From a virus: a stretch of DNA of 53,901 nucleotides. The translations under genes were made by a program, and so were the position numbers. The DNA lies in IMG/VR virus record IMGVR_UViG_3300042261_000981, positions 1 through 53,901 of that record, one strand, 5' to 3'. The notes under the pieces were generated by a model. That model was given only the letters and a program-made list of their open reading frames with translations, was not told the origin of the DNA and made no database searches. Positions 1 to 53,901 of this stretch are shown in pieces (position 1 is the stretch's first letter; every line of letters begins with the position of its first letter).

Positions 1-86
1 AACCGACATATCTTATTAAATAAATTATTGACTTTATCTATTTTATCCAAGTCCTGTCTTTCGAATATTTCAAAAGTAGTTATCAT
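1..86 (-). CDS. Partial accessory protein, capsid-targeting-like N-terminus
   Basis: The gene starts at 86 and runs off the left edge; only 28 codons are visible. The N-terminus MITTFEIFERQD fits the recurring T4 internal-protein-like signal seen in about 30 proteins here. A TTTAATATATAG element lies just upstream. No function can be given from the fragment. Confidence 0.55.
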   Translation of the reverse strand, partial: MITTFEIFERQDLDKIDKVNNLFNKICR

Positions 87-90
87 GAAT

Positions 91-102
91 CTATATATTA
101 AA
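91..102 (-). promoter_or_regulatory. Phage promoter element TTTAATATATAG
   Basis: Reads TTTAATATATAG on the minus strand, five bases upstream of the ATG at 86. It overlaps the last codon of the topoisomerase gene. The same element precedes many genes here; promoter function is inferred from recurrence and position. Confidence 0.5.
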
Positions 103-1996
103 ATTTTATTTTAGATTTCAATTCATGTAATTCACCTAACCAAATATCTGATTCTGAAGTGTTTTCTAATTTCTTGTGTTTCTCTCTTAATTTATCATAT
201 TCGTCTTTTATTTCTAAAAGTCTGTCTTTTGTTAATGAAGAAATAGACATTCCTAAAAGATAATGATAACTCTCATCGACTCTTTCGAATTTATGTTTTT
301 CTAATTCAGCATCAAGAATATCTTTAGATTTTTTATAAACTATAATATCACCATCAATAACTAATTTAAGAAATCTTATCTTATTATGTGCGATTTTAAT
401 TTCTCTACTTAATTCTTCTAATAGATATATCTTTCTCTTCACATAATAATCCATTCTTATATTGTAAAAATCTTCTAATATTTCATATTGATCATTATAT
501 TTTTTAATTTTACAGTTAGAATCAAAAAGATGCATATTCTTTGTAGATATGTATGTCTCAAGATTTAACTTCTTATAAATATTATTACCATCAAAAAGAT
601 TATCCATCATTTCTTTGGATAAAACTAATTTTATATCAATGACTTGATCTGTGCAATTTTTAACGTAGTCTTTAATTATTTTATCTTCAATAAGTTTATC
701 AAGTTTCTTGAAATACTCATCATTCCACATCCCTATAGGTAATTCTGTAATTCTAATTACATTAGCATTTGGTTTATCATACACTCCTCTTGTTATATAT
801 CTTCCATTTTCTATATCGTGTATTATTTCTCCCTTAAATCCTTTATAAAAAGGTAAAACTTCTTTGGTTTTCTTTCCTTGTATTCTATTAGATAAATAAG
901 ATATTAAATCTAATGGATTGAACATAGGAACATTTGAAGAATATCCTGTTCCAACACCAAAAGCCCCATTAACTAATGCCATAGGAATAATGGGAACATA
1001 ATATTTTGGTTCGATTGGTGCACCATCATCATCTAAATAATCAAGAATATCATTATCTTCTTTCCTGAAAATATAACTAGTTATATCACTTAATCTTGTG
1101 AAGATATATCTTGGTGAAGCACTATCACTCCCACCTTTTATACGTGAACCGAATTGTCCTTTTGGGGATAATAGATTTATATTATTAGTTCCAACAAAAT
1201 CTTGAGCCATTCCAACGATAGCTTCTTCTAATGAAGTATTGCCGTGATGATAAGCTGCCATATCTATAATTGCTCCTGAGAGAGATGAGACCTTGATCTC
1301 CGAATGAATATTCTTTTTTATTAAAGTATAAAACGCTTTGCGTTGTCCAGGTTTGAATCCGTCTATCGTGTTAGGTATTTGTCTAACATTATTATACATA
1401 GAGAACTCCATAAGTTCGTTATTTATGAACTTATCGTATGTTTGCTTTGTGCTTAATTTGTCTGTGAAATCTATTGGTTGATATAATTTGAGCCAATCTT
1501 TACGATCATCTGCCCTTTTACCATTGAAGAGCATATCCATCAAATCTTTTGTCTCTTCTTTATCATAGTGAAAACGGATGAGATGTTTATTGATTTTCTT
1601 GAAAAACTCTTTCATCTCATCAGGTTCGATGGTGCCAAGACCTTTTATCCATTTAAGATCATAACCACGCAGATTACTTTTATCTTTTTGATAATCAGAT
1701 AATTTATAATAGTATTTATAAGTTTTTCCTTTTGTCGCTTTTATTATAGGAGTTGCGAAGTCATATACAAAATCCATATGAAGAAGTTCTGGCCAATAAG
1801 TATCAAAGAGGTTCATTAGAAGACCTCTGATATGGTTGCCGTCACAATTATGGACTAATATATTATCTTTTTGATTTTTGGAGATATAGAATGTGTTGTC
1901 GTCTTCAACTTCTATATCATACATTATTGTATCTTGGGTGAGTGTTTGTATGTTATCTATGTCTAAAATATCAAAATCGTTAGGGTTTAACTTCAT
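98..1996 (-). CDS. DNA topoisomerase II, C-terminal part with C-terminal split-intein half
   Basis: Second half of a fractured type IIA topoisomerase (632 aa). Residues 1-50 look like the C-terminal half of an intein: a block F-like stretch (YDIEVEDDNTFYIS) and a block G-like end (NILVHN followed by Cys51), with the penultimate His and terminal Asn used in splicing. Residue 51 onward (CDGNHIRGLL) continues the toprim DxDxDG motif that breaks off in the gene at 5597-7375. The rest matches the breakage-reunion (GyrA/ParC/gp52-like) region; the catalytic Tyr is about residue 297 in SPRYIFT, as in eukaryote-type topoisomerase II. Trans-splicing would give one chain of about 1,080 aa that relaxes or decatenates DNA. 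The two genes lie on the same strand about 3.6 kb apart. The split intein is inferred from motifs. Confidence 0.88.
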   Translation of the reverse strand: MKLNPNDFDILDIDNIQTLTQDTIMYDIEVEDDNTFYISKNQKDNILVHNCDGNHIRGLLMNLFDTYWPELLHMDFVYDFATPIIKATKGKTYKYYYKLSDYQKDKSNLRGYDLKWIKGLGTIEPDEMKEFFKKINKHLIRFHYDKEETKDLMDMLFNGKRADDRKDWLKLYQPIDFTDKLSTKQTYDKFINNELMEFSMYNNVRQIPNTIDGFKPGQRKAFYTLIKKNIHSEIKVSSLSGAIIDMAAYHHGNTSLEEAIVGMAQDFVGTNNINLLSPKGQFGSRIKGGSDSASPRYIFTRLSDITSYIFRKEDNDILDYLDDDGAPIEPKYYVPIIPMALVNGAFGVGTGYSSNVPMFNPLDLISYLSNRIQGKKTKEVLPFYKGFKGEIIHDIENGRYITRGVYDKPNANVIRITELPIGMWNDEYFKKLDKLIEDKIIKDYVKNCTDQVIDIKLVLSKEMMDNLFDGNNIYKKLNLETYISTKNMHLFDSNCKIKKYNDQYEILEDFYNIRMDYYVKRKIYLLEELSREIKIAHNKIRFLKLVIDGDIIVYKKSKDILDAELEKHKFERVDESYHYLLGMSISSLTKDRLLEIKDEYDKLREKHKKLENTSESDIWLGELHELKSKIKF

Positions 1997-2060
1997 TATT
2001 GTTCATTTCTTTTTGATATATATTTAATAATGTGGGTTTGGTTTAATTTTAATATTTTAT

Positions 2061-2071
2061 TTTAATATATA
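2061..2071 (+). promoter_or_regulatory. Phage promoter element TTTAATATATA
   Basis: TTTAATATATA, 18 bases upstream of the small gene at 2090. Confidence 0.5.
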
Positions 2072-2089
2072 AAGAAAAAAGATCAAGGT

Positions 2090-2236
2090 ATGAAAAGTTT
2101 TGATCAATTTGTTAAAGAAAACATCGAACAAAAACCAAAATATAAAACAGTTCTGGACAATGAACAAGAAGAATCAGATGGTTCTGAGTTTGAAAAGGTT
2201 GTTGATGTTGTTGGGGATGAAAAGGAAGAAAAATAA
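2090..2236 (+). CDS. Small acidic protein with capsid-targeting-like N-terminus
   Basis: A 48-residue ORF (ATG to TAA). The first residues MKSFDQFVKEN closely resemble the T4 internal-protein capsid-targeting sequence. The rest is highly charged and acidic (many Glu/Asp) with no recognisable fold. It has its own TTTAATATATA element. It lies between topoisomerase part 2 and the restriction enzyme gene. Function unknown; packaging into the head is an inference from the N-terminus. Confidence 0.55.
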   Translation: MKSFDQFVKENIEQKPKYKTVLDNEQEESDGSEFEKVVDVVGDEKEEK

Positions 2237-2270
2237 TTTCTAAATATTTTTTTATATCATCTTATTTTAT

Positions 2271-2278
2271 TACTTTTG
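2271..2278 (+). promoter_or_regulatory. Bacteroidetes-type -7 box TACTTTTG
   Basis: Matches TAnnTTTG, the Bacteroidetes housekeeping -7 consensus, 25 bases upstream of the restriction enzyme start. No clear -33 TTG was found, so promoter function is tentative. It suggests host RNA polymerase may transcribe the endonuclease gene. Confidence 0.4.
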
Positions 2279-2303
2279 TAAAAGTTAAAAAAATTAAGGT
2301 GAT

Positions 2304-2981
2304 ATGGCACATAAAAATAGATTAAGGGAACTCAGAGAAAATACGGTTATTAACAACAAATCCAAACACGAGGATAAGGACATTTATGCTTGTATTATGC
2401 GTGTTATGGAATATATAAAAGAAAAATATCCAGAATTGATTCTTGTCCATAAAAAACAAATGCTAATAAAAGATATTGTCAATTATGTAAAAAAGACCAC
2501 AGGAAACGATGATTTTCATTACGAATTAGATTCGACATTTATAAAACCAGATGGGGGAATATTATTCATTAAAGTTGGAGATATGTTATTTCCAATATTG
2601 ATGTCCGAAAGAAAAAATCAAGGCACCAACGATTTAAGATTACTTGAAGGAAAAAAGAAACAAGGGAAAGGGAATGCTGTTGAGAGACTTGGTAAGAACG
2701 TAATTGGGCTTAGGACTTTGATGATTCCATATGGCATATTTCCATTTATTTGTTTTGGTGATGGGTGCGATTTTGAAGATGGTTCATCTATTAGAGACAG
2801 AGTTGTCGTAATCAACCAATATGGCAAACTAAACAAAATTTATGTTAAAAAAGAGAACGGTTTAGAAAGGGGATCTTTCTTTTTTCGTTCTGAGCATTGG
2901 TCAATAGATGAAATGTTTGAAATTATGAAAGAAATAGTGGATCAATCAGTAAATTATTACAAAGAAAAGGGGGTTATATAA
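2304..2981 (+). CDS. EcoRI-like type II restriction endonuclease
   Basis: A 225-aa protein resembling the EcoRI family. The central part has the PD-(D/E)xK site: Asp83 in KPDGG, then Glu102 and Lys104 in SERKNQG, followed by GNAVERLGKN, which parallels the GNAIERSHKN stretch of EcoRI. EcoRI is 277 aa, so this is a shorter relative. It would cut double-stranded DNA at a short palindrome; GAATTC is a guess. It converges on a DNA adenine methylase at 2992-4098 with an 11-bp gap and a shared palindromic terminator, making a complete restriction-modification pair. Both sit between the two halves of the fractured topoisomerase gene. A host-type promoter box precedes it. Restriction genes are uncommon in lytic phages; here they may act in competition or as part of the mobile insert. 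Confidence 0.8.
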   Translation: MAHKNRLRELRENTVINNKSKHEDKDIYACIMRVMEYIKEKYPELILVHKKQMLIKDIVNYVKKTTGNDDFHYELDSTFIKPDGGILFIKVGDMLFPILMSERKNQGTNDLRLLEGKKKQGKGNAVERLGKNVIGLRTLMIPYGIFPFICFGDGCDFEDGSSIRDRVVVINQYGKLNKIYVKKENGLERGSFFFRSEHWSIDEMFEIMKEIVDQSVNYYKEKGVI

Positions 2982-2993
2982 CCCCCTTTTCTT
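2962..2993. terminator. Bidirectional palindromic terminator
   Basis: A perfect 32-bp palindrome: AAGAAAAGGGGGTTAT and its exact complement. A G/C core is flanked by A and T runs. It lies at the convergent ends of the endonuclease and methylase genes and overlaps both stop regions, so it should terminate transcription from both sides. Confidence 0.8.
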
Positions 2994-4098
2994 ATTTTTC
3001 TAAAACATATAATAATTCTTTAACTTTTATATTTCTATCTGTTAGATTTCTCGATGCTCTATAAGTATTATAATCTTTTTCAAGTAAAGTTAATCTACCA
3101 TTTTTCTCCATTATCTCTTTAACTATATCAGTTGGTATAATTCCTTCATTATTATAAGATAAAAGAATAAATTTCGATTTAGTATTTTCAATCAGATCAT
3201 TTAAAGATTTAATAGCGGATTCTTTTTTATTATAATTTGATTTCTGCCAATCTTTTGGTATTCCAGATACTTCGCTTATTTCTTTTGGATATTCATAATT
3301 TAGAATTGTATTTAACATATGATAATTCGAACCGTATGGATGTTGATTGTATGGTGGGTCGTAATATGTCAGATCTATTTCTTTTTTCATAGATTTAACT
3401 AATTCGTTAATGTCTTTATTTAAAACTTTAACTTGACATTCATTATCAGAAAATATGGGATATTCCAAGTTGATTTCCCCCATTATTCTCACAAGAGCAT
3501 TTTCACCATCGCCTCCAAATTTTCCTATTCCAGTTGATTTACTTTTATAAAAACCTTTGAATACTCCACCCGTATTATTATTTATAGAAGCCTTTATTAG
3601 TAATGGCGATATTAAAAATTTTTCAACACCTTCATCTAATTTATACTCTGTTATTGTCCTTCTTATATTGTCTATGATTTTAGCGTTCTCGTTTGTATAA
3701 AAACATCTTTCGCCAGATTGTGGATTTTTTGTGTCTTTCGGTGAATATAGTTCTTCTATTATACCTACATTTAAATCTGTTCTATTTTTTTTAATATTTA
3801 AATCATCTATATAATGTCTTATTAGTTTTTCATCTACTTCAGATTTATTTGACAAAAAACAAGAGTTTATAACATAAGAATATTCTTCAAAATCATTGGA
3901 TATAAGAATATTAGAATGTTGTTTTAAATATCTACTCACAACACCAGAACCAGCAAACCCGTCTAATGTTGATAATTTATCTTTATTTAATATGTTTTTA
4001 ACAAGTTGAATTCCATCATCAATGAATGACAATAAACTTCTTTTGTTTCCAATATATGTTATTATTTGGTCGGTTAAGAATTTTTGATTTTCTGGCAT
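2992..4098 (-). CDS. D12-class DNA adenine N6-methyltransferase
   Basis: A 368-aa methylase. Near the N-terminus, ITYIGNKRSLL is the D12-class motif X, LDGFAGSGVVSRYL is the SAM-binding FxGxG motif, and TYYDPPYNQHPYGSNYH near residue 250 is the catalytic DPPY motif. It transfers a methyl group from SAM to adenine N6. It pairs with the convergent EcoRI-like endonuclease and should protect phage DNA from it. Several GAATTC sites occur in the window, so protection would be needed if that is the target. The gene directly upstream on the same strand (4110-4268) encodes a ribbon-helix-helix-like protein that may regulate the pair. M.EcoRI itself is a different methylase class, so the pairing is mosaic. 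Confidence 0.85.
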   Translation of the reverse strand: MPENQKFLTDQIITYIGNKRSLLSFIDDGIQLVKNILNKDKLSTLDGFAGSGVVSRYLKQHSNILISNDFEEYSYVINSCFLSNKSEVDEKLIRHYIDDLNIKKNRTDLNVGIIEELYSPKDTKNPQSGERCFYTNENAKIIDNIRRTITEYKLDEGVEKFLISPLLIKASINNNTGGVFKGFYKSKSTGIGKFGGDGENALVRIMGEINLEYPIFSDNECQVKVLNKDINELVKSMKKEIDLTYYDPPYNQHPYGSNYHMLNTILNYEYPKEISEVSGIPKDWQKSNYNKKESAIKSLNDLIENTKSKFILLSYNNEGIIPTDIVKEIMEKNGRLTLLEKDYNTYRASRNLTDRNIKVKELLYVLEK

Positions 4099-4109
4099 TT
4101 TTAAGTTGA

Positions 4110-4268
4110 TTACTTTTTGATTTCATCTAAATATTTTTCTATAAGAAATTGAATAAGTTTGGATTTATTGATATTTTCTTTTTCTATATATTCATTAAAC
4201 CTCAAATCAACATCTTCTTCCATAGTGAAGAAAACCTTAACTTTTCTTTTTTTCTTAAAATCTTCCAT
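4110..4268 (-). CDS. Small ribbon-helix-helix-like protein (possible R-M controller)
   Basis: A 52-aa ORF ending 11 bases before the methylase start on the same strand. It is basic at the N-terminus (KKKRKVKVFF, a likely beta strand). Two predicted helices follow, one containing the pattern NINKSKLIQFLIEKYL that is typical of ribbon-helix-helix repressors. It probably binds DNA as a dimer. Its place in front of the methylase suggests it controls expression of the restriction-modification genes. The fold is inferred from pattern only. Confidence 0.6.
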   Translation of the reverse strand: MEDFKKKRKVKVFFTMEEDVDLRFNEYIEKENINKSKLIQFLIEKYLDEIKK

Positions 4269-4398
4269 ATATGTTAGTTTTATTTTCTTATAGAAAGAAA
4301 TAGAGAAATTGTTTAATAGTATATATTAAAAATATTTTTCCATTTTCTACTTATTCTCAACTTTTTAACTTTTTTTAACATTTTTTCTACCATTTTTC

Positions 4399-4406
4399 TA
4401 CTTTTG
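4399..4406 (+). promoter_or_regulatory. Bacteroidetes-type -7 box TACTTTTG
   Basis: TACTTTTG matches TAnnTTTG, 40 bases upstream of the small gene at 4446 that precedes the homing endonuclease. Tentative. Confidence 0.35.
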
Positions 4407-4445
4407 GTTGAAATAATTTTTATATATACGAATAAAAAGAAAATT

Positions 4446-4595
4446 ATGGAAAAACAAACTGAAATATTATTTATCATTAACAATGAACTGTATAACTTTT
4501 TAGATGAAAACTTTGAAGATATACCAAGATATATAGAATATCTAATATATAAAGATATTAAAGAAAATAATATATTGATAAATGATACTATCTAA
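4446..4595 (+). CDS. Small acidic hypothetical protein
   Basis: A 49-aa ORF. The ATG at 4446 is preferred over an in-frame TTG at 4404. It is acidic with alternating hydrophobic residues (ILFIINNELYNFLDENF). It overlaps the start of the homing endonuclease gene by 14 bases, so the two are probably translated together. No family recognised; it could be a small helper or antidote for its neighbour, but nothing in the sequence proves this. Confidence 0.45.
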   Translation: MEKQTEILFIINNELYNFLDENFEDIPRYIEYLIYKDIKENNILINDTI

Positions 4596-5403
4596 AACTA
4601 TATCAATAAAACCATCTAACAAGAATAAGAATTATTATACCAATAAAGGTTATGATACTTCTACTAACACCATAAATGTTAAAGTAGAAGATTTACCACC
4701 ATATTCTCATTTCAAGATAAAAGTTAAATGTGATGTTTGCTGTAAAGAAAAGGAACTGCTTTATTTCAAATATATGAAGAATACTAAAAATAATACTATT
4801 CATTATGCCTGTTCCCAAAAATGTTCAGTAAGTAAATTGATGGACACCTTTAATAAGAATTATGGTTGTGTATCAAGTCAGCATCCAGATATTAAATTAA
4901 AACAATCAAAAACCAATAATGAACTCTATGGCGGAAATTCTCCTCAATGTGATAAATCAGTTAAACAAAAGTCATATGATACTATGATTGAAAAATATGG
5001 ATTTCAATATTCTCTACAAAATGAAGTTATTAAAGATAAGTTTCTCGCTAATATAGATAGAACGGTTGAAAAAACAATAAAGACAAAAGTAGAAAGAGGA
5101 CTAATGGTAGATTATAATAATTGGGACACTTATATAGAATATAGGAAATTAGTTCTCTGTGAAACAAGAAAACATAAGAATAAATTATTCAACGAATGGA
5201 ATGGTTTAGATTATTATGATGATGAATATATTAAAGATAATTCAAACGTTAAAGATAAATCATATCCTTCAATAGACCATAAATTATCTATACTATATGG
5301 ATTTAATAATCAAATAGATCCATATAAAATTGGTGGAATAAATAATCTGTGTATAACAAAGAGGACTAACAATAGTAAGAAGAATTCTAAAAACTCAATC
5401 TGA
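4582..5403 (+). CDS. HNH-type homing endonuclease
   Basis: A 273-aa protein. The middle has a Cys-rich zinc-binding stretch (CDVCCKEKE ... CSQKCS) and then three YG-x-x-x-x-Q-x-x-x-I-K repeats (near residues 94, 115 and 139), typical of DNA-binding arms of phage homing endonucleases. The C-terminus PSIDHKLSILYGF ... GGINNLCITKRTNN fits an HNH (His-Me finger) nuclease. It lies between the two split-intein halves of the topoisomerase gene. This matches the fractured-gene arrangement described for split inteins, where a free-standing endonuclease spreads the insertion into intact copies of the target gene. The cut site would then be the DxDxDG toprim region. The exact nuclease subclass is uncertain. 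Confidence 0.75.
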   Translation: MILSKTISIKPSNKNKNYYTNKGYDTSTNTINVKVEDLPPYSHFKIKVKCDVCCKEKELLYFKYMKNTKNNTIHYACSQKCSVSKLMDTFNKNYGCVSSQHPDIKLKQSKTNNELYGGNSPQCDKSVKQKSYDTMIEKYGFQYSLQNEVIKDKFLANIDRTVEKTIKTKVERGLMVDYNNWDTYIEYRKLVLCETRKHKNKLFNEWNGLDYYDDEYIKDNSNVKDKSYPSIDHKLSILYGFNNQIDPYKIGGINNLCITKRTNNSKKNSKNSI

Positions 5404-5592
5404 TTTCTTTTCCCTTATAATTTCAGATACAACTTGATTTATTTTCTTATCAACAACATCACTTTTAGGTAAAGTTTTTAATGCTTCTTTTTTATCTTCT
5501 AATTTTTTAATTGCTTGTTTTTGTTTCTCGTCTCTGTCTGCCCCTTCATATTCGAAGTTTTGTTTTGTCGTCTTTGGTTTTTCTTCTTCCAT
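5395..5592 (-). CDS. Small lysine/glutamate-rich hypothetical protein
   Basis: A 65-aa very charged ORF, probably helical or disordered. It starts 4 bases after the stop of topoisomerase part 1 on the same strand, so it is probably co-transcribed with it. Its 3' end overlaps the end of the convergent homing endonuclease gene by 9 bases. No family recognised. Confidence 0.5.
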   Translation of the reverse strand: MEEEKPKTTKQNFEYEGADRDEKQKQAIKKLEDKKEALKTLPKSDVVDKKINQVVSEIIREKKSD

Positions 5593-5596
5593 AGTT

Positions 5597-7375
5597 TTAT
5601 TCTTTCTTTTTCAGAACTTTATCAGTTTTTAATATATCATTTGCTTTCAACATCACAACTTCATTTCCTCTCAATATAGGCAGTTTGTGATTTTCGCCAA
5701 AAGAATATATTTCACCATTTATAGTGATATTCACAACATTAGTTTTAACAGATTTAATTATGTTCTTAACTTTTTTCCATCTATTATTATGAGTAAAGAC
5801 ATAATCTTCATAAGTAATATCTTTAATTGGAACATATCCCCTTTTAGTTAGAACTAATGTATTTTCATCTATACAATCAGCGTCTGCCATTAAAACCACT
5901 TTCCCATATCTCAATTTTTTCAAATCAGTATATTTTTTACCGAATTCAAGTCCCAATATGTTTATTATGTTTTTAATTTCTTCATTATCTTTTAATTTTC
6001 CCATATTAACATCTCTGACGTTTAATGGCTTACCTTTTAATGGGAAAACTCCATAGTAATCTGGATCTGGAACAGAAGATAGTCCAGCGATTACTGAAGA
6101 ACTAGCACTATCACCCTCAGCCAAGAAAATCATACACTTCTCTGACTCCGCCGTTCCAGCTTTTGCAGCGTCGTCTAATTTTCCTATTTTTACTTTAGAT
6201 TTGGCTATATCTTTTTTAGCATCGAAATCTTCTTTAATCATAAGAAATCTAAGAAGTTCTTCTATCATTTCTGATGTTGCTATCTTTTTAATAGTAGTAT
6301 CTGAAACTTCTGGAGCAGTTACTTTACTTATTAAATTTTCTTTAGATTGTGTATCGAATACAGGATTAACTACTTTAGAATTAACAAATATAAATAAATG
6401 ATTTTTAATGTCATTTTGTTTTACATTTAATTTCTTATTCCTTTTCAGTAAATTTTCTTGTATTCTTTTTGTTATTTGGTTGGTAACAGAGTTTACGTGT
6501 GTTCCACCATTATATGTAGATATACCATTAACCATTGATATTTGGTTAAATGAATTGTCTAATGATCTAGATACTCCAATTTCCCATTTATCATCTAGTT
6601 TTTCATAGAACATTTCTTGTTCACCAACGAACATTTCCATGTAAGATTTGAAATTCTTTGTTGGGATGAGAACATCATTATAATATACTTTGACTTTATT
6701 ACAATATACAGATACATCAATACATCTTTTTATCATGATTGATTCGATCTCTTCATCGATACCACTTAGCTCAAAACGTGCAAAATCAGGATAAAAAGTA
6801 ATTTTAGTATATTGTTTCTTACTCGCCTTTATTTTAGGTTTATTTATCTTATTTAAATTGTCTTCAAATACTTGTTCATATTTCTTCTTACCATCACACG
6901 TCTCAAGTATGAACTTCTTGGAAAAGATATTGGTTAGTTTGGCTCCTAGACCATTCTTTCCGCCCCATGTTCTTTCGATATTATCGTCAAAATTTTCTCC
7001 TGCTAGGAGATGTCCGAATATTAATTCTGGAATATAACATTTTTCTTTTGTGTGCATTTCAACAGGAATACCACTTCCGTCATTTTCAACTGATATTGAA
7101 TCTTTTGTTACATTAACTTTTATGTATTTGACATCACCACTACGAATATAGTGATCTGATGCGTTGGTGAGAATTTCATCGAATAATTTAAGGAAGCCAG
7201 GATTGAAGTTAGTGGGTTTATTAACTATTTTAATATTATTAAGATCTTTTGGATCTTCTACTACGAATAGATTTCTTGTTTCCGTAATGACTGATCCAAC
7301 GTATGTATCTGGTCTTAGAAGGACGTGTTCTTTGTGTGTAAGTTTTTGATATTTTTCTGAATTGCTTTTAACCAT
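5597..7375 (-). CDS. DNA topoisomerase II, N-terminal part with N-terminal split-intein half
   Basis: First half of the fractured topoisomerase (592 aa). Residues 1-500 carry the GHKL ATPase (EILTNASDH near 68, ENDGSGIPV near 97, GGKNGLGAKL near 138), the transducer and the start of the toprim domain (AEGDSASSSVIAG near 430, VVLMADAD near 495). At residue 501 (codon 5875-5873) the protein enters a sequence with N-intein features: Cys1 followed by IDENTLVLTKRGYVPIKDI and a block B-like GENHKLPI with its His. It ends after 92 intein residues. The exteins meet as ADAD | CDGNHI, restoring DxDxDG. Each half alone lacks an intact toprim metal site, so activity should need trans-splicing with the product of 98-1996. 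Confidence 0.9.
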   Translation of the reverse strand: MVKSNSEKYQKLTHKEHVLLRPDTYVGSVITETRNLFVVEDPKDLNNIKIVNKPTNFNPGFLKLFDEILTNASDHYIRSGDVKYIKVNVTKDSISVENDGSGIPVEMHTKEKCYIPELIFGHLLAGENFDDNIERTWGGKNGLGAKLTNIFSKKFILETCDGKKKYEQVFEDNLNKINKPKIKASKKQYTKITFYPDFARFELSGIDEEIESIMIKRCIDVSVYCNKVKVYYNDVLIPTKNFKSYMEMFVGEQEMFYEKLDDKWEIGVSRSLDNSFNQISMVNGISTYNGGTHVNSVTNQITKRIQENLLKRNKKLNVKQNDIKNHLFIFVNSKVVNPVFDTQSKENLISKVTAPEVSDTTIKKIATSEMIEELLRFLMIKEDFDAKKDIAKSKVKIGKLDDAAKAGTAESEKCMIFLAEGDSASSSVIAGLSSVPDPDYYGVFPLKGKPLNVRDVNMGKLKDNEEIKNIINILGLEFGKKYTDLKKLRYGKVVLMADADCIDENTLVLTKRGYVPIKDITYEDYVFTHNNRWKKVKNIIKSVKTNVVNITINGEIYSFGENHKLPILRGNEVVMLKANDILKTDKVLKKKE

Positions 7376-7395
7376 TGAATAACATTTAGTTTTTC

Positions 7396-7405
7396 TTATA
7401 TATTA
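7396..7405 (-). promoter_or_regulatory. Phage promoter element TAATATATAA
   Basis: TAATATATAA on the minus strand, 20 bases upstream of topoisomerase part 1. Confidence 0.45.
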
Positions 7406-7437
7406 GCAGAATAAGGTTTTGTTTTTTATAAAAATTT

Positions 7438-7449
7438 TTTAATATATAG
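7438..7449 (+). promoter_or_regulatory. Phage promoter element TTTAATATATAG
   Basis: TTTAATATATAG, 7 bases upstream of the ATG at 7457; divergent from the promoter of topoisomerase part 1. Confidence 0.5.
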
Positions 7450-7456
7450 TAATGTA

Positions 7457-7729
7457 ATGATGAGAAATATAAAAAACTATAATATATTTAATGAAAGTTC
7501 TGGAAACATGTTTCTTCAACTTCTATTGGATAGTGTATATCTATTCAAAGTGAAAGATTTTAGCACTACATTAATTGGAAGATATGATAACATAAAAGAT
7601 TGTTATTATATACAAAGAGGAGATGGATTAAAGTATGAATATACTTCAGATAGAATTGTTTGGAGTAAAAAATTAAAATGCGAGATAGTTATTAATGAAA
7701 ATGATCCTTACGGAGAAGAAATATGGTGA
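7457..7729 (+). CDS. Accessory protein with targeting-like N-terminus and C-terminal DPYGEEIW
   Basis: A 90-aa protein starting MMRNIKNYNIFNESSG, a capsid-targeting-like N-terminus, and ending exactly in NDPYGEEIW. No known fold is recognised. It is the first gene of a run of three (7457, 7734, 8279) in the same direction with short gaps or overlaps. The shared terminal peptide marks it as a member of the DPYGEExW set; its own function is unknown. Confidence 0.6.
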   Translation: MMRNIKNYNIFNESSGNMFLQLLLDSVYLFKVKDFSTTLIGRYDNIKDCYYIQRGDGLKYEYTSDRIVWSKKLKCEIVINENDPYGEEIW

Positions 7730-7733
7730 GAAT

Positions 7734-8282
7734 ATGATAACAAAATTTTTAAGATTTATTAACGAGGACTTAAATTTCGATTTCGATGAAAACGATTGGA
7801 GCGAGATCGAAAAAATAAAGACGGATACCACTCATAGAAGAGGCGAATTTTTACCATACGAAATAGAATATTTTGAGAAGATTGGTCTAACTTTACAAGC
7901 TAAAAATATGTTATCTGAAAGAACTCCACAATATAGAGTAAGTGTTACTAAAAGAATAAATGCTGTAAATGATAATAGATTTGCAGGATCTACAAATCCC
8001 AAAAAAGAACCATTTCATATAAATTATCATATCAGTTTAACTGATCAACATGGTAATACTATAAAAAATTTTTTGACTGGAGAAATGAGTCCAGAAACTC
8101 CATTTGATACTATAAAACCCATAGTTAAAAGAATATTGAAAGAAATATATATTATATTATGGGAAAAAGGTTGGGATCCAGAAGCTGCCAGAAAGCAAAA
8201 AGAACAAAGAGAAAAATCATTTTTAAAACATAAAGATGAAGATCCATACGGCGAAGAAAAATGGGAGGAGGACGAAAAATGA
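7734..8282 (+). CDS. Accessory protein with targeting-like N-terminus and DPYGEEKWEE tail
   Basis: A 182-aa protein; the start at 7734 gives MITKFLRFINEDLN, matching the recurring N-terminal signal, and follows the previous stop by a few bases. The C-terminus ends DEDPYGEEKWEEDEK. The middle is charged with no recognised domain. It overlaps the next gene by 4 bases (ATGA). Probably one of the putative internal head proteins. Confidence 0.6.
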   Translation: MITKFLRFINEDLNFDFDENDWSEIEKIKTDTTHRRGEFLPYEIEYFEKIGLTLQAKNMLSERTPQYRVSVTKRINAVNDNRFAGSTNPKKEPFHINYHISLTDQHGNTIKNFLTGEMSPETPFDTIKPIVKRILKEIYIILWEKGWDPEAARKQKEQREKSFLKHKDEDPYGEEKWEEDEK

Positions 8283-8719
8283 TATATAAATACGATGAAT
8301 TTTTAAATGAAACACACTATGTCGATTTAACACCGTATGAATATGCTGTTAAACCAGGAGCTTATAAGAATGCTGTAAATATAGGTTGGTTAGATAAAGG
8401 ACAAGATTATACAAAAGGAGAAGTTCCTGTAGGATTTTTGAAAAAACTAGCTAACGCTGAAATATTGGCTCATCATAAAGGGGGACATAGATGCCCTTTC
8501 TGTGGTGGCGGATATAGTAGTCAGGTTCATTATGTACAAGGAAACGGAATTAAATATGTATTTCCTCAAATGTTATCTCATTATATAAGTGAACATAATT
8601 ATAAACCGCCTCAGGAATTTATTGATGCTGTAATGTCTTTAAAAGACAAAAAAGAAGAAAGATTCAAACAAGAATTTCATCCCCCTAGTGGAGGATCACG
8701 TGGTTGGCCTTGGGGTTAA
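8279..8719 (+). CDS. Zinc-binding-like accessory protein
   Basis: A 146-aa protein beginning MIYKYDEFLNETHY, one of the best matches to the T4-type capsid-targeting sequence. The body carries GWLDKGQ, GEVPVGFLKKL and then GGHRCPFCGGG, with later histidines (LSHYISEHNY). This CxxC plus His pattern suggests one bound zinc. The GWLD ... G-x-H-x-C-x-x-C layout recalls a widespread bacterial family of unknown function. It has no DPYGEE motif, unlike its two upstream neighbours. Confidence 0.55.
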   Translation: MIYKYDEFLNETHYVDLTPYEYAVKPGAYKNAVNIGWLDKGQDYTKGEVPVGFLKKLANAEILAHHKGGHRCPFCGGGYSSQVHYVQGNGIKYVFPQMLSHYISEHNYKPPQEFIDAVMSLKDKKEERFKQEFHPPSGGSRGWPWG

Positions 8720-8732
8720 AATCCATCCAGCC

Positions 8733-8938
8733 TTATTCGACTTTTTCAAAATTGGAAGCATCAATGTGTAATTCGTGACCATTTATAAAAACTCTTAAAT
8801 GATTTTTAGCAACTCCTCTAACAACACCCTCTTAAGTCTTACTTTATCTCCAGTTTTTATTTTGGCTGAACTCATTGCGTTTTTCATCAATTCATCCATA
8901 TTTAATTCGAACTCCTCAAAAGTTTTTAAATTGTTCAT
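8733..8938 (-). pseudogene. Frameshifted SH3/KOW-like protein with targeting-like N-terminus
   Basis: Reads MNNLKTFEEFELN ... IKTGDKVRLKR from 8938, then stops early at 8795. Adding one G to the GGG run (plus 8827-8829, CCC) restores GVVRGVAKNHLRVFINGHEL to a stop at 8733. The joined protein is about 68 aa, with the recurring N-terminal signal and a small GDKVRL ... beta domain like KOW/SH3 folds. It is either a real frameshift or a homopolymer sequencing error. Confidence 0.55.
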
Positions 8939-8993
8939 GGATTTTTCTTTTCTTTTACTCTATATATTTTTTTATTTTTTTCAATTAGTGATA

Positions 8994-9005
8994 TTTAATA
9001 TATAC
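8994..9005 (+). promoter_or_regulatory. Phage promoter element TTTAATATATAC
   Basis: TTTAATATATAC, 20 bases upstream of the gene at 9026. Confidence 0.5.
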
Positions 9006-9025
9006 TAGAAAAGACAAAAAATTAA

Positions 9026-9745
9026 ATGAGAATATCAAGTCAAAATAATCAATTTATATTTCAATTCCCGGTTGACTTTATGACTAAATATCTATATGAG
9101 AAATTTCAAATATTTCTTGACAATATGCGTATGCCCTATGACAACGCTCTGGATTATCTTAATTCTACTATCAAAGAGATTGTATTTCCATCAGTAACAT
9201 ATGAAAATGTACAACAGAGATTATATGGTGGCAAGACAGTAGAAATGAAATCAGCTAAAAATATTTTTGACACATATCAACACGAACTTGATATTACTTT
9301 TAGAAGTGTAGATTCACATACAAATTATTTTATGATGCAAGAAATTCTCACAGAATTTTATCTGAACACTAGGAAACCCTATGTTCCATATTTCTCTTTA
9401 GCTATATTAGATAAAAATGGAGATTTAATTTATACAGTATTATTTAAAAATATTATATTAAAATCACAAGGAGAAAATAGATTTCAATATCAAAAACAAG
9501 ATGTAAGTGAACAAACTTTTTCTATTACATTTGGTTTTAACTATTTAGATATTATTTGGGAATTGAGAAATAATCCTTTAGAAAACTCTTCTACTATATT
9601 CGATTTACCTTTAGGACAAGGTTATTGGATAAGGAGAGATAAACCAGATTGGGAAAGTTTGAATAATATACAATTAACAAAAGAAAGAAAAAATCCTATA
9701 ATTTATCCAGATGAAAGACCAACTTATGGTACTTCACAAATATAA
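9026..9745 (+). CDS. Possible tail tube or baseplate-type structural protein
   Basis: A 239-aa protein without signal peptide or membrane segment. The central region alternates hydrophobic residues in beta-like strands (HELDITFRSV, YFSLAILDKNG, FSITFGFNYLDIIW), with a long loop and a helix in between. This layout resembles tail tube-fold proteins of contractile phages, and it has its own promoter element. The small gene at 9764 follows 18 bases later. Assignment rests on strand pattern and context only; any structural protein with this fold would fit. Confidence 0.35.
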   Translation: MRISSQNNQFIFQFPVDFMTKYLYEKFQIFLDNMRMPYDNALDYLNSTIKEIVFPSVTYENVQQRLYGGKTVEMKSAKNIFDTYQHELDITFRSVDSHTNYFMMQEILTEFYLNTRKPYVPYFSLAILDKNGDLIYTVLFKNIILKSQGENRFQYQKQDVSEQTFSITFGFNYLDIIWELRNNPLENSSTIFDLPLGQGYWIRRDKPDWESLNNIQLTKERKNPIIYPDERPTYGTSQI

Positions 9746-9763
9746 AAAATAATAACCAGAAAA

Positions 9764-10036
9764 ATGAGAATAAGAAGATTATCAGAAGAAATAGGTTTCT
9801 CCTATACAAATAAAGAAGAAGAAGTCGCTCAAGATAAAACAAATGTTAAAAAAGCACCTAAATTAGGTCTATTAAATAATATTTTAAAACCTATAGCTAA
9901 AAGCGCATTCGAAGCTGGTAAATCTGGTATAACATTTGATGAATGGTGGAATGATTTTGCTGGCGGTGATCAAGCAGATAGTGCCCCAAAACAGAGGAAT
10001 TCAATGGGATTCATAGCAAATAGAGAAAGAGTATAA
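9764..10036 (+). CDS. Small hypothetical protein downstream of possible tail protein
   Basis: A 90-aa protein, basic at the start (MRIRRLSEEIGF), with a middle helix (LGLLNNILKPIAKSAFEAG) and an acidic Trp-containing stretch (FDEWWNDFAGGD). No known family. It is probably in the same transcript as the gene at 9026 and may be a small virion or chaperone protein, but this is only context. Confidence 0.45.
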   Translation: MRIRRLSEEIGFSYTNKEEEVAQDKTNVKKAPKLGLLNNILKPIAKSAFEAGKSGITFDEWWNDFAGGDQADSAPKQRNSMGFIANRERV

Positions 10037-10097
10037 ATAAAATTTAAAAAAACTTCTGTCATTCGCTCGCTTATAATATCTATCAAATTATTAAATT

Positions 10098-11261
10098 ATG
10101 GTAGATACACTAGAAAAAAAGCAAGGAATGGTTGTAGATGACGATTTCTTCGAAAAATTAAAGAACGAAAACAAAGTTTTCAAGTACAAGAGCAAAGACA
10201 AACACGCCACACTAACAGATGACTACCTTTTCTTTTTGAAGAAACTAGAAGAGGATTCTAAAACATTCAAACAAATAGAAGAAGGAGAAGTTGTAGAAGG
10301 AAAAATCGTTGAAGTCAACGGTAAAGAAATTATTATTGACATCAATTTTAAAGATACTGTGTTCGTCGAAAGCAAAACTATCGACAAAGACATGTTTGAA
10401 AATTTACATGCCGGGGAACCTATTAAAGTTATGATCACTGAAATAAGTGATGAACCATATTACATTAAAGGATCATTAAACGATCTTTTAAAACTCAACA
10501 TATCCAATGTTGTTAAAGAACATTTCAACGAAAATATTCACTTTTTCGCTACAGTAAAAGAATCACAACCCGCCGGATATTATCTAAACTTAGAAGTAGA
10601 TGGTCAAATTGTAGACGCTTTTATGCCTAATACATTAGCAGGAGTTAATAAACTCCACGATCCAACGTCCATTGTTGGTGAGAAATTCGAGGTAATGATT
10701 GAAACATTAGAACAAGATAAAGGTGTTTATGTTGTAAGTCGTAAAAAATATCTTGAAAATCTAATTCCAGAAAGAATCAAACAATTGAAAAAAGAATGGA
10801 TTAGAAATAAAAATAAGGTTTATGACGGAATAGTAACAGGATCAACTCCTTTCGGAGTATTCATCGAATTCTGTGAATATTTAACATGCATGATACATCG
10901 TTATAATGTTAATCCAGAGTGGCAACCAGATGAAAAATGGTCAACACTTAAACCAGGTATGACTGTTCCTTTCTATATCAAAGATATTATAACTAGAAAG
11001 AATAAAGTTATAGCTACACAAATTTTAAGAGAATCTCTTTGGGATACCATTAAAGTAGATGATGTAGTAAAAGGTAAAGTCATATCAATCAAACCTTTTG
11101 GAGCTCTTATACAATTGGATGATGAAACAAATGGTTTAATTCAGAATACTTATCTTCAAAAAAACAAAATTGACTTAACTATGGGTCAAGAAATTGAAGT
11201 TAGGGTTACAAGTATAATGAAAGACGAAAGAAAAATCAATCTTTCATTGGTAAAATTGTAA
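10098..11261 (+). CDS. Ribosomal protein S1-like, four S1 RNA-binding domains
   Basis: A 387-aa protein built from about four S1 (OB-fold) domains, roughly residues 62-130, 145-215, 238-315 and 322-387. Clear S1 hallmarks are GEVVEGKIVEVNGKEIIIDI, YDGIVTGSTPFGVFIEF and VVKGKVISIKPFGALIQLDDETNGLI. The first about 60 residues are charged. Bacterial S1 has six domains and loads mRNA on the 30S subunit; a shorter phage version could redirect ribosomes to phage mRNAs, which mostly lack strong Shine-Dalgarno sites here. Phage-encoded S1 has been noted in huge-phage genomes. A strong terminator follows the gene at 11291. It could instead act as a general RNA chaperone. Confidence 0.85.
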   Translation: MVDTLEKKQGMVVDDDFFEKLKNENKVFKYKSKDKHATLTDDYLFFLKKLEEDSKTFKQIEEGEVVEGKIVEVNGKEIIIDINFKDTVFVESKTIDKDMFENLHAGEPIKVMITEISDEPYYIKGSLNDLLKLNISNVVKEHFNENIHFFATVKESQPAGYYLNLEVDGQIVDAFMPNTLAGVNKLHDPTSIVGEKFEVMIETLEQDKGVYVVSRKKYLENLIPERIKQLKKEWIRNKNKVYDGIVTGSTPFGVFIEFCEYLTCMIHRYNVNPEWQPDEKWSTLKPGMTVPFYIKDIITRKNKVIATQILRESLWDTIKVDDVVKGKVISIKPFGALIQLDDETNGLIQNTYLQKNKIDLTMGQEIEVRVTSIMKDERKINLSLVKL

Positions 11262-11290
11262 AAACTGACATTAAATCATTAATATATAAA

Positions 11291-11320
11291 AATGATAGCA
11301 ATTAAATTGCTATCATTTTT
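11291..11320 (+). terminator. Rho-independent terminator after S1 gene
   Basis: An 11-bp perfect stem AATGATAGCAA / TTGCTATCATT with a 5-base loop, followed by a T run. Confidence 0.75.
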
Positions 11321-11372
11321 ATATATTGAATTATTTTATTAATTTAGCGACGTAAAAAATAAAATTAACTAA

Positions 11373-11855
11373 ATGAAAGACTTCAAGCTTTTCGGTGGGC
11401 AGGAATTAGAGGATCTTGGAAAATACATTAAGGAGTATTACGCTCAGAACCCAGATATTAAGATATTTGTTGGTACTGACTCTGCTCAGCATGGAAAAGT
11501 AACAAAATACGCTACTGTCGTATCTCTTTTACGTCCAGGTAAGGGTGTTCACATCGTTTTCAAAAGAACTAACATTCGTAGAGAAAGAGATATGTTCACA
11601 CGTCTATGGAATGAAGTAGAATACTCCCGTGAGGTTGCAGACTATATTCACGATGAAATGGAAGGAATCTACCCACACGAAGACAATGTTAAGATTCCAG
11701 TCGTTCATATGGACTTTAACAAATCTCCAAAACACAAATCTAATGTTGTCCACGACTTATCCGTTGGATATATGAAAGGATTTGGATATGAAGTTCATAC
11801 TAAACCTGATAGCTGGTGTTCGACATACGCAGCAGACGAACTTGTCAAGAAATAA
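11373..11855 (+). CDS. YkuK-like (DUF458) RNase H-fold protein
   Basis: A 160-aa protein matching the DUF458/YkuK family, predicted to adopt an RNase H-like fold. Features are IFVGTDSAQHG near the start (an acidic residue on strand 1), a basic helix RTNIRRERDMFTRLWNE, VVHMDFNKSP and a final KPDSWCSTYAADELVKK. Length is normal for the family. The biochemical role is not established; a nuclease acting on RNA or RNA-DNA hybrids is the usual prediction. It is followed by two stacked terminators. Confidence 0.7.
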   Translation: MKDFKLFGGQELEDLGKYIKEYYAQNPDIKIFVGTDSAQHGKVTKYATVVSLLRPGKGVHIVFKRTNIRRERDMFTRLWNEVEYSREVADYIHDEMEGIYPHEDNVKIPVVHMDFNKSPKHKSNVVHDLSVGYMKGFGYEVHTKPDSWCSTYAADELVKK

Positions 11856-11940
11856 AACGGAAGTACAGACTTGGATTTCTGATCCTCTGTCATAGACTCC
11901 GTTTTTTGAAACACTCAAACTTTGTTTGAGTGTTTTTTTT
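11856..11940 (+). terminator. Two tandem hairpins with T tails
   Basis: First hairpin (about 11858-11906): three nested stems, ACGGA/TCCGT, ACAGA/TCTGT and GGAT/ATCC, then T6. Second (11910-11940): an 11-bp stem AACACTCAAAC / GTTTGAGTGTT with TTT loop and T8. The second is a classic terminator. The first is unusually elaborate and might also be a small structured RNA or 3' stabiliser. Confidence 0.7.
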
Positions 11941-11981
11941 GTTCTGTGAATTTTATATATAGCGTAAAATAATCTTGACAA

Positions 11982-12404
11982 ATGATCATTTCATTTGAAT
12001 TATATAACGAAAGCCTAAAGAATTTTTCTTTCCTCGTGGATAAAGAAGAACTTAATAATTATTTTTGTGAAAAGATTGATTCTAATACTCTTATGGAATT
12101 ATATAAGGAACCATTATATTTCAATGATAAAGAAATAAAATATATTTTTTTATATACAAAAGGCGAAAATTATCTTGGTAGAAAAAAGAAACAAAGTTTT
12201 TCTCACAAACCTTTAGAAAATTTAGAATTTAGAGTTGATAAATATTCTGTGAGATTCAAGGGCGAAACTCATACGATGTATATTCTAATTGTTAATAAAG
12301 ATAGGGAACAATATATGTTCTATGCAAGAAATCTCGTATCTTGTTTTAGAAAGGTAGATGAATTAAAAAAGACAACTAAAAAGTCATTTAAGGACTGGTT
12401 ATGA
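11982..12404 (+). CDS. Accessory protein with targeting-like N-terminus
   Basis: A 140-aa protein beginning MIISFELYNESLKN, which fits the recurring N-terminal signal. The rest is mixed alpha/beta with many aromatic and basic residues and no recognised domain. Its stop overlaps the next start by 4 bases (ATGA), coupling it to the P-loop protein at 12401. No DPYGEE motif. Confidence 0.55.
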   Translation: MIISFELYNESLKNFSFLVDKEELNNYFCEKIDSNTLMELYKEPLYFNDKEIKYIFLYTKGENYLGRKKKQSFSHKPLENLEFRVDKYSVRFKGETHTMYILIVNKDREQYMFYARNLVSCFRKVDELKKTTKKSFKDWL

Positions 12405-14119
12405 AAAACGTAGATTCTTATGAATTGCATATTATAAATGAAAGTTTTGATTATAGACTTTACGAAACAAAGAAAAGTAATTTTTTTCTTGGCGTTCAAA
12501 ATGACTTAAAGAAAAAACTATCATTAAATTTATATTTTGTTGGAACTTTCCAAATGGGAATATCTGCTTTATACCCAATAGTTGAGGCTTTAATGCACAA
12601 CGAAAGAGTTATGGGCATTACTGACGAACGAATTGTTCTACTAACCTTATTTGCCATAACACAAATTTTACACGTTTTTAACGATGACTTCAAGAGAATT
12701 AAAGAAGAACTCAAAGATCAAGGTCTTATGGAATGGGCTAACAAGGTAAAAGAAACTGTATTATCTGTTAGTAGATTATTTAAGTTTGTTGCAGAGAGTT
12801 TTGGAAAAATTGTTGATGCTTTTACTGACATGTTTGCTTATGTGGCTTTGGCAATTCCTTTTGAAGCTGTTGTATTAGATTTAATTATGAAACATGGATT
12901 AGATACTAAAACATTTCCATATGAAATTGGATTAATTGGTGTTGGAGTAGGTATATTTTCTATTAAGACTTTAATAAGTAAAATATGGGAGAAAATAAAA
13001 GGAAAGAGAAATGAATCTTATTTGATTGAAAATAATATTAACGATGAACATTTATTAGTATCAGCTTTCCCAGGAATGCGTCTTATATCTGGTTTCCCAG
13101 GCATAGGTAAGAGTCATTTCTTCAGAGTTATGCAACAAGATGGTATTAAAAAAGTATTAGATTCAGATTCTACTAATTTTTCATGGATAGAGAAGGGAGT
13201 TAGAAATCCTGATTTTCCAAATAACTATATTGATCATATAAAGAAAAATAAAGATAAAGCAGATATTATTCTAATATCATCACATGATGTTGTAAGAAAA
13301 GCTTTAGTCGAAAATAATATTCCTTTTATATTAGTTTATCCGAATAGAAATATAAAGGAAGAATATATTGCTAGATATAGACAAAGAGGCAGTGATGAAA
13401 AATTTGTTAAATTATTAGAAGATAATTGGGATAAATTTATAGATGATTGTGAAAAACAAAAAGGATGTAAACATGTGGTTATTCATAGCGGAGAATACTT
13501 AAGTAATAAGATAGAAGACTTGATGAAGGATGATGAAGTAAATGAAAGACTCTTTGGAAGAAAAAAAGAAAAACATAAAGTTAAGACATTAAAAGATTGG
13601 ATGTTTGTTAAAAAAGGCGAACCTCCAATGACTTTTACCGAAGAAGAAAATGAAAAATTCCAAAAAGAGAAAAGAGTTATTAAGAAAAATTATAGAAAGA
13701 GATTAGACAGGATTTTGCTGGTTTGTCCTTACGGTGAAGAAAAATGGGAGAACGAAAGCGTGAAAAGCTTATTAGACCCTTACGGAGAAGAAGATTGGGA
13801 AGAAAATAAGAATCTCTATATTATTTATGTTATAGGTCAAGATGCTAATTTTCTAGCAAAGAAAAAAATTAGAAAACAAGGAAGGTGGGATGACCCCTAT
13901 TATGAAATAGCTTATAAAGAAAGACACGGTAGATTAGTATTCGATAGAGGATTTAATGTGAACGACCCATATCCAGCAAAAAAAGTAGAAGAAATATTAA
14001 ATGGAACAGAATTAGTTGGTTATACAACAGGATTTAGTAATGTTAGATTTGATACATTAGAAAATATAATACAAGGGACAGGAATAAATATCGATGATAT
14101 TAATTTCATGCATAGATAA
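12401..14119 (+). CDS. P-loop kinase-like membrane-associated protein with two PYGEExW motifs
   Basis: A 572-aa multidomain protein. Residues 1-14 (MKNVDSYELHIINE) resemble the N-terminal targeting signal. Residues about 40-190 contain several hydrophobic stretches that could be membrane segments (for example ADMFAYVALAIPFEAVVLDL-like region). Near residue 230, LISGFPGIGKSHFF is a Walker A motif, followed by VLDSDS and ILISSHDVV as expected for small P-loop kinases (polynucleotide or nucleotide kinase-like). Two motif copies follow: VCPYGEEKWE (first residue changed from Asp to Cys) and LDPYGEEDWEE. The C-terminal 130 residues are unassigned. The substrate is unknown. The combination of kinase, membrane region and targeting signal suggests an effector acting in the infected cell. 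Confidence 0.6.
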   Translation: MKNVDSYELHIINESFDYRLYETKKSNFFLGVQNDLKKKLSLNLYFVGTFQMGISALYPIVEALMHNERVMGITDERIVLLTLFAITQILHVFNDDFKRIKEELKDQGLMEWANKVKETVLSVSRLFKFVAESFGKIVDAFTDMFAYVALAIPFEAVVLDLIMKHGLDTKTFPYEIGLIGVGVGIFSIKTLISKIWEKIKGKRNESYLIENNINDEHLLVSAFPGMRLISGFPGIGKSHFFRVMQQDGIKKVLDSDSTNFSWIEKGVRNPDFPNNYIDHIKKNKDKADIILISSHDVVRKALVENNIPFILVYPNRNIKEEYIARYRQRGSDEKFVKLLEDNWDKFIDDCEKQKGCKHVVIHSGEYLSNKIEDLMKDDEVNERLFGRKKEKHKVKTLKDWMFVKKGEPPMTFTEEENEKFQKEKRVIKKNYRKRLDRILLVCPYGEEKWENESVKSLLDPYGEEDWEENKNLYIIYVIGQDANFLAKKKIRKQGRWDDPYYEIAYKERHGRLVFDRGFNVNDPYPAKKVEEILNGTELVGYTTGFSNVRFDTLENIIQGTGINIDDINFMHR

Positions 14120-14122
14120 GAT

Positions 14123-14968
14123 ATGAAAGTAAAGAAACTAAAAGACTATAATAAAAAAAGAATAATGGTCATAGTCGGTTCGGCTAGATCTGAAGATAAT
14201 TGCCCTGGACAAGATAGTAAAACTGGGAAAATAGTTAAAGATGCCCTTAAAGATCTACCCAAAGACATCGAAATAGATTTAGTAGATTTATCTATACAAT
14301 TAGATAAACCGATTATTCAACCTTGTAAGGGATGTATTTCAACTGCCGGTGGGGCTCACTGCCATTTCCCATGTGATTGCTTCTTTAAAGGGGATAAAGA
14401 ACATCCTGATTTTATGTCTGATTTCGATATTTATAAAAGAATGTTGAAGGCAGACGCTTTTATAGTCTTTTCTCCTATTAACTGGTGGAATGTTCCAACA
14501 CAAGTTAAAGCTTTCTTCGATAGATTAACATGTGGATCTTTAACAATAACAGCAAAACAGGCACAAGAACTTTGGCCAGATGATGCTAAAAACGCAAAGA
14601 AAACAAAGAAATTTTCAGAAACGGAAGAATGTAAAAAGATGGTAAAGAACCATTTGGAAGGCAAAATTGGAGCCTTTTATATTCACGGAGATGATGGTGC
14701 TGATGATTATAAAGATAGAAAATTCCCAGCTAGTATGACTAAATATGAAATTGGTAAATATAATGAACCAAAGAATTGTATTCTTCCTATTGTTTGGCAA
14801 TGTAGATATATGGGAATTGATGTTCCTGAAGAATTAATAGATGCTTTTTATATAAATGAAGATATAAGTTATAGTGAAGCTAATGATAGACTTAAAAATG
14901 GTAAAATGGAATATGCTATTAAAAAAGCACATAAATTGATAATAGATACCTATGAATATCTTGACTAA
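14123..14968 (+). CDS. NAD(P)H-dependent flavodoxin-fold oxidoreductase
   Basis: A 281-aa protein of the NADPH-dependent FMN reductase type. The N-terminus KKRIMVIVGSARSEDN is the phosphate-binding loop of the flavodoxin fold; the CKGCISTAGGAHCHFPCDCFF stretch has the cysteine-rich pattern of iron-sulfur flavoprotein-like members; ADAFIVFSPINWWNVPTQVKAFFDR is the typical flavin-contacting segment. It probably reduces a quinone, flavin or another small substrate. The gene starts 4 bases after the kinase-like gene. The last about 130 residues extend beyond the core fold and are unassigned. Confidence 0.75.
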   Translation: MKVKKLKDYNKKRIMVIVGSARSEDNCPGQDSKTGKIVKDALKDLPKDIEIDLVDLSIQLDKPIIQPCKGCISTAGGAHCHFPCDCFFKGDKEHPDFMSDFDIYKRMLKADAFIVFSPINWWNVPTQVKAFFDRLTCGSLTITAKQAQELWPDDAKNAKKTKKFSETEECKKMVKNHLEGKIGAFYIHGDDGADDYKDRKFPASMTKYEIGKYNEPKNCILPIVWQCRYMGIDVPEELIDAFYINEDISYSEANDRLKNGKMEYAIKKAHKLIIDTYEYLD

Positions 14969-15192
14969 ATATTATGATTTCATAAAAGAAAATGTAGAAA
15001 CTACAAAAGTAGAAGTAGATGGCAACTATCTATATCACTTATATTATGAAGATGGAAGAAATCACAATGAAACTTCCAGATATTTAAAAAATCTTTTAAA
15101 AGATAAAGATGTAAGTTTGGCATAAAGATACAGAACCTCTTGGTGATTATGGTGTATATTTAATAAGATTAGATAGAAATAAAATTATTTAA
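14952..15192 (+). pseudogene. Frameshifted accessory protein with targeting-like N-terminus
   Basis: Starts MNILTKYYDFIKENVE, matching the N-terminal signal, and stops at 15125 after 57 residues. Removing one T from the TTT run near 15117 continues into WHKDTEPLGDYGVYLIRL to a TAA at 15192, one base before the next ATG. The exact fit to the next gene suggests the longer frame is the true one. Either a real frameshift or a homopolymer error. Confidence 0.5.
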
Positions 15193-15999
15193 ATGTTTAA
15201 CATAGGAGATAGAGTAATTTATATTTATAAAGGAAAAAGATACGAATTTAAGGGAGGCATGCAAGAACTTGACGGACTTAATGGCACTGTGATAGATATT
15301 CATTTGATTGATTTTGAAGGTGTTGTCGGCATTCAATTTGATGAAAGTATAAGGAAATTTGGTGGGCATAATTGTGAAGGTAGAGGGAAAGAAGGATATT
15401 GTAGATATGTATCTAAAAACGAAGTAGAACATATTGAAGAAAAAGGAGATATAAAGTGGTTTAATGGGGACAAATTCGAAAATAAAAATATAATATATAG
15501 TAACATGATAACAAAATTCGATAATTATATTAAAGAAGAATTTAATCTTATACATAAAATAGGAGTGGCTATGGACCTAAGTAAACCTGATGATGATATT
15601 ATAAAAAAAATAATAAGAATTGTTAGAAAACAAGGAGTAGATGAGGGAAGATATAAAGTAGAATATCTCGACAATGGTGGTAAAACATGGCGTCCTAGTA
15701 GAATAAATAGTTATGTTATAATAAGGGTTCCAAAAGATTTTAAAGACGTGGATCCATATGGTGAAGAAGAATGGGAAGAAAATAAACCAATAAGAATAAG
15801 AATAGATAGACACGTTTATGAACATAATTGGAGACATTATTATATGTTTTATGTAAACGATAGGAAATTAGAAGTATCAGATTCTAATGTAGAGACACTA
15901 ATAGAATTATTGGAGAGACCCAGTAAAAGAAGAGAAGAAGAAAGAGAAAGAGCCAAAAAAAGAGCCAATGATGATCTCAGAAAAGATCTCTTTAATTAA
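15193..15999 (+). CDS. Fusion-like protein: SH3/KOW-like part plus DPYGEEEW accessory part
   Basis: A 268-aa ORF with two distinct parts. Residues 1-104 have a KOW/SH3-like layout (GDRVIYI ... LDGLNGTVIDIHLI ... GYCRYVSKNEVE), like other GDxV proteins here. At residue 105 (15505) an internal Met starts MITKFDNYIKEEFN, a strong targeting-like signal, directly preceded by a TAATATATAG element at 15491. The second part carries VDPYGEEEWEE and ends in a basic coiled region. The internal start with its own promoter suggests that a shorter protein (15505-15999) is made, and that two once separate genes are now in frame. Function unknown. Confidence 0.6.
   Translation: MFNIGDRVIYIYKGKRYEFKGGMQELDGLNGTVIDIHLIDFEGVVGIQFDESIRKFGGHNCEGRGKEGYCRYVSKNEVEHIEEKGDIKWFNGDKFENKNIIYSNMITKFDNYIKEEFNLIHKIGVAMDLSKPDDDIIKKIIRIVRKQGVDEGRYKVEYLDNGGKTWRPSRINSYVIIRVPKDFKDVDPYGEEEWEENKPIRIRIDRHVYEHNWRHYYMFYVNDRKLEVSDSNVETLIELLERPSKRREEERERAKKRANDDLRKDLFN
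15491..15500 (+). promoter_or_regulatory. Internal phage promoter element TAATATATAG
   Basis: TAATATATAG inside the open frame 15193-15999, 4 bases before the internal ATG at 15505 that begins a targeting-like peptide. Confidence 0.45.
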
Positions 16000-16772
16000 T
16001 GATTTTTCATCCACTGATTAAAAGCACCAACCCACATTTGTAAAAGTTCCATATGTTCTTGGACAGTAACACCATAAACATGATTGTCAACTTTCATAGG
16101 ACTTTTTGTATCTGTACCCATTTGTGATCCATAAGGCCAACTATTTCTTACAATCGTTATTCTAGATATAGGATTTTCTATATTCCTATCTTTTTTTCTT
16201 AACAAATAAGAAACTAAATGCCCTTGTTTTAATTGTTTTGAAAGACCATACCAAGTTTCTACGAATTCTTTATCGTATCTTGGATCATTTATATCCATAC
16301 ATGAAGACCACCCTCTACCGGTAGATTGCCCTATTATATCATATGGATGTCTTGAGATAACTACAGTATATTCTTTATCTTTTAATGTATTATTCTTACT
16401 ATCTTCGTAAGCTTTAAGAAGATCTTCTCTTCCTAATTTTACAAACAGTCTTCCAATTTTTATCTCTCTACCGTCTTTATCTATACATATTCCTTTAATA
16501 TAATCTTTTATAGGATACCTATACCAATTCATATAATCTATAATTTCTTGTGGAATTCTTATTTGCCATTTGTTTGGATCTACTTCAATATCAAAATATA
16601 TTCTATAATAATTTTTATCGTGATCAGCAAATCTTTTAAAATATTCTTTATATATTTGTTGATCCTTTCCATCTAAATATTTATGATAAGGTTTATAACT
16701 ATTAAAAGTTACTGCTTCATTATATTGTACGAAATTATACATAAAATTATATATTAATTTTTTTTTATTCAA
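15996..16772 (-). CDS. Hypothetical protein of the SSCM-motif group
   Basis: A 258-aa protein with no membrane segment. Its most telling feature is GQSTGRGWSSCMDINDP near residue 155, then a hydrophobic strand (HLVSYLLRKKD) and ISRITIVRNSW. The same order (a (S/G)SC(M/A) core followed by strands that include a conserved basic position) recurs in the proteins at 25180-27624 and 33502-34503. Such proteins recur in phages, with no function known to me. The single conserved Cys next to Ser could be catalytic or structural. Confidence 0.5.
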   Translation of the reverse strand: MNKKKLIYNFMYNFVQYNEAVTFNSYKPYHKYLDGKDQQIYKEYFKRFADHDKNYYRIYFDIEVDPNKWQIRIPQEIIDYMNWYRYPIKDYIKGICIDKDGREIKIGRLFVKLGREDLLKAYEDSKNNTLKDKEYTVVISRHPYDIIGQSTGRGWSSCMDINDPRYDKEFVETWYGLSKQLKQGHLVSYLLRKKDRNIENPISRITIVRNSWPYGSQMGTDTKSPMKVDNHVYGVTVQEHMELLQMWVGAFNQWMKNH

Positions 16773-16792
16773 ATTTATGTCGTATTTTTGTA

Positions 16793-16800
16793 AAACAAAT
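16793..16800 (+). promoter_or_regulatory. Bacteroidetes-type -7 box TATTTTTG
   Basis: TATTTTTG matches TAnnTTTG, 39 bases upstream of the UAG-containing PTH2 gene and just upstream of a phage-type element. Confidence 0.4.
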
Positions 16801-16807
16801 TCAGAAA

Positions 16808-16819
16808 ATTAATATATAA
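16808..16819 (+). promoter_or_regulatory. Phage promoter element ATTAATATATAA plus Shine-Dalgarno
   Basis: ATTAATATATAA, followed by AAAAAAGGAG (near 16823), a Shine-Dalgarno-like site before the ATG at 16840. Stronger ribosome sites of this kind (AAAGGAGG) recur through 17210-17700 but are rare elsewhere in the window. Confidence 0.45.
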
Positions 16820-16839
16820 TCAAAAAAGGAGAATTAAAA

Positions 16840-17229
16840 ATGTCGTAGATTCACAACAAGTTAATTACTGTAGCAAGACAAGATCTTACCCCAGGCTATC
16901 AAGCCACACAGGCAACTCACGCCGCATTATTATTCGCACAAGAATTTCCGTAGATTTATAAAGAATGGTCAAAAGACCCATATTTAGCTTTGCTTTCTAT
17001 TAAGAATGAGCAAGAGCTTATAAATCTCATTTCCAAATTAGAAAAATCCAAAATTAAATTTTCAGTCTTTAGGGAACCTGATATTAACAATCAGATTACC
17101 TCAATTTGTATTGAACCTTCTGAGGCATCAAGAAAGGCTACTAGTTCTTTGCCTAAAATGTTAAGAGATTTAGCGACTGAAAATCAAATAGATAAAAATA
17201 ACTGTTTACAAAAGGAGGAAGTATTATGA
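16840..17229 (+). CDS. PTH2-type peptidyl-tRNA hydrolase with two in-frame UAG codons
   Basis: Under the standard code this gene is broken. Reading UAG as an amino acid gives one 129-residue protein of normal length for peptidyl-tRNA hydrolase 2. UAG codons sit at residue 3 (16846-16848, after ATG TCG) and residue 38 (16951-16953, after TTT CCG). Between and after them the PTH2 pattern is intact: KLITVARQDLTPGYQATQATHAA, then DPYLALLSIKNEQELINLI and a final SEASRKATSSLP. PTH2 frees tRNA from stalled peptidyl-tRNA. Two tRNAs with CUA anticodons lie 1-2 kb downstream on the same strand, so UAG is probably decoded (Gln is likely by analogy with other recoded phages). Full product would then depend on suppressor tRNA. 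The next gene overlaps its stop (ATGA). The alternative is a pseudogene. Confidence 0.72.
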
Positions 17230-17390
17230 AGAATCAAGAAATATGGGAAATAACAGAGAAAATCATCAGTGCTATGAAATATTTAAATCAATTAAAAGAT
17301 GAAGACAGAAAAAAAATTTTTTGGAGAGATTTAGAGGAAGATTGGTTTGATTATTTAGAAAATAAAATAAACGGAGGAGATAAAGAATGA
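17226..17390 (+). CDS. Small acidic hypothetical protein in PTH2 operon
   Basis: A 54-aa protein, helical and rich in Glu, Lys and Trp (MKNQEIWEITEKIISAMKYL at the start). It has a strong ribosome site (AAAGGAGGAAG) and 4-base overlaps with both the PTH2 gene and the gene at 17387, so the three are translationally coupled. No family recognised. Confidence 0.55.
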   Translation: MKNQEIWEITEKIISAMKYLNQLKDEDRKKIFWRDLEEDWFDYLENKINGGDKE

Positions 17391-17686
17391 AAATAGAAGA
17401 ATTGGATATAATGTATAGTAATCATGTAAAAGTATTTAGAGATTTTTTTAATAAAAATTTCAATGGGGATGAAAATAATCTATTAGTTTTTCCAGAAGGT
17501 GATAATCTATCTATAGAATGGATATTCAAAGACTATCGTTATGGATTTTATATAGATTATGAAATTGAAAAATCATCATTCTATTTTGTATCAAAAGAAA
17601 AATATGGAGAATTAACAATATCATGCTTATTAAATGATGAATGCAGTTCGGATTTAATAAAAATAATTAACAAAAGAATATCATAA
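17387..17686 (+). CDS. Hypothetical protein in PTH2 operon
   Basis: A 99-aa protein with a helix then beta-rich middle (NNLLVFPEGDNLSIEWIF, YGFYIDYEIEKS). The preceding gene supplies a GGAGGAG ribosome site. It looks like a small alpha/beta domain, but no family is recognised. Its place right after PTH2 and the 54-aa gene suggests a role in the same process, unproven. Confidence 0.5.
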   Translation: MKIEELDIMYSNHVKVFRDFFNKNFNGDENNLLVFPEGDNLSIEWIFKDYRYGFYIDYEIEKSSFYFVSKEKYGELTISCLLNDECSSDLIKIINKRIS

Positions 17687-17701
17687 AGAAAGGAGGACGA
17701 T

Positions 17702-17725
17702 ATGTCGTAGGTAAAGCCGCCATAA
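17702..17725 (+). other. Mini-ORF ATG TCG UAG ... with strong Shine-Dalgarno
   Basis: AAAGGAGGACGAT places a strong ribosome site before ATG TCG TAG, the same first nine bases as the PTH2 gene. If UAG is decoded the peptide is MSxVKPP, ending at TAA (17723). If not, it is a two-residue ORF. It lies about 95 bases upstream of the gene at 17819 and could be a leader that senses UAG decoding. It could also be the remnant of a longer gene. Confidence 0.35.
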
Positions 17726-17818
17726 GGTGTAAAGTAAAATCAGCAAAACAAGTTTAATCATTATCGACTTGTAAATTAAAGATGATGAAACATTTATAAC
17801 AAAAATAAAATTAAAATT

Positions 17819-18232
17819 ATGAAAACAACAACAAACGCTGGTGTTACGTACACCTACAATAAATATGAAGTTATTGAAAAAATCAACAAAACTATTGCTT
17901 TAATTGAAGCTTGGATTAGTGAAAACAATTATCAAATATCAGGTAAAATTGATAGGAATCTTGAAGATAAATGGAGTAATTTATCTAAGAGTCAGGTGAA
18001 GAAAATTCAGAGATATTGTTTTTGGATTGAAAGAAAACCTTCTTTAAGAAATGTTAATACATTCTTTGGTATTTTGTCTAAATATTTCAAAATTGAAAGA
18101 GTTCATGTTAAGATTTCTGCCAAAGAAGAAGCCATTCAAAAATCCAGAAAAGAATGGATTAAAGCAAGAAATGAAGCCGATAAAGCTTTGAAGGCATACA
18201 AAGCAGAGAAAGGCGATTTTTATAAAAAATAA
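17819..18232 (+). CDS. Hypothetical basic helical protein
   Basis: A 137-aa lysine-rich protein, mostly helical (VIEKINKTIALIEAWISEN; a long C-terminal helix with EEAIQKSRKEWIKARNEADK). No known domain; nucleic-acid binding is plausible from charge. It stands alone between the mini-ORF at 17702 and the first amber tRNA. Confidence 0.5.
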   Translation: MKTTTNAGVTYTYNKYEVIEKINKTIALIEAWISENNYQISGKIDRNLEDKWSNLSKSQVKKIQRYCFWIERKPSLRNVNTFFGILSKYFKIERVHVKISAKEEAIQKSRKEWIKARNEADKALKAYKAEKGDFYKK

Positions 18233-18256
18233 TTTTTTTAGTTTAGAATAATTTAA

Positions 18257-18264
18257 TATCTTTG
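18257..18264 (+). promoter_or_regulatory. Bacteroidetes-type -7 box TATCTTTG before amber tRNA
   Basis: TATCTTTG matches TAnnTTTG, 22 bases upstream of the mature 5' end of the first tRNA. A short hairpin GCCTATC/GATAGGC follows it and precedes the tRNA. Confidence 0.45.
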
Positions 18265-18286
18265 CCTATCGTATGATAGGCAAAAT

Positions 18287-18359
18287 CCGACAGTAGCTCA
18301 GTTGGTAGAGCGGAAGCCTCTAGATCTTCAAGTCGCGGGTTCGAATCCTGTCTGTCGGG
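18287..18359 (+). tRNA. tRNA with anticodon CUA (amber suppressor type), no. 1
   Basis: A complete cloverleaf: acceptor CCGACAG/CTGTCGG (7 bp), D stem GCTC/GAGC, anticodon stem GAAG(C)/(T)CTTC with one mismatch next to the loop, loop CTCTAGA with U33 and anticodon CUA, a 5-base variable loop, and T arm GCGGG-TTCGAAT-CCTGT with two G-U pairs. Discriminator is G; CCA is not encoded. CUA pairs with UAG. The short variable loop argues against bacterial Leu, Ser or Tyr identity, and G73 is compatible with Gln among others. The UAG-containing PTH2 gene lies 1.1 kb upstream. Confidence 0.9.
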
Positions 18360-18373
18360 CAAAAATAAATAAT

Positions 18374-18781
18374 ATGCTTAAAAAGAACGAATTTAACGCT
18401 TTAGGTGACATTACTGTAGAAGAAGCCTGTAGATTTGGTCTTTTAGAAGAAATGTCAGGAACTCAAGTTCAAGAAAAATTTGGTAATTATATTCCATATT
18501 CTGATGGAAAAACAAGACTTGGTAAGGAAGTCACTGTTGGGGACAGTCTTGTATACTGGGATATTAGAAAAAAGGGGAATATAAAAGGAAGTACTACACC
18601 AAAAGACAAATTAACAGTTGGTTCGAAATATGAAGTTCAAAAGGTAAGTTGGAATGGAAATAGAATAACTGTTATTAATGATCTTGGCAAAAAATCTGTT
18701 GTTGGGACAGATAGGTTTGTTTTTGAAAATAAAAAAATAATTTCACCGATTGATCCTTACGGGGAAGAGTATTGGTATTAA
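18374..18781 (+). CDS. Accessory protein with C-terminal DPYGEEYWY
   Basis: A 135-aa protein; ATG at 18374 is chosen because the longer open frame runs through the tRNA. It starts MLKKNEFNALGDITVEEACRFGLL and has a beta-rich middle (VGDSLVYWDI, GSKYEVQKVSW, NRITVINDLG) like a small SH3 or KOW-type barrel. It ends IDPYGEEYWY. It sits between two amber tRNAs. Function unknown. Confidence 0.6.
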   Translation: MLKKNEFNALGDITVEEACRFGLLEEMSGTQVQEKFGNYIPYSDGKTRLGKEVTVGDSLVYWDIRKKGNIKGSTTPKDKLTVGSKYEVQKVSWNGNRITVINDLGKKSVVGTDRFVFENKKIISPIDPYGEEYWY

Positions 18782-18786
18782 AATAA

Positions 18787-18861
18787 CGGATAGTAGCTTA
18801 GATTGGTCTAAAGCGGTAGTCTCTAAAACTACCATCGTGGGTTCGAATCCCACCTATCTGA
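18787..18861 (+). tRNA. tRNA with anticodon CUA (amber suppressor type), no. 2
   Basis: A complete cloverleaf: acceptor CGGATAG/CTATCTG (one G-U pair), D stem GCTT/AAGC, perfect anticodon stem GTAGT/ACTAC, loop CTCTAAA with anticodon CUA, a 4-base variable loop, and T arm GTGGG-TTCGAAT-CCCAC. Discriminator is A; CCA is not encoded. It differs from tRNA no. 1 in discriminator and stems, so the two may be charged with different amino acids. Both read UAG. Confidence 0.92.
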
Positions 18862-18876
18862 CTAAAACATAAAAAC

Positions 18877-19566
18877 ATGCCAAACTGGGTAACAAACGTT
18901 CTAACCATAGATTGTTCAAATGAAATCTTAGAACAAATAAGAGATTTTATCAAAAACGATAAAAGAGTTATAGATTTCGATAAAATCATACCAATGCCAG
19001 AAAGTCTTAGAGTATCTGATAATAGCCTTGGGTCACTTGCTTTACACGCCATTTATTACAAACCATCTAAAGCATCTACTGATGCCGACCCTTACGGTGA
19101 AGAGGATTGGGAAGATCTTGATAAATATAAGGAATCATATATATCAGATGAAGAAGTGCATAAAAGATTTAATAAATTATCAGAAAAAGATAAAGAAGAG
19201 GCTACAAATTTAGCAAAGATATATAAAGATAATTTAGATAACTACGGAAGTAAAACTTGGTACGATTGGGCTTGCAGAAATTGGGGGACTAAATGGAATG
19301 CTAGTGAATCTAGTATTGACAACAATGGAGATATTCGTTTTGAGACAGCATGGGCAACACCACACCCGGTTATAAGAAGATTGAGTGAAATTTTTCCAAC
19401 AGCCACGTTTACAGTTAAATTCGCAGATGAAGATATAGGTAATAATTGTGGTTCATATCAAATAAAAAATGGCGAAGATATTTTCTTCGAAGAAGGCGAC
19501 GAAGATTTCGCGTATGATGTAAAAGGTTGGTCCAGAGAAGATTGGAATAGCGACGATGAAAATTAA
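18877..19566 (+). CDS. Api92/YubB-like ferredoxin-fold protein with inserted DPYGEEDW
   Basis: A 229-aa protein with a clear family pattern: MPNWVTNVLTI at the start, FDKIIPMPESL near residue 30-40, YGSKTWYDWACRNWGTKWNA near 130, then ETAWATPHPVIRRLSEIFP and FADEDIGNNCG. This is the Api92/YubB (DUF1281-like) group found on plasmids and phages, with a ferredoxin-like C-terminal domain of unknown function. The DPYGEEDWEDLD peptide lies near residue 70 in a loop between conserved blocks, where the family normally has no such element as far as I know. This shows that the motif can be added to an existing protein. Confidence 0.72.
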   Translation: MPNWVTNVLTIDCSNEILEQIRDFIKNDKRVIDFDKIIPMPESLRVSDNSLGSLALHAIYYKPSKASTDADPYGEEDWEDLDKYKESYISDEEVHKRFNKLSEKDKEEATNLAKIYKDNLDNYGSKTWYDWACRNWGTKWNASESSIDNNGDIRFETAWATPHPVIRRLSEIFPTATFTVKFADEDIGNNCGSYQIKNGEDIFFEEGDEDFAYDVKGWSREDWNSDDEN

Positions 19567-19597
19567 TTTTTGTCTTTAGAAAAAACTAAAGAAAAAA

Positions 19598-19609
19598 GTT
19601 AATATATAC
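19598..19609 (+). promoter_or_regulatory. Phage promoter element GTTAATATATAC
   Basis: GTTAATATATAC, 5 bases upstream of the PhoH-like gene start at 19615. Confidence 0.45.
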
Positions 19610-19614
19610 GGTGT

Positions 19615-20547
19615 ATGTTTGACCGTACCAAATTATTCAATACAAAAAAGCCAGGCTTGATTTCTAAAAGGGATAAGTCTGGTTTTTTTATTGCGAACAA
19701 AAAAACATTGAAGCTTATGGGAAAACGAAGAAATAACATGCTTTCACCACTCAACGCTGATGAGGATATTCTTGATGCAGTTTATAGCTCACGTCGTATT
19801 TCCAATGACACATTGTTTACAAAGAAACAATATGCGGAGGTTCTTCTAAAAAAAGTAAATTTAAAATGTAAGAGCCAACGTCAGAAGGAATTTGTAAACA
19901 TGATAGATGAAAAAGAGATTACTATCTGTGTTGGTGAATCGGGTGTGGGTAAAAGTTATTTGTCAATAGCTAAAGCGTTAGAATTGATCAAAGATTCTTC
20001 TAAGGGTTACGAAAAAATCTTTATTATTACTCCAATTGTCGAGTCTGAGGATAATATTGGATTTCTAAAAGGAAGTTTAACTGAAAAGTTGGATCCTTAT
20101 TTATATTCCATATATTATCTAATAGATAAAATAGTTGGTGAAGAGGTTAGGAAGAAACTAGTTGAGAATGAAGTTATAAGTCCATTGTGTATATCTTATT
20201 TAAGAGGAGTTAATATAGATAATGCGATTTTGATTTCAGATGAAACGCAGAATATGACAATAAAAGGTATAAAAACATTATTAACTCGTATAGGTTTTAA
20301 TTCTAAATTTATATTATCGGGGGATATAAATCAAATTGATAGATTTAAAAACGAAAACGACTCTGGATTAAAATACGCTTTTGAAAATCTCAGAGAAATT
20401 GAAGGTATAGGACTTTTCGAATTTACAAAGGAGGATATTGTAAGAAATAGAATTATTGGGGAAATTCTTGAAAAGTTTAAGCCAAAGACGGTCGAACAAA
20501 CATTAGTGCAAACACCAAAAAGAAAAAAGAAAGGAGATACTATATAA
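19615..20547 (+). CDS. phoH: PhoH-like P-loop ATPase
   Basis: A 310-aa PhoH family protein. After an about 75-residue N-terminal extension come KSQRQKEFVNMI, Walker A in CVGESGVGKSYLSIAKAL (near residue 105), FIITPIVES, ILISDETQNM (Walker B) and FILSGDINQID. These are the standard PhoH blocks in order. PhoH proteins bind ATP and are predicted RNA helicase/nuclease partners; they are very common in phages, with an unsettled role. It ends against a bidirectional terminator shared with the paralogue array on the other strand. Confidence 0.88.
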   Translation: MFDRTKLFNTKKPGLISKRDKSGFFIANKKTLKLMGKRRNNMLSPLNADEDILDAVYSSRRISNDTLFTKKQYAEVLLKKVNLKCKSQRQKEFVNMIDEKEITICVGESGVGKSYLSIAKALELIKDSSKGYEKIFIITPIVESEDNIGFLKGSLTEKLDPYLYSIYYLIDKIVGEEVRKKLVENEVISPLCISYLRGVNIDNAILISDETQNMTIKGIKTLLTRIGFNSKFILSGDINQIDRFKNENDSGLKYAFENLREIEGIGLFEFTKEDIVRNRIIGEILEKFKPKTVEQTLVQTPKRKKKGDTI

Positions 20548-20575
20548 AAAAAGGGGGAGTTTAACTCCCCTTTTC
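20546..20575. terminator. Bidirectional terminator
   Basis: AAAAGGGGGAGTT / AACTCCCCTTTT stem between convergent genes, with A and T runs at both sides. Confidence 0.75.
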
Positions 20576-20578
20576 CTT

Positions 20579-21133
20579 TTATTTCTCCCACCAGTTTTCT
20601 TCACCATAAGGATCTATACCTTTCATCTTTGTTTCAGTATCTTTTTTGATCCTTTCATATTCTTCTCTTTCGACTTTTATTTTAGATCTAAGTTGAGATT
20701 TTTCCTCCTCTCCAATATCATTGGCTTCATATTTATTAAAAATATTTATAATCTTATCTTGTTTAACAAAAGTTAATGTTCCTTGATCTGGTCCGCCTTC
20801 TACATTTGCAATTATAAGAGATTTCATCATGTCTGAAATTAAATATAAATCTCCATAACTATATCTATCATTATCGCCATATAAACTACCAGATTTTACA
20901 TACCCCTTAAATCTCTTTATGAAATTTTCAATATAATCATAAGGTAATATAACCTTTGGTCCAGTCTCTCCTTTTTTAGGTCTGGGATATTCTCTTCTAT
21001 TGTCCTCAGCATATCTTTTTCTTAATGCATCTAGATTTGAATAGACAAAATCATCAACATCAAATCCATTTGGTACTAAAATAACGTAGCTAGTTGAGCT
21101 ACTATTACTTACAAATCCACTTCTTATTTTCAT
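20579..21133 (-). CDS. GFVSNSSSSSF-type paralogue 4 with DPYGEENWW tail
   Basis: A 184-aa protein starting MKIRSGFVSNSSSTSYVIL and ending GIDPYGEENWWEK. The KIRxGFVSNSSSSSF N-terminus is widespread among phage and bacterial proteins of unknown function. It is the last of four head-to-tail paralogues (22620 to 20579), each overlapping or nearly touching the next. The middle is charged with no recognised domain. The Ser-rich start is conserved across the four, while the bodies diverge strongly. Confidence 0.65.
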   Translation of the reverse strand: MKIRSGFVSNSSSTSYVILVPNGFDVDDFVYSNLDALRKRYAEDNRREYPRPKKGETGPKVILPYDYIENFIKRFKGYVKSGSLYGDNDRYSYGDLYLISDMMKSLIIANVEGGPDQGTLTFVKQDKIINIFNKYEANDIGEEEKSQLRSKIKVEREEYERIKKDTETKMKGIDPYGEENWWEK

Positions 21134-21663
21134 AATTCGTCAAATTTTTTAATTTTATTAGATTCTTTCATATCTAATCCATCTTCATCGTCCCACTCTT
21201 CCTCACCGTAAGGATCATGAACTTTCATTTTATCTTTTAATATTTCTCTTTTAAGTTTTCTTTCTGATGCTTTATCTTTATACTTGAAAATGTCTTCTTT
21301 ATGTTTATTTTCGATGACATTCATCTTATCCATTTCTCTTTTACTAATAAGTTTTATTATGCCCGATTCCTCTTGACAAGCTTCGTATGCAATAAAGATA
21401 ATATAATCATTAAGAAGTGTTTGTAATGGCAAAAACAATCTATTTTCGTATTCATGGCAAATACCATCCTTTATGAATTTTTTAATATCAGACTCTTTAA
21501 GGGTATTAACATTGTTATAATCATCCATATAAACTTTTTTCTTGCCTTTGTTCTTATCCAAGAATGCTTCTTTGGCTGTATCAAAATCAAAATCATCTGG
21601 TAAATATACCAAAATGAAAGATGATCCGCTACTATTACTTACAAATCCTGTTCTTATTTTCAT
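21130..21663 (-). CDS. GFVSNSSSSSF-type paralogue 3 with DPYGEEEWDD
   Basis: A 177-aa protein starting MKIRTGFVSNSSGSSFILVY, followed by LPDDFDFD as in paralogue 2. A coiled, charged middle leads to VHDPYGEEEWDDED about 30 residues before the C-terminus, which ends SNKIKKFDEL. The end KIKKF(D/K)EL is shared with paralogue 2, confirming recent duplication. Overlaps both neighbours by 4 bases (ATGA). Confidence 0.65.
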   Translation of the reverse strand: MKIRTGFVSNSSGSSFILVYLPDDFDFDTAKEAFLDKNKGKKKVYMDDYNNVNTLKESDIKKFIKDGICHEYENRLFLPLQTLLNDYIIFIAYEACQEESGIIKLISKREMDKMNVIENKHKEDIFKYKDKASERKLKREILKDKMKVHDPYGEEEWDDEDGLDMKESNKIKKFDEL

Positions 21664-22226
21664 AATTCTTTAAATTTTTTTATTTTGTGTGATTCATCAA
21701 TTGGTCCTCTTTCTAATTCGTCTAATGTATCTGGCACCTTATCTAAATCTTCATCCCAATCTTCTTCACCGTATGGATCATGCTTGATCATTTTATTTTT
21801 AAGATATTCCCTTTTTTTCTTTTTTAATCCAGCTAAGTCCTTGAATTTTCTAGTATTATCAGAGGATAAGGAATCCATATTGGCGAATTTATCAAATAAT
21901 CTCTTATCTACTCTTTCTATCCTGTCATAACCTTCATAATCCAATGTAGTTTCATATACAACATAATCTTCAAAAAAGAAAGATATATCATAAAAATCCA
22001 TTCTACCTCTTCTTCCTTTCTGAACAAAAAGATCAATATCTTCCTTTTTTAATGCTCCAAGAAAATTTTTAATATCATGATAATTACCAAAATCTTCATG
22101 CTCTTTATTTTTATACTTATCCAACATGTATTCTACATGAGAATCATAATCAAAATCTGGCGGAATGTATAACAATACAAAAGAAGATGAACTACTATTA
22201 CTTACAAAACCTGATCTTATTTTCAT
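21660..22226 (-). CDS. GFVSNSSSSSF-type paralogue 2 with DPYGEEDWDE
   Basis: A 188-aa protein; the start at 22226 is chosen so that it begins MKIRSGFVSNSSSSSFVLLY like its paralogues, rather than at an upstream Met. IPPDFDYDSHVEYMLDKYKN follows. KHDPYGEEDWDEDL lies about 40 residues from the end, which reads SHKIKKFKEL. Closest relative is paralogue 3. Function unknown. Confidence 0.65.
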   Translation of the reverse strand: MKIRSGFVSNSSSSSFVLLYIPPDFDYDSHVEYMLDKYKNKEHEDFGNYHDIKNFLGALKKEDIDLFVQKGRRGRMDFYDISFFFEDYVVYETTLDYEGYDRIERVDKRLFDKFANMDSLSSDNTRKFKDLAGLKKKKREYLKNKMIKHDPYGEEDWDEDLDKVPDTLDELERGPIDESHKIKKFKEL

Positions 22227-22242
22227 CAAATAATATTTTTTT

Positions 22243-22620
22243 TTAATATCGATGACTGATATATTCATCGTCGACTTCAACTACATTAGAAAGAAACCAC
22301 CCCATATCAAAATTATCCATAATAGTATATACTTCTATAGTATTTTCTTTTTCTTCAACATCCCAACTATCATATGGCTCAATACCATACATGAGATTTC
22401 TTATCTTTGTACCAAATAAATCAGTATCATTCTCATCCCAATTTTCTTCACCATAAGGATCATCATCAGAATAAACTCTCTCAGATTCACTATACATAAG
22501 TTTATTACAAACATCCAAATGATTCTTAATCATTTCTATTTGCTCTTCGTTTAGTCCTTCCTTTTTAATTATATAACTAGAAGAACTACTATTACTTATA
22601 AAATATAATCTTAATTTCAT
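22243..22620 (-). CDS. GFVSNSSSSSF-type paralogue 1 with DPYGEENWDE
   Basis: A 125-aa, shortest member, starting MKLRLYFISNSSSSSYIIKK. DDDPYGEENWDEND is central. The C-terminal third is acidic with alternating hydrophobic residues (ENTIEVYTIMDNFDMGWFL). It is the first gene of the array in transcription order. Confidence 0.62.
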   Translation of the reverse strand: MKLRLYFISNSSSSSYIIKKEGLNEEQIEMIKNHLDVCNKLMYSESERVYSDDDPYGEENWDENDTDLFGTKIRNLMYGIEPYDSWDVEEKENTIEVYTIMDNFDMGWFLSNVVEVDDEYISHRY

Positions 22621-22626
22621 ATTTTT

Positions 22627-23199
22627 TTAATATTCTTCTTCATATGGGTATTCATATTCCCATTCTTCTTCCCCGTAAGGATCATTTTTACTTATTGTCA
22701 TTTTTGGTTTATCATCCCAAAAAAATTTTCTTCTACCTAATGGGTGTTTTCTTGGTTTTCCCATCCATTCTAAATCTCCTTTTAAATATCTAAGTTCTAG
22801 TCTATATATCATTTCATCTACACTATCAAATTTTAATTTATCAGGGGCATAATAAAATTCTAATCTAAAGTCTTCCGGACCCAATTTATCATTAACTTCC
22901 AACCAAGTCATAGTAAGATCTTTTATATCTATTTTTACTTTCTCTCTATAAATCAAACTTTTATTTCTTTCTTCTTCATCTTCAACGTATTGTTTGCTTA
23001 TAGGATCCCAATTGAATTTACTAGCAGCCCAAGATCTTTTGATATGAGTAAATGTAATACTATCATTTTCTTTGGTATCATCTATTATTATACGACTAAA
23101 TGACGCCATTTTTAATTTTTTAGATATTTCTTCTAATTTTATAAGAACGGTATAATAATCATCTTCAATATTTTCAAATATTTTAAAGTTAATAATCAT
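22627..23199 (-). CDS. Accessory protein with targeting-like N-terminus and DPYGEEEWEYEY tail
   Basis: A 190-aa protein starting MIINFKIFENIEDD (recurring N-terminal signal) and ending NDPYGEEEWEYEYPYEEEY, an unusually extended acidic and Tyr-rich version of the motif. The middle is mixed alpha/beta with no known domain. It has a TAATATATAG-type element upstream and lies just ahead of the four-paralogue array, probably in the same transcript. Confidence 0.6.
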   Translation of the reverse strand: MIINFKIFENIEDDYYTVLIKLEEISKKLKMASFSRIIIDDTKENDSITFTHIKRSWAASKFNWDPISKQYVEDEEERNKSLIYREKVKIDIKDLTMTWLEVNDKLGPEDFRLEFYYAPDKLKFDSVDEMIYRLELRYLKGDLEWMGKPRKHPLGRRKFFWDDKPKMTISKNDPYGEEEWEYEYPYEEEY

Positions 23200-23215
23200 T
23201 ATATTATTTAATTTT

Positions 23216-23228
23216 CTACTATATATTA
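23216..23228 (-). promoter_or_regulatory. Phage promoter element TAATATATAG
   Basis: Reads AATAATATATAGT on the minus strand, about 17 bases upstream of the gene starting at 23199. Confidence 0.4.
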
Positions 23229-23231
23229 TTT

Positions 23232-24290
23232 TTAGATTTTATAAATTGGACAATCTCTCCCACAATGCAATAACCTACCCTTAAACTCTTTGGTTTTTTC
23301 ATTATTCCATACATCATTCAAAAAATCGTCACAATCTATTACTGATATGCCTTTCTCCCAATTTGTAGTATTGGTAGCGAAAGAACACGGGAAATAATCT
23401 CCTTTAACGTTAATATAACTGGAATAGATAGTTGCTTCACATGGCTCGACCATGGCTTCCATCATTTTATAGTTCTTTCTTCCTTCTATTGATTTCAGGA
23501 ATTTGAAACTACCACAACTATCAAAACCAATTGGAATATTATTATCTATAGCCCTATCAACAAGCGCCTTAAATTTATCTTGACTTAATTGTAAAAATCC
23601 TGTTTTTGCACACCCTTTTGTTTTAAGTGATAAGAAAACTATTGCGTTTAATTTTTGCAATCTATTATCTGTCTTTATATCATCAAGAGTTTGCATAGCA
23701 TCATCAAATGTTTCTTCACTCAACATGAAGTGAATATTAGTTTGCTTCAATCCCCTATCAGTTAACTCTTTTACTGCATTGTATGTAGTATCTTTATCAT
23801 ATTTAGATACAGCGCAAGCCCCAACGGTCGATGCTAACCTATCAAAAAGTTCATCGTTCATCCTACTACCATTGATAGTAATATTTGGAATAACTCCTTT
23901 ACTATGACAATATTTCATGATATTCCATAGATCGGGATTTCCATCTATATTACCAATACCTAAAGCTACTTGAGTTACTGTAGGTGGGAGTTTTTCGAGA
24001 ACTGTTTGGAATGTTTCTAGACTCATGTTTTCTCCTCTTGGAGTGTTCTCTTTATAACAGAATTTACAGATACCGTGTACTCCGTTACAAACGGTTGATA
24101 TTTCAATGTCTGCTATTTCTGGGAGTCCTACGCTCAGGTCTCCATCGTCTTCTTTTGTTTCTCCCCATCTAACGAAGAAACCATTTGATTTATTGAAAAT
24201 GAAATTGTAATTCTTACTTTGCAGAACCTTTGTGTTGGCGTCCTCAACCAGTCTGGCTGTTTCACCATTGGATAATTTTATCTCTATCAT
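23232..24290 (-). CDS. Radical SAM/SPASM-like enzyme
   Basis: A 352-aa radical SAM protein. Near residue 65, STVCNGVHGICKFCYKEN has a CxxxxxxCxxC cluster motif, a longer spacing than the classic CxxxCxxC. Later blocks are ALGIGNIDGNPDL and PNITINGSRM. The C-terminal part has several cysteines (FDSCGSFKF, EPCEATIYSSY, YFPCSFAT, LLHCGRDCPIY), as in SPASM or twitch domains that hold extra iron-sulfur clusters and often act on peptides or proteins. The substrate is unknown; a peptide modified by this enzyme would be a plausible partner, but none is identifiable nearby. A host-type TATCTTTG box lies upstream, unlike most neighbours. Confidence 0.8.
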   Translation of the reverse strand: MIEIKLSNGETARLVEDANTKVLQSKNYNFIFNKSNGFFVRWGETKEDDGDLSVGLPEIADIEISTVCNGVHGICKFCYKENTPRGENMSLETFQTVLEKLPPTVTQVALGIGNIDGNPDLWNIMKYCHSKGVIPNITINGSRMNDELFDRLASTVGACAVSKYDKDTTYNAVKELTDRGLKQTNIHFMLSEETFDDAMQTLDDIKTDNRLQKLNAIVFLSLKTKGCAKTGFLQLSQDKFKALVDRAIDNNIPIGFDSCGSFKFLKSIEGRKNYKMMEAMVEPCEATIYSSYINVKGDYFPCSFATNTTNWEKGISVIDCDDFLNDVWNNEKTKEFKGRLLHCGRDCPIYKI

Positions 24291-24306
24291 ATTATGAAAT
24301 TTTGTA

Positions 24307-24314
24307 CAAAGATA
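24307..24314 (-). promoter_or_regulatory. Bacteroidetes-type -7 box TATCTTTG
   Basis: TATCTTTG on the minus strand, 16 bases upstream of the radical SAM gene. Confidence 0.4.
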
Positions 24315-24372
24315 TTAAAAAATTTTAAATAACTAAAATTTATATTTTGAATAATTTATATTGTTTATATTT

Positions 24373-24384
24373 TTTAATATATAG
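24373..24384 (+). promoter_or_regulatory. Phage promoter element TTTAATATATAG
   Basis: TTTAATATATAG, 4 bases upstream of the ATG at 24389. Confidence 0.5.
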
Positions 24385-24388
24385 TCAT

Positions 24389-25135
24389 ATGATTACTGAA
24401 TTTTCTCAATACACAGATAATAATAATCTAATTGGTAAAGTAGCTGTTTTAAAAGACAGAACAGACGCTGTATATTGGGAAGGTATCAAAGGTATCAATG
24501 GATGTCAACCAATATTTGTTGATACTGGTTATCAAAAGGGACTTTCTATTCAAATAACAGACCATCACATTCACAACGTGAAAACTTTATTTAAAGGATT
24601 ATTAGCATATCCTAAGGCAAGAGATTGGCCTGATAGAGATATATTGTGGAATTTAGATAAATTTGATATAATGAAAAGAGAAGATTTTGATAAATATATG
24701 CAAGACAAAAAGAAAAGAATAGAAGAATTGAAATTATTACATATTCAACATGATCCTTATGGTGAAGAAATATGGGAAAATTATAATAAATTATATGAAT
24801 GGAGATTCTTGAAAAAGAAAAAAGAATTAGGCATTGATCCTTATGGCGAGGAGGATTGGGGTGAAGAAATAGATAAAGATCTCAAATTTTATAATGTTAA
24901 GTATATAGTTCCTAGAAATTGGTTCAATAACCCTTTAGAAATTTTAAAAACAAATCTTCATTTCACTCCAAAAGAAATAATAGAAAATTATGAAATATCT
25001 TCATATGATTATGTTAAAGATAATTTTATAGGGAATGTAAAAGTGCAATCATATTTATCCAGATTGGAGTTACAAGAATATTTTAATAAGCACTCTACTA
25101 TAATTGAAAAATTCATAGTTCGTGTTTTTTTTTAA
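24389..25135 (+). CDS. Accessory protein with two DPYGEExW motifs
   Basis: A 248-aa protein; the start at 24389 follows the promoter element and gives MITEFSQYTDNNN, a targeting-like N-terminus. Two motif copies lie about 30 residues apart: QHDPYGEEIWENYN and GIDPYGEEDWGEE, separated by a basic helix. The N-terminal part (LIGKVAVLKDRTDAVYWEGI) looks like a small beta domain. No family recognised. Two copies in one protein suggest multivalent binding. Confidence 0.6.
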   Translation: MITEFSQYTDNNNLIGKVAVLKDRTDAVYWEGIKGINGCQPIFVDTGYQKGLSIQITDHHIHNVKTLFKGLLAYPKARDWPDRDILWNLDKFDIMKREDFDKYMQDKKKRIEELKLLHIQHDPYGEEIWENYNKLYEWRFLKKKKELGIDPYGEEDWGEEIDKDLKFYNVKYIVPRNWFNNPLEILKTNLHFTPKEIIENYEISSYDYVKDNFIGNVKVQSYLSRLELQEYFNKHSTIIEKFIVRVFF

Positions 25136-25143
25136 TGATATAA

Positions 25144-25155
25144 TTTAATATATAG
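25144..25155 (+). promoter_or_regulatory. Phage promoter element TTTAATATATAG
   Basis: TTTAATATATAG, 24 bases upstream of the gene at 25180. Confidence 0.5.
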
Positions 25156-25179
25156 CAAAGAAGAAATAAAATACAAAAA

Positions 25180-27624
25180 ATGATAAAAAATTATAAATCT
25201 TTTCTTAAGGATTCCATACTCGAAGCAAAAGTAAATAAGGTTAAAAGAGAGAATCTTAATGTTGGTGATTACGTAATGACTTGTGGAGAGTTTGATGGAG
25301 TTAATTTAGAATATCAAATGGGTAGAATTTTGAAAGTGGGACCTTACGGAAACATACTTGTGGAATTCGAAGAATCTTTTAGTAAAAACTTCCATGCTGG
25401 ATTTAAGGACATTGGTAAAAAAGGTCATTGTTTTTATGTTCCTTTAGATAATATTGCTTCTAATAATAGAGAAGAATTTGAGAAAATTATTAAGAAAGTT
25501 GGAGAAGAACAAAAAAATAAAGGAAAAAGACTAAACGCTACATACAAAGATGGTGACGTTGTCGTTGGTATTGGAGTTCTTAAAAGAGGAGGCGGTTATG
25601 GAGGCGGCAGAGAAATTAAAATAAATATAGACGGCGAAGTTGGTATAATATATTATAGTTTTGGTAGAGGATGTGTAAATCCTGAAGATAGGAATGAAAA
25701 GAATAATGAAATATTCTGGGTAGGATTTCTTGATAGATTTGATGAACAATATATGAATCAAGATCAAGATGGACTTCCTAAAAATAGAGCAGGATTACAA
25801 GTTGATAAAATTCACATGAGACTTGCTACTGAAGAAGAAAAAGAACAAGTAAAAGATAAATTAAATCCATACTTAAAAGAAATAGAAAGTCTTAAAATAG
25901 AATTTAAGCCAGGTGATGTAGTTATCGCAGATGGTAATTACCAAGGTCTAGAGATGAAGAATGAGATGGGAATTGTTAGAACCGTTAGAAATCCTTACGG
26001 TGCTGGAAGAGGTAGAAATCAATATGGTGTACAATTCCTAAATAAATTCAATGATTATTTATATGATGTTGATTATTTATTAGGAGATAAAACAGGATAT
26101 ATTTTAACAAAAGCATATTTAAGACTAGCAACGGATGAAGAAAAAGAAAAAGTCGGTGTAGAATTAAAAAGACTGAAAGCTCAAATAGATGAATTTAATC
26201 ACCCATATAAAAAGGGAGATTATGTTATAACTAGCGGTGAGATGCAAGGAGTTGTTCTTGATGGCCAAGTTGGTATTGTCAGAGATATAAGAGGTGAATC
26301 TCCAAGAGATCAATTTACTGTAGAATTCATTGTGAATTTTAGTCAAGGATTGACTAAAATTGGAAAATATAGTAATTGCTTAACAGTTGGGCGTGCAAAT
26401 TTATCTAGACCAAGAGAAGACGATAATATTCCAGATCTCATTAAGAAACTGGAAGACAATGAAATAATGCCTTTCAAATGTAGTAATCCATTGGCTATGC
26501 TTTTATCTAGAATTAATTTCAAATTAAAATCTCCATTTATGGCTCAATCTTATTTTGATGTCACAGATAAAAATGATGCTATCTCATATCTTCCGCTTGA
26601 TAAATTTAAGCGTTTAGAAAAAAGAGAAGATCCATATAAATCTAGACTACGTCAGGCTACTAAACTAGGTAAATTCTTTAGAATGTTAAATAAAGATCTT
26701 ACAGATAAAGAAGTAGAAGCACTCGGAAATGCTTTCAAAGGAGCTTTCGATATTTGTATAAGTGGATTATCTGATAAACTTAGATTAGTATCTGGAGAAG
26801 ACATGCGTTTCTGGTATAATGGTAAAAATTATGTACACGGTGGTGGTAGTTTGAACTCTTCTTGTATGCAAGGAGATAATAAAGGTAGAGAAATGCAAAT
26901 GTTTGTTGATAATCCAGGAGTTATACAAATGCTTATATTACTTGATAGTAATTTGAAATTATTAGCAAGAGCTAATGTTTGGAGACTTGTAGAGCCATAC
27001 GGTGCGACATATATGGAATATATTTATTGCAGACATGAAAAAGATAGAGAATTGTTTTTAATGTACGCAAAACAACGTGGATGGATATGTGGTGATGGTG
27101 TTGGTGGAAGATATAGTGGAAATAGACCTTCAAATATGGTTTGTCTATTAACACGTAGAGATAAAAAATATCAAATGGGTAGAGATGCTTTGGATCATTT
27201 CGATACTTTCCGTTTACATGATGGAGATGGTTATCAATATTGTAGTAATAACAGTTGGAAAATGCCAAAAGATTTTGTTATGCCAACTTGGGATGATATT
27301 CCAAAGGGTAAAACGCCAGAACCAAAACCATCATCAGATCCTACAGAACCAGTAAAACCTATAGCTGGTAAAGCTGGTCCAAACGCAGTGGTTTTCAAAG
27401 AAGGAGATAAGGTTGTATATAAACATCCAGGCAAAGAGAACGATGGAAAAACTGGAGTGTTTGTTGGGTACAGAGATGATGGCAAATATAGAATTAAGTT
27501 CGATGGTGTAGATAAGAAATTCGCAGCCAATCCTAAAAACATATTTCCAAATCTTGATGTAAAGCCAGAAGGAGTAAAGCCTGAAGAAATAAAACCTGAA
27601 GAAAAACCAGAAGAAAATGTATAA
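25180..27624 (+). CDS. Large repeat protein: SH3/KOW-like repeats plus SSCM-motif domain
   Basis: An 814-aa protein. The start MIKNYKSFLKDSILEAK fits the targeting-like signal. Residues about 20-420 contain four repeats of a small beta domain, each starting GDxV (GDYVMTCGEFDGV, GDVVVGIGV, GDVVIADGNYQGL, GDYVITSGEMQGV) and closing with a conserved hydrophobic turn. Near residue 560, GGGSLNSSCMQGDNKGREM is the SSCM-type core, followed by NPGVIQMLILLDSNLKLLARANVW. A fifth GDKVVY domain near residue 745 closely resembles the protein at 29630. The tail is proline/glutamate-rich with EGVKPEEIKPEEKPEE repeats. It overlaps the next gene by 8 bases. Function unknown; possibly a large internal virion or adhesion-like scaffold. 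Confidence 0.6.
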   Translation: MIKNYKSFLKDSILEAKVNKVKRENLNVGDYVMTCGEFDGVNLEYQMGRILKVGPYGNILVEFEESFSKNFHAGFKDIGKKGHCFYVPLDNIASNNREEFEKIIKKVGEEQKNKGKRLNATYKDGDVVVGIGVLKRGGGYGGGREIKINIDGEVGIIYYSFGRGCVNPEDRNEKNNEIFWVGFLDRFDEQYMNQDQDGLPKNRAGLQVDKIHMRLATEEEKEQVKDKLNPYLKEIESLKIEFKPGDVVIADGNYQGLEMKNEMGIVRTVRNPYGAGRGRNQYGVQFLNKFNDYLYDVDYLLGDKTGYILTKAYLRLATDEEKEKVGVELKRLKAQIDEFNHPYKKGDYVITSGEMQGVVLDGQVGIVRDIRGESPRDQFTVEFIVNFSQGLTKIGKYSNCLTVGRANLSRPREDDNIPDLIKKLEDNEIMPFKCSNPLAMLLSRINFKLKSPFMAQSYFDVTDKNDAISYLPLDKFKRLEKREDPYKSRLRQATKLGKFFRMLNKDLTDKEVEALGNAFKGAFDICISGLSDKLRLVSGEDMRFWYNGKNYVHGGGSLNSSCMQGDNKGREMQMFVDNPGVIQMLILLDSNLKLLARANVWRLVEPYGATYMEYIYCRHEKDRELFLMYAKQRGWICGDGVGGRYSGNRPSNMVCLLTRRDKKYQMGRDALDHFDTFRLHDGDGYQYCSNNSWKMPKDFVMPTWDDIPKGKTPEPKPSSDPTEPVKPIAGKAGPNAVVFKEGDKVVYKHPGKENDGKTGVFVGYRDDGKYRIKFDGVDKKFAANPKNIFPNLDVKPEGVKPEEIKPEEKPEENV

Positions 27625-28483
27625 GAAGTTCGAAGATAGTAGAGAATTTGGAAAATTATTTGCTAATCAAAAGTTTAAAAGATCATATTCTGATTTTATA
27701 AATTGGACTATGGAGAAGTTATATAAACCTAATGGAAACTGGGGAAGACTTTTACAAGATGGAAATTATGGTGTTATAAATACTAATTTCTCTTTAGAAA
27801 AAGCACCAATGAGCCCACAAATTAGAGAATTTTATAAAAAAGTTCATGATAACATAGATCCAAAATGGTCGTTATTAAATTATGTTAATACACATTGGAC
27901 TAGTTTTATGCACATTATAAACACAATAAATTATTGGATTGATACTAAACAAATAAAAAACGAAAGACCATTCAATTTCCAATATGACCACTTTGAAGAA
28001 TTAGAAAGATTAAAATCTGTGTTAATTAGAGTTGATAAATATATTTTTATGCCAAATGATAACCTTACTTGTTTTCACAAAATAATGGGAGCAATAGCAA
28101 CAACAACCTATATAGGAAACTTGGCAGAAAACACAACACTAGAATCTCTATCCAGTCTTGGTCATGTAACAGATGTTGTGAAAAGTAAACCAGGACAAAG
28201 AGTTGATACTCACGGTGGTGTGGATTTAAGATTTAAATTAGATGGTGTTCCAAAAACATTACAATGTAAAGCTTGTCCAACTATGATTAGACAAGGGAAT
28301 AATTATATTTTCAGTGATGTGAGTAATCCTGAAAATTACAACGTAGATTTCTTTTCTTTTGTGGTAAAAGGAGTTTTATATGTTTTTAACACATACAGAG
28401 ATGGAAAAAGATATATATTTGATCACAATGAAATAACTTATACATTTGATCAAAGTCTTTTAAGATATAAACTGGAATTATGA
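27617..28483 (+). CDS. Hypothetical protein with possible nuclease-like motif
   Basis: A 288-aa protein starting MYKKFEDSREFGKLFANQ, a weak match to the targeting signal. The last third has THGGVDLRFKLDGVPKTLQCKAC, a D-x(n)-QxK arrangement like some PD-(D/E)xK-fold nucleases. The fold is not certain. The first two thirds are helical. It overlaps both neighbours, which suggests one transcript from 25180 to 29058. Confidence 0.4.
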   Translation: MYKKFEDSREFGKLFANQKFKRSYSDFINWTMEKLYKPNGNWGRLLQDGNYGVINTNFSLEKAPMSPQIREFYKKVHDNIDPKWSLLNYVNTHWTSFMHIINTINYWIDTKQIKNERPFNFQYDHFEELERLKSVLIRVDKYIFMPNDNLTCFHKIMGAIATTTYIGNLAENTTLESLSSLGHVTDVVKSKPGQRVDTHGGVDLRFKLDGVPKTLQCKACPTMIRQGNNYIFSDVSNPENYNVDFFSFVVKGVLYVFNTYRDGKRYIFDHNEITYTFDQSLLRYKLEL

Positions 28484-29058
28484 TATATAGATTTGATGAA
28501 TATATTAAGGAGGAATTTGATTTCTTTGACGATGTTGTAATGTTTCCAATAAAATATAAGAAAAAAATCCAAAAGATAATAGATTGGCCTGTAGTAAAAT
28601 ACATAGAGAGAAAAACTAAAAATTTAACAGAAGAGGAAAAAATATTAAAAATAGCAAAAATTGCGAATACTTTAGACAAATGGTTTTCCCCTTTTAATAG
28701 TGTAGTTGGCGCTGCTGTTTTTTCTGGAATTTCTGCTGTAAATGCTATGATGCACATAAAAACACAACCGGTTGGTATGATTGAAATTTATGCTATGTTA
28801 ACAGCAATAGCGGCTTATGGTTCTCTTAATAAAGAATATAGATTATTAGCTAAGAAAAATTATCAAAAAATTAAAAAAGTTTTTATAGACAATGCTAATA
28901 AAATTGGAAACGATAATGATCCTTACGGTGAGGAACAATGGTTTGATGAAGATAACACTATAGCAAGAGCAGACGCAATAAGATACAATAAAAGATTTAA
29001 GCATTTAGAAGATATGCCTTGGTTTGGATTACATAGTAAAAAAGATGTAATGCCATAA
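28480..29058 (+). CDS. Accessory membrane-associated protein with DPYGEEQW
   Basis: A 192-aa protein starting MIYRFDEYIKEEFDFF, one of the clearest capsid-targeting-like N-termini. Residues about 75-125 include two hydrophobic stretches (VVGAAVFSGISAVNAMM, MIEIYAMLTAIAAYGSL) that could be membrane helices. NDNDPYGEEQWFDED lies at about residue 150. A protein carried in the capsid and inserted in the host membrane after injection would fit, but this is inference. Confidence 0.6.
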   Translation: MIYRFDEYIKEEFDFFDDVVMFPIKYKKKIQKIIDWPVVKYIERKTKNLTEEEKILKIAKIANTLDKWFSPFNSVVGAAVFSGISAVNAMMHIKTQPVGMIEIYAMLTAIAAYGSLNKEYRLLAKKNYQKIKKVFIDNANKIGNDNDPYGEEQWFDEDNTIARADAIRYNKRFKHLEDMPWFGLHSKKDVMP

Positions 29059-29076
29059 AAAAAATTGAAAAATAAA

Positions 29077-29088
29077 TTTAATATATAA
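29077..29088 (+). promoter_or_regulatory. Phage promoter element TTTAATATATAA
   Basis: TTTAATATATAA, 4 bases upstream of the ATG at 29093. Confidence 0.5.
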
Positions 29089-29092
29089 GATT

Positions 29093-29593
29093 ATGATAAA
29101 AACTTGGAACAAATACTTTGAGAGTTTAATTATACCAGGACTTAAATTGGATGATTTTGTTAGTGGTATTGAACCATCTGGAAAAGCTCATAAAAATATA
29201 TTATCTATATTTTTTAACACTTATGAAAATTATGTAGATGATGATGATCCTCAGAAACATATTTATAAAGTAAATGACCTAACTGGTGATGTTTTAGCAA
29301 ATGGTAGAGTTCAATTTAGAGCATTGGTTTTTGGTAAACAAGAATTAGAATCTGTAATTAGAAATAATATAGTTAATCTTTGTATGAATGAATTTTATGA
29401 TAATTTTCCAAATAACTTAAATATTTTTGGAATAGATATTAAACCAATATCTTTCATACATAAAGAAGATCTTAAATTCACTTTTGAAAATCTACTAACA
29501 TTAGACGAACTAAAAAGAATAATAACATCAGTGTCAGGATTTAGTTTTAGTGGTGAAAGAGAAGGATATTTGATCTGGAGAAAAAATTTATAA
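29093..29593 (+). CDS. Accessory protein with targeting-like N-terminus
   Basis: A 166-aa protein starting MIKTWNKYFESLIIPG. The body is alpha/beta with no recognised family and no DPYGEE motif. The C-terminus ends in GFSFSGEREGYLIWRKNL. It has its own promoter element. Confidence 0.5.
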   Translation: MIKTWNKYFESLIIPGLKLDDFVSGIEPSGKAHKNILSIFFNTYENYVDDDDPQKHIYKVNDLTGDVLANGRVQFRALVFGKQELESVIRNNIVNLCMNEFYDNFPNNLNIFGIDIKPISFIHKEDLKFTFENLLTLDELKRIITSVSGFSFSGEREGYLIWRKNL

Positions 29594-29629
29594 AATATTG
29601 GATACACACTACCATATCCACAAGAAGGT

Positions 29630-29986
29630 ATGAAAAACGGAGATAGAGTGAAATATGAAAAACCAGGTTCCGAACATGACGGAATGACTGGAATATATCT
29701 CGGTATGAGAGAAGATGGAAAGTGTCACGTGAGATTTGATGATGGCACTAAATTCGCCGCTAATCCACAAAGATTACATCTGATAGATGGCGAAGAAGAA
29801 GAACAAAGCTATGATCCATACGGTGAAGAAAGTTGGTCAACGCAAAGAAAAGGTTCACATACAGCCAGTAGTGGCAGTAGGCAAACCTCTTCAAATCCAG
29901 ATTTAGATTATTTGGATCAATTACGCAGGATGGGGACAAAAGAAAATTATACCAAGAAATACAACGATTTCCTTAAATTAAGGTAA
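29630..29986 (+). CDS. Single SH3/KOW-like domain protein with DPYGEESW
   Basis: A 118-aa protein with an AAGAAGG ribosome site. Residues 1-55 form a domain (MKNGDRVKYEKPGSEHDGMTG ... VRFDDGTKFAANPQRL) closely similar to the C-terminal domain of the 814-aa protein at 25180, including GD(R/K)V, DG(M/K)TG and KFAANP. SYDPYGEESWSTQ follows, then a Ser-rich tail and a final charged helix. The domain pair shows that these proteins exchange modules. Confidence 0.6.
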   Translation: MKNGDRVKYEKPGSEHDGMTGIYLGMREDGKCHVRFDDGTKFAANPQRLHLIDGEEEEQSYDPYGEESWSTQRKGSHTASSGSRQTSSNPDLDYLDQLRRMGTKENYTKKYNDFLKLR

Positions 29987-30163
29987 ATATTTACTGTCCT
30001 TCACTTTTACTATGACTTCGGGAAATCCCTCGATCATAGCATGTTGGTGTAAAGCATCGTACGCATCATCCAGACTATGAAATTCAGCGTCTTTTTGTGC
30101 TAGTACATAATCCCCATAATGGGTGAGATCCCCAATGAATTCATTTTTAGCCATCACCTGCAT
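29978..30163 (-). CDS. Small hypothetical protein
   Basis: A 61-aa protein starting at 30163 (MQVMAKNEFIGDLTHYGDYV) or at 30154. It has the strand-helix pattern of a small alpha/beta protein (EFHSLDDAYDALHQHAMIEG, then EVIVKV). Upstream in-frame sequence to 30250 is Lys/Ile-rich and looks non-coding. No family recognised. Its 3' end overlaps the convergent gene by 9 bases. Confidence 0.5.
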   Translation of the reverse strand: MQVMAKNEFIGDLTHYGDYVLAQKDAEFHSLDDAYDALHQHAMIEGFPEVIVKVKDSKYLP

Positions 30164-30285
30164 GGCGTAAAAAGGATATAATAAAATAACTTTTCTTTTT
30201 ATTATATACTTTTTACTCTCTACTTTTAGTATTTGGAATGATGGTATCATTTCTTTTACAGACTAAATTTCTTCTTTTTAATTTA

Positions 30286-30447
30286 TTAATATTCCTTTAC
30301 ATCATCTCGTGTGAGAAAGATTATCCCACTATTGGTTTTCATATTGATTACTTTCCTATTAGGATTCATAGAAAACCAATTCTTTGCTTGTTTCTTGTAC
30401 TGTTTCTCGGTTTTACCAATACCGTCCAATGTTTTAATTCTTTTCAT
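30286..30447 (-). CDS. Small basic hypothetical protein
   Basis: A 53-aa ORF (MKRIKTLDGIGKTEKQYKKQ at the start) with good coding character: a basic helix, then a beta hairpin (RKVINMKTNSGIIFLTRDD). It overlaps the end of the gene at 30434-30820 by 14 bases. Possibly DNA-binding; no family recognised. Confidence 0.5.
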   Translation of the reverse strand: MKRIKTLDGIGKTEKQYKKQAKNWFSMNPNRKVINMKTNSGIIFLTRDDVKEY

Positions 30448-30820
30448 TTTTCTTTTTATTTTTTTGGTTATAATTTTTCAAAATTGTTTGTTCTTCTTCA
30501 CTTAATCCCTTAAATCCAAATTTTTTCATTTTATCTAAAACCATTTCAATTTTTGAAGTTTTTCCTCTAACAACATAGATTAAGGCTTCATCTGATGTAT
30601 CAAATAATTTTCTATCCCCTTTATCATCTAAAATAGTTCCTTTTTCGTCGTCTCTGATCCAATATTGTTCTACTTCAAATAAGACTTCTTCATTCTCTAC
30701 AATTTGTACTAAGACTTTATGAATAATTCCACTTTTCTCAACTCCTCCTGTTTTTAGATTAGATGTAACCCAAACTACATTATAATCAACTACTTCTAAC
30801 TCTCTATATTCTGCTGCCAT
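30434..30820 (-). CDS. Hypothetical protein with rhomboid-tail-like C-terminus
   Basis: A 128-aa protein. The first 80 residues alternate strands (YNVVWVTSNLKTGGVEKSG). The end has IEMVLDKMKKFGFKGLSEEEQTIL, which resembles the short tail motif (LDKIxxxGxxSLSxEEKxxL) found at the C-terminus of Bacteroidetes rhomboid-like and other small proteins, consistent with a Bacteroidetes host. The function of that tail is not known. Confidence 0.5.
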   Translation of the reverse strand: MAAEYRELEVVDYNVVWVTSNLKTGGVEKSGIIHKVLVQIVENEEVLFEVEQYWIRDDEKGTILDDKGDRKLFDTSDEALIYVVRGKTSKIEMVLDKMKKFGFKGLSEEEQTILKNYNQKNKKKNEKN

Positions 30821-31038
30821 ACTACATCATATCCATTAAATATTTCAACTTCTTTATCCCATTCATCTTTTATCCATATTGGGTATTCCAACATTATTGC
30901 GTCATATGCCTCCCAAAATATTTTTGTTTCGAAAGGTTCAATGTAAGGTGAATACTTTTCTTGTATTTTATAACAAGATACTGCTCTTATTATAATATCT
31001 ACATATTTTAATGGTATTGATAATACAACTTTTGGCAT
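30796..31038 (-). CDS. Small hypothetical protein
   Basis: An 80-aa protein starting MPKVVLSIPLKYVDIIIRAV (31038 preferred because it overlaps the upstream stop closely). Aromatic and acidic, with no recognised family. It overlaps the downstream gene by 25 bases. Confidence 0.45.
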   Translation of the reverse strand: MPKVVLSIPLKYVDIIIRAVSCYKIQEKYSPYIEPFETKIFWEAYDAIMLEYPIWIKDEWDKEVEIFNGYDVVWQQNIES

Positions 31039-31039
31039 A

Positions 31040-31525
31040 TTAAGTACAATCAAAAATTACTCTATTTCCGTTTTCGTGTCTTATAAATATTAATGGAGAT
31101 ATTTCTTTCTTGATTTTTTCTACGTTCTCATCATCAAAAGTATAATATCCAATTCCATTATGCCAATTTACAAGAGATTTTCTTTTTAATCTTTTAAGGT
31201 CATCTCTATCTATATAGAATATTTCACCACTGGGTATTCCAACTATATAGATTTCAAATTTAAGTTTTATTATTTTTTCTTTATAGTTTGGGTATGCAAA
31301 TTGAAACCATCCCATCTTACTATATCTATAAATATTAACTACCAAGTCCCATATATTTATACCAATGGACATCATAGTTAAAACAAAGACAAATCCTGCT
31401 ATGACAAGCATTATCATCTTCGCTACAGTCATATCCGAAAAAAAGAAATCAGTAAAACTGAAATCTTTTAAGTCCCATCCACCATAGGGATCGTAGTTGT
31501 TATTATAATAATCGTTATATGTCAT
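31040..31525 (-). CDS. Membrane protein with variant motif DPYGGW
   Basis: A 161-aa protein starting MTYNDYYNNNYDPYGGWDL, where a shortened DPYGGW stands at the place of DPYGEExW. A hydrophobic segment near residues 35-55 (MIMLVIAGFVFVLTMMSIG) is a likely membrane helix. The C-terminal domain is soluble alpha/beta. Its ATG overlaps the stop of the frameshifted gene upstream (ATGA). Confidence 0.5.
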   Translation of the reverse strand: MTYNDYYNNNYDPYGGWDLKDFSFTDFFFSDMTVAKMIMLVIAGFVFVLTMMSIGINIWDLVVNIYRYSKMGWFQFAYPNYKEKIIKLKFEIYIVGIPSGEIFYIDRDDLKRLKRKSLVNWHNGIGYYTFDDENVEKIKKEISPLIFIRHENGNRVIFDCT

Positions 31526-31915
31526 ATCGACCAATTTTCTTCACCAAATGGGTCTAATTCACAAAATATTTGTTCACTTGGTTTTATATTATGTTTTTTG
31601 TATAGTCTTTAAAATAAATAAAAATTTCAAACGGAACAGCAAATATAAGTAAAAATATTATCAATAACAAAATAAAAGTAATAATTGTTGTTTCAAATAA
31701 CGCATTGACAATAATGGTGATATTTTTTGACCCTTAATTTTATTAAGACTTTCTTTTTGTTTCACTATATTTCTTCTATGCTGTTCCAATAATTCCCGCA
31801 AACGTCTATCATCTTCTCTCATTTCTCTTTTGAATTTTCTTTCCTTAAAAAAGAAAATCAAATAAGACATAGAGAATATTGGTAAAAGTACAAATAATAA
31901 TAATAACGATGTCAT
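31522..31915 (-). pseudogene. Two-helix membrane protein with two homopolymer frameshifts and DPFGEENW tail
   Basis: The open frame 31915-31661 begins MTSLLLLFVLLPIFSMSYLIFF and a charged coil. Adding one A at the run opposite T6 31723-31728 continues into NITIIVNALFETT and a second membrane helix (FILLLIIFLLIFAVPF). Adding one A at the run opposite T6 31594-31599 then continues to KHNIKPSEQIFCE and ends LDPFGEENWSI at 31522, which is exactly the variant motif and overlaps the next ATG. That the restored protein ends in the window-wide motif argues strongly that the full frame is real and that the two A runs are miscounted or slippery. Confidence 0.6.
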
Positions 31916-31917
31916 AA

Positions 31918-32244
31918 TTAATTATTCCAATCTTCTTCACCGTAAGGATCTAAAGGAGATACAACTCTTTTAGAAGGATTCTTCTTAATTGGTGCATTTA
32001 CATAATTCTGTAAATTTATCCTACGTCTTCTTTCTCTTTCTAATCTTTCTCTTGCCCTTTCTCTTTCTCTAATTCTTTTTCTTTTCAACGCGCTTGATAT
32101 TCCACTAATAATGAAATATAAACTAATAGTCCCCGAGATCAAGGCTCCAGCTAGTAAAGCATTATAAATGTTTTTAGTTATAAAATAAGTTAGAGCCAAG
32201 GAACTGGCAATAATAAATATAGAAAAGAATAATCTCTTGAACAT
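31918..32244 (-). CDS. Small membrane protein with C-terminal DPYGEEDW
   Basis: A 108-aa protein. Two hydrophobic stretches at residues 5-50 (FFSIFIIASSLALTYFI, ALLAGALISGTISLYFIISG) are probable membrane helices, then a strongly basic Arg-rich helix (RIRERERARERLERERRRR) and the end SPLDPYGEEDWNN. The motif would lie in the cytoplasm if the basic part is inside. It is the first of a pair of membrane proteins. Confidence 0.6.
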   Translation of the reverse strand: MFKRLFFSIFIIASSLALTYFITKNIYNALLAGALISGTISLYFIISGISSALKRKRIRERERARERLERERRRRINLQNYVNAPIKKNPSKRVVSPLDPYGEEDWNN

Positions 32245-32375
32245 TATTAAGCGGATTTTACATCACAAAATTAATAAAAGTTATTGATTAAAAAAAAATT
32301 ATTTACGAAATATCGTCCTTTTTCAACATACTGATTTTGACACCTGATGATATACATCCACCCCTTGTGTCTTTG

Positions 32376-32675
32376 TCAATCTTCTCCAACGACAACATGT
32401 CTTCCACCTATGGTCTCTAACTCTACTCCATCTTTTAATTTATAAAAATATTTAAGTGGAACTAATAATATTGGTTCACTAATTTTCGGAAAATGTTCTG
32501 GATGACAAATAGCAAATCCCAATTCTTTGAGATCTTCTTCGGTATAATCGTAAATATCAACCTTTTTTGATTTTTCAAATTCATCAAGCCATTCAGGATC
32601 CCAAAATTCTTCACCATATGGGTCTTCTGGAGTAACTATCCTTCTTTCTAGAAATTTATTATATTTATGTATCAT
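32376..32675 (-). CDS. Accessory protein: targeting-like N-terminus directly followed by DPYGEEFW
   Basis: A 99-aa protein beginning MIHKYNKFLERRIVTPE and then DPYGEEFWDPEW. Both recurring signals stand next to each other in the first 30 residues, which makes this one of the simplest examples of the pair. The rest (about 65 residues) is a small alpha/beta domain of unknown kind. It overlaps the Nudix gene upstream by 4 bases. Confidence 0.6.
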   Translation of the reverse strand: MIHKYNKFLERRIVTPEDPYGEEFWDPEWLDEFEKSKKVDIYDYTEEDLKELGFAICHPEHFPKISEPILLVPLKYFYKLKDGVELETIGGRHVVVGED

Positions 32676-33193
32676 TTTAGTTTTAATACCAAAAGAGCCA
32701 TTAATGTCTTGCCATCGACAAATTCTGATCTTTTTACTTCTTCTTTTGTCATCTCTATTATTTCTATTTCTTCATTCTCGCTCTCTAATCCTCCACCTTG
32801 AGCAATCTTTTGAGAAACAGTGGCAAAATAGATTGATATTCTTTCATTTGTTTTTCCAGGAGTTGGAAAATATGGTTTTACTATTTGATTTATAGTGTCT
32901 GTTTGATAACCCAATTCTTCTAAAATCTCTCTTTTCATTGTTTCCATTTCATTCTCACCAACATGATCTATCATACCTGCACAAAGCTCTAATATAACCA
33001 TTTTTGGACCTGGACGAAATTGTTTTGTGAAAATGTATTTATTCTTAACTGTGTCATATACCACGGCACATACAGCATCTTTTGAATTGACGTATTCTCT
33101 TACTACGGGTCCTCTTTTCCCTTGTAGATTTAGTTTATGGACTTTAAAAAATCCGCCTTGTTGTTCTGGAGGGTTATCTGATATAATTTTCAT
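32672..33193 (-). CDS. Nudix hydrolase (ADP-ribose pyrophosphatase-like)
   Basis: A 173-aa protein with a Nudix box around residues 88-113: CAGMIDHVGENEMETMKREILEELGY is split here as CAGMIDHVGENE and then METMKREILEELGY; the REILEELGY core is intact and the first spacing is one residue longer than G-x5-E. The AGMID ahead of the box and the later PYFPTPGKTNERISIYFA fit ADP-ribose/NDP-sugar pyrophosphatases. It would split a nucleoside diphosphate linked to another group. Phages use such enzymes for nucleotide or NAD-pool control or for mRNA cap removal; which applies here is open. Confidence 0.82.
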   Translation of the reverse strand: MKIISDNPPEQQGGFFKVHKLNLQGKRGPVVREYVNSKDAVCAVVYDTVKNKYIFTKQFRPGPKMVILELCAGMIDHVGENEMETMKREILEELGYQTDTINQIVKPYFPTPGKTNERISIYFATVSQKIAQGGGLESENEEIEIIEMTKEEVKRSEFVDGKTLMALLVLKLK

Positions 33194-33197
33194 AATG

Positions 33198-33209
33198 ATA
33201 TATATTAAA
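33198..33209 (-). promoter_or_regulatory. Phage promoter element TTTAATATATAT
   Basis: Approximately TTTAATATATAT on the minus strand, upstream of the Nudix gene at 33193. Confidence 0.4.
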
Positions 33210-33243
33210 AGATATAATTGAAAAAATTATATATACTCAAAAT

Positions 33244-33482
33244 ATGGAAATGTTAATAAAAAATATAGATCTTTTTAAACATAGAAACGATCTTGCCAAA
33301 CCACAAAAAACTAAAATAAAATCATTCAAAGAAATTTATAAGACTTATAAAAAACTTAACTGGGATGAATATAAAGATGGTTTTAATAGTTTTTAATAGA
33401 TGATACTCCTGAAGTGAGGAAAGGACTATCTAAATGGGTAAAATCACATAAGAAAGAGTTGGGATATAAAAAATGGAAGTAA
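33244..33482 (+). pseudogene. Frameshifted small protein (T5 run)
   Basis: The frame from 33244 reads MEMLIKNIDLFKHRNDL ... DGFNSF and stops at 33396. Adding one T to the T run at 33390-33394 continues into LIDDTPEVRKGLSKWVKSHK and ends at 33482, just ahead of the promoter of the next gene. The joined protein is about 79 aa and basic. It is either a true frameshift or a sequencing error. Confidence 0.45.
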
Positions 33483-33485
33483 AAA

Positions 33486-33497
33486 TTAAATATATAG
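33486..33497 (+). promoter_or_regulatory. Phage promoter element variant TTAAATATATAG
   Basis: TTAAATATATAG, 4 bases upstream of the GTG start at 33502. Confidence 0.4.
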
Positions 33498-33501
33498 TAA
33501 T

Positions 33502-34503
33502 GTGATTAGATATATCAAAACATACGAACAATATTTTGGTAGTAAACCTAAAACAGGTCAAATAATTTATATGACTGACGATTTAGTTAATAATATGGCT
33601 AGAGCTCACGGTAATAAATATGCCGCTGCTGTGCTCAATTTACTAAAAGCAGACAGAGATAAATTAATAGACAATCATGCTAATTATTTAAGCGTAGAAA
33701 CAGACGGAACAATTTCTTACTTGGATGGAAGATATTTAAAAGAAGAAACTGAATATAATCCAGCAAATTATGACGATGCAAGAAGAAGACAAAAAGTTAA
33801 AGCTACAAAGATATTACAAAAGATATTAAAACCAGAATATATTCCACAGGAACAAACAGTAATAGAACAATTTTCAACCTATTGGAAAACTTTATATGAT
33901 GAATCTACAAGAGTAGAGGAACTCGTAGGTGAAGATATATTAAGAGCTTATAATTATAATAATGAAGTAAATGGATCTTTGGGATCATGTGCTGGATTTA
34001 GTGAATATACAGTTAAAGAAACTCATAAAAAGAGATTTGAAGTTCTAATAAAAAATCCTGAAAATTTTACAGCTTTTGTAGTATGGAAAGATGGTAAAAT
34101 AGTAGGTAGAAGAATTGGTGTTAAAGGTATTCAAACTAAAACACACGGGTTCTTCCAAGAAGGCGAACTTTATAAATACTTAAATAATTTCTATGGTCCT
34201 GGATATGGTTCGCAGGCTAATAAAATGATTGAGGCTTTAGCTTTAAAACAAGGTTATGTCGCCGAATATGGTTCATACTGTAAATGTTTTTTGAAAGATA
34301 AAAAGAAATTAAGAGAAGAAGATGTATTTAGAATAAAAGTTCAAAATGGTCTTGATCAAAAAGCAATGTTTCCTGCTTTTGATTCAATGGTCGTTAACTT
34401 TCAAACGAATGAAGTAGCTTCAAGAGTTCCTGGGCCAAGTAAAAATCCTGAACCAGGATGGACTAAATTCTATGGAGCTGTCCCACCTTCATATGGGCGT
34501 TAA
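33502..34503 (+). CDS. SSCM-group protein with targeting-like N-terminus
   Basis: A 333-aa protein starting with GTG (MIRYIKTYEQYFGS), a targeting-like N-terminus. Near residue 160, NGSLGSCAGFSEYT leads to a strand pair (NFTAFVVWKDGKIVGRRIGVKG) that parallels the SSCM domain of the 814-aa protein (NPGVIQMLILLDSNLKLLARANVW). The block NFYGPGYGSQANKMIEALALKQGY follows. Cys is kept, but the Met after it is Ala. Function unknown. It converges on the terminase gene with a 4-base overlap of the ends. Confidence 0.55.
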   Translation: MIRYIKTYEQYFGSKPKTGQIIYMTDDLVNNMARAHGNKYAAAVLNLLKADRDKLIDNHANYLSVETDGTISYLDGRYLKEETEYNPANYDDARRRQKVKATKILQKILKPEYIPQEQTVIEQFSTYWKTLYDESTRVEELVGEDILRAYNYNNEVNGSLGSCAGFSEYTVKETHKKRFEVLIKNPENFTAFVVWKDGKIVGRRIGVKGIQTKTHGFFQEGELYKYLNNFYGPGYGSQANKMIEALALKQGYVAEYGSYCKCFLKDKKKLREEDVFRIKVQNGLDQKAMFPAFDSMVVNFQTNEVASRVPGPSKNPEPGWTKFYGAVPPSYGR

Positions 34504-35735
34504 ACACCATTTAATTTATCTCTTATTTTTTTCTTAAGTTGAGACATATTATGAATTCTATTATTATATGAATTTTTTTCGTATTGTATGAATTGTAAAT
34601 CGAATTCCTGTCTGAAGGTTGCTTCACCTCCAATTAAACAAATTTGTTCTTCTCTCCAACTCTCAATTCTAGAAATTTCTTTCAATGGAGTATATTCTAT
34701 AATCATTTCTCTTATATTTCCAATATATGTTTTATCATTATCAACATCATATTTTATAAAATAAGTTATTTTATTGTCTATTTTTTTCTCATAAATATCC
34801 AATCCTAAATTTCTTAAATAACTTAATACTCCGGAAATTGAACAATTATGATATTTTAATTTATCTTCATTGAATATTATTTTAGTATCCATTCTACCAG
34901 GAACTTGCCACCAGTAAACTCTTTTGGAAGCAAAAGCATTTTTATCTGGGTGATCATATGGCAATTCAGAATTACTTAATAATTCGTAAAATAAATTATA
35001 ACCATTTGGAGTGGATGTAAGAATGATTTTAGAATTTTCAATAGATGATATTGTTGGTATTATAGAATAATAAAAAGGACGAATTATACTATCTGGGATT
35101 TTAGCAAATTCATCAATATATAATAAATCTATAGTATTACTAACGGCAGGTTCTTTTGTTCTGGATTGACTCTGCACTCTGCATCCATTTTCGAATTGTA
35201 AATATCTTTCATTCCAATTAATAACTCCAACTTTCAAAAAGAAAGGCAATAATTTATAAATATCTTTTATTTTTCTAATAATTTCTTTGGTTGTTTCTGA
35301 TTTGTTAGCAACGATCATAACACCTTTATCTTTATTAAATAATATCATGTGTAAAATTGTTATAACAGCTAAAACTGTTTTCCCAATTTGTCTGGAAGCC
35401 ATTAAAATAGAATATCTATTCTCTGTATATAATTTTAATATATCTTTTTGGTAATCTCTCAACTCTATTTTTCCAATACTACCATCCTCTAATTTAATTT
35501 TACAATAATGTTCAGCAAAATAATATATCGAGAGTTTACATTTTATATACTCATCTATTTCATTTTGACTCATTGCAAATTTAATGCCAGCCTTTCTAAC
35601 TCCATTTATATTTTGAAAATAAATCTTATTATATCTGGATACTTGCTCAGCTAAATTATATTTATCTATTAATTCATTAATAGATTCCGTTGTATATATT
35701 TTCATAAATCTCTTTTTATCGTATATATTATACAA
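34500..35735 (-). CDS. Terminase large subunit, ATPase part only
   Basis: A 411-aa protein (an ATG at 35705 is an alternative start). DYQKDILKLYTENRYSILM leads into the Walker A variant ASRQIGKTVLA, then LLYIDEFAKI (Walker B plus catalytic Glu) and SKIILTSTPNG (coupling motif), all as in T4 gp17-type packaging motors. ATP hydrolysis drives DNA into the head. Two oddities: between WWQVPGRM and SWREEQI there is an extra segment of roughly 80 residues, and the chain ends after the ATPase domain (EATFRQEFDLQF plus about 30 residues), so the C-terminal RNase H-like nuclease domain is missing. It may be encoded elsewhere as a second piece, as for the topoisomerase and polymerase. Confidence 0.85.
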   Translation of the reverse strand: MYNIYDKKRFMKIYTTESINELIDKYNLAEQVSRYNKIYFQNINGVRKAGIKFAMSQNEIDEYIKCKLSIYYFAEHYCKIKLEDGSIGKIELRDYQKDILKLYTENRYSILMASRQIGKTVLAVITILHMILFNKDKGVMIVANKSETTKEIIRKIKDIYKLLPFFLKVGVINWNERYLQFENGCRVQSQSRTKEPAVSNTIDLLYIDEFAKIPDSIIRPFYYSIIPTISSIENSKIILTSTPNGYNLFYELLSNSELPYDHPDKNAFASKRVYWWQVPGRMDTKIIFNEDKLKYHNCSISGVLSYLRNLGLDIYEKKIDNKITYFIKYDVDNDKTYIGNIREMIIEYTPLKEISRIESWREEQICLIGGEATFRQEFDLQFIQYEKNSYNNRIHNMSQLKKKIRDKLNGV

Positions 35736-35752
35736 ACTCGGTCAAAAAACAT

Positions 35753-35793
35753 AAAAAAACAGCATATATTTTGTTCATACATGCTGTTTTTTT
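35753..35793 (-). terminator. Terminator hairpin upstream of terminase gene
   Basis: AAAAAACAGCAT and ATGCTGTTTTTT arms around a 15-base loop. It lies between the gene ending at 35812 and the terminase gene on the same strand. Confidence 0.65.
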
Positions 35794-35811
35794 ATACAAA
35801 TGTAAAAATGA

Positions 35812-36396
35812 CTACTTAAATGAATGTTTTTTAATAAGAGAATTTAATCTCTTTGATATTTCTTCTAGTTTTTGAACATCTATAAGTTCTTCGATCCAAT
35901 TTTCTTCACCGTAAGGATCTACCTCTCTATTTTCTTTAATATTTTTAGTCCATTGTGAATTTTTCCAACACTCTTCAAGTTCATTTAATATTTTTTCTAC
36001 GTCTGGTTTTATTTCAACGAGGTCTTCGTCTCTTATTACATCATTAGTTTGATCTAATAGATATAGAAGATATTTTTCGGATTGACTCATATTATCATAA
36101 TAATCATCGGCTATTCTTAAAACATAATCTAGATTCATAGCTAGATTTTCTATCCTTTTAGTTTTAGATTCTGTTTCCTTTATTAAATTGTTATATTCTT
36201 TTATGTATTCAGATCTACCAAAAAAAGATTTAACGGGTTGATAGAAATCTTTTTCTAGCAAACTTAATTCATCTAAAATATCTTTTATTTCTTTTTCGGC
36301 GATATTTTTATATTTCTTTTGCTGTATAAACCCTTGTGTTTTATCTTTTATATATTTGAAATAATTGTAGCTAAGTGAAAAATCGTCTTCTTTCAT
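35812..36396 (-). CDS. Helical accessory protein with DPYGEENW; UAG stop
   Basis: A 194-aa mostly helical protein, probably coiled coil (ETESKTKRIENLAMNLDYVL), with EVDPYGEENWIEEL about 30 residues from the C-terminus. It ends with TAG at 35812-35814, the only clear UAG stop I found among the genes of the window. Readthrough would add about 26 residues before the next TAA, running through the terminator hairpin. If the amber tRNAs are active, this protein could exist in two lengths. Confidence 0.6.
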   Translation of the reverse strand: MKEDDFSLSYNYFKYIKDKTQGFIQQKKYKNIAEKEIKDILDELSLLEKDFYQPVKSFFGRSEYIKEYNNLIKETESKTKRIENLAMNLDYVLRIADDYYDNMSQSEKYLLYLLDQTNDVIRDEDLVEIKPDVEKILNELEECWKNSQWTKNIKENREVDPYGEENWIEELIDVQKLEEISKRLNSLIKKHSFK

Positions 36397-37335
36397 TTAA
36401 TCAAATTTTTTTTTTAATAAAATCTCATCATAAGTGGATCTTATTCCTTCTTCTAAACTTATTTTTGGCTCCCATCCAAGATTTCTTAATTTAGTTGTAT
36501 CAAGAAATTTTCTTGGAGTTCCGTCTGGATAACTATCATTAAAATATACTTTTCCTTCATATCCAACTATATCTTGTATAGTCCATGCTAGTCTTCTAAT
36601 ACTAATTTCTTCACCACTACCAACATTTATTATGTCACTACTATCATAATTATTCATTAAAAAGATAGAAGCGTCTGCTAAATCTGATACGTGTAAAAAC
36701 TCCCTTAACGGTTTCCCTGTTCCCCATAATTCCATTATCGGTAGATTATTCTTTTTAGCGTAGTGGAACTTACGTATCATCCCAGGTAAAACATGTGACG
36801 TTTTAGGATCGTAATTATCATTGATACTACCATAGAGATTTGTGGGCATTATAGAAATAAAATTAGTTCCATATTGCTTATTATATTTTTGACACATGAT
36901 TATACCTGCTATTTTAGCTATAGCATAACCATCATTAGTCTTCTCCAAAGGTCCAGATAACAAATATTCTTCTTTTATAGGTTGTTCACAATCTCTCGGA
37001 TAAATACAACTAGAACCTAAAAATAATAATTTTTTAACTTCGTATTTGTGACAAGACTTTATAATATTACATTCTACCATTAAATTTTCATAAGTGAAAT
37101 CAGCGGGATATGTTGAATTGGCATATATCCCCCCAACTCTTGCTGCTGCTAAAAAAACATAATCTGGTCTCATTAAATCAAAAAAATGATCTGTTGCATT
37201 TTGATCAATAAGATTCAATTCATTTTTATTCATTGTAAGAATATTATTATAACTAAGTTCTTTTAATTTCTTAACTATAGAAGAGCCAACTAGTCCCTTG
37301 TGCCCAGCTACAAAGATTTTATCGTTGTTATTCAT
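36397..37335 (-). CDS. fcl: GDP-L-fucose synthase
   Basis: A 312-aa extended SDR-family enzyme. The N-terminal VAGHKGLVGSSIVKKL is the GxxGxxG cofactor loop; FLAAARVGGIYANSTYPADF, LFLGSSCIYPRDCEQP and DGYAIAKIAGI (catalytic Ser, Tyr and Lys) are all family signatures, with YDPKTSHVLPGMIRKFH and LREFLHVSDLADA following. It turns GDP-4-keto-6-deoxymannose into GDP-L-fucose with NADPH. No GDP-mannose dehydratase is in this window, so the substrate comes from the host or another part of the genome. It may serve sugar modification of host surface or virion. Confidence 0.93.
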   Translation of the reverse strand: MNNNDKIFVAGHKGLVGSSIVKKLKELSYNNILTMNKNELNLIDQNATDHFFDLMRPDYVFLAAARVGGIYANSTYPADFTYENLMVECNIIKSCHKYEVKKLLFLGSSCIYPRDCEQPIKEEYLLSGPLEKTNDGYAIAKIAGIIMCQKYNKQYGTNFISIMPTNLYGSINDNYDPKTSHVLPGMIRKFHYAKKNNLPIMELWGTGKPLREFLHVSDLADASIFLMNNYDSSDIINVGSGEEISIRRLAWTIQDIVGYEGKVYFNDSYPDGTPRKFLDTTKLRNLGWEPKISLEEGIRSTYDEILLKKKFD

Positions 37336-37516
37336 TTTTTATTATTTCATTTTCATTAAAAAATTGCATCCAATCTTTACCAAACTCTTCGGCATTTAAG
37401 ACATATGGATAATCGGCGTTTTCTAATATTCTAATAATAGTAAATTCAGTATCTACATCATAAGGCAGAAGATCCTTAGCGTCTTCTGTTATCTTTACTC
37501 TATCGCCTATTTTCAT
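37328..37516 (-). CDS. Small SH3/KOW-like protein
   Basis: A 62-aa protein (MKIGDRVKITEDAKDLLPYD) with the GDRV start seen in other KOW/SH3-like domains of this window. It overlaps neighbours by 4 and 8 bases. No function can be assigned. Confidence 0.5.
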   Translation of the reverse strand: MKIGDRVKITEDAKDLLPYDVDTEFTIIRILENADYPYVLNAEEFGKDWMQFFNENEIIKNE

Positions 37517-37908
37517 TCGAATTTATTTATTTTTTTCATTTCTTGTTTCAAATCTTCTTCATAATATTTTTCCAAATATTGAATTTCAAAATCTTCTAAT
37601 TCTTCTCTTTGTTTAATGATATCGTAATTACTTTTTTTAGTTGATCTTGTTGTTTTTACTTTATCTTTATCTTTTGGATCCCAATACCATTTTGGTATTC
37701 CGTAAGTATTTTTGAAAAACTCAAACCACATATCTATAGCAGAAGCTTTGTCAATGCTTTTATGATTGAAACTATTAGCCATTTCTGGGAATTCTTTACC
37801 GAATTTTCTGTTTATTTTGAAGAAAGCATTTACTTTATCCTCATCAGTTACTTCATCATAAGAATTCTTATTCTTAAATATTCTATCTACTATTTGTATG
37901 AAATCCAT
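37513..37908 (-). CDS. Hypothetical protein (conserved phage-type small protein)
   Basis: A 131-aa protein: DEDKVNAFFKINRKFGKEFPEMANSFN, then DKASAIDMWFEFFKNTYGIPKWYW and a Lys-rich tail. The FF-I/V-NR ... W ... IPKWYW layout recalls a small protein common near structural genes of T4-like phages, but I cannot name it with confidence. Preceded by a hairpin terminator at 37917. Confidence 0.5.
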   Translation of the reverse strand: MDFIQIVDRIFKNKNSYDEVTDEDKVNAFFKINRKFGKEFPEMANSFNHKSIDKASAIDMWFEFFKNTYGIPKWYWDPKDKDKVKTTRSTKKSNYDIIKQREELEDFEIQYLEKYYEEDLKQEMKKINKFE

Positions 37909-37916
37909 TTAATAAA

Positions 37917-37940
37917 ATCTTTTCAATTATATGAAAAGAT
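37917..37940 (-). terminator. Hairpin between genes
   Basis: Perfect ATCTTTTCA / TGAAAAGAT stem with a 6-base loop and T-rich tail on the minus strand, between the genes at 37960-38796 and 37513-37908. Confidence 0.5.
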
Positions 37941-37959
37941 AAAAGAAAAGTTTAAAAAT

Positions 37960-38796
37960 TTAATCACACACAGTGATCTCATCTGTCATAGAAGGGATGT
38001 ATTCTTTACCTTTATCATCTATAAAAACTAAATTCGGGAAATCATACATTCCAGCTTTATTTACTATTTTTGCTATTTTTGCTTTTACTGGAACTTTTTT
38101 CCAACCGAGTTCCCCACCCATCCATTTTCGGGTTTCTTTCATCTCTATAAAATAAACATTTTTACCGATTAACATCTTCTTAATATCATCATTAAAATTC
38201 ACGTTTCGTTCAGGATATACATGCATTCTGTAATATGGATTGCCCATAAACATAGTGTATATGTTAAAAGATGCAGTATCTCCCCATGTTTCTTCACCGT
38301 ATGGGTCTGCTGGATTATCGCTTAGTACTAGCTTAGCTTTTTTTTTAAAATTGAAAAATTCGTTTATATAACCTCTTCCAGTAAAAGCTTTACCACTAAA
38401 GATTTCTTTAGGTTTTTTTCTATCCTCTTCCCAAGCTTTTTCTCTAGCTTTATCTTCTCTGATTCTATTCCATAAAAATTCATCTATATTATATAAACAG
38501 TCCCTTAGGGTATTTGAAGTATCATTGTATATTATGGTATATCCCAGATCTTTCATGTCTCTTACTCTATAAGTAAAGACGTCCTTTCCTATTTTATAGA
38601 CAGATATTCTATATCTTCCTGTTATAGATAATGCTTTCTGTTTTCCTTCCATTCTAAATGGATACCCCTCATTATTCATTAGAGAATCAATTTCATGTTT
38701 TGTGAAATATTGTTCTGGTGGTTTTTTATCTTCCACTGGTGGCTTGTTTATGATTACAGCCTCAAAATTTTTATATGTAGTTATTATATCTTTCAT
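37960..38796 (-). CDS. Accessory protein with FSGKAF repeat motif and DPYGEETW
   Basis: A 278-aa protein starting MKDIITTYKNFEAVII (weak targeting-like). Near residue 140 is EIFSGKAFTGRGYINEFF, a peptide nearly the same as the C-terminus of the gene at 42738 (VFSGKAFNGKGHIQ). PADPYGEETWGDT follows about 25 residues later. The C-terminal part is beta-rich (VYFIEMKETRKW, KIAKIVNKAGMYDF). It overlaps the gp25-like gene by 4 bases. Function unknown. Confidence 0.55.
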   Translation of the reverse strand: MKDIITTYKNFEAVIINKPPVEDKKPPEQYFTKHEIDSLMNNEGYPFRMEGKQKALSITGRYRISVYKIGKDVFTYRVRDMKDLGYTIIYNDTSNTLRDCLYNIDEFLWNRIREDKAREKAWEEDRKKPKEIFSGKAFTGRGYINEFFNFKKKAKLVLSDNPADPYGEETWGDTASFNIYTMFMGNPYYRMHVYPERNVNFNDDIKKMLIGKNVYFIEMKETRKWMGGELGWKKVPVKAKIAKIVNKAGMYDFPNLVFIDDKGKEYIPSMTDEITVCD

Positions 38797-39161
38797 TTCA
38801 CTAGCATTTCAAAATTATATCCTTTTATTATGAAATTCAAATAAAGAATATCCCTGTATGATCCTTCATATAATTGAATATTGAAGTCATAACCTATTTC
38901 TTTCAATTCTGGAATATATTTATTAATTTGATCAGTTATTAAATTTCTTATGTCTGAAACTGGAACTTTCGTTTCCCATAAAAAATACTCAAGATTAGCC
39001 CCAAGATTTGGTTCCCCATATAAAGCTCCTTTATTAGTAAAAAGAGCCATTTCTAATTTTTGAACAATTACTTCTATAACGTCATCTTCAACTAATCTTT
39101 CGCTATGAAATCTTGGATGTCCGTCATACTTAATATATAAATCTTTAAAATCTAAAACCAT
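38793..39161 (-). CDS. gp25-like baseplate wedge protein
   Basis: A 122-aa protein of the gp25/GpW lysozyme-like fold group. Signature residues are the acidic N-terminus (DFKDLYIKYDGHPRFHS), VIVQKLEMALFTNKGALYGEPNLGANLEYFLWE and later NFIIKGYNF. In T4, gp25 is part of the baseplate wedge around the tube and starts sheath growth. Length is typical. It supports a contractile-tailed phage. It overlaps neighbours on both sides (ATGA and TAATG). Confidence 0.82.
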   Translation of the reverse strand: MVLDFKDLYIKYDGHPRFHSERLVEDDVIEVIVQKLEMALFTNKGALYGEPNLGANLEYFLWETKVPVSDIRNLITDQINKYIPELKEIGYDFNIQLYEGSYRDILYLNFIIKGYNFEMLVK

Positions 39162-39559
39162 TATTTATTCTTATTTTTCTTCCATTCGTTATAAATTTCA
39201 TTGAAGTTATCTAGATTTCTTTTTGCTTTATTAAATATCTTTTCTAACTTTTTTTTCTCATATTCATAATTTTCTTCTTCATCATGTATTCTAATTGTGC
39301 CGTACAAGTGGGTAAATCCTTTTTTATCTTTTTCTTTATTTCTTGGATCTTCTTTCCAATTTTCAACTTTCCACACACTTAAATTTCCAGCTAGTCTATT
39401 GGCTTCTCTTCTAGAATTTGCTAAAATATATCTCACGTGAAAATGATCTCTTCCTTCCATTCCACTATCATAAACATCATATATGTGTTTTTCTTCATTC
39501 CAATCTTCCTCACCATATGGATCTACTGAGTTTACTTCGTTGAATCTTATTATTTTCAC
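39161..39559 (-). CDS. Accessory protein: short targeting-like N-terminus then DPYGEEDW
   Basis: A 132-aa protein starting MKIIRFNEVNSV and then DPYGEEDWNEE at residue 13. Like the gene at 32376 it has both signals at the very N-terminus. YDVYDSGMEGRDHFHVRYIL and a long C-terminal helix follow. No family recognised. Its stop overlaps the gp25-like start. Confidence 0.6.
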   Translation of the reverse strand: MKIIRFNEVNSVDPYGEEDWNEEKHIYDVYDSGMEGRDHFHVRYILANSRREANRLAGNLSVWKVENWKEDPRNKEKDKKGFTHLYGTIRIHDEEENYEYEKKKLEKIFNKAKRNLDNFNEIYNEWKKNKNK

Positions 39560-39578
39560 AAAAACAGACTTTCTTTTT

Positions 39579-39591
39579 CTTATATATATTA
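39579..39591 (-). promoter_or_regulatory. Phage promoter element TTTAATATATATA
   Basis: TTTAATATATATAAG-type sequence on the minus strand, about 20 bases upstream of the gene at 39559. Confidence 0.45.
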
Positions 39592-39614
39592 AAAATTATA
39601 ACTCGTAAATTAAA

Positions 39615-39881
39615 GTGGTTAGTATCTCGGTCAAAGACTATATAGGAAAAGTAAAAGACGGTATAGCTGTCTTATTATCAATAAACATAGATGATTCCAT
39701 ATACCAAATGATATTTTGGTTTAATAGGGATTGTAAATATGTCTTAACTCCAGACGAAAATTTATTAAAACTACTTAATATAAAAAGTATTTATGAGTAC
39801 GAACATATAAACGATCTATTGGAAAAGATATTCAAAGAACTCCCTCCTGTTAAAGAACTTTTTGAAAAATTCGAAATTTAA
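39615..39881 (+). CDS. Small hypothetical protein, GTG start
   Basis: An 88-aa protein starting with GTG. A beta-rich first half (GIAVLLSINIDDSIYQMIFWF) leads to a helical end. No family recognised. Confidence 0.45.
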   Translation: MVSISVKDYIGKVKDGIAVLLSINIDDSIYQMIFWFNRDCKYVLTPDENLLKLLNIKSIYEYEHINDLLEKIFKELPPVKELFEKFEI

Positions 39882-39893
39882 TTTAATATATAA
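39882..39893 (+). promoter_or_regulatory. Phage promoter element TTTAATATATAA
   Basis: TTTAATATATAA, 18 bases upstream of the gene at 39912, overlapping the end of the gene before. Confidence 0.5.
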
Positions 39894-39911
39894 AAGAAAA
39901 CATCATTTTTA

Positions 39912-40865
39912 ATGATTCGAACTTTTGAAGAATATAATTTTTTCAACGAAGAAGAAGAAAAAATTGATCTCTATAATATAATATATCATAAAATTCTAAA
40001 TGGAGAATTGTTAATATACTACACTGGAAAACCTTATTATGGTAGATATACTTATAGAGCCATTAAAAATGAGGGAATTGATGGAGAAGACCACAATGAT
40101 GTAGATCCATACGGTGAAGAGATATGGAACGAACTACCAGAAGGTTTTCAAATATGGAGAGAAACTGGTTTATCTGAAGGTTCTATTATAACAGTACATT
40201 TTGGCGGAAAACAAGTTATTATAGCTAGAAAATCATCATTTTTGCCATATAATAAAAAATATAGTGATCTTAAGAAATTATTAAATACGAGATATAGAGG
40301 AAATTTGCCTTCTACTCTTGGAGCTTCTCCTTATGATTACAAAGGGGACCAAATAGAATTAGCTAAAGAACTCGGATTGGACGAATCAGTAAATGAACAA
40401 CTTATAGCGATATTAGGAGCAGTTCCTTTAATGTTATTTTTAACTATATTTGCAAGTAGAGGATTAATAACAAGAAAAGTCTATAAACACTTAATTAAAA
40501 AGGCAAATAATGTAGATATTCAAGTAAGATTATTAAATTTAAATAACGCTGCGGCTTTAGTGCATCAATATGACGTTGTCCCATTTTTTATGTCAAATAA
40601 AACTATTGACGATGGGAGGTTTTATTATATTCGTATAATTTCTGAAGAAAGAAGAATGGACGATGTAGATCCTTATGGCGAAGAGGAATGGGGAGAAGAA
40701 GCTACAGAAATATTAATATCGCAAAATACCAGAAAAATGTTAGTAAAAAATATTCCTATGGATGATTATCCAAAATTGCCTATAGCATCTAAAAGAATTG
40801 TTAAATTAACAAAAGGAGAATATAGACAAATTGTAGAAAAAATAACACCTTTAATTCGACAATAA
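39912..40865 (+). CDS. Accessory membrane protein with two DPYGEExW motifs
   Basis: A 317-aa protein starting MIRTFEEYNFFNEEEE (targeting-like). The first motif copy, VDPYGEEIWNEL, is near residue 70; the second, VDPYGEEEWGEEA, is near residue 258. Between them VNEQLIAILGAVPLMLFLTIFA is a probable membrane helix. The motif copies therefore lie on opposite sides of one predicted membrane helix unless a second helix is missed. Its stop overlaps the DUF192 gene start (TAATG). Confidence 0.6.
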   Translation: MIRTFEEYNFFNEEEEKIDLYNIIYHKILNGELLIYYTGKPYYGRYTYRAIKNEGIDGEDHNDVDPYGEEIWNELPEGFQIWRETGLSEGSIITVHFGGKQVIIARKSSFLPYNKKYSDLKKLLNTRYRGNLPSTLGASPYDYKGDQIELAKELGLDESVNEQLIAILGAVPLMLFLTIFASRGLITRKVYKHLIKKANNVDIQVRLLNLNNAAALVHQYDVVPFFMSNKTIDDGRFYYIRIISEERRMDDVDPYGEEEWGEEATEILISQNTRKMLVKNIPMDDYPKLPIASKRIVKLTKGEYRQIVEKITPLIRQ

Positions 40866-41275
40866 TGGATAATTTAATGAAATATTCCATCTTCGAACAA
40901 CAAATATCATTTAGAAAAGATGGTGAACTTACATTCTTTACTAAAAGAAAAGATATAAAAATTGATATAGAATTACCAGAAAGTAATGCTAAAGGGCTAA
41001 TGTTTAGAAAAAATCTTCCAAATAATGCTGGTATGTTATTTGAATTTGAAGGTGAAGAAATTCTATCCTTTTGGATGAAGAATACATATATTCCTTTAGA
41101 TATAATATATGTCGACGCTAGACATCAAATAGTAGATATAAAACACGCTAAACCTTTAAGTACTAAATCTCTTCCATCAAAAAAACCAGCCAAATACGTT
41201 GTTGAAGTAAATGCTGGTTTTTGTGATGAAAATAATATAGGAGAAGGAGATTTTATGGATTATTCTATAATTTAA
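40865..41275 (+). CDS. DUF192-family protein
   Basis: A 136-aa protein with the DUF192 pattern: KGLMFRKNLPNNAGMLFEF, SFWMKNTYIPLDIIYVD, then KPLSTKSLPSKKPAKYVVEVNAG and the closing GEGDFM. DUF192 proteins are small beta barrels of unknown function, found in bacteria and archaea and sometimes in phages. The start MDNLMKYSIFEQQIS resembles the targeting-like signal and replaces the usual leader. Confidence 0.78.
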   Translation: MDNLMKYSIFEQQISFRKDGELTFFTKRKDIKIDIELPESNAKGLMFRKNLPNNAGMLFEFEGEEILSFWMKNTYIPLDIIYVDARHQIVDIKHAKPLSTKSLPSKKPAKYVVEVNAGFCDENNIGEGDFMDYSII

Positions 41276-42528
41276 TCTAAATATTTTATTTTCCACCCCT
41301 TATGATTATCATATTTGCCTTCTAGAACATAATAAACATTTCTTCTACATAAATTATGATCTTTACAGAATTGATTTAATGAATGATCTATATATTCCTT
41401 GCCTTCTGGATCTATAAATAGAATTTTTCTTACAGAAGACATTTTTATTTTTTTATTACTTTCTGATATTTTTTTCTTATGATCTTCTGTTTTATATTTT
41501 ATTATATCTCCGTTATAACTTTTCAAGTGTATTGAATTATTGTCTTTATATACAACATTATCTGGATAAAGGGGAATTTTTCCAGATTTAGTGTCAATTA
41601 TATAAGTTGGTATGGCATAGCCACTAGTCCAACCTCTTAAACTAGATATGATTTCTAAACCTTTATCTAAGCTAGTTCTAAAATGAGATGAACCAAGTAT
41701 TTTATCTGTTTGATAAATATAATAAGGAACTACACGATTTATTAATAATTTGTGCATTAATTTTCTCATAGTATCCACGTCATCGTTAATTCCTTTGAGG
41801 AGAACTGTTTGTGAACGCATAACGATACCACAATCGGCGATTTTATTTAATGCTATTGAACACTCATCTGTTATTTCATCTGGATGAATAAAATGAATGC
41901 TAAGGTATAATGGATGATATTTCTTTAATATATTAAGAAGTTTATCATTGATTCTACTGGGAAGAACAACAGGAACTTTAGTTCCAATTCTTATCATTTC
42001 GACGTGTTTTATCTTTTTAATTTCACTTAAAAGAAATTCTATCTTATCATCAGGTAGAGTTAAAGGATCTCCACCTGAGATTAAAACGTCTCTAATTTCT
42101 GGATGTTCGGATATGTATTTAATACCTTCAATCCATTGTTCTTTTTTATAGTTGTTTTTATCAAAAATACGTGATCTAACACAGTATCTACAATTTGTAG
42201 AACAAAAATTTGTTACTATGAATAATACCCTATCTGGATATTTATGTATGATGCAATCAGTTTTTTTGTATTGGTCTTCAGCGAGAGGGTCTTCATTTTC
42301 ATCTGGAGACACATTGAATTCATCAATAGTTGGTACTACTGTTCTTCTAAGGGTATCGTTATCTTTAACGACGTTTAAGAAATATGGTGTGATTCTTAGA
42401 GGTAGGTTATTTACATTGGTGAGATTTTCTTCTTTTCTTAACTTTAGATTTTCTTTTAATTGTTGCAAATTCTTTATTGAGGTAGCAACTTCTTTGAGCC
42501 AGACATCCTCCGCATCAATTGTTTTCAT
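41272..42528 (-). CDS. Lysine 2,3-aminomutase-like radical SAM protein with homing-endonuclease-type tail
   Basis: A 418-aa protein. Residues 1-330 are KamA-like: FIVTNFCSTNCRYCVRS (CxxxCxxC cluster), DVLISGGDPLTLPD, IRIGTKVPVVLPSRI and YLSIHFIHPDE. KamA enzymes shift an amino group on lysine using PLP, SAM and an iron-sulfur cluster, and the related EpmB acts on EF-P, so a target in translation is possible. The last about 80 residues are different: HKKKISESNKKIK resembles NUMOD3, and HSLNQFCKDHNLCRRNVYYV with GWKI resembles the IENR/NUMOD helix-turn-helix of phage homing endonucleases. The tail may be a footprint of a homing endonuclease or a recruited DNA-binding module. Confidence 0.8.
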   Translation of the reverse strand: MKTIDAEDVWLKEVATSIKNLQQLKENLKLRKEENLTNVNNLPLRITPYFLNVVKDNDTLRRTVVPTIDEFNVSPDENEDPLAEDQYKKTDCIIHKYPDRVLFIVTNFCSTNCRYCVRSRIFDKNNYKKEQWIEGIKYISEHPEIRDVLISGGDPLTLPDDKIEFLLSEIKKIKHVEMIRIGTKVPVVLPSRINDKLLNILKKYHPLYLSIHFIHPDEITDECSIALNKIADCGIVMRSQTVLLKGINDDVDTMRKLMHKLLINRVVPYYIYQTDKILGSSHFRTSLDKGLEIISSLRGWTSGYAIPTYIIDTKSGKIPLYPDNVVYKDNNSIHLKSYNGDIIKYKTEDHKKKISESNKKIKMSSVRKILFIDPEGKEYIDHSLNQFCKDHNLCRRNVYYVLEGKYDNHKGWKIKYLD

Positions 42529-42737
42529 CGTACTTTATATTTCTTTCCTTTCATTTGTTTTTATTGGGTCTTTCAGCTTATATACTCTCTATTTTAAAAG
42601 TTTGCATTATATATCTACATTAAGATATCGTTTTTTTCCATTTTTTTACAATACACGTTTGTAAATATCAATTTTTATTGAAGTTTGCAAATATATGAAA
42701 AATTATTTTATTAAAAAAAATTGAATATATTTTTAAT

Positions 42738-43133
42738 TCATTGAATGTGTCCTTTTCCATTGAACGCTTTACCGGAAAAGACTGTTGCTTTTGGTTTTTT
42801 TGGTTTTTCTTGTTGGACAAAATTTTCATAGTCATCGACTATTGGTTGAGATTCTGGGTCATCTTTTTCTGCATATATTCTATCTAAAAGAACCCTATAA
42901 AATAATATATCTTTTACAACATCATCAAAATTTAAGGGTCTTTTTTTGTTATCTTCATTAAACATATATTTTAAATCTCCCATATAATGTAAGATTTTTT
43001 TCATATTGCTTTCTTTTAGAAAGTATTGTCTTATTTCAGACGATGTCATTCCTTTTTTCCTATATATTCCATCAACTATATGCTTTAATCTTTCATAGAT
43101 TTGAATAGTTACTGGATTCGCTATACCTATCAT
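42738..43133 (-). CDS. Small helical protein ending in the FSGKAF motif
   Basis: A 131-aa protein; the start at 43133 (MIGIANPVTIQIYERL) is preferred since a phage promoter element lies at 43156. Helical, with a Lys/Pro-rich linker and the end VFSGKAFNGKGHIQ. The FSGKAF(N/T)G(K/R)G(H/Y)I peptide is shared with the protein at 37960. Function unknown. Confidence 0.5.
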   Translation of the reverse strand: MIGIANPVTIQIYERLKHIVDGIYRKKGMTSSEIRQYFLKESNMKKILHYMGDLKYMFNEDNKKRPLNFDDVVKDILFYRVLLDRIYAEKDDPESQPIVDDYENFVQQEKPKKPKATVFSGKAFNGKGHIQ

Positions 43134-43155
43134 TTTAAACTTATAATTTTTTTGA

Positions 43156-43167
43156 TTATATATTAAA
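43156..43167 (-). promoter_or_regulatory. Phage promoter element TTTAATATATAA
   Basis: TTTAATATATAA on the minus strand, 22 bases upstream of the gene at 43133. Confidence 0.45.
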
Positions 43168-43182
43168 AAAATATCGAAGATT

Positions 43183-43194
43183 TTTAATATATAC
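43183..43194 (+). promoter_or_regulatory. Phage promoter element TTTAATATATAC
   Basis: TTTAATATATAC, 20 bases upstream of the peptidase gene at 43215. Confidence 0.5.
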
Positions 43195-43214
43195 ATTTAA
43201 AACCACTAAAAATT

Positions 43215-44441
43215 ATGAATATCAGGGAAACTTTTTTAAATTTGACAAAGTTCACAATTCCACACGGTAAAGAAGATACACTCAGACAATATTTACCAAA
43301 CGGAGTTAAAAGAGACGAGTTTGGTAACTATATGATTACCGTCGGTAATAGTGAAACTTTATTTACATCACACCTCGACACTTGTTGTCACGAAATGGAG
43401 AAAGTAAATCATGTTATAGAAGGAAATATAATAAAAACTGACGGTACAACTATACTAGGTGGAGATAATAAAACTGGTGTAGTTATACTTCTAAACATGA
43501 TAGAACATAATATTCCCGGATGTTATTACTTTTTTGCTGGAGAAGAACCAACAGCAAAAGATGGTGGTTTATACGGTTCAAAACATGCATTAGCCGCAAA
43601 CCCAGAATTCTTTAAGAAATTTAAAAGAGCTGTCTGTTTTGATAGAAAACACCACGGTTCTATAGTGACCCGTCAAATGGCAAGATTCACTTGTAGTGAA
43701 GCATTCGTTGAATCTCTAATTGAAGAATTTAAAAGACAAGGACTTGAATATCATCCAGATCAAACTGGTTGGTACACAGACACAGCTGTATTTCTTAATG
43801 TAATTCCTGAAGTTACTAATTTATCAAGTGGTACTTGGTATGAACATAGTGATAATGAATATGTTGATATGAATTATCTAGAAAAGGTAGCAGAAGCTGC
43901 CTGTCATATAAATTGGGAAAATTTACCTACGGTCAGAGTAGCAAAAAGAGAATCTTCTAAAGAAGAAACTACTGTTCATACTTTCAAGAAGTTTGCAAAT
44001 CTTAATAGTGATAAAAAAATATTTTATAAGATTTGTGGATATATGGATATGTTCAATTTCTTATGTTTGAATGATGATGAATTTGAGCCAGGACTTAATA
44101 TGATATTCTCACGTTGGCACGAGGAAGTTCGTATTCTTATTAAAGTGGAAAATGGAGTAATCTTTCTAAATAATGAAAGAGTTGGTGATTTGAAAGCTTT
44201 TGAGAAGATGTTAAATATAGGATTTGAACAAAAAGTAGATTTAAATAGTTTTGTAGAAGAAATAGAAGATATATCAGATCAAATAGAATCTGATAATATT
44301 CCAGAAAAAGCTTTGATTAGAGTACTTGATAAACATGGTGTCACAATGCAAGATTTGATAGCTTATTTTCAAGAAAAGGATTGTCAATTAAAGGACTGGG
44401 CTACAATTAATCCAAAGACAGGTAAATTTACTTTGAGGTAA
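43215..44441 (+). CDS. M20/M28/M42-type metallopeptidase
   Basis: A 408-aa protein. The first about 250 residues show a di-zinc peptidase layout: LFTSHLDTCC (first metal ligand His and Asp), ILGGDNKTGVVILLNM (bridging Asp), FFAGEEPTAKDGGLYGSK (catalytic and ligand Glu), AVCFDRKHHGS (ligand Asp) and TWYEHSDNEYVDM (last His). It should cut small peptides or deacetylate/deacylate a small substrate. The C-terminal 150 residues are unrelated and of unknown fold. Peptidases of this kind are unusual in phages; use of host peptides or processing of an injected protein are possible roles. Confidence 0.78.
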   Translation: MNIRETFLNLTKFTIPHGKEDTLRQYLPNGVKRDEFGNYMITVGNSETLFTSHLDTCCHEMEKVNHVIEGNIIKTDGTTILGGDNKTGVVILLNMIEHNIPGCYYFFAGEEPTAKDGGLYGSKHALAANPEFFKKFKRAVCFDRKHHGSIVTRQMARFTCSEAFVESLIEEFKRQGLEYHPDQTGWYTDTAVFLNVIPEVTNLSSGTWYEHSDNEYVDMNYLEKVAEAACHINWENLPTVRVAKRESSKEETTVHTFKKFANLNSDKKIFYKICGYMDMFNFLCLNDDEFEPGLNMIFSRWHEEVRILIKVENGVIFLNNERVGDLKAFEKMLNIGFEQKVDLNSFVEEIEDISDQIESDNIPEKALIRVLDKHGVTMQDLIAYFQEKDCQLKDWATINPKTGKFTLR

Positions 44442-44499
44442 ATTCTTCAAACAATTTTCGTATTTTTCTTTATATAAAATAAAAACATTTACTAAATAA

Positions 44500-46212
44500 A
44501 TGCCTGATGTCGCATTAACTAATAGATCCTACAACGAAACAATAAAGAGGGCAGACCAATATTGTAAAAGTAAAGAATATGAGAACGCTCTAGATCTTTA
44601 CAAGAAATCTCTTGGTCTCAAACCTGATATGGAATATCCCGCCAAACAGATAGGGAAACTTAATAATATTTTAGATCTAAAGAAGAAAATAAGCGACATA
44701 TCCGCTTCTTATTCTTATAACAAAGCAATGCAGTTGGCACTTAAAACAGTGCTCAATGCCACATACGGGGCATTTGCCAATAAATATTTCGTTTTATCAA
44801 ATTCAAAAATAGCTAACGCCATCACAGCGATGGGTAGAGATCTTATTAGATATATGATTGTATCTACAGAAAATTATTTCTACAATATATGGCATACTGA
44901 TACTAAAAACCAAGAAATTCTTGGGTCTGAATATATTGCAGTTGGAAAGACTGATGGTAAATATTACTTTCTAAATAAAGAGTTCAAAAAAATAGACAGA
45001 CCTTATCAATTTTTCAATACTGGTGAATCTGGTGATATATTATTATCCAGACAAATAAATATGAGTAGATTAAGAAAAGTAGATGATATTGGTAGTGTTG
45101 GTGATTTTGAAATATTATATGAATATAAAATCTTTGACATAAAAGAAATAAAACCATTAGATGTTAAACCTAAGTGGGTAAAAGGAGTTGATAATGATTC
45201 TATGTTTTATCATGGAAATAATCCTATAAGTATGTATGGAGATACAGACTCTTATTATTTTTCGTATAAGCCATTAATGGAGTCTTGTGGATATGAGGGT
45301 AACGAATTAGAATTCATTTTACATTTTGATAAAGTAATAATGAAAAAACTTCACGCACAATTCCTTGAAGTTTATGCTAAAAGATATGGTGTTACCAACA
45401 AACAGGATTTTGAGTTGGAAACAATTAGTAAATCAATTCTTTTCTTTGAAAAGAAGAACTATTTGAAGAACATAGTTTGGGAAGATGGTATTTTCTTTGA
45501 ACCTTTGGAATATTTCTCACCAACTGGAATTAAGATTGTAAGAAGTGAAACACCACCGTTTGTGCGTGGTAAAGATCAAAAGGGCGGTATTTGGGAATTC
45601 ATTAGATATTTATTCCAAAATTCTGATAATTTGAATATTAAAGACATTCTTAGAATTGTAAAACAAATTAGAAAAGAATTTGATTTAGAAGAAATTGATA
45701 ATATTTCAAGTCAAACTGGATGTTCAAATTATAGGGATAAAGTAATAAATGACACAACTGACATAGAAATAGAAAAGGGAGCTCATTACGCAGTAAAGGC
45801 TGCGGCCTTCTATAATTACTTATTGAATAGAAATTCAGAATATAAAACTAAATATGATATGGTTAGGGGTGGAACAAGAATAAAATATTATTATTGTAAA
45901 CATGACAAACATAACGTATTTGGTTATCTAAGAGGAATGCATCCCACAGAAATAACAGAAAAAGAAAGAGTCATATTTGATTATGATGCTCAATTTGATA
46001 AAACAGTTCTCTCCATTTGTAATAGTTTCTTAAAGGCTCTTGATCTTCCAATGATCAATAAGAGAATGGGTGTATTGGGATCTTTATTTGCATTCAAATT
46101 ACAACAACCAAAAAGAGAAGAGGAAGTCGAGGATGAAGGTCCAGTCGTTGGTATGTTGTTCAACGTTGATGATGATGAACACGAAGATGATGATGATGAT
46201 TATTTCAAATAA
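44500..46212 (+). CDS. Family B DNA polymerase, C-terminal part (split gene)
   Basis: A 570-aa protein with the second half of a gp43-type polymerase. LKTVLNATYGAFANKYFVLSN is motif B (KxxxNSxYG type) and SMYGDTDSYYFSYK is motif C with the catalytic Asp pair. The exonuclease domain and motif A are absent and must lie on another gene outside the window. The first about 55 residues (ETIKRADQYCKSKEYENAL, a TPR-like helix pair) do not belong to the polymerase and may help the two parts meet. A 130-residue insertion-like stretch lies between motifs B and C. The tail is very acidic. Splits of gp43 between motifs A and B are known from some T4-like phages and often mark homing endonuclease activity. 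Confidence 0.85.
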   Translation: MPDVALTNRSYNETIKRADQYCKSKEYENALDLYKKSLGLKPDMEYPAKQIGKLNNILDLKKKISDISASYSYNKAMQLALKTVLNATYGAFANKYFVLSNSKIANAITAMGRDLIRYMIVSTENYFYNIWHTDTKNQEILGSEYIAVGKTDGKYYFLNKEFKKIDRPYQFFNTGESGDILLSRQINMSRLRKVDDIGSVGDFEILYEYKIFDIKEIKPLDVKPKWVKGVDNDSMFYHGNNPISMYGDTDSYYFSYKPLMESCGYEGNELEFILHFDKVIMKKLHAQFLEVYAKRYGVTNKQDFELETISKSILFFEKKNYLKNIVWEDGIFFEPLEYFSPTGIKIVRSETPPFVRGKDQKGGIWEFIRYLFQNSDNLNIKDILRIVKQIRKEFDLEEIDNISSQTGCSNYRDKVINDTTDIEIEKGAHYAVKAAAFYNYLLNRNSEYKTKYDMVRGGTRIKYYYCKHDKHNVFGYLRGMHPTEITEKERVIFDYDAQFDKTVLSICNSFLKALDLPMINKRMGVLGSLFAFKLQQPKREEEVEDEGPVVGMLFNVDDDEHEDDDDDYFK

Positions 46213-46225
46213 TTGATTTTTTTAT

Positions 46226-46237
46226 TTTAATATATAA
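46226..46237 (+). promoter_or_regulatory. Phage promoter element TTTAATATATAA
   Basis: TTTAATATATAA, 16 bases upstream of the gene at 46254. Confidence 0.5.
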
Positions 46238-46253
46238 TCAAAAAGATTATATC

Positions 46254-47183
46254 ATGCCTTTAACATTTCAAAAATATTTTGAAGAATATACAAGTTATCA
46301 TTCTTTTACAGATTTATTAAATCTGACTAAAGAAGTATCCGATTACGTTTATAATAACGATATTACCAAAAGCCAACTCTTTGATGAATTTAAGGAGACT
46401 GATGATGGTTATGTTATTCTTTTTAATAGAAGTGGAAAGAAAAATTATTTTATTGATCTTAAAAAGAAGAAAGTCTTTGATGATAATAAAGACGAACAAC
46501 TAATAGATTCAGTTTATGAAGATATTGAAAATCTTTATAATATAATAAAAAATTACGAATTTATGGTTAATATTAAACAAATAGATGAGAAAATAAAAAC
46601 ATTTGATGAAATTGTAGAGAAATTAGATTCTACAGATTATGACTATGATAATATAATACAAATGTTAAAATCCCAACACGGTTGGGGAGATTTAAGTGGA
46701 CAATATTTCGAAGATTTCGAAAATTCTGAATATTTTAATGATCCTATAACAGACGGAGAATATGCAGATCAAATGCACAAGTGGTTATATGCAAACCAAA
46801 CAGGAGCAGATGATTCTGTATATGAATCATTTGAGGGAGATTATAAATCTAAATTATCTCATAAATATACATCATTGAAAAGAGGAATTTTAGATATTCT
46901 TGATAAGACATTAAATAGTGATGCTACGAAACTTCAAGGATTTATGGAAGATTATATTGATCCAGAGTCAAACGAGATATTAGAAGGATTTGTAGAAGAT
47001 GCCGATATATTTGATTTTTACTTAAAATATCAAGCTGACATAGATCAGATTCTTAAAGATAGAGAATATTATAATGATCCACCAGAAGTAGAAAGTCTGT
47101 ATGATTATGTCATTGATGGGACATTTGATGCTGTGGTTTATTGTATGGAGGATATGAAAAAGGAATTATTTGATAATGATTAA
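46254..47183 (+). CDS. Accessory helical protein with targeting-like N-terminus
   Basis: A 309-aa acidic protein starting MPLTFQKYFEEYTSYH (signal-like). Almost entirely helical, with many Tyr, Asp and Glu; no recognised family and no DPYGEE. It overlaps the next gene by a few bases. Possibly an internal virion protein. Confidence 0.5.
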   Translation: MPLTFQKYFEEYTSYHSFTDLLNLTKEVSDYVYNNDITKSQLFDEFKETDDGYVILFNRSGKKNYFIDLKKKKVFDDNKDEQLIDSVYEDIENLYNIIKNYEFMVNIKQIDEKIKTFDEIVEKLDSTDYDYDNIIQMLKSQHGWGDLSGQYFEDFENSEYFNDPITDGEYADQMHKWLYANQTGADDSVYESFEGDYKSKLSHKYTSLKRGILDILDKTLNSDATKLQGFMEDYIDPESNEILEGFVEDADIFDFYLKYQADIDQILKDREYYNDPPEVESLYDYVIDGTFDAVVYCMEDMKKELFDND

Positions 47184-47487
47184 GAGATTCAAGTTATATG
47201 AGTCTATTAATAAAGAATATGTTGTGGATTATCACGATGTCCCAAAAGAAGTGGGTAATGCTCTTTATGATATAGCAAGGGAAAGAGGGTATCATAATCA
47301 TTGTTATATCGAAGTAGTGGTGGGAGATGAAGCAAAACCAGAAGATGAAGTTAAAAATTTAGAAAATGTTCTAATAGATTATGGCGACGGGTACTTTTAT
47401 GAAAGAGGAGATAATGTCATAGTTGATTGGCTTATAGATAATGGAGCTAAAGAAGGAGATGAAGTAACCTTCAAAATATGGTGGTAA
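47176..47487 (+). CDS. Small accessory protein with targeting-like N-terminus
   Basis: A 103-aa protein starting MIKRFKLYESINKEYVV. The rest is acidic alpha/beta (CYIEVVVGDEAKPEDEVK, ending DEVTFKIWW). Overlaps the previous stop. No family recognised. Confidence 0.5.
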   Translation: MIKRFKLYESINKEYVVDYHDVPKEVGNALYDIARERGYHNHCYIEVVVGDEAKPEDEVKNLENVLIDYGDGYFYERGDNVIVDWLIDNGAKEGDEVTFKIWW

Positions 47488-47504
47488 AAAATAATATCTA
47501 TGTA

Positions 47505-48416
47505 ATGAATAACTTAAAGAGTTTCGATGAATATTATAAAACAAACGAGGGATTTTTTGAAAATTTTTCTGGTCGTTTAATTTTCGACCGTATAAAAAGA
47601 GAACTTCAAAATGATGAAAATTTGAGAAGATTGACAACAGGTAATTCTGAGGGGGAATCGCGTGATAAATTTTATAAATATTCTATGAATGGCGGTGATA
47701 TTATTTCTGTGTCCATTGGTGGAGGCGAATTTCATAATCCTCCTCAAATTTATTTCAATAATAATAATATGAGCAGAGAAGTAAATAGTAAGATAATAAT
47801 TAACATTTATAATTTTCTAGAAGAAAAGTATCAAGGAGTTAACGAAGGTTTTGGAAAAAATATAGTAACCGCAGGGTTGTTATCTTTGGCTTTAGCGTCT
47901 GGTAAAGGACAGGATATAAGTAAAATGCATCCTTATAAAGTTGTAAAACTAACGATGAATGATAAAGAGAAACTTCATATGCCAAAAAAACCGGATGAAC
48001 ATAAAACAGCTACTCCATTTAAAAAACCTAGTGGTTCTGCTCCAACTTCAACTCATCATTCCCATAAACCAAAACCTAAAAAAATAAATACAACTGAATA
48101 TGGTATTATTACAAAAAAGGATAGAGATATTGATGAGCTAAAACCATTGAAACCTAGAACTATTACAAACGTGAATAAGCCAGACATAAAACCAGCTAAG
48201 ATTAAAAAAATTGTTAATAGAAGAACAAAAGAAGAACAAGAGGAATTTGTAAACCATTTGTGTAAAGTAGCAAAGAAAATGGATAGGGATCAAAGAAAAA
48301 CTAGAGGTAATAAAGTAGGTAATAAAGTAATAGGATGTTTAAGTAGTTCTGCAGCTAAATGGAAAGAAGCAGATAGACAAGCAAAAATTAGAAAAAACAG
48401 AGATCCACACTGGTAA
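47505..48416 (+). CDS. Basic accessory protein with targeting-like N-terminus
   Basis: A 303-aa protein; the ATG at 47505 gives MNNLKSFDEYYKTNEGFF, matching the recurring signal. The first 130 residues look like a folded domain with GFGKNIVTAGLLSLALASG near the end. The remainder is Lys/Pro-rich and disordered, and ends in a conserved-looking basic helix with CLSSSAAKWKEADRQAK. DNA binding in the capsid would fit the charge. No DPYGEE. Confidence 0.5.
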   Translation: MNNLKSFDEYYKTNEGFFENFSGRLIFDRIKRELQNDENLRRLTTGNSEGESRDKFYKYSMNGGDIISVSIGGGEFHNPPQIYFNNNNMSREVNSKIIINIYNFLEEKYQGVNEGFGKNIVTAGLLSLALASGKGQDISKMHPYKVVKLTMNDKEKLHMPKKPDEHKTATPFKKPSGSAPTSTHHSHKPKPKKINTTEYGIITKKDRDIDELKPLKPRTITNVNKPDIKPAKIKKIVNRRTKEEQEEFVNHLCKVAKKMDRDQRKTRGNKVGNKVIGCLSSSAAKWKEADRQAKIRKNRDPHW

Positions 48417-48432
48417 AAATTAATTTAATATC

Positions 48433-48504
48433 ATGAATAATATAAAGTCGAATATAGATAAAATATTAATTATATTCATTCCAGCCTTCTTATCTAAGAA
48501 GTAA
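48433..48504 (+). CDS. Possible 23-aa hydrophobic peptide
   Basis: MNNIKSNIDKILIIFIPAFL then SKK: a short ORF with a hydrophobic centre right after an AATTTAATATC sequence. It might be a small membrane peptide. Weak evidence from length. Confidence 0.2.
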   Translation: MNNIKSNIDKILIIFIPAFLSKK

Positions 48505-48534
48505 TTATAGTTTTGAAGAACTTTTCAGGGCATT

Positions 48535-48563
48535 AAAAAACCACTTATTTGAGTGGTTTTTTT
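48535..48563. terminator. Bidirectional terminator
   Basis: AAAAAACCACT / AGTGGTTTTTTT stem with a 6-base loop between convergent genes ending at 48416 and 48566. Confidence 0.75.
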
Positions 48564-48565
48564 AT

Positions 48566-48868
48566 TTAGATATACATTATATTATCTTTAGGATTATGTC
48601 CTATTATTTTCCCTGTATATTTTTCCCCCTTAAAAATTCCATATTCCACACCCTTGCAGCATTTATCTTTTTTATTCTTTTTCTTCTCATTCAATTTCTT
48701 TTTCTTCTTTTTCTTGGGTTTCATACCTCCACATACGCTACAATGGCCACAATGTTCTGTAAGATTCCATTTCATCTTGCCTTTTTTTCTTTTCTTCTTA
48801 CCACATGAACACGCTGGAACATCACCTGAACCTTGTTCAAAAAGTTGATTAAATTTTTTAATTTGCAT
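48566..48868 (-). CDS. Cys-rich zinc-ribbon-like basic protein
   Basis: A 100-aa protein starting MQIKKFNQLFEQGSGD (signal-like, with a Gln-Gly at the presumed cut). It has three Cys groups (VPACSCGKKK, HCGHCSVCGGM, KCCKG) that could bind one or two zinc ions, and Lys runs. Probably a small nucleic-acid-binding protein packaged with DNA. Confidence 0.5.
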   Translation of the reverse strand: MQIKKFNQLFEQGSGDVPACSCGKKKRKKGKMKWNLTEHCGHCSVCGGMKPKKKKKKKLNEKKKNKKDKCCKGVEYGIFKGEKYTGKIIGHNPKDNIMYI

Positions 48869-48869
48869 A

Positions 48870-49193
48870 TTACTTCTTATATTTTTCGTTAATAAAATCT
48901 ATGTGTTCATTTATCTTTTGAAAATTAAAAGAACCAATCGCTGCTTCTACTTTCACTTTCTCTAGAGTAAGAACTTCTTGTTTTGCTTTTTCTTGCTGAA
49001 CATAATTATATAAAACTTCAGTTAGTTCTTCTATACCATCTAAAGATATGTTAACATCGCCATCAATATATCCTCTATTACCATCAATTTTAACGGTGAC
49101 ATTTTCTTTTATAATAGAATATAAATCATTCTTAGTTTTATCCGTATATTTACGAGTATCAATTCTACCAATTTTTTTTGTAAATTTATCCAT
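48870..49193 (-). CDS. Hypothetical protein
   Basis: A 107-aa protein: a basic start (MDKFTKKIGRIDTRKYTDKT), a beta hairpin with VTVKIDGNRGYIDGDVNISL, then two long helices. No family recognised. Lies 1 base from the stop region of its neighbour, in the same direction. Confidence 0.5.
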   Translation of the reverse strand: MDKFTKKIGRIDTRKYTDKTKNDLYSIIKENVTVKIDGNRGYIDGDVNISLDGIEELTEVLYNYVQQEKAKQEVLTLEKVKVEAAIGSFNFQKINEHIDFINEKYKK

Positions 49194-49212
49194 GTTCTTT
49201 TATTTTTTTTAT

Positions 49213-49671
49213 TTATTCTCCGTAGAATAAGTTCACTAAACTTTCATTCTTTGGTTCTTTTTCTTCGCTTTTTTTCTTTTTTATGTATTTATCTCTTTTT
49301 TCCTGACTATCCGAAGATGTAGCCCATCCTTTTATTTTCCTTTTACCAGCAGTTTTAGGAAAAAATCTCTCATTTGTCTTTTCTTCTTCCTGTGCTTGGA
49401 CCACAGGTTTGGTTTCTTCTTTTTCCTTTGGTTTTCCTGTTTTTATTTTATTCTCACCTATAATTTTTTTAAGTTTTTTTGGAGATAAGTTTTTAAGTTC
49501 TTTCTTACTTTTGCCTGATTTCTTAGCAGCAAGTTTTATTAATTCTTTTACAGAAACACCTTCTAAAACGGCAAATCCTCCAACCTCTGTATATTTACTA
49601 GGTTTTTGTTTCATTTGAAGGTGGTCGTATTCTGTGAATTTTAATAAATTGCCAATTTTATCTTTTGCCAT
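49213..49671 (-). CDS. Lysine-rich hypothetical protein
   Basis: A 152-aa protein. The N-terminal half has GGFAVLEGVSVKELIKLAAKK and a SAP-like helical pair (LKNLSPKKLKKIIGENK); the second half is disordered, Lys/Glu-rich, and ends KNESLVNLFYGE. The charge suggests DNA binding. A phage promoter element lies upstream at about 49690. Confidence 0.5.
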   Translation of the reverse strand: MAKDKIGNLLKFTEYDHLQMKQKPSKYTEVGGFAVLEGVSVKELIKLAAKKSGKSKKELKNLSPKKLKKIIGENKIKTGKPKEKEETKPVVQAQEEEKTNERFFPKTAGKRKIKGWATSSDSQEKRDKYIKKKKSEEKEPKNESLVNLFYGE

Positions 49672-49687
49672 AATTCTGTAATTATTT

Positions 49688-49702
49688 TTTTATTATATAT
49701 TA
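49688..49702 (-). promoter_or_regulatory. Phage promoter element TTAATATATAATA
   Basis: ATTAATATATAATAA on the minus strand, about 17 bases upstream of the gene at 49671. Confidence 0.4.
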
Positions 49703-49707
49703 ATATT

Positions 49708-49968
49708 TTATTTCAATAAATCTCTTAAATCATCTATTAATTTTTTAGCATTTTCTCTTCTTATTCTCTCTAGATTTTGTTTTCTTCGCTCTTCTTCTCT
49801 TTCTTCTTCTAATCTTCTTCGCTCTTCTTTTAATCTTCTTCTCTCTTTATCCTTTTCTAAGATTAAAATCTTCATTCTTTAATTTCTTAATGAGCATATT
49901 CGCTATATCGTTGTCTGGATTATTATCAAACCATCCCCAACCCTCATTGAATTTCTTTACTTTTTTCA
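49708..49968 (-). pseudogene. Frameshifted coiled-coil protein
   Basis: From 49968 (ATG overlapping the previous stop) the frame reads MKKVKKFNEGWGWFDNNP ... NEDFNLRKG and stops near 49848. Removing one A at the AAAA run (plus T4 at 49853-49856) continues as LRKDKERRRLKEERRR, a strongly helical Arg/Glu-rich coil, ending LIDDLRDLLK at 49708. Either a true frameshift or a homopolymer error. An internal ATG could also start the coil alone. Confidence 0.5.
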
Positions 49969-50415
49969 TCCTAGCTTATTTATTATGTTTTGAATTCTTT
50001 CCTTTTTTTGTCTATCCACTTCTTTTCTCTGTCTATCCGCTCTTGAATTAATGTAATCTTCTACATATTTATATAATCTTTTGGCTTCTTTATTTGTAAC
50101 TTCAACTTTTTCGTAATTTAAATATAAAAAATAATTGTAATCTCTCCAAGAGTCCAATTCGAATTCTTTACATAATTCAATGACTACATCTTCCTCTTCA
50201 CATTCTTCTTCACCATAAGGATCCATTGGATTATATTCTTGTTTATCTTGTTTTTTTATAATAAAAGATCGTTCGCCGAATTTAAATCCAAATTCAACAT
50301 CTCTATCTAAATCAATTGTAGTTAGATAATTATAAATTTTATCTACGACATTTTTATATTTAGAACCAAATAATCCTTCATTAAGATATTCTTGATATGT
50401 ATTTAAATTATTCAT
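49966..50415 (-). CDS. Accessory protein with targeting-like N-terminus and DPYGEEEC
   Basis: A 149-aa protein starting MNNLNTYQEYLNEGLFGSK. YLNE-G fits the T4 prohead protease consensus (L/I-x-E followed by G/A) especially well. MDPYGEEECEEED is a motif variant with Cys for Trp, near residue 65. GSKYKNVVDKIYNYL is shared with the paralogue at 50995. Third in a coupled three-gene run (51414 to 49966). Confidence 0.62.
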   Translation of the reverse strand: MNNLNTYQEYLNEGLFGSKYKNVVDKIYNYLTTIDLDRDVEFGFKFGERSFIIKKQDKQEYNPMDPYGEEECEEEDVVIELCKEFELDSWRDYNYFLYLNYEKVEVTNKEAKRLYKYVEDYINSRADRQRKEVDRQKKERIQNIINKLG

Positions 50416-51002
50416 TTTCTATAATTTTCTTTTAAGAAATCCATGAATGAAGTTTTCATAGCGGCGCTCTTTTCTCTTCTTATTCTTTCTTCTTCCGCTA
50501 ATCTTTCTTGCCTTATTCTTTCTTCTTCTTTAGCTAGTCTTTCTTTTTCTATTTTTTCACCATTTTGAAAGAATTCCCATAATTTATCGAAAGCTTTATC
50601 ACTAACTATTTGCTGAACATTATTTATTGTTATAATTCTCTTGTTTTTATCCTCATCTTTCCTCTCTTTTTGAATCATTATTATTAGTTCTTTTAAGTTT
50701 TTAGGACTTTCATCTTCCCAATTTTCTTCACCATATGGATCTATTGGATTTGTTTTATTTCTATTTATAATGTATGTATAAAATAATATATCCTTATCGT
50801 CCGCGCTTTTTAATGATGAATAATGATATTTAAGATCGAATTTTAAGAGTTTTAAATTAATTCCTTTTTTTAATTTCTCTAATATACGATAAATTAAATC
50901 ATCGTCCTGCTCGAGAAACTCTTGTTGTTTTATTTCTTTTGGTTTCTCTCCAGGTCTTTTACCAAATATATTAAACTCGTTCAAATGTTGTAAATTACGC
51001 AT
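50412..51002 (-). CDS. Accessory protein with DPYGEENW and Arg/Glu coil
   Basis: A 196-aa protein starting MRNLQHLNEFNIFGKRPG. PIDPYGEENWEDES lies near residue 90, and the last 60 residues are a coiled coil (KERLAKEEERIRQERLAEEE). Overlaps neighbours by 4 and 8 bases. No known domain. Confidence 0.58.
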   Translation of the reverse strand: MRNLQHLNEFNIFGKRPGEKPKEIKQQEFLEQDDDLIYRILEKLKKGINLKLLKFDLKYHYSSLKSADDKDILFYTYIINRNKTNPIDPYGEENWEDESPKNLKELIIMIQKERKDEDKNKRIITINNVQQIVSDKAFDKLWEFFQNGEKIEKERLAKEEERIRQERLAEEERIRREKSAAMKTSFMDFLKENYRK

Positions 51003-51414
51003 TTTCTATAATATCCATTGCTTTTTTTAGTTTCAAATCCAATTCGTCTCTTTTTTGATTCTTTTTTCTTTTATTTATAATATTAATTATTTTCTTACAT
51101 TCAAAATGTCCACAGTCAACTTTTTCTCCATTTATGTATAATCTATACGGCGCCCCATCATTCTCAATTTCTACTTCAACTTCATCTGGTTCAACTTCCT
51201 CACCATAAGGATCCATTTCGTTCAACGCTTTACTTTTTTGAGGTTTTATATAAAATCTATAACAACTAGATCCGTATGGACTATTACCCTTTACTATTTG
51301 ATTAATATCGACTTTATTGACATAGTTTAGTAATTTATCTATTACACTTTTATATCTTGAGCCAAATAACCAAGACTCATTCAGATATTCATCGTATGAT
51401 TTTAGATTATTCAT
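50995..51414 (-). CDS. Accessory protein with targeting-like N-terminus and DPYGEEVE
   Basis: A 139-aa protein starting MNNLKSYDEYLNESWLFGSR. It is a paralogue of the gene at 49966: both have GS(K/R)YK(N/S)V(V/I)DK after the signal, a motif copy after a KxxxNxMDPYGEE stretch, and YINGEKV or YLNYEKV later. The Trp of the motif is replaced (DPYGEEVEPDE). First gene of its run. Confidence 0.62.
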   Translation of the reverse strand: MNNLKSYDEYLNESWLFGSRYKSVIDKLLNYVNKVDINQIVKGNSPYGSSCYRFYIKPQKSKALNEMDPYGEEVEPDEVEVEIENDGAPYRLYINGEKVDCGHFECKKIINIINKRKKNQKRDELDLKLKKAMDIIENA

Positions 51415-51433
51415 AATAGAATTAATTTTTCTT

Positions 51434-51446
51434 TATGGCTATATAT
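51434..51446 (-). promoter_or_regulatory. Phage promoter element TTAATATATAG
   Basis: AATTAATATATAG on the minus strand, about 20 bases upstream of the gene at 51414. Confidence 0.45.
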
Positions 51447-51538
51447 TAATTATGAATCTCCGATTTTTTTAAACTTGATAGAAAAGTAAGTATATAAAAA
51501 TGGATGATTAATAATTTACTAACTAAAACTAAATAATT

Positions 51539-51832
51539 ATGGAAAACAAAGAATTAATGCAAGACGTTGTTGAAAAGTGGGGTGAAGAAGCCCAGTTGGA
51601 TATGATCGTTGAAAAAAGTCTTCTTCTTGCTCTTGCAATTCAGAAGTTGAGAAGAACCGATCGTAAGGAAGATTACATAGAATATTCTAAAAATTACAAC
51701 GATGTTTGTGAAAGAGTAGCTGAAATGAAAATCATGACCCAACAGGCAGAATTCCTTTTCAACACGACAGAAATTAACAATCATTATGAAAACAAGATTA
51801 AGCATCTCACAGAAGCATTGAAAGAATTCTAA
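51539..51832 (+). CDS. MazG-like NTP pyrophosphohydrolase
   Basis: A 97-aa all-helical protein: WGEEAQLDMIVEKSLLLALA, then YNDVCERVAEMKIMTQQAEFLF. The layout (a glutamate helix with an E-rich pair, a loop, then ERVAExxIM) fits small MazG/dUTPase-like enzymes of the all-alpha NTP-PPase group, which hydrolyse non-canonical or alarmone nucleotides. Usual EExxE and ExxD ligands are only partly kept (Asp replaced by Glu), so activity is uncertain. It is next to DHFR, so a nucleotide-pool role is likely. Confidence 0.55.
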   Translation: MENKELMQDVVEKWGEEAQLDMIVEKSLLLALAIQKLRRTDRKEDYIEYSKNYNDVCERVAEMKIMTQQAEFLFNTTEINNHYENKIKHLTEALKEF

Positions 51833-51840
51833 GATGTAAA

Positions 51841-51858
51841 GGAGGGAAGTCTCCCTCC
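51841..51858 (+). terminator. Short hairpin between MazG-like and DHFR genes
   Basis: GGAGGGA / TCCCTCC perfect 7-bp stem with a 4-base loop, without a long T tail. It may be an attenuator or an mRNA stabiliser rather than a full terminator. Confidence 0.45.
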
Positions 51859-51879
51859 TATTAATCTCCACACACAATT

Positions 51880-52383
51880 ATGATAAGTATAATAGTATCA
51901 ATAGCAAAAAATGGATGTATAGGAGGCAATAATACTCTCCTTTGGAAGCAATCAGAAGATCTTAAAAGATTTAAGATGTTGACTGAAAACCATGTAATTA
52001 TAATGGGAGAAAATACTTATAACTCTCTTCCAAATAGACCATTAAAAAATAGAATGAATATAGTCATTACACAAGACTATCATTTCAAATCAGAAGTTCC
52101 ACATCTAGTACCAGCTTTTAGTATTGATGATGCTTTAGCTAAAGCCAATTTTTTTGGAAAAGATGAAAGTGAATTTTTTATAATAGGAGGTGGTTCTATT
52201 TATAAACAGTTTTTACCTTTATCTGATAAATTGTATATAACTAGAATAGATGCTGAAATAGAAGGTGATACTTATTTTCCGGAATTAGGAGAAGAATGGA
52301 AGAAAACATTCGAAGAATATCACGATAAAGACGATAAGAATCAGTATAATTATATTTACGAAATATACGAAAAGAATTTATAA
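51880..52383 (+). CDS. folA: Dihydrofolate reductase
   Basis: A 167-aa DHFR of normal length. The N-terminus ISIIVSIAKNGCIGGNNTLLW, SEDLKRFKMLTENHVIIMGENTYNSLP and FFIIGGGSIYKQFL are the family blocks; the acidic substrate ligand and the GGG of the NADPH site are present. The usual Arg in MGRxT is Glu here (MGENT). It reduces dihydrofolate with NADPH for thymidylate synthesis. No thymidylate synthase is in the window. Confidence 0.9.
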   Translation: MISIIVSIAKNGCIGGNNTLLWKQSEDLKRFKMLTENHVIIMGENTYNSLPNRPLKNRMNIVITQDYHFKSEVPHLVPAFSIDDALAKANFFGKDESEFFIIGGGSIYKQFLPLSDKLYITRIDAEIEGDTYFPELGEEWKKTFEEYHDKDDKNQYNYIYEIYEKNL

Positions 52384-52530
52384 ATTCTTCTTATATTTCA
52401 TACTGGATAAATAACAATCCGTATTACATCCTTTACACTTATTCTGGGGTATTTTAATATTTTTTATAATACCATTAATTGCACATAAGATTGCTATTCC
52501 TATTATAATATAAACTAATACTAATTGCAT
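52378..52530 (-). CDS. FeoB-associated-Cys-rich-like small membrane protein
   Basis: A 50-aa protein: MQLVLVYIIIGIAILCAING is a membrane helix, followed by a basic part and CKGCNTDCYLSS. The layout (one N-terminal helix, then CxGCxxxC) resembles the small FeoB-associated Cys-rich membrane proteins. A role in iron or metal handling is a guess from that likeness. Its stop overlaps the convergent DHFR stop. Confidence 0.5.
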   Translation of the reverse strand: MQLVLVYIIIGIAILCAINGIIKNIKIPQNKCKGCNTDCYLSSMKYKKNL

Positions 52531-52547
52531 ATTTTATAACATTATAT

Positions 52548-52576
52548 AAAAAAAGAGGACTAAATCCTCTTTTTTT
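52548..52576. terminator. Bidirectional terminator
   Basis: AAAAAAAGAGGA / TCCTCTTTTTTT with loop CTAAA. It lies between the tmRNA terminator and the small gene at 52530. Confidence 0.7.
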
Positions 52577-52620
52577 GATTACCACCCGGTGCGCCACTCT
52601 ATTTAATCTAATAGAGAAAT
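52577..52620. other. Short unassigned stretch with a hairpin
   Basis: Contains CTCTATT-TAATCT-AATAGAG (52591-52610), a perfect 7-bp stem, and a G/C-rich patch CCACCCGGTGCGCC unusual for this genome. It does not fold as a tRNA. Confidence 0.3.
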
Positions 52621-52648
52621 CTAAAAACCACACCCGCTTGGGATGTGG
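52621..52648 (-). terminator. tmRNA terminator
   Basis: On the minus strand CCACATCC / GGGTGTGG stem (one G-T pair), 5-base loop, then TTTTTA; eight bases after the tmRNA 3' end. Confidence 0.7.
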
Positions 52649-52655
52649 AAATATG

Positions 52656-53040
52656 TGGACCCGCGGGGATTCGAACCCCGTTCCAACACTGCCTTTAAGA
52701 AATGTACTACAAGTTTATTTGATTTTTCTACTATCAACAAAATATTTAATTCTATGGGTCGAATTAAAAATTACCGAAACCGTTAATATTTATCCTCTAA
52801 ACGGAATTTGTAGAATAGAGTTTACTGAGTTTTGCTTCGGCTTACGCTAAAATCAAATCTTCGACTAAAGATTCAGTATAAACTTTGCCAGTCAAAGAAG
52901 TGGGGATACTCATGATATCCTCAGCGTTCATTTTATAATTGCCATTTATTGTTTACCTACATACTTGTAAATCGCTTTATAGACATTGCGATACTTGCAA
53001 TTTCGCTATTTCTCATTGCTGTCTAAAGCCTGTCGGGCCC
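52656..53040 (-). ncRNA. ssrA: tmRNA (SsrA RNA)
   Basis: A 385-nt RNA on the minus strand. The 5' GGGCCCG (53040-53034) pairs with 3' CGGGTCC (52663-52657) to form the acceptor stem, with G-U at the third pair, the alanine identity mark of tmRNA. The 5' GACAGGCTTTAGACAGC stretch and the 3' TAAACTTGTAGTAC stretch are conserved tmRNA sequences. The T arm is CGGGG-TTCGAAT-CCCCG (52664-52680). The discriminator is A; CCA is not encoded. tmRNA with SmpB rescues stalled ribosomes and tags the nascent peptide. SmpB is not in the window and would come from host or elsewhere. Proposed tag reading frame is given separately. Confidence 0.88.
52842..52943 (-). other. Proposed tmRNA tag reading frame (33 codons)
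   Basis: A frame inside the tmRNA starting at GGC (nt 98 of the RNA, after AAACAATAAAT) and ending GCG TAA. It begins GNYKMNAEDIMS and ends SLVEDLILA. The position of the GGC and the upstream A-rich stretch fit Bacteroidetes-type resume sites (tags starting G). The tag would be 34 residues with the tRNA-borne Ala, far longer than the usual 9-12, and ends LILA rather than ALAA. A second possible resume codon in the same frame is GAA at 52862-52860, directly after TAGTC as in E. coli, giving the short tag (A)EDLILA. Confidence 0.5.
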
Positions 53041-53101
53041 ATTAAATTAAAGAACGTTTATATTATATATTGTTTTAATTATAGTCTGTTTTTTCCATTT
53101 T

Positions 53102-53133
53102 GTTTTGCAAAATTAATTAAAATTTTGCAAAAC
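53102..53133. promoter_or_regulatory. 13-bp inverted repeat upstream of tmRNA
   Basis: GTTTTGCAAAATT and its exact complement with a 6-base spacer (AATTAA). It lies about 60-95 bases upstream of the tmRNA 5' end. Could be a repressor operator or a factor-binding site; a terminator is less likely because it contains little G/C. Confidence 0.45.
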
Positions 53134-53219
53134 TTTTCTTCTTTTTATCAACAGTTTCCTGAATGGAAAATCCTTGTTCAGAATCTTTCACAAGTCTATA
53201 CACCCAAATTTTCATCATA

Positions 53220-53414
53220 TTATTTCTTTTTCTTGTTAAAAAGTAAATGACCGTAAGTTCCTATAATAAACAGAATTATTGAAATCGCCACAAACCCAGC
53301 GTTTAACCAGAAATTTTTAATGAAAAAAACACTTATTAAGAATAGTCCAACTGCAATTGTGTTCAAAAAATATTTCAAACACCCAGCATCGTAATAATCG
53401 TATCTAGAGTACAT
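53220..53414 (-). CDS. Small two-helix membrane protein
   Basis: A 64-aa protein: a Tyr-rich start (MYSRYDYYDAGCLKYFL), then two membrane helices (NTIAVGLFLISVFFI; FVAISIILFIIGTYG) and a Lys tail. No family recognised. A TACCTTTG host-type box lies just upstream, close to the ATG. Confidence 0.5.
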   Translation of the reverse strand: MYSRYDYYDAGCLKYFLNTIAVGLFLISVFFIKNFWLNAGFVAISIILFIIGTYGHLLFNKKKK

Positions 53415-53431
53415 TTTTCAAATTTAATATA

Positions 53432-53439
53432 CAAAGGTA
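53432..53439 (-). promoter_or_regulatory. Bacteroidetes-type -7 box TACCTTTG
   Basis: TACCTTTG on the minus strand, 17 bases upstream of the ATG at 53414. Confidence 0.35.
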
Positions 53440-53463
53440 TAATAAATAAATTTAAATTAAAAA

Positions 53464-53790
53464 TTAAAATTGAATTTTTAATTTGAAATCTTTAAATCCT
53501 TCCGCAACAAATGTTACTTCATCTTCATGTAGAGGATCTAAATAAACCTCAAAATTCAATAGGTTGCCTACTTTTGTAGGAACTTCAATTTTATCTAAAA
53601 TAATACCTTTAGAAAATATAAAATTCACTTCTCTTATAGCTTCAATCACTTTAATATTAGTTATTAAAGTTTTATATTCAATGGGTTCATCGTCATCAAA
53701 AAGAAAGGAATCTCTTATTTCATATATCTTAGATACGATTTCATTGCCTATCATATAATCTTTTGTATCTCTTACATCTATTCCTTCCAT
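53464..53790 (-). CDS. Hypothetical protein
   Basis: A 108-aa acidic alpha/beta protein (MEGIDVRDTKDYMIGNEIV; ends EGFKDFKLKIQF). No family recognised. Its ATG overlaps the stop of the upstream gene (TAATG). Confidence 0.5.
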   Translation of the reverse strand: MEGIDVRDTKDYMIGNEIVSKIYEIRDSFLFDDDEPIEYKTLITNIKVIEAIREVNFIFSKGIILDKIEVPTKVGNLLNFEVYLDPLHEDEVTFVAEGFKDFKLKIQF

Positions 53791-53901
53791 TATTGAAATT
53801 TTATTTCTGCCAAATGTGGTATTAATTCCTGTTGTATTTCTTCTTTTGTTATGTTTGGATATCGTTCCTTTATATTTTCAAACAATTTATCAGCGTCTTT
53901 T
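53790..53901 (-). CDS. Partial hypothetical protein (C-terminal end)
   Basis: The last 36 residues of a gene entering from the right edge: DADKLFENIKERYPNI ... IPHLAEIKFQ, then TAA. Helical and charged. Coupled to the gene at 53464. Confidence 0.5.
   Translation of the reverse strand, partial: KDADKLFENIKERYPNITKEEIQQELIPHLAEIKFQ

What the first reader, a model, noticed from the sequence alone, without database searches (positions are those of the whole stretch)
16840..18861. Two CUA-anticodon tRNAs beside a PTH2 gene split by two in-frame UAG codons
Both tRNAs (18287-18359, 18787-18861) fold as full cloverleaves with CUA anticodons. Upstream, a PTH2-type peptidyl-tRNA hydrolase is complete only if UAG at residues 3 and 38 is decoded. 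UAG is almost absent as a stop (one clear case, 35812, among about 85 genes; nearly all end in TAA or TGA). This fits UAG recoding as known from crAss-like and Lak phages. Unusual points: two different suppressor tRNAs (discriminator G and A), and recoding here mainly touches an enzyme that itself releases peptidyl-tRNA, which could form a feedback switch.
Basis: partly seen in the sequence, partly recalled or inferred. Interest (0 to 1): 0.94.

Follow-up and report, generated by a model that had tools for sequence, protein, structure and literature searches.

The report
Suppressor-tRNA switch gating phage PTH2
Many unrelated large bacterial viruses place a stop codon right after the start of a tRNA-enzyme-like gene and carry, close by, the special tRNA that can read through that stop, and in many of them a tiny stall-prone leader gene is locked by the same stop, so the tRNA seems to act as a dedicated on-switch for a few genes rather than changing the whole genetic code.

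Summary
In detail: two CUA tRNAs, and a PTH2-fold gene with in-frame UAG at codons 3 and 38. No other window gene needs UAG decoding, and relatives use UAG as an ordinary stop. What is there is a conserved gene-specific switch. Of 85 nonredundant PTH2-like loci, 61 carry UAG at codons 2-9 and 2 carry UAA; 49 of the 61 have a CUA tRNA in reach. Hosts include Mycobacterium, Tenacibaculum, Acinetobacter and enterobacteria. Canonical Pth2 paralogues lack the stop. A second element was missed: a micro-ORF, M-S-[UAG]-V-K-P-P-UAA (17702-17725), upstream of orf17819 and the tRNAs. Such stop-gated micro-ORFs ending in arrest-type motifs (KPP, RPP, RAPP, RGPT) recur; their post-UAG codons vary synonymously. 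One phage switched PTH2 and leader stops to UAA, its tRNA to UUA, and its leader terminator to UAG. In 11 of 13 sister leaders the sequence after the terminator pairs with the next gene's start codon. Best reading: the suppressor tRNA is a regulator licensing PTH2 and, through a stalling leader, orf17819. All of this is sequence evidence; nothing was tested experimentally.

The parts
16840..17229 (+). PTH2-like gene, 129 aa when UAG is read (MS[UAG]IHNKLITVARQDL...); stop-gated
   Evidence: AF2 pLDDT 88.5 and Foldseek to Pth2 structures
16846..16848 (+). in-frame UAG, codon 3 of PTH2 (the conserved N-terminal gate)
   Evidence: conserved in relatives
16951..16953 (+). second in-frame UAG, codon 38 of PTH2
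   Evidence: also in L021 and at the corresponding place in L017, which lacks the N-terminal stop
16827..16831 (+). AGGAG Shine-Dalgarno of PTH2 (rare in this window)
17226..17390 (+). small ORF with strong SD directly after PTH2; unknown
17387..17686 (+). small ORF with strong SD; unknown
17702..17725 (+). leader micro-ORF ATG TCG TAG GTA AAG CCG CCA TAA = M-S-[UAG]-V-K-P-P-stop, SD AGGAGG at 17691-17696
17708..17710 (+). UAG gate of the leader micro-ORF
17819..18232 (+). orf17819: gene downstream of the leader, 137 aa, helical, no family or PDB match; conserved between leader and suppressor tRNA in the closest relatives
18287..18359 (+). suppressor tRNA 1, anticodon CUA
18787..18861 (+). suppressor tRNA 2, anticodon CUA

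Best explanation
The phage uses its suppressor tRNAs as dedicated regulators while UAG stays an ordinary stop for its other genes. (1) The PTH2-like gene has a stop within its first codons; without the tRNA, translation ends after two residues, with it the full protein is made (decoding strongly supported by comparison, not measured). (2) Upstream of orf17819 and the tRNA genes sits a micro-ORF, M-x-[UAG]-...-(K/R)PP or R(A/G)P(P/T)-stop. Without suppression the ribosome leaves at the UAG. With suppression it runs into a proline arrest motif and lingers (arrest inferred from motif). (3) In most close relatives the RNA right after that stop pairs with the next gene's start codon, so a lingering ribosome would free it and turn the gene on (pairing shown, effect inferred). 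The suppressor tRNA thus licenses a small regulon. Why is unknown; I favour a check that a phage tRNA is made, charged and beating RF1 before tRNA-handling functions are switched on. The positive feed-forward direction is inferred.
For: Stop conserved at codons 2-9 in 63 of 85 nonredundant PTH2-like loci, plus internal UAG in L017/L018, which have a CUA tRNA 9-16 nt downstream, and UAG at codon 3 of HD-PTH2 fusions with reversed domain order (XacN1, RAS14). CUA tRNA in 49 of 61 UAG loci against 0 of 79 random viral contigs. Myrna, Arash, pT24 and ME3 each hold exactly one suppressor tRNA, 0.5-2.6 kb from PTH2 in 165-235 kb genomes. Blind scan for start-(0-4 codons)-UAG-long ORF with no early restart returns only PTH2 in Arash and pT24. 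No in-frame start between stop and core in 55 of 61. Canonical Pth2 paralogues lack the gate. Searching with the other gene (orf17819) again gave stop-gated PTH2 in every locus where one was found. Leader: 12 distinct SD-ATG-x-UAG-...PP-stop in 1.43 Mb, 0 in 1.51 Mb background; K/P/P codons vary almost only at base 3; broader motif 62 hits on the PTH2 strand against 3, while UAA-first (9/14) and UGA-first (12/11) show no bias. Switch: L015 has PTH2 UAA, leader UAA, tRNA UUA and leader terminator UAG. Start-codon pairing best of about 200 windows in 11 of 13 orf17819 leaders. Pro-Pro at stop and RAPP/RGPP motifs are known to stall (PMC3985003; PMC12992588).
Against: No expression, proteomic or ribosome data. 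The start-codon-pairing arm is absent in the window itself and in L021, and in most of the more distant leaders, so step 3 is not shown for this phage. 12 of 61 UAG loci have no CUA tRNA in the held stretch. A GC-richer clade (L075-L091) lacks the N-terminal stop yet often has suppressor tRNAs beside PTH2, so the link is not only gating. RaK2 and Aeromonas 65 have an ungated gene. The motif regex was written after seeing examples, and loci are related, so P values are descriptive. In L015 UAA ends 15 of 21 called genes, so suppression must be partial or tolerated. Mycobacteriophages have GTG right after the UAG, so reinitiation is possible there.
Confidence: 0.8

Rival explanations
1. Genome-wide UAG reassignment (code 15): the phage reads every UAG as an amino acid and PTH2 is just one affected gene.
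For: UAG is rare as a stop in the window; Lak and crAss-like phages do this.
Against: Coding density unchanged under code 15 and no other window gene needs UAG; UAG is a common stop in isolate relatives with the same gated gene; the leader ends in a different stop from its gate.
Confidence: 0.04
2. PTH2 is linked to suppressor tRNAs because it repairs the damage they cause: it frees peptidyl-suppressor-tRNA after drop-off or overshoot, and the UAG makes its dose follow suppression (homeostasis). The gate is secondary.
For: In L087/L088 and others PTH2 without a gate still sits next to CUA tRNA; two- to five-residue peptidyl-tRNA is prone to drop-off (general knowledge); Pth2 fold.
Against: Canonical catalytic residues are not kept; many phages also carry a canonical ungated Pth2; does not explain the leader upstream of orf17819.
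Confidence: 0.3
3. Leaky termination, host near-cognate readthrough or reinitiation makes PTH2, and the suppressor tRNAs are unrelated passengers of tRNA arrays.
For: GTG follows UAG directly in mycobacteriophages; 12 of 61 UAG loci show no CUA tRNA in reach.
Against: No start codon before the core in 55 of 61; single suppressor tRNA next to PTH2 in four isolate genomes; matched switch to UAA and UUA.
Confidence: 0.06
4. Pseudogenes or assembly errors.
For: Annotators left the gene out or started it downstream (BF, Myrna).
Against: Conserved across independent isolates and metagenomes with intact downstream frames.
Confidence: 0.01
5. UAG inserts one special residue needed for PTH2 function (pyrrolysine-like).
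For: ARAGORN labels CUA tRNAs tRNA-Pyl.
Against: The tRNAs have no common ancestry by nearest isotype; the UAG sits in a low-confidence tail outside the fold; UAA replaces it in L015. A pyrrolysyl-tRNA synthetase was not searched for in the full genomes.
Confidence: 0.02

Closest known systems
Stop-codon-recoded phages (Lak, crAss-like, phAss-1; code 15)
   Same: phage-encoded CUA suppressor tRNA decodes UAG
   Different: there many genes carry in-frame UAG; here one PTH2-like gene and a leader, with UAG kept as a normal stop elsewhere. Lak-B5 appears to carry a UAA/UUA version
TnaC / SecM / RAPP arrest-peptide leaders (PMC3902921, PMC10951233, PMC12992588)
   Same: short upstream ORF ending in a proline arrest motif next to the downstream gene; RNA structure hides the downstream start
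   Different: entry to the arrest motif is gated by a stop codon that only a phage suppressor tRNA can read; very short peptides
Xanthomonas phage XacN1 CUA tRNAs (PMC5852040)
   Same: CUA tRNAs in a standard-code jumbo phage
   Different: its authors could not find a target; the HD-PTH2 fusion begins ATG AAA TAG, the likely target
Archaeal/eukaryotic Pth2
   Same: fold (TM up to 0.75 to 3erj, 2zv3 and others)
   Different: catalytic Lys of GKGK and Asp of DAG not conserved; gated by a stop
tRNA-dependent lysogeny (PMC10865867)
   Same: phage tRNA required for a phage decision
   Different: concerns replacing a host tRNA lost on integration, no stop-codon suppression (checked)

Membership tests
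Genome-wide UAG-recoded phage (code 15) | CUA suppressor tRNA | tested here: met
Genome-wide UAG-recoded phage (code 15) | in-frame UAG in many genes; coding density rises under code 15 | tested here: not met
Genome-wide UAG-recoded phage (code 15) | UAG not used as stop | tested here: inconclusive
   3 of 77 in the window; common in relatives
Pth2 peptidyl-tRNA hydrolase | sequence profile and fold | tested here: met
   PF01981 above cut-off, hmmsearch 2zv3 E 8.5e-10, Foldseek E 2.3e-7
Pth2 peptidyl-tRNA hydrolase | catalytic Lys (GKxxAQ) and Asp (DAG) | tested here: not met
   GYQATQ and EPD instead; canonical paralogues keep them; catalytic roles from general knowledge
Pth2 peptidyl-tRNA hydrolase | peptidyl-tRNA hydrolysis | not testable with these tools
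   needs enzyme assay
Arrest-peptide leader (TnaC/SecM/RAPP type) | short uORF in the same orientation upstream of a conserved gene, ending in a proline arrest motif | tested here: met
Arrest-peptide leader (TnaC/SecM/RAPP type) | RNA structure hiding the downstream start | tested here: inconclusive
   met in 11 of 13 orf17819 leaders and in L018; absent in the window and L021
Arrest-peptide leader (TnaC/SecM/RAPP type) | ribosome arrest | not testable with these tools
   needs toeprinting

The most novel reading that the evidence does not exclude
A phage suppressor tRNA is itself the regulatory signal: it is sensed by stop-gated arrest-peptide leaders and by a stop-gated PTH2-like protein, giving a tRNA-monitoring regulon that is spread across phages of several bacterial phyla without changing the genetic code.
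Probability: 0.65. Interest if true: 0.96.

Novelty: categorically new. Interest (0 to 1): 0.94.

Why it matters
Nonsense-suppressor tRNAs are common in large phages, and in standard-code phages their target has been unknown (stated for XacN1, PMC5852040). This gives a concrete target and a testable reason to keep them. It would be a natural gene-control layer in which a stop codon, a matching tRNA and a ribosome-arresting peptide form one switch, with a matched UAG-to-UAA swap as built-in evidence. It also explains a missed or truncated gene in many phage annotations and offers a tRNA-controlled expression device. The literature check covered open-access PMC papers only.

Tried and rejected
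Genome-wide code 15: rejected. Analogy to tRNA-dependent lysogeny, recalled as involving amber suppression: the paper was read and it does not. 'ATGTCGTAG' at 17702 as pure structured RNA: H-type pseudoknot considered from two sequences, weak z-scores; replaced by the micro-ORF reading once more homologues showed synonymous codon changes. An exact 14-mer scan of IMG/VR gave mostly chance hits but also the informative L156/L168. Alignment A1 was too diverse for a profile scan; one genome scan and one viral scan found nothing. Amino-acid identity of the tRNAs: no single isotype. orf17819: no Pfam, NCBIfam or PDB sequence match and no fold match. No covariation excess over the shuffle control for the start-codon hairpin because the columns hardly vary (one compensatory pair); support rests on slide control, rank test and the unrelated L018 hairpin. 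Exception clade L075-L091: no alternative gated gene found.

Full report
OBSERVATION. Both tRNAs fold and carry CUA. The PTH2 ORF at 16840-17229 is complete only if UAG codons 3 and 38 are read. The window is a 53.9-kb IMG/VR virus fragment, 28.7% G+C, collinear at about 75-87% nucleotide identity with the 735-kb huge phage LR756501, which has the same two UAG codons and two CUA tRNAs.

NOT A CODE CHANGE. Coding density is 0.880 under code 11 and 0.891 under code 15. Apart from PTH2 no convincing gene needs UAG. In isolate relatives with the same gated gene UAG is an ordinary stop: 75/192 called ORFs in Myrna, 33/252 in Arash, 33/282 in pT24, 30/300 in ME3.

THE STOP IS CONSERVED. PTH2-like genes from viral contigs and named phages carry an in-frame stop just after the start: MS*IHN (window), MT*VKK, MG*IHQ, MTH*V, MEHT*G, MK*INE, MKDT*IA, MK*IT in Tenacibaculum phage pT24, V*V and M*V in mycobacteriophages, MAQ*NEK in Cronobacter GAP32, MTH*NDK in Serratia BF, ML*NKH in Salmonella Arash, MT*IHE in Acinetobacter ME3. 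In XacN1 and RAS14 the PTH2 domain is at the C-terminus of an HD fusion, and the UAG is at codon 3 of the fusion: the stop follows the ORF start, not the domain. Nonredundant at 95%: 85 loci, 61 UAG at codons 2-9 (31 at codon 3), 2 UAA (counts). In 55 of 61 there is no start codon between stop and core, so reinitiation cannot make the protein. L017 and L018 have internal UAGs and a CUA tRNA 9-16 nt downstream.

INTERNAL CONTROL. Many of these phages also have a canonical Pth2 (about 100-118 bits to PF01981, GK and DAG kept) with no gate. The gated family scores 24-42 bits, keeps the fold (AF2 pLDDT 88.5; Foldseek to 2zv3, 3erj, 1q7s, 1xty) but has lost the catalytic Lys and Asp of Pth2. I therefore call it PTH2-like and do not claim hydrolase activity. 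In the model the N-terminal end carrying the UAG is the least confident part outside the C-terminal tail.

THE tRNA. 49 of 61 UAG loci have a CUA tRNA in the held stretch, 45 within 3 kb, against 0 of 79 random viral contigs of similar total length. Myrna, Arash, pT24 and ME3 contain exactly one nonsense-suppressor tRNA each, 0.5, 1.2, 2.6 and 0.6 kb from PTH2. A blind scan for start-(0-4)-UAG-long ORF without early restart returns only PTH2 in Arash and pT24. The suppressor tRNAs themselves have mixed nearest isotypes: the function, not one tRNA gene, is conserved.

A SECOND GATED ELEMENT. At 17702 a strong SD and ATG TCG TAG recur. In the closest relatives this is a micro-ORF, M-x-[UAG]-I-K-P-P-UAA, between PTH2 and orf17819, which is followed by the suppressor tRNA. 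Lys and Pro codons vary almost only at base 3 (AAG/AAA, CCG/CCA, CCN): the part after the UAG is under coding constraint. The pattern SD-ATG-x-stop-...PP-stop gives 12 distinct leaders (14 rows, one a nested start and one a likely chance hit on the opposite strand of L018) in 1.43 Mb of these loci and none in 1.51 Mb of background; all first stops are UAG although all three were allowed. A wider scan finds similar micro-ORFs in other lineages, ending RGPT, RAPP, KAPP, RPP, RAPT (e.g. MM*ILRAPP*, MK*IIRGPT*, MKHL*IHPRPP*): 62 on the PTH2 strand (53 distinct by end), 3 on the other; UAA-first 9/14, UGA-first 12/11. The regex was written after the first examples, so these are descriptive numbers. 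Pro-Pro before a stop and RAPP/RGPP motifs stall ribosomes in tested bacteria (PMC3985003; PMC12992588).

THE MATCHED SWITCH. In L015 PTH2 starts ATG ACG TAA, the leader is ATG ACG TAA GTA AAT AAA CCA CCG TAG, and the tRNA after orf17819 is UUA. Gate, tRNA and leader terminator changed together. Lak-B5, a phage of the group known to recode UAG, has a UUA tRNA, a leader M-E-L-Q-H-W-[UAA]-V-T-C-D-R-G-P-UAA and a possible UAA gate in PTH2; this is one case with an internal ATG and is weaker.

THE LEADER SWITCH. In 11 of 13 orf17819 leaders the bases just after the leader's second stop (GTTTCCATAA) pair with the start of the next gene (TTATGGAAAC), better than every one of about 200 other windows; pairing is 95.5% of cells against at most 48% when slid. 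L018 does the same with unrelated sequence, TTTCGATTGTC/GACAATCGAAATGG. A ribosome reaching the second stop, possible only after suppression, would cover the 5' arm and free the start. The window and L021 lack this arm, so for this phage the last step is open, and most distant leaders do not show it either.

MECHANISM. Shown by comparison: conserved gate, conserved cognate tRNA, coding constraint after the gate, matched codon swap, hidden start in a subset. Inferred: decoding level, arrest, induction, purpose. The tRNA would license PTH2 directly and orf17819 through the leader. orf17819 is a helical protein without a known relative.

EXCEPTIONS. A GC-richer clade (L075-L091) lacks the N-terminal stop yet often has CUA or UCA-loop tRNAs beside PTH2. 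RaK2 and Aeromonas 65 are ungated. LR745208 has a UUA tRNA but no gate.

PRIOR ART. Ten searches of open PMC found no report of a gated PTH2 or a suppressor-gated leader; XacN1's authors could not find a target for its CUA tRNAs, and a jumbo-phage survey reports PTH2 without mention of a stop. Subscription papers were not covered; a paper on widespread stop-codon recoding was not held.

Noticed in passing
window 5597-7375 (-) and 98-1996 (-): Type II topoisomerase subunit split by a natural split intein: the N half ends MADAD|CIDENTLVLTKRGYVPIKD..., the C half starts ...NQKDNILVHN|CDGNHIRGLL; halves about 3.6 kb apart with a D12 DNA methyltransferase (2992-4098 -) between them.
   Followed up: partly
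window 16820-17725: Strong Shine-Dalgarno sequences are confined to the gated cassette: PTH2, the micro-ORF and two ORFs between them, against about 80 other genes without one.
   Followed up: partly
window 52653-53040 (-): tmRNA (Rfam 75.6 bits) with an unusually long predicted tag of 33 residues, GNYKMNAEDIMSIPTSLTGKVYTESLVEDLILA.
   Followed up: no
L078, L079, L091 next to PTH2: tRNAs with loops CTTCAAA or ATTTCAAC, i.e. UCA (opal-type) anticodons, beside ungated PTH2.
   Followed up: partly
L024, L006, L030, L031: PTH2 domain fused to an HD-type domain in both orders: PTH2-HD in pT24 and L006, HD-PTH2 in XacN1 and RAS14.
   Followed up: no
L156 85-160: A second, interrupted PTH2 copy that also begins ATG ACG TAG.
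   Followed up: no
window 20579-22620 (-): Four neighbouring ORFs share the start motif MK(I/L)R..F(V/I)SNSS(S/G)S.
   Followed up: no
window 41272-42528 (-): Radical SAM protein like lysine 2,3-aminomutase.
   Followed up: no
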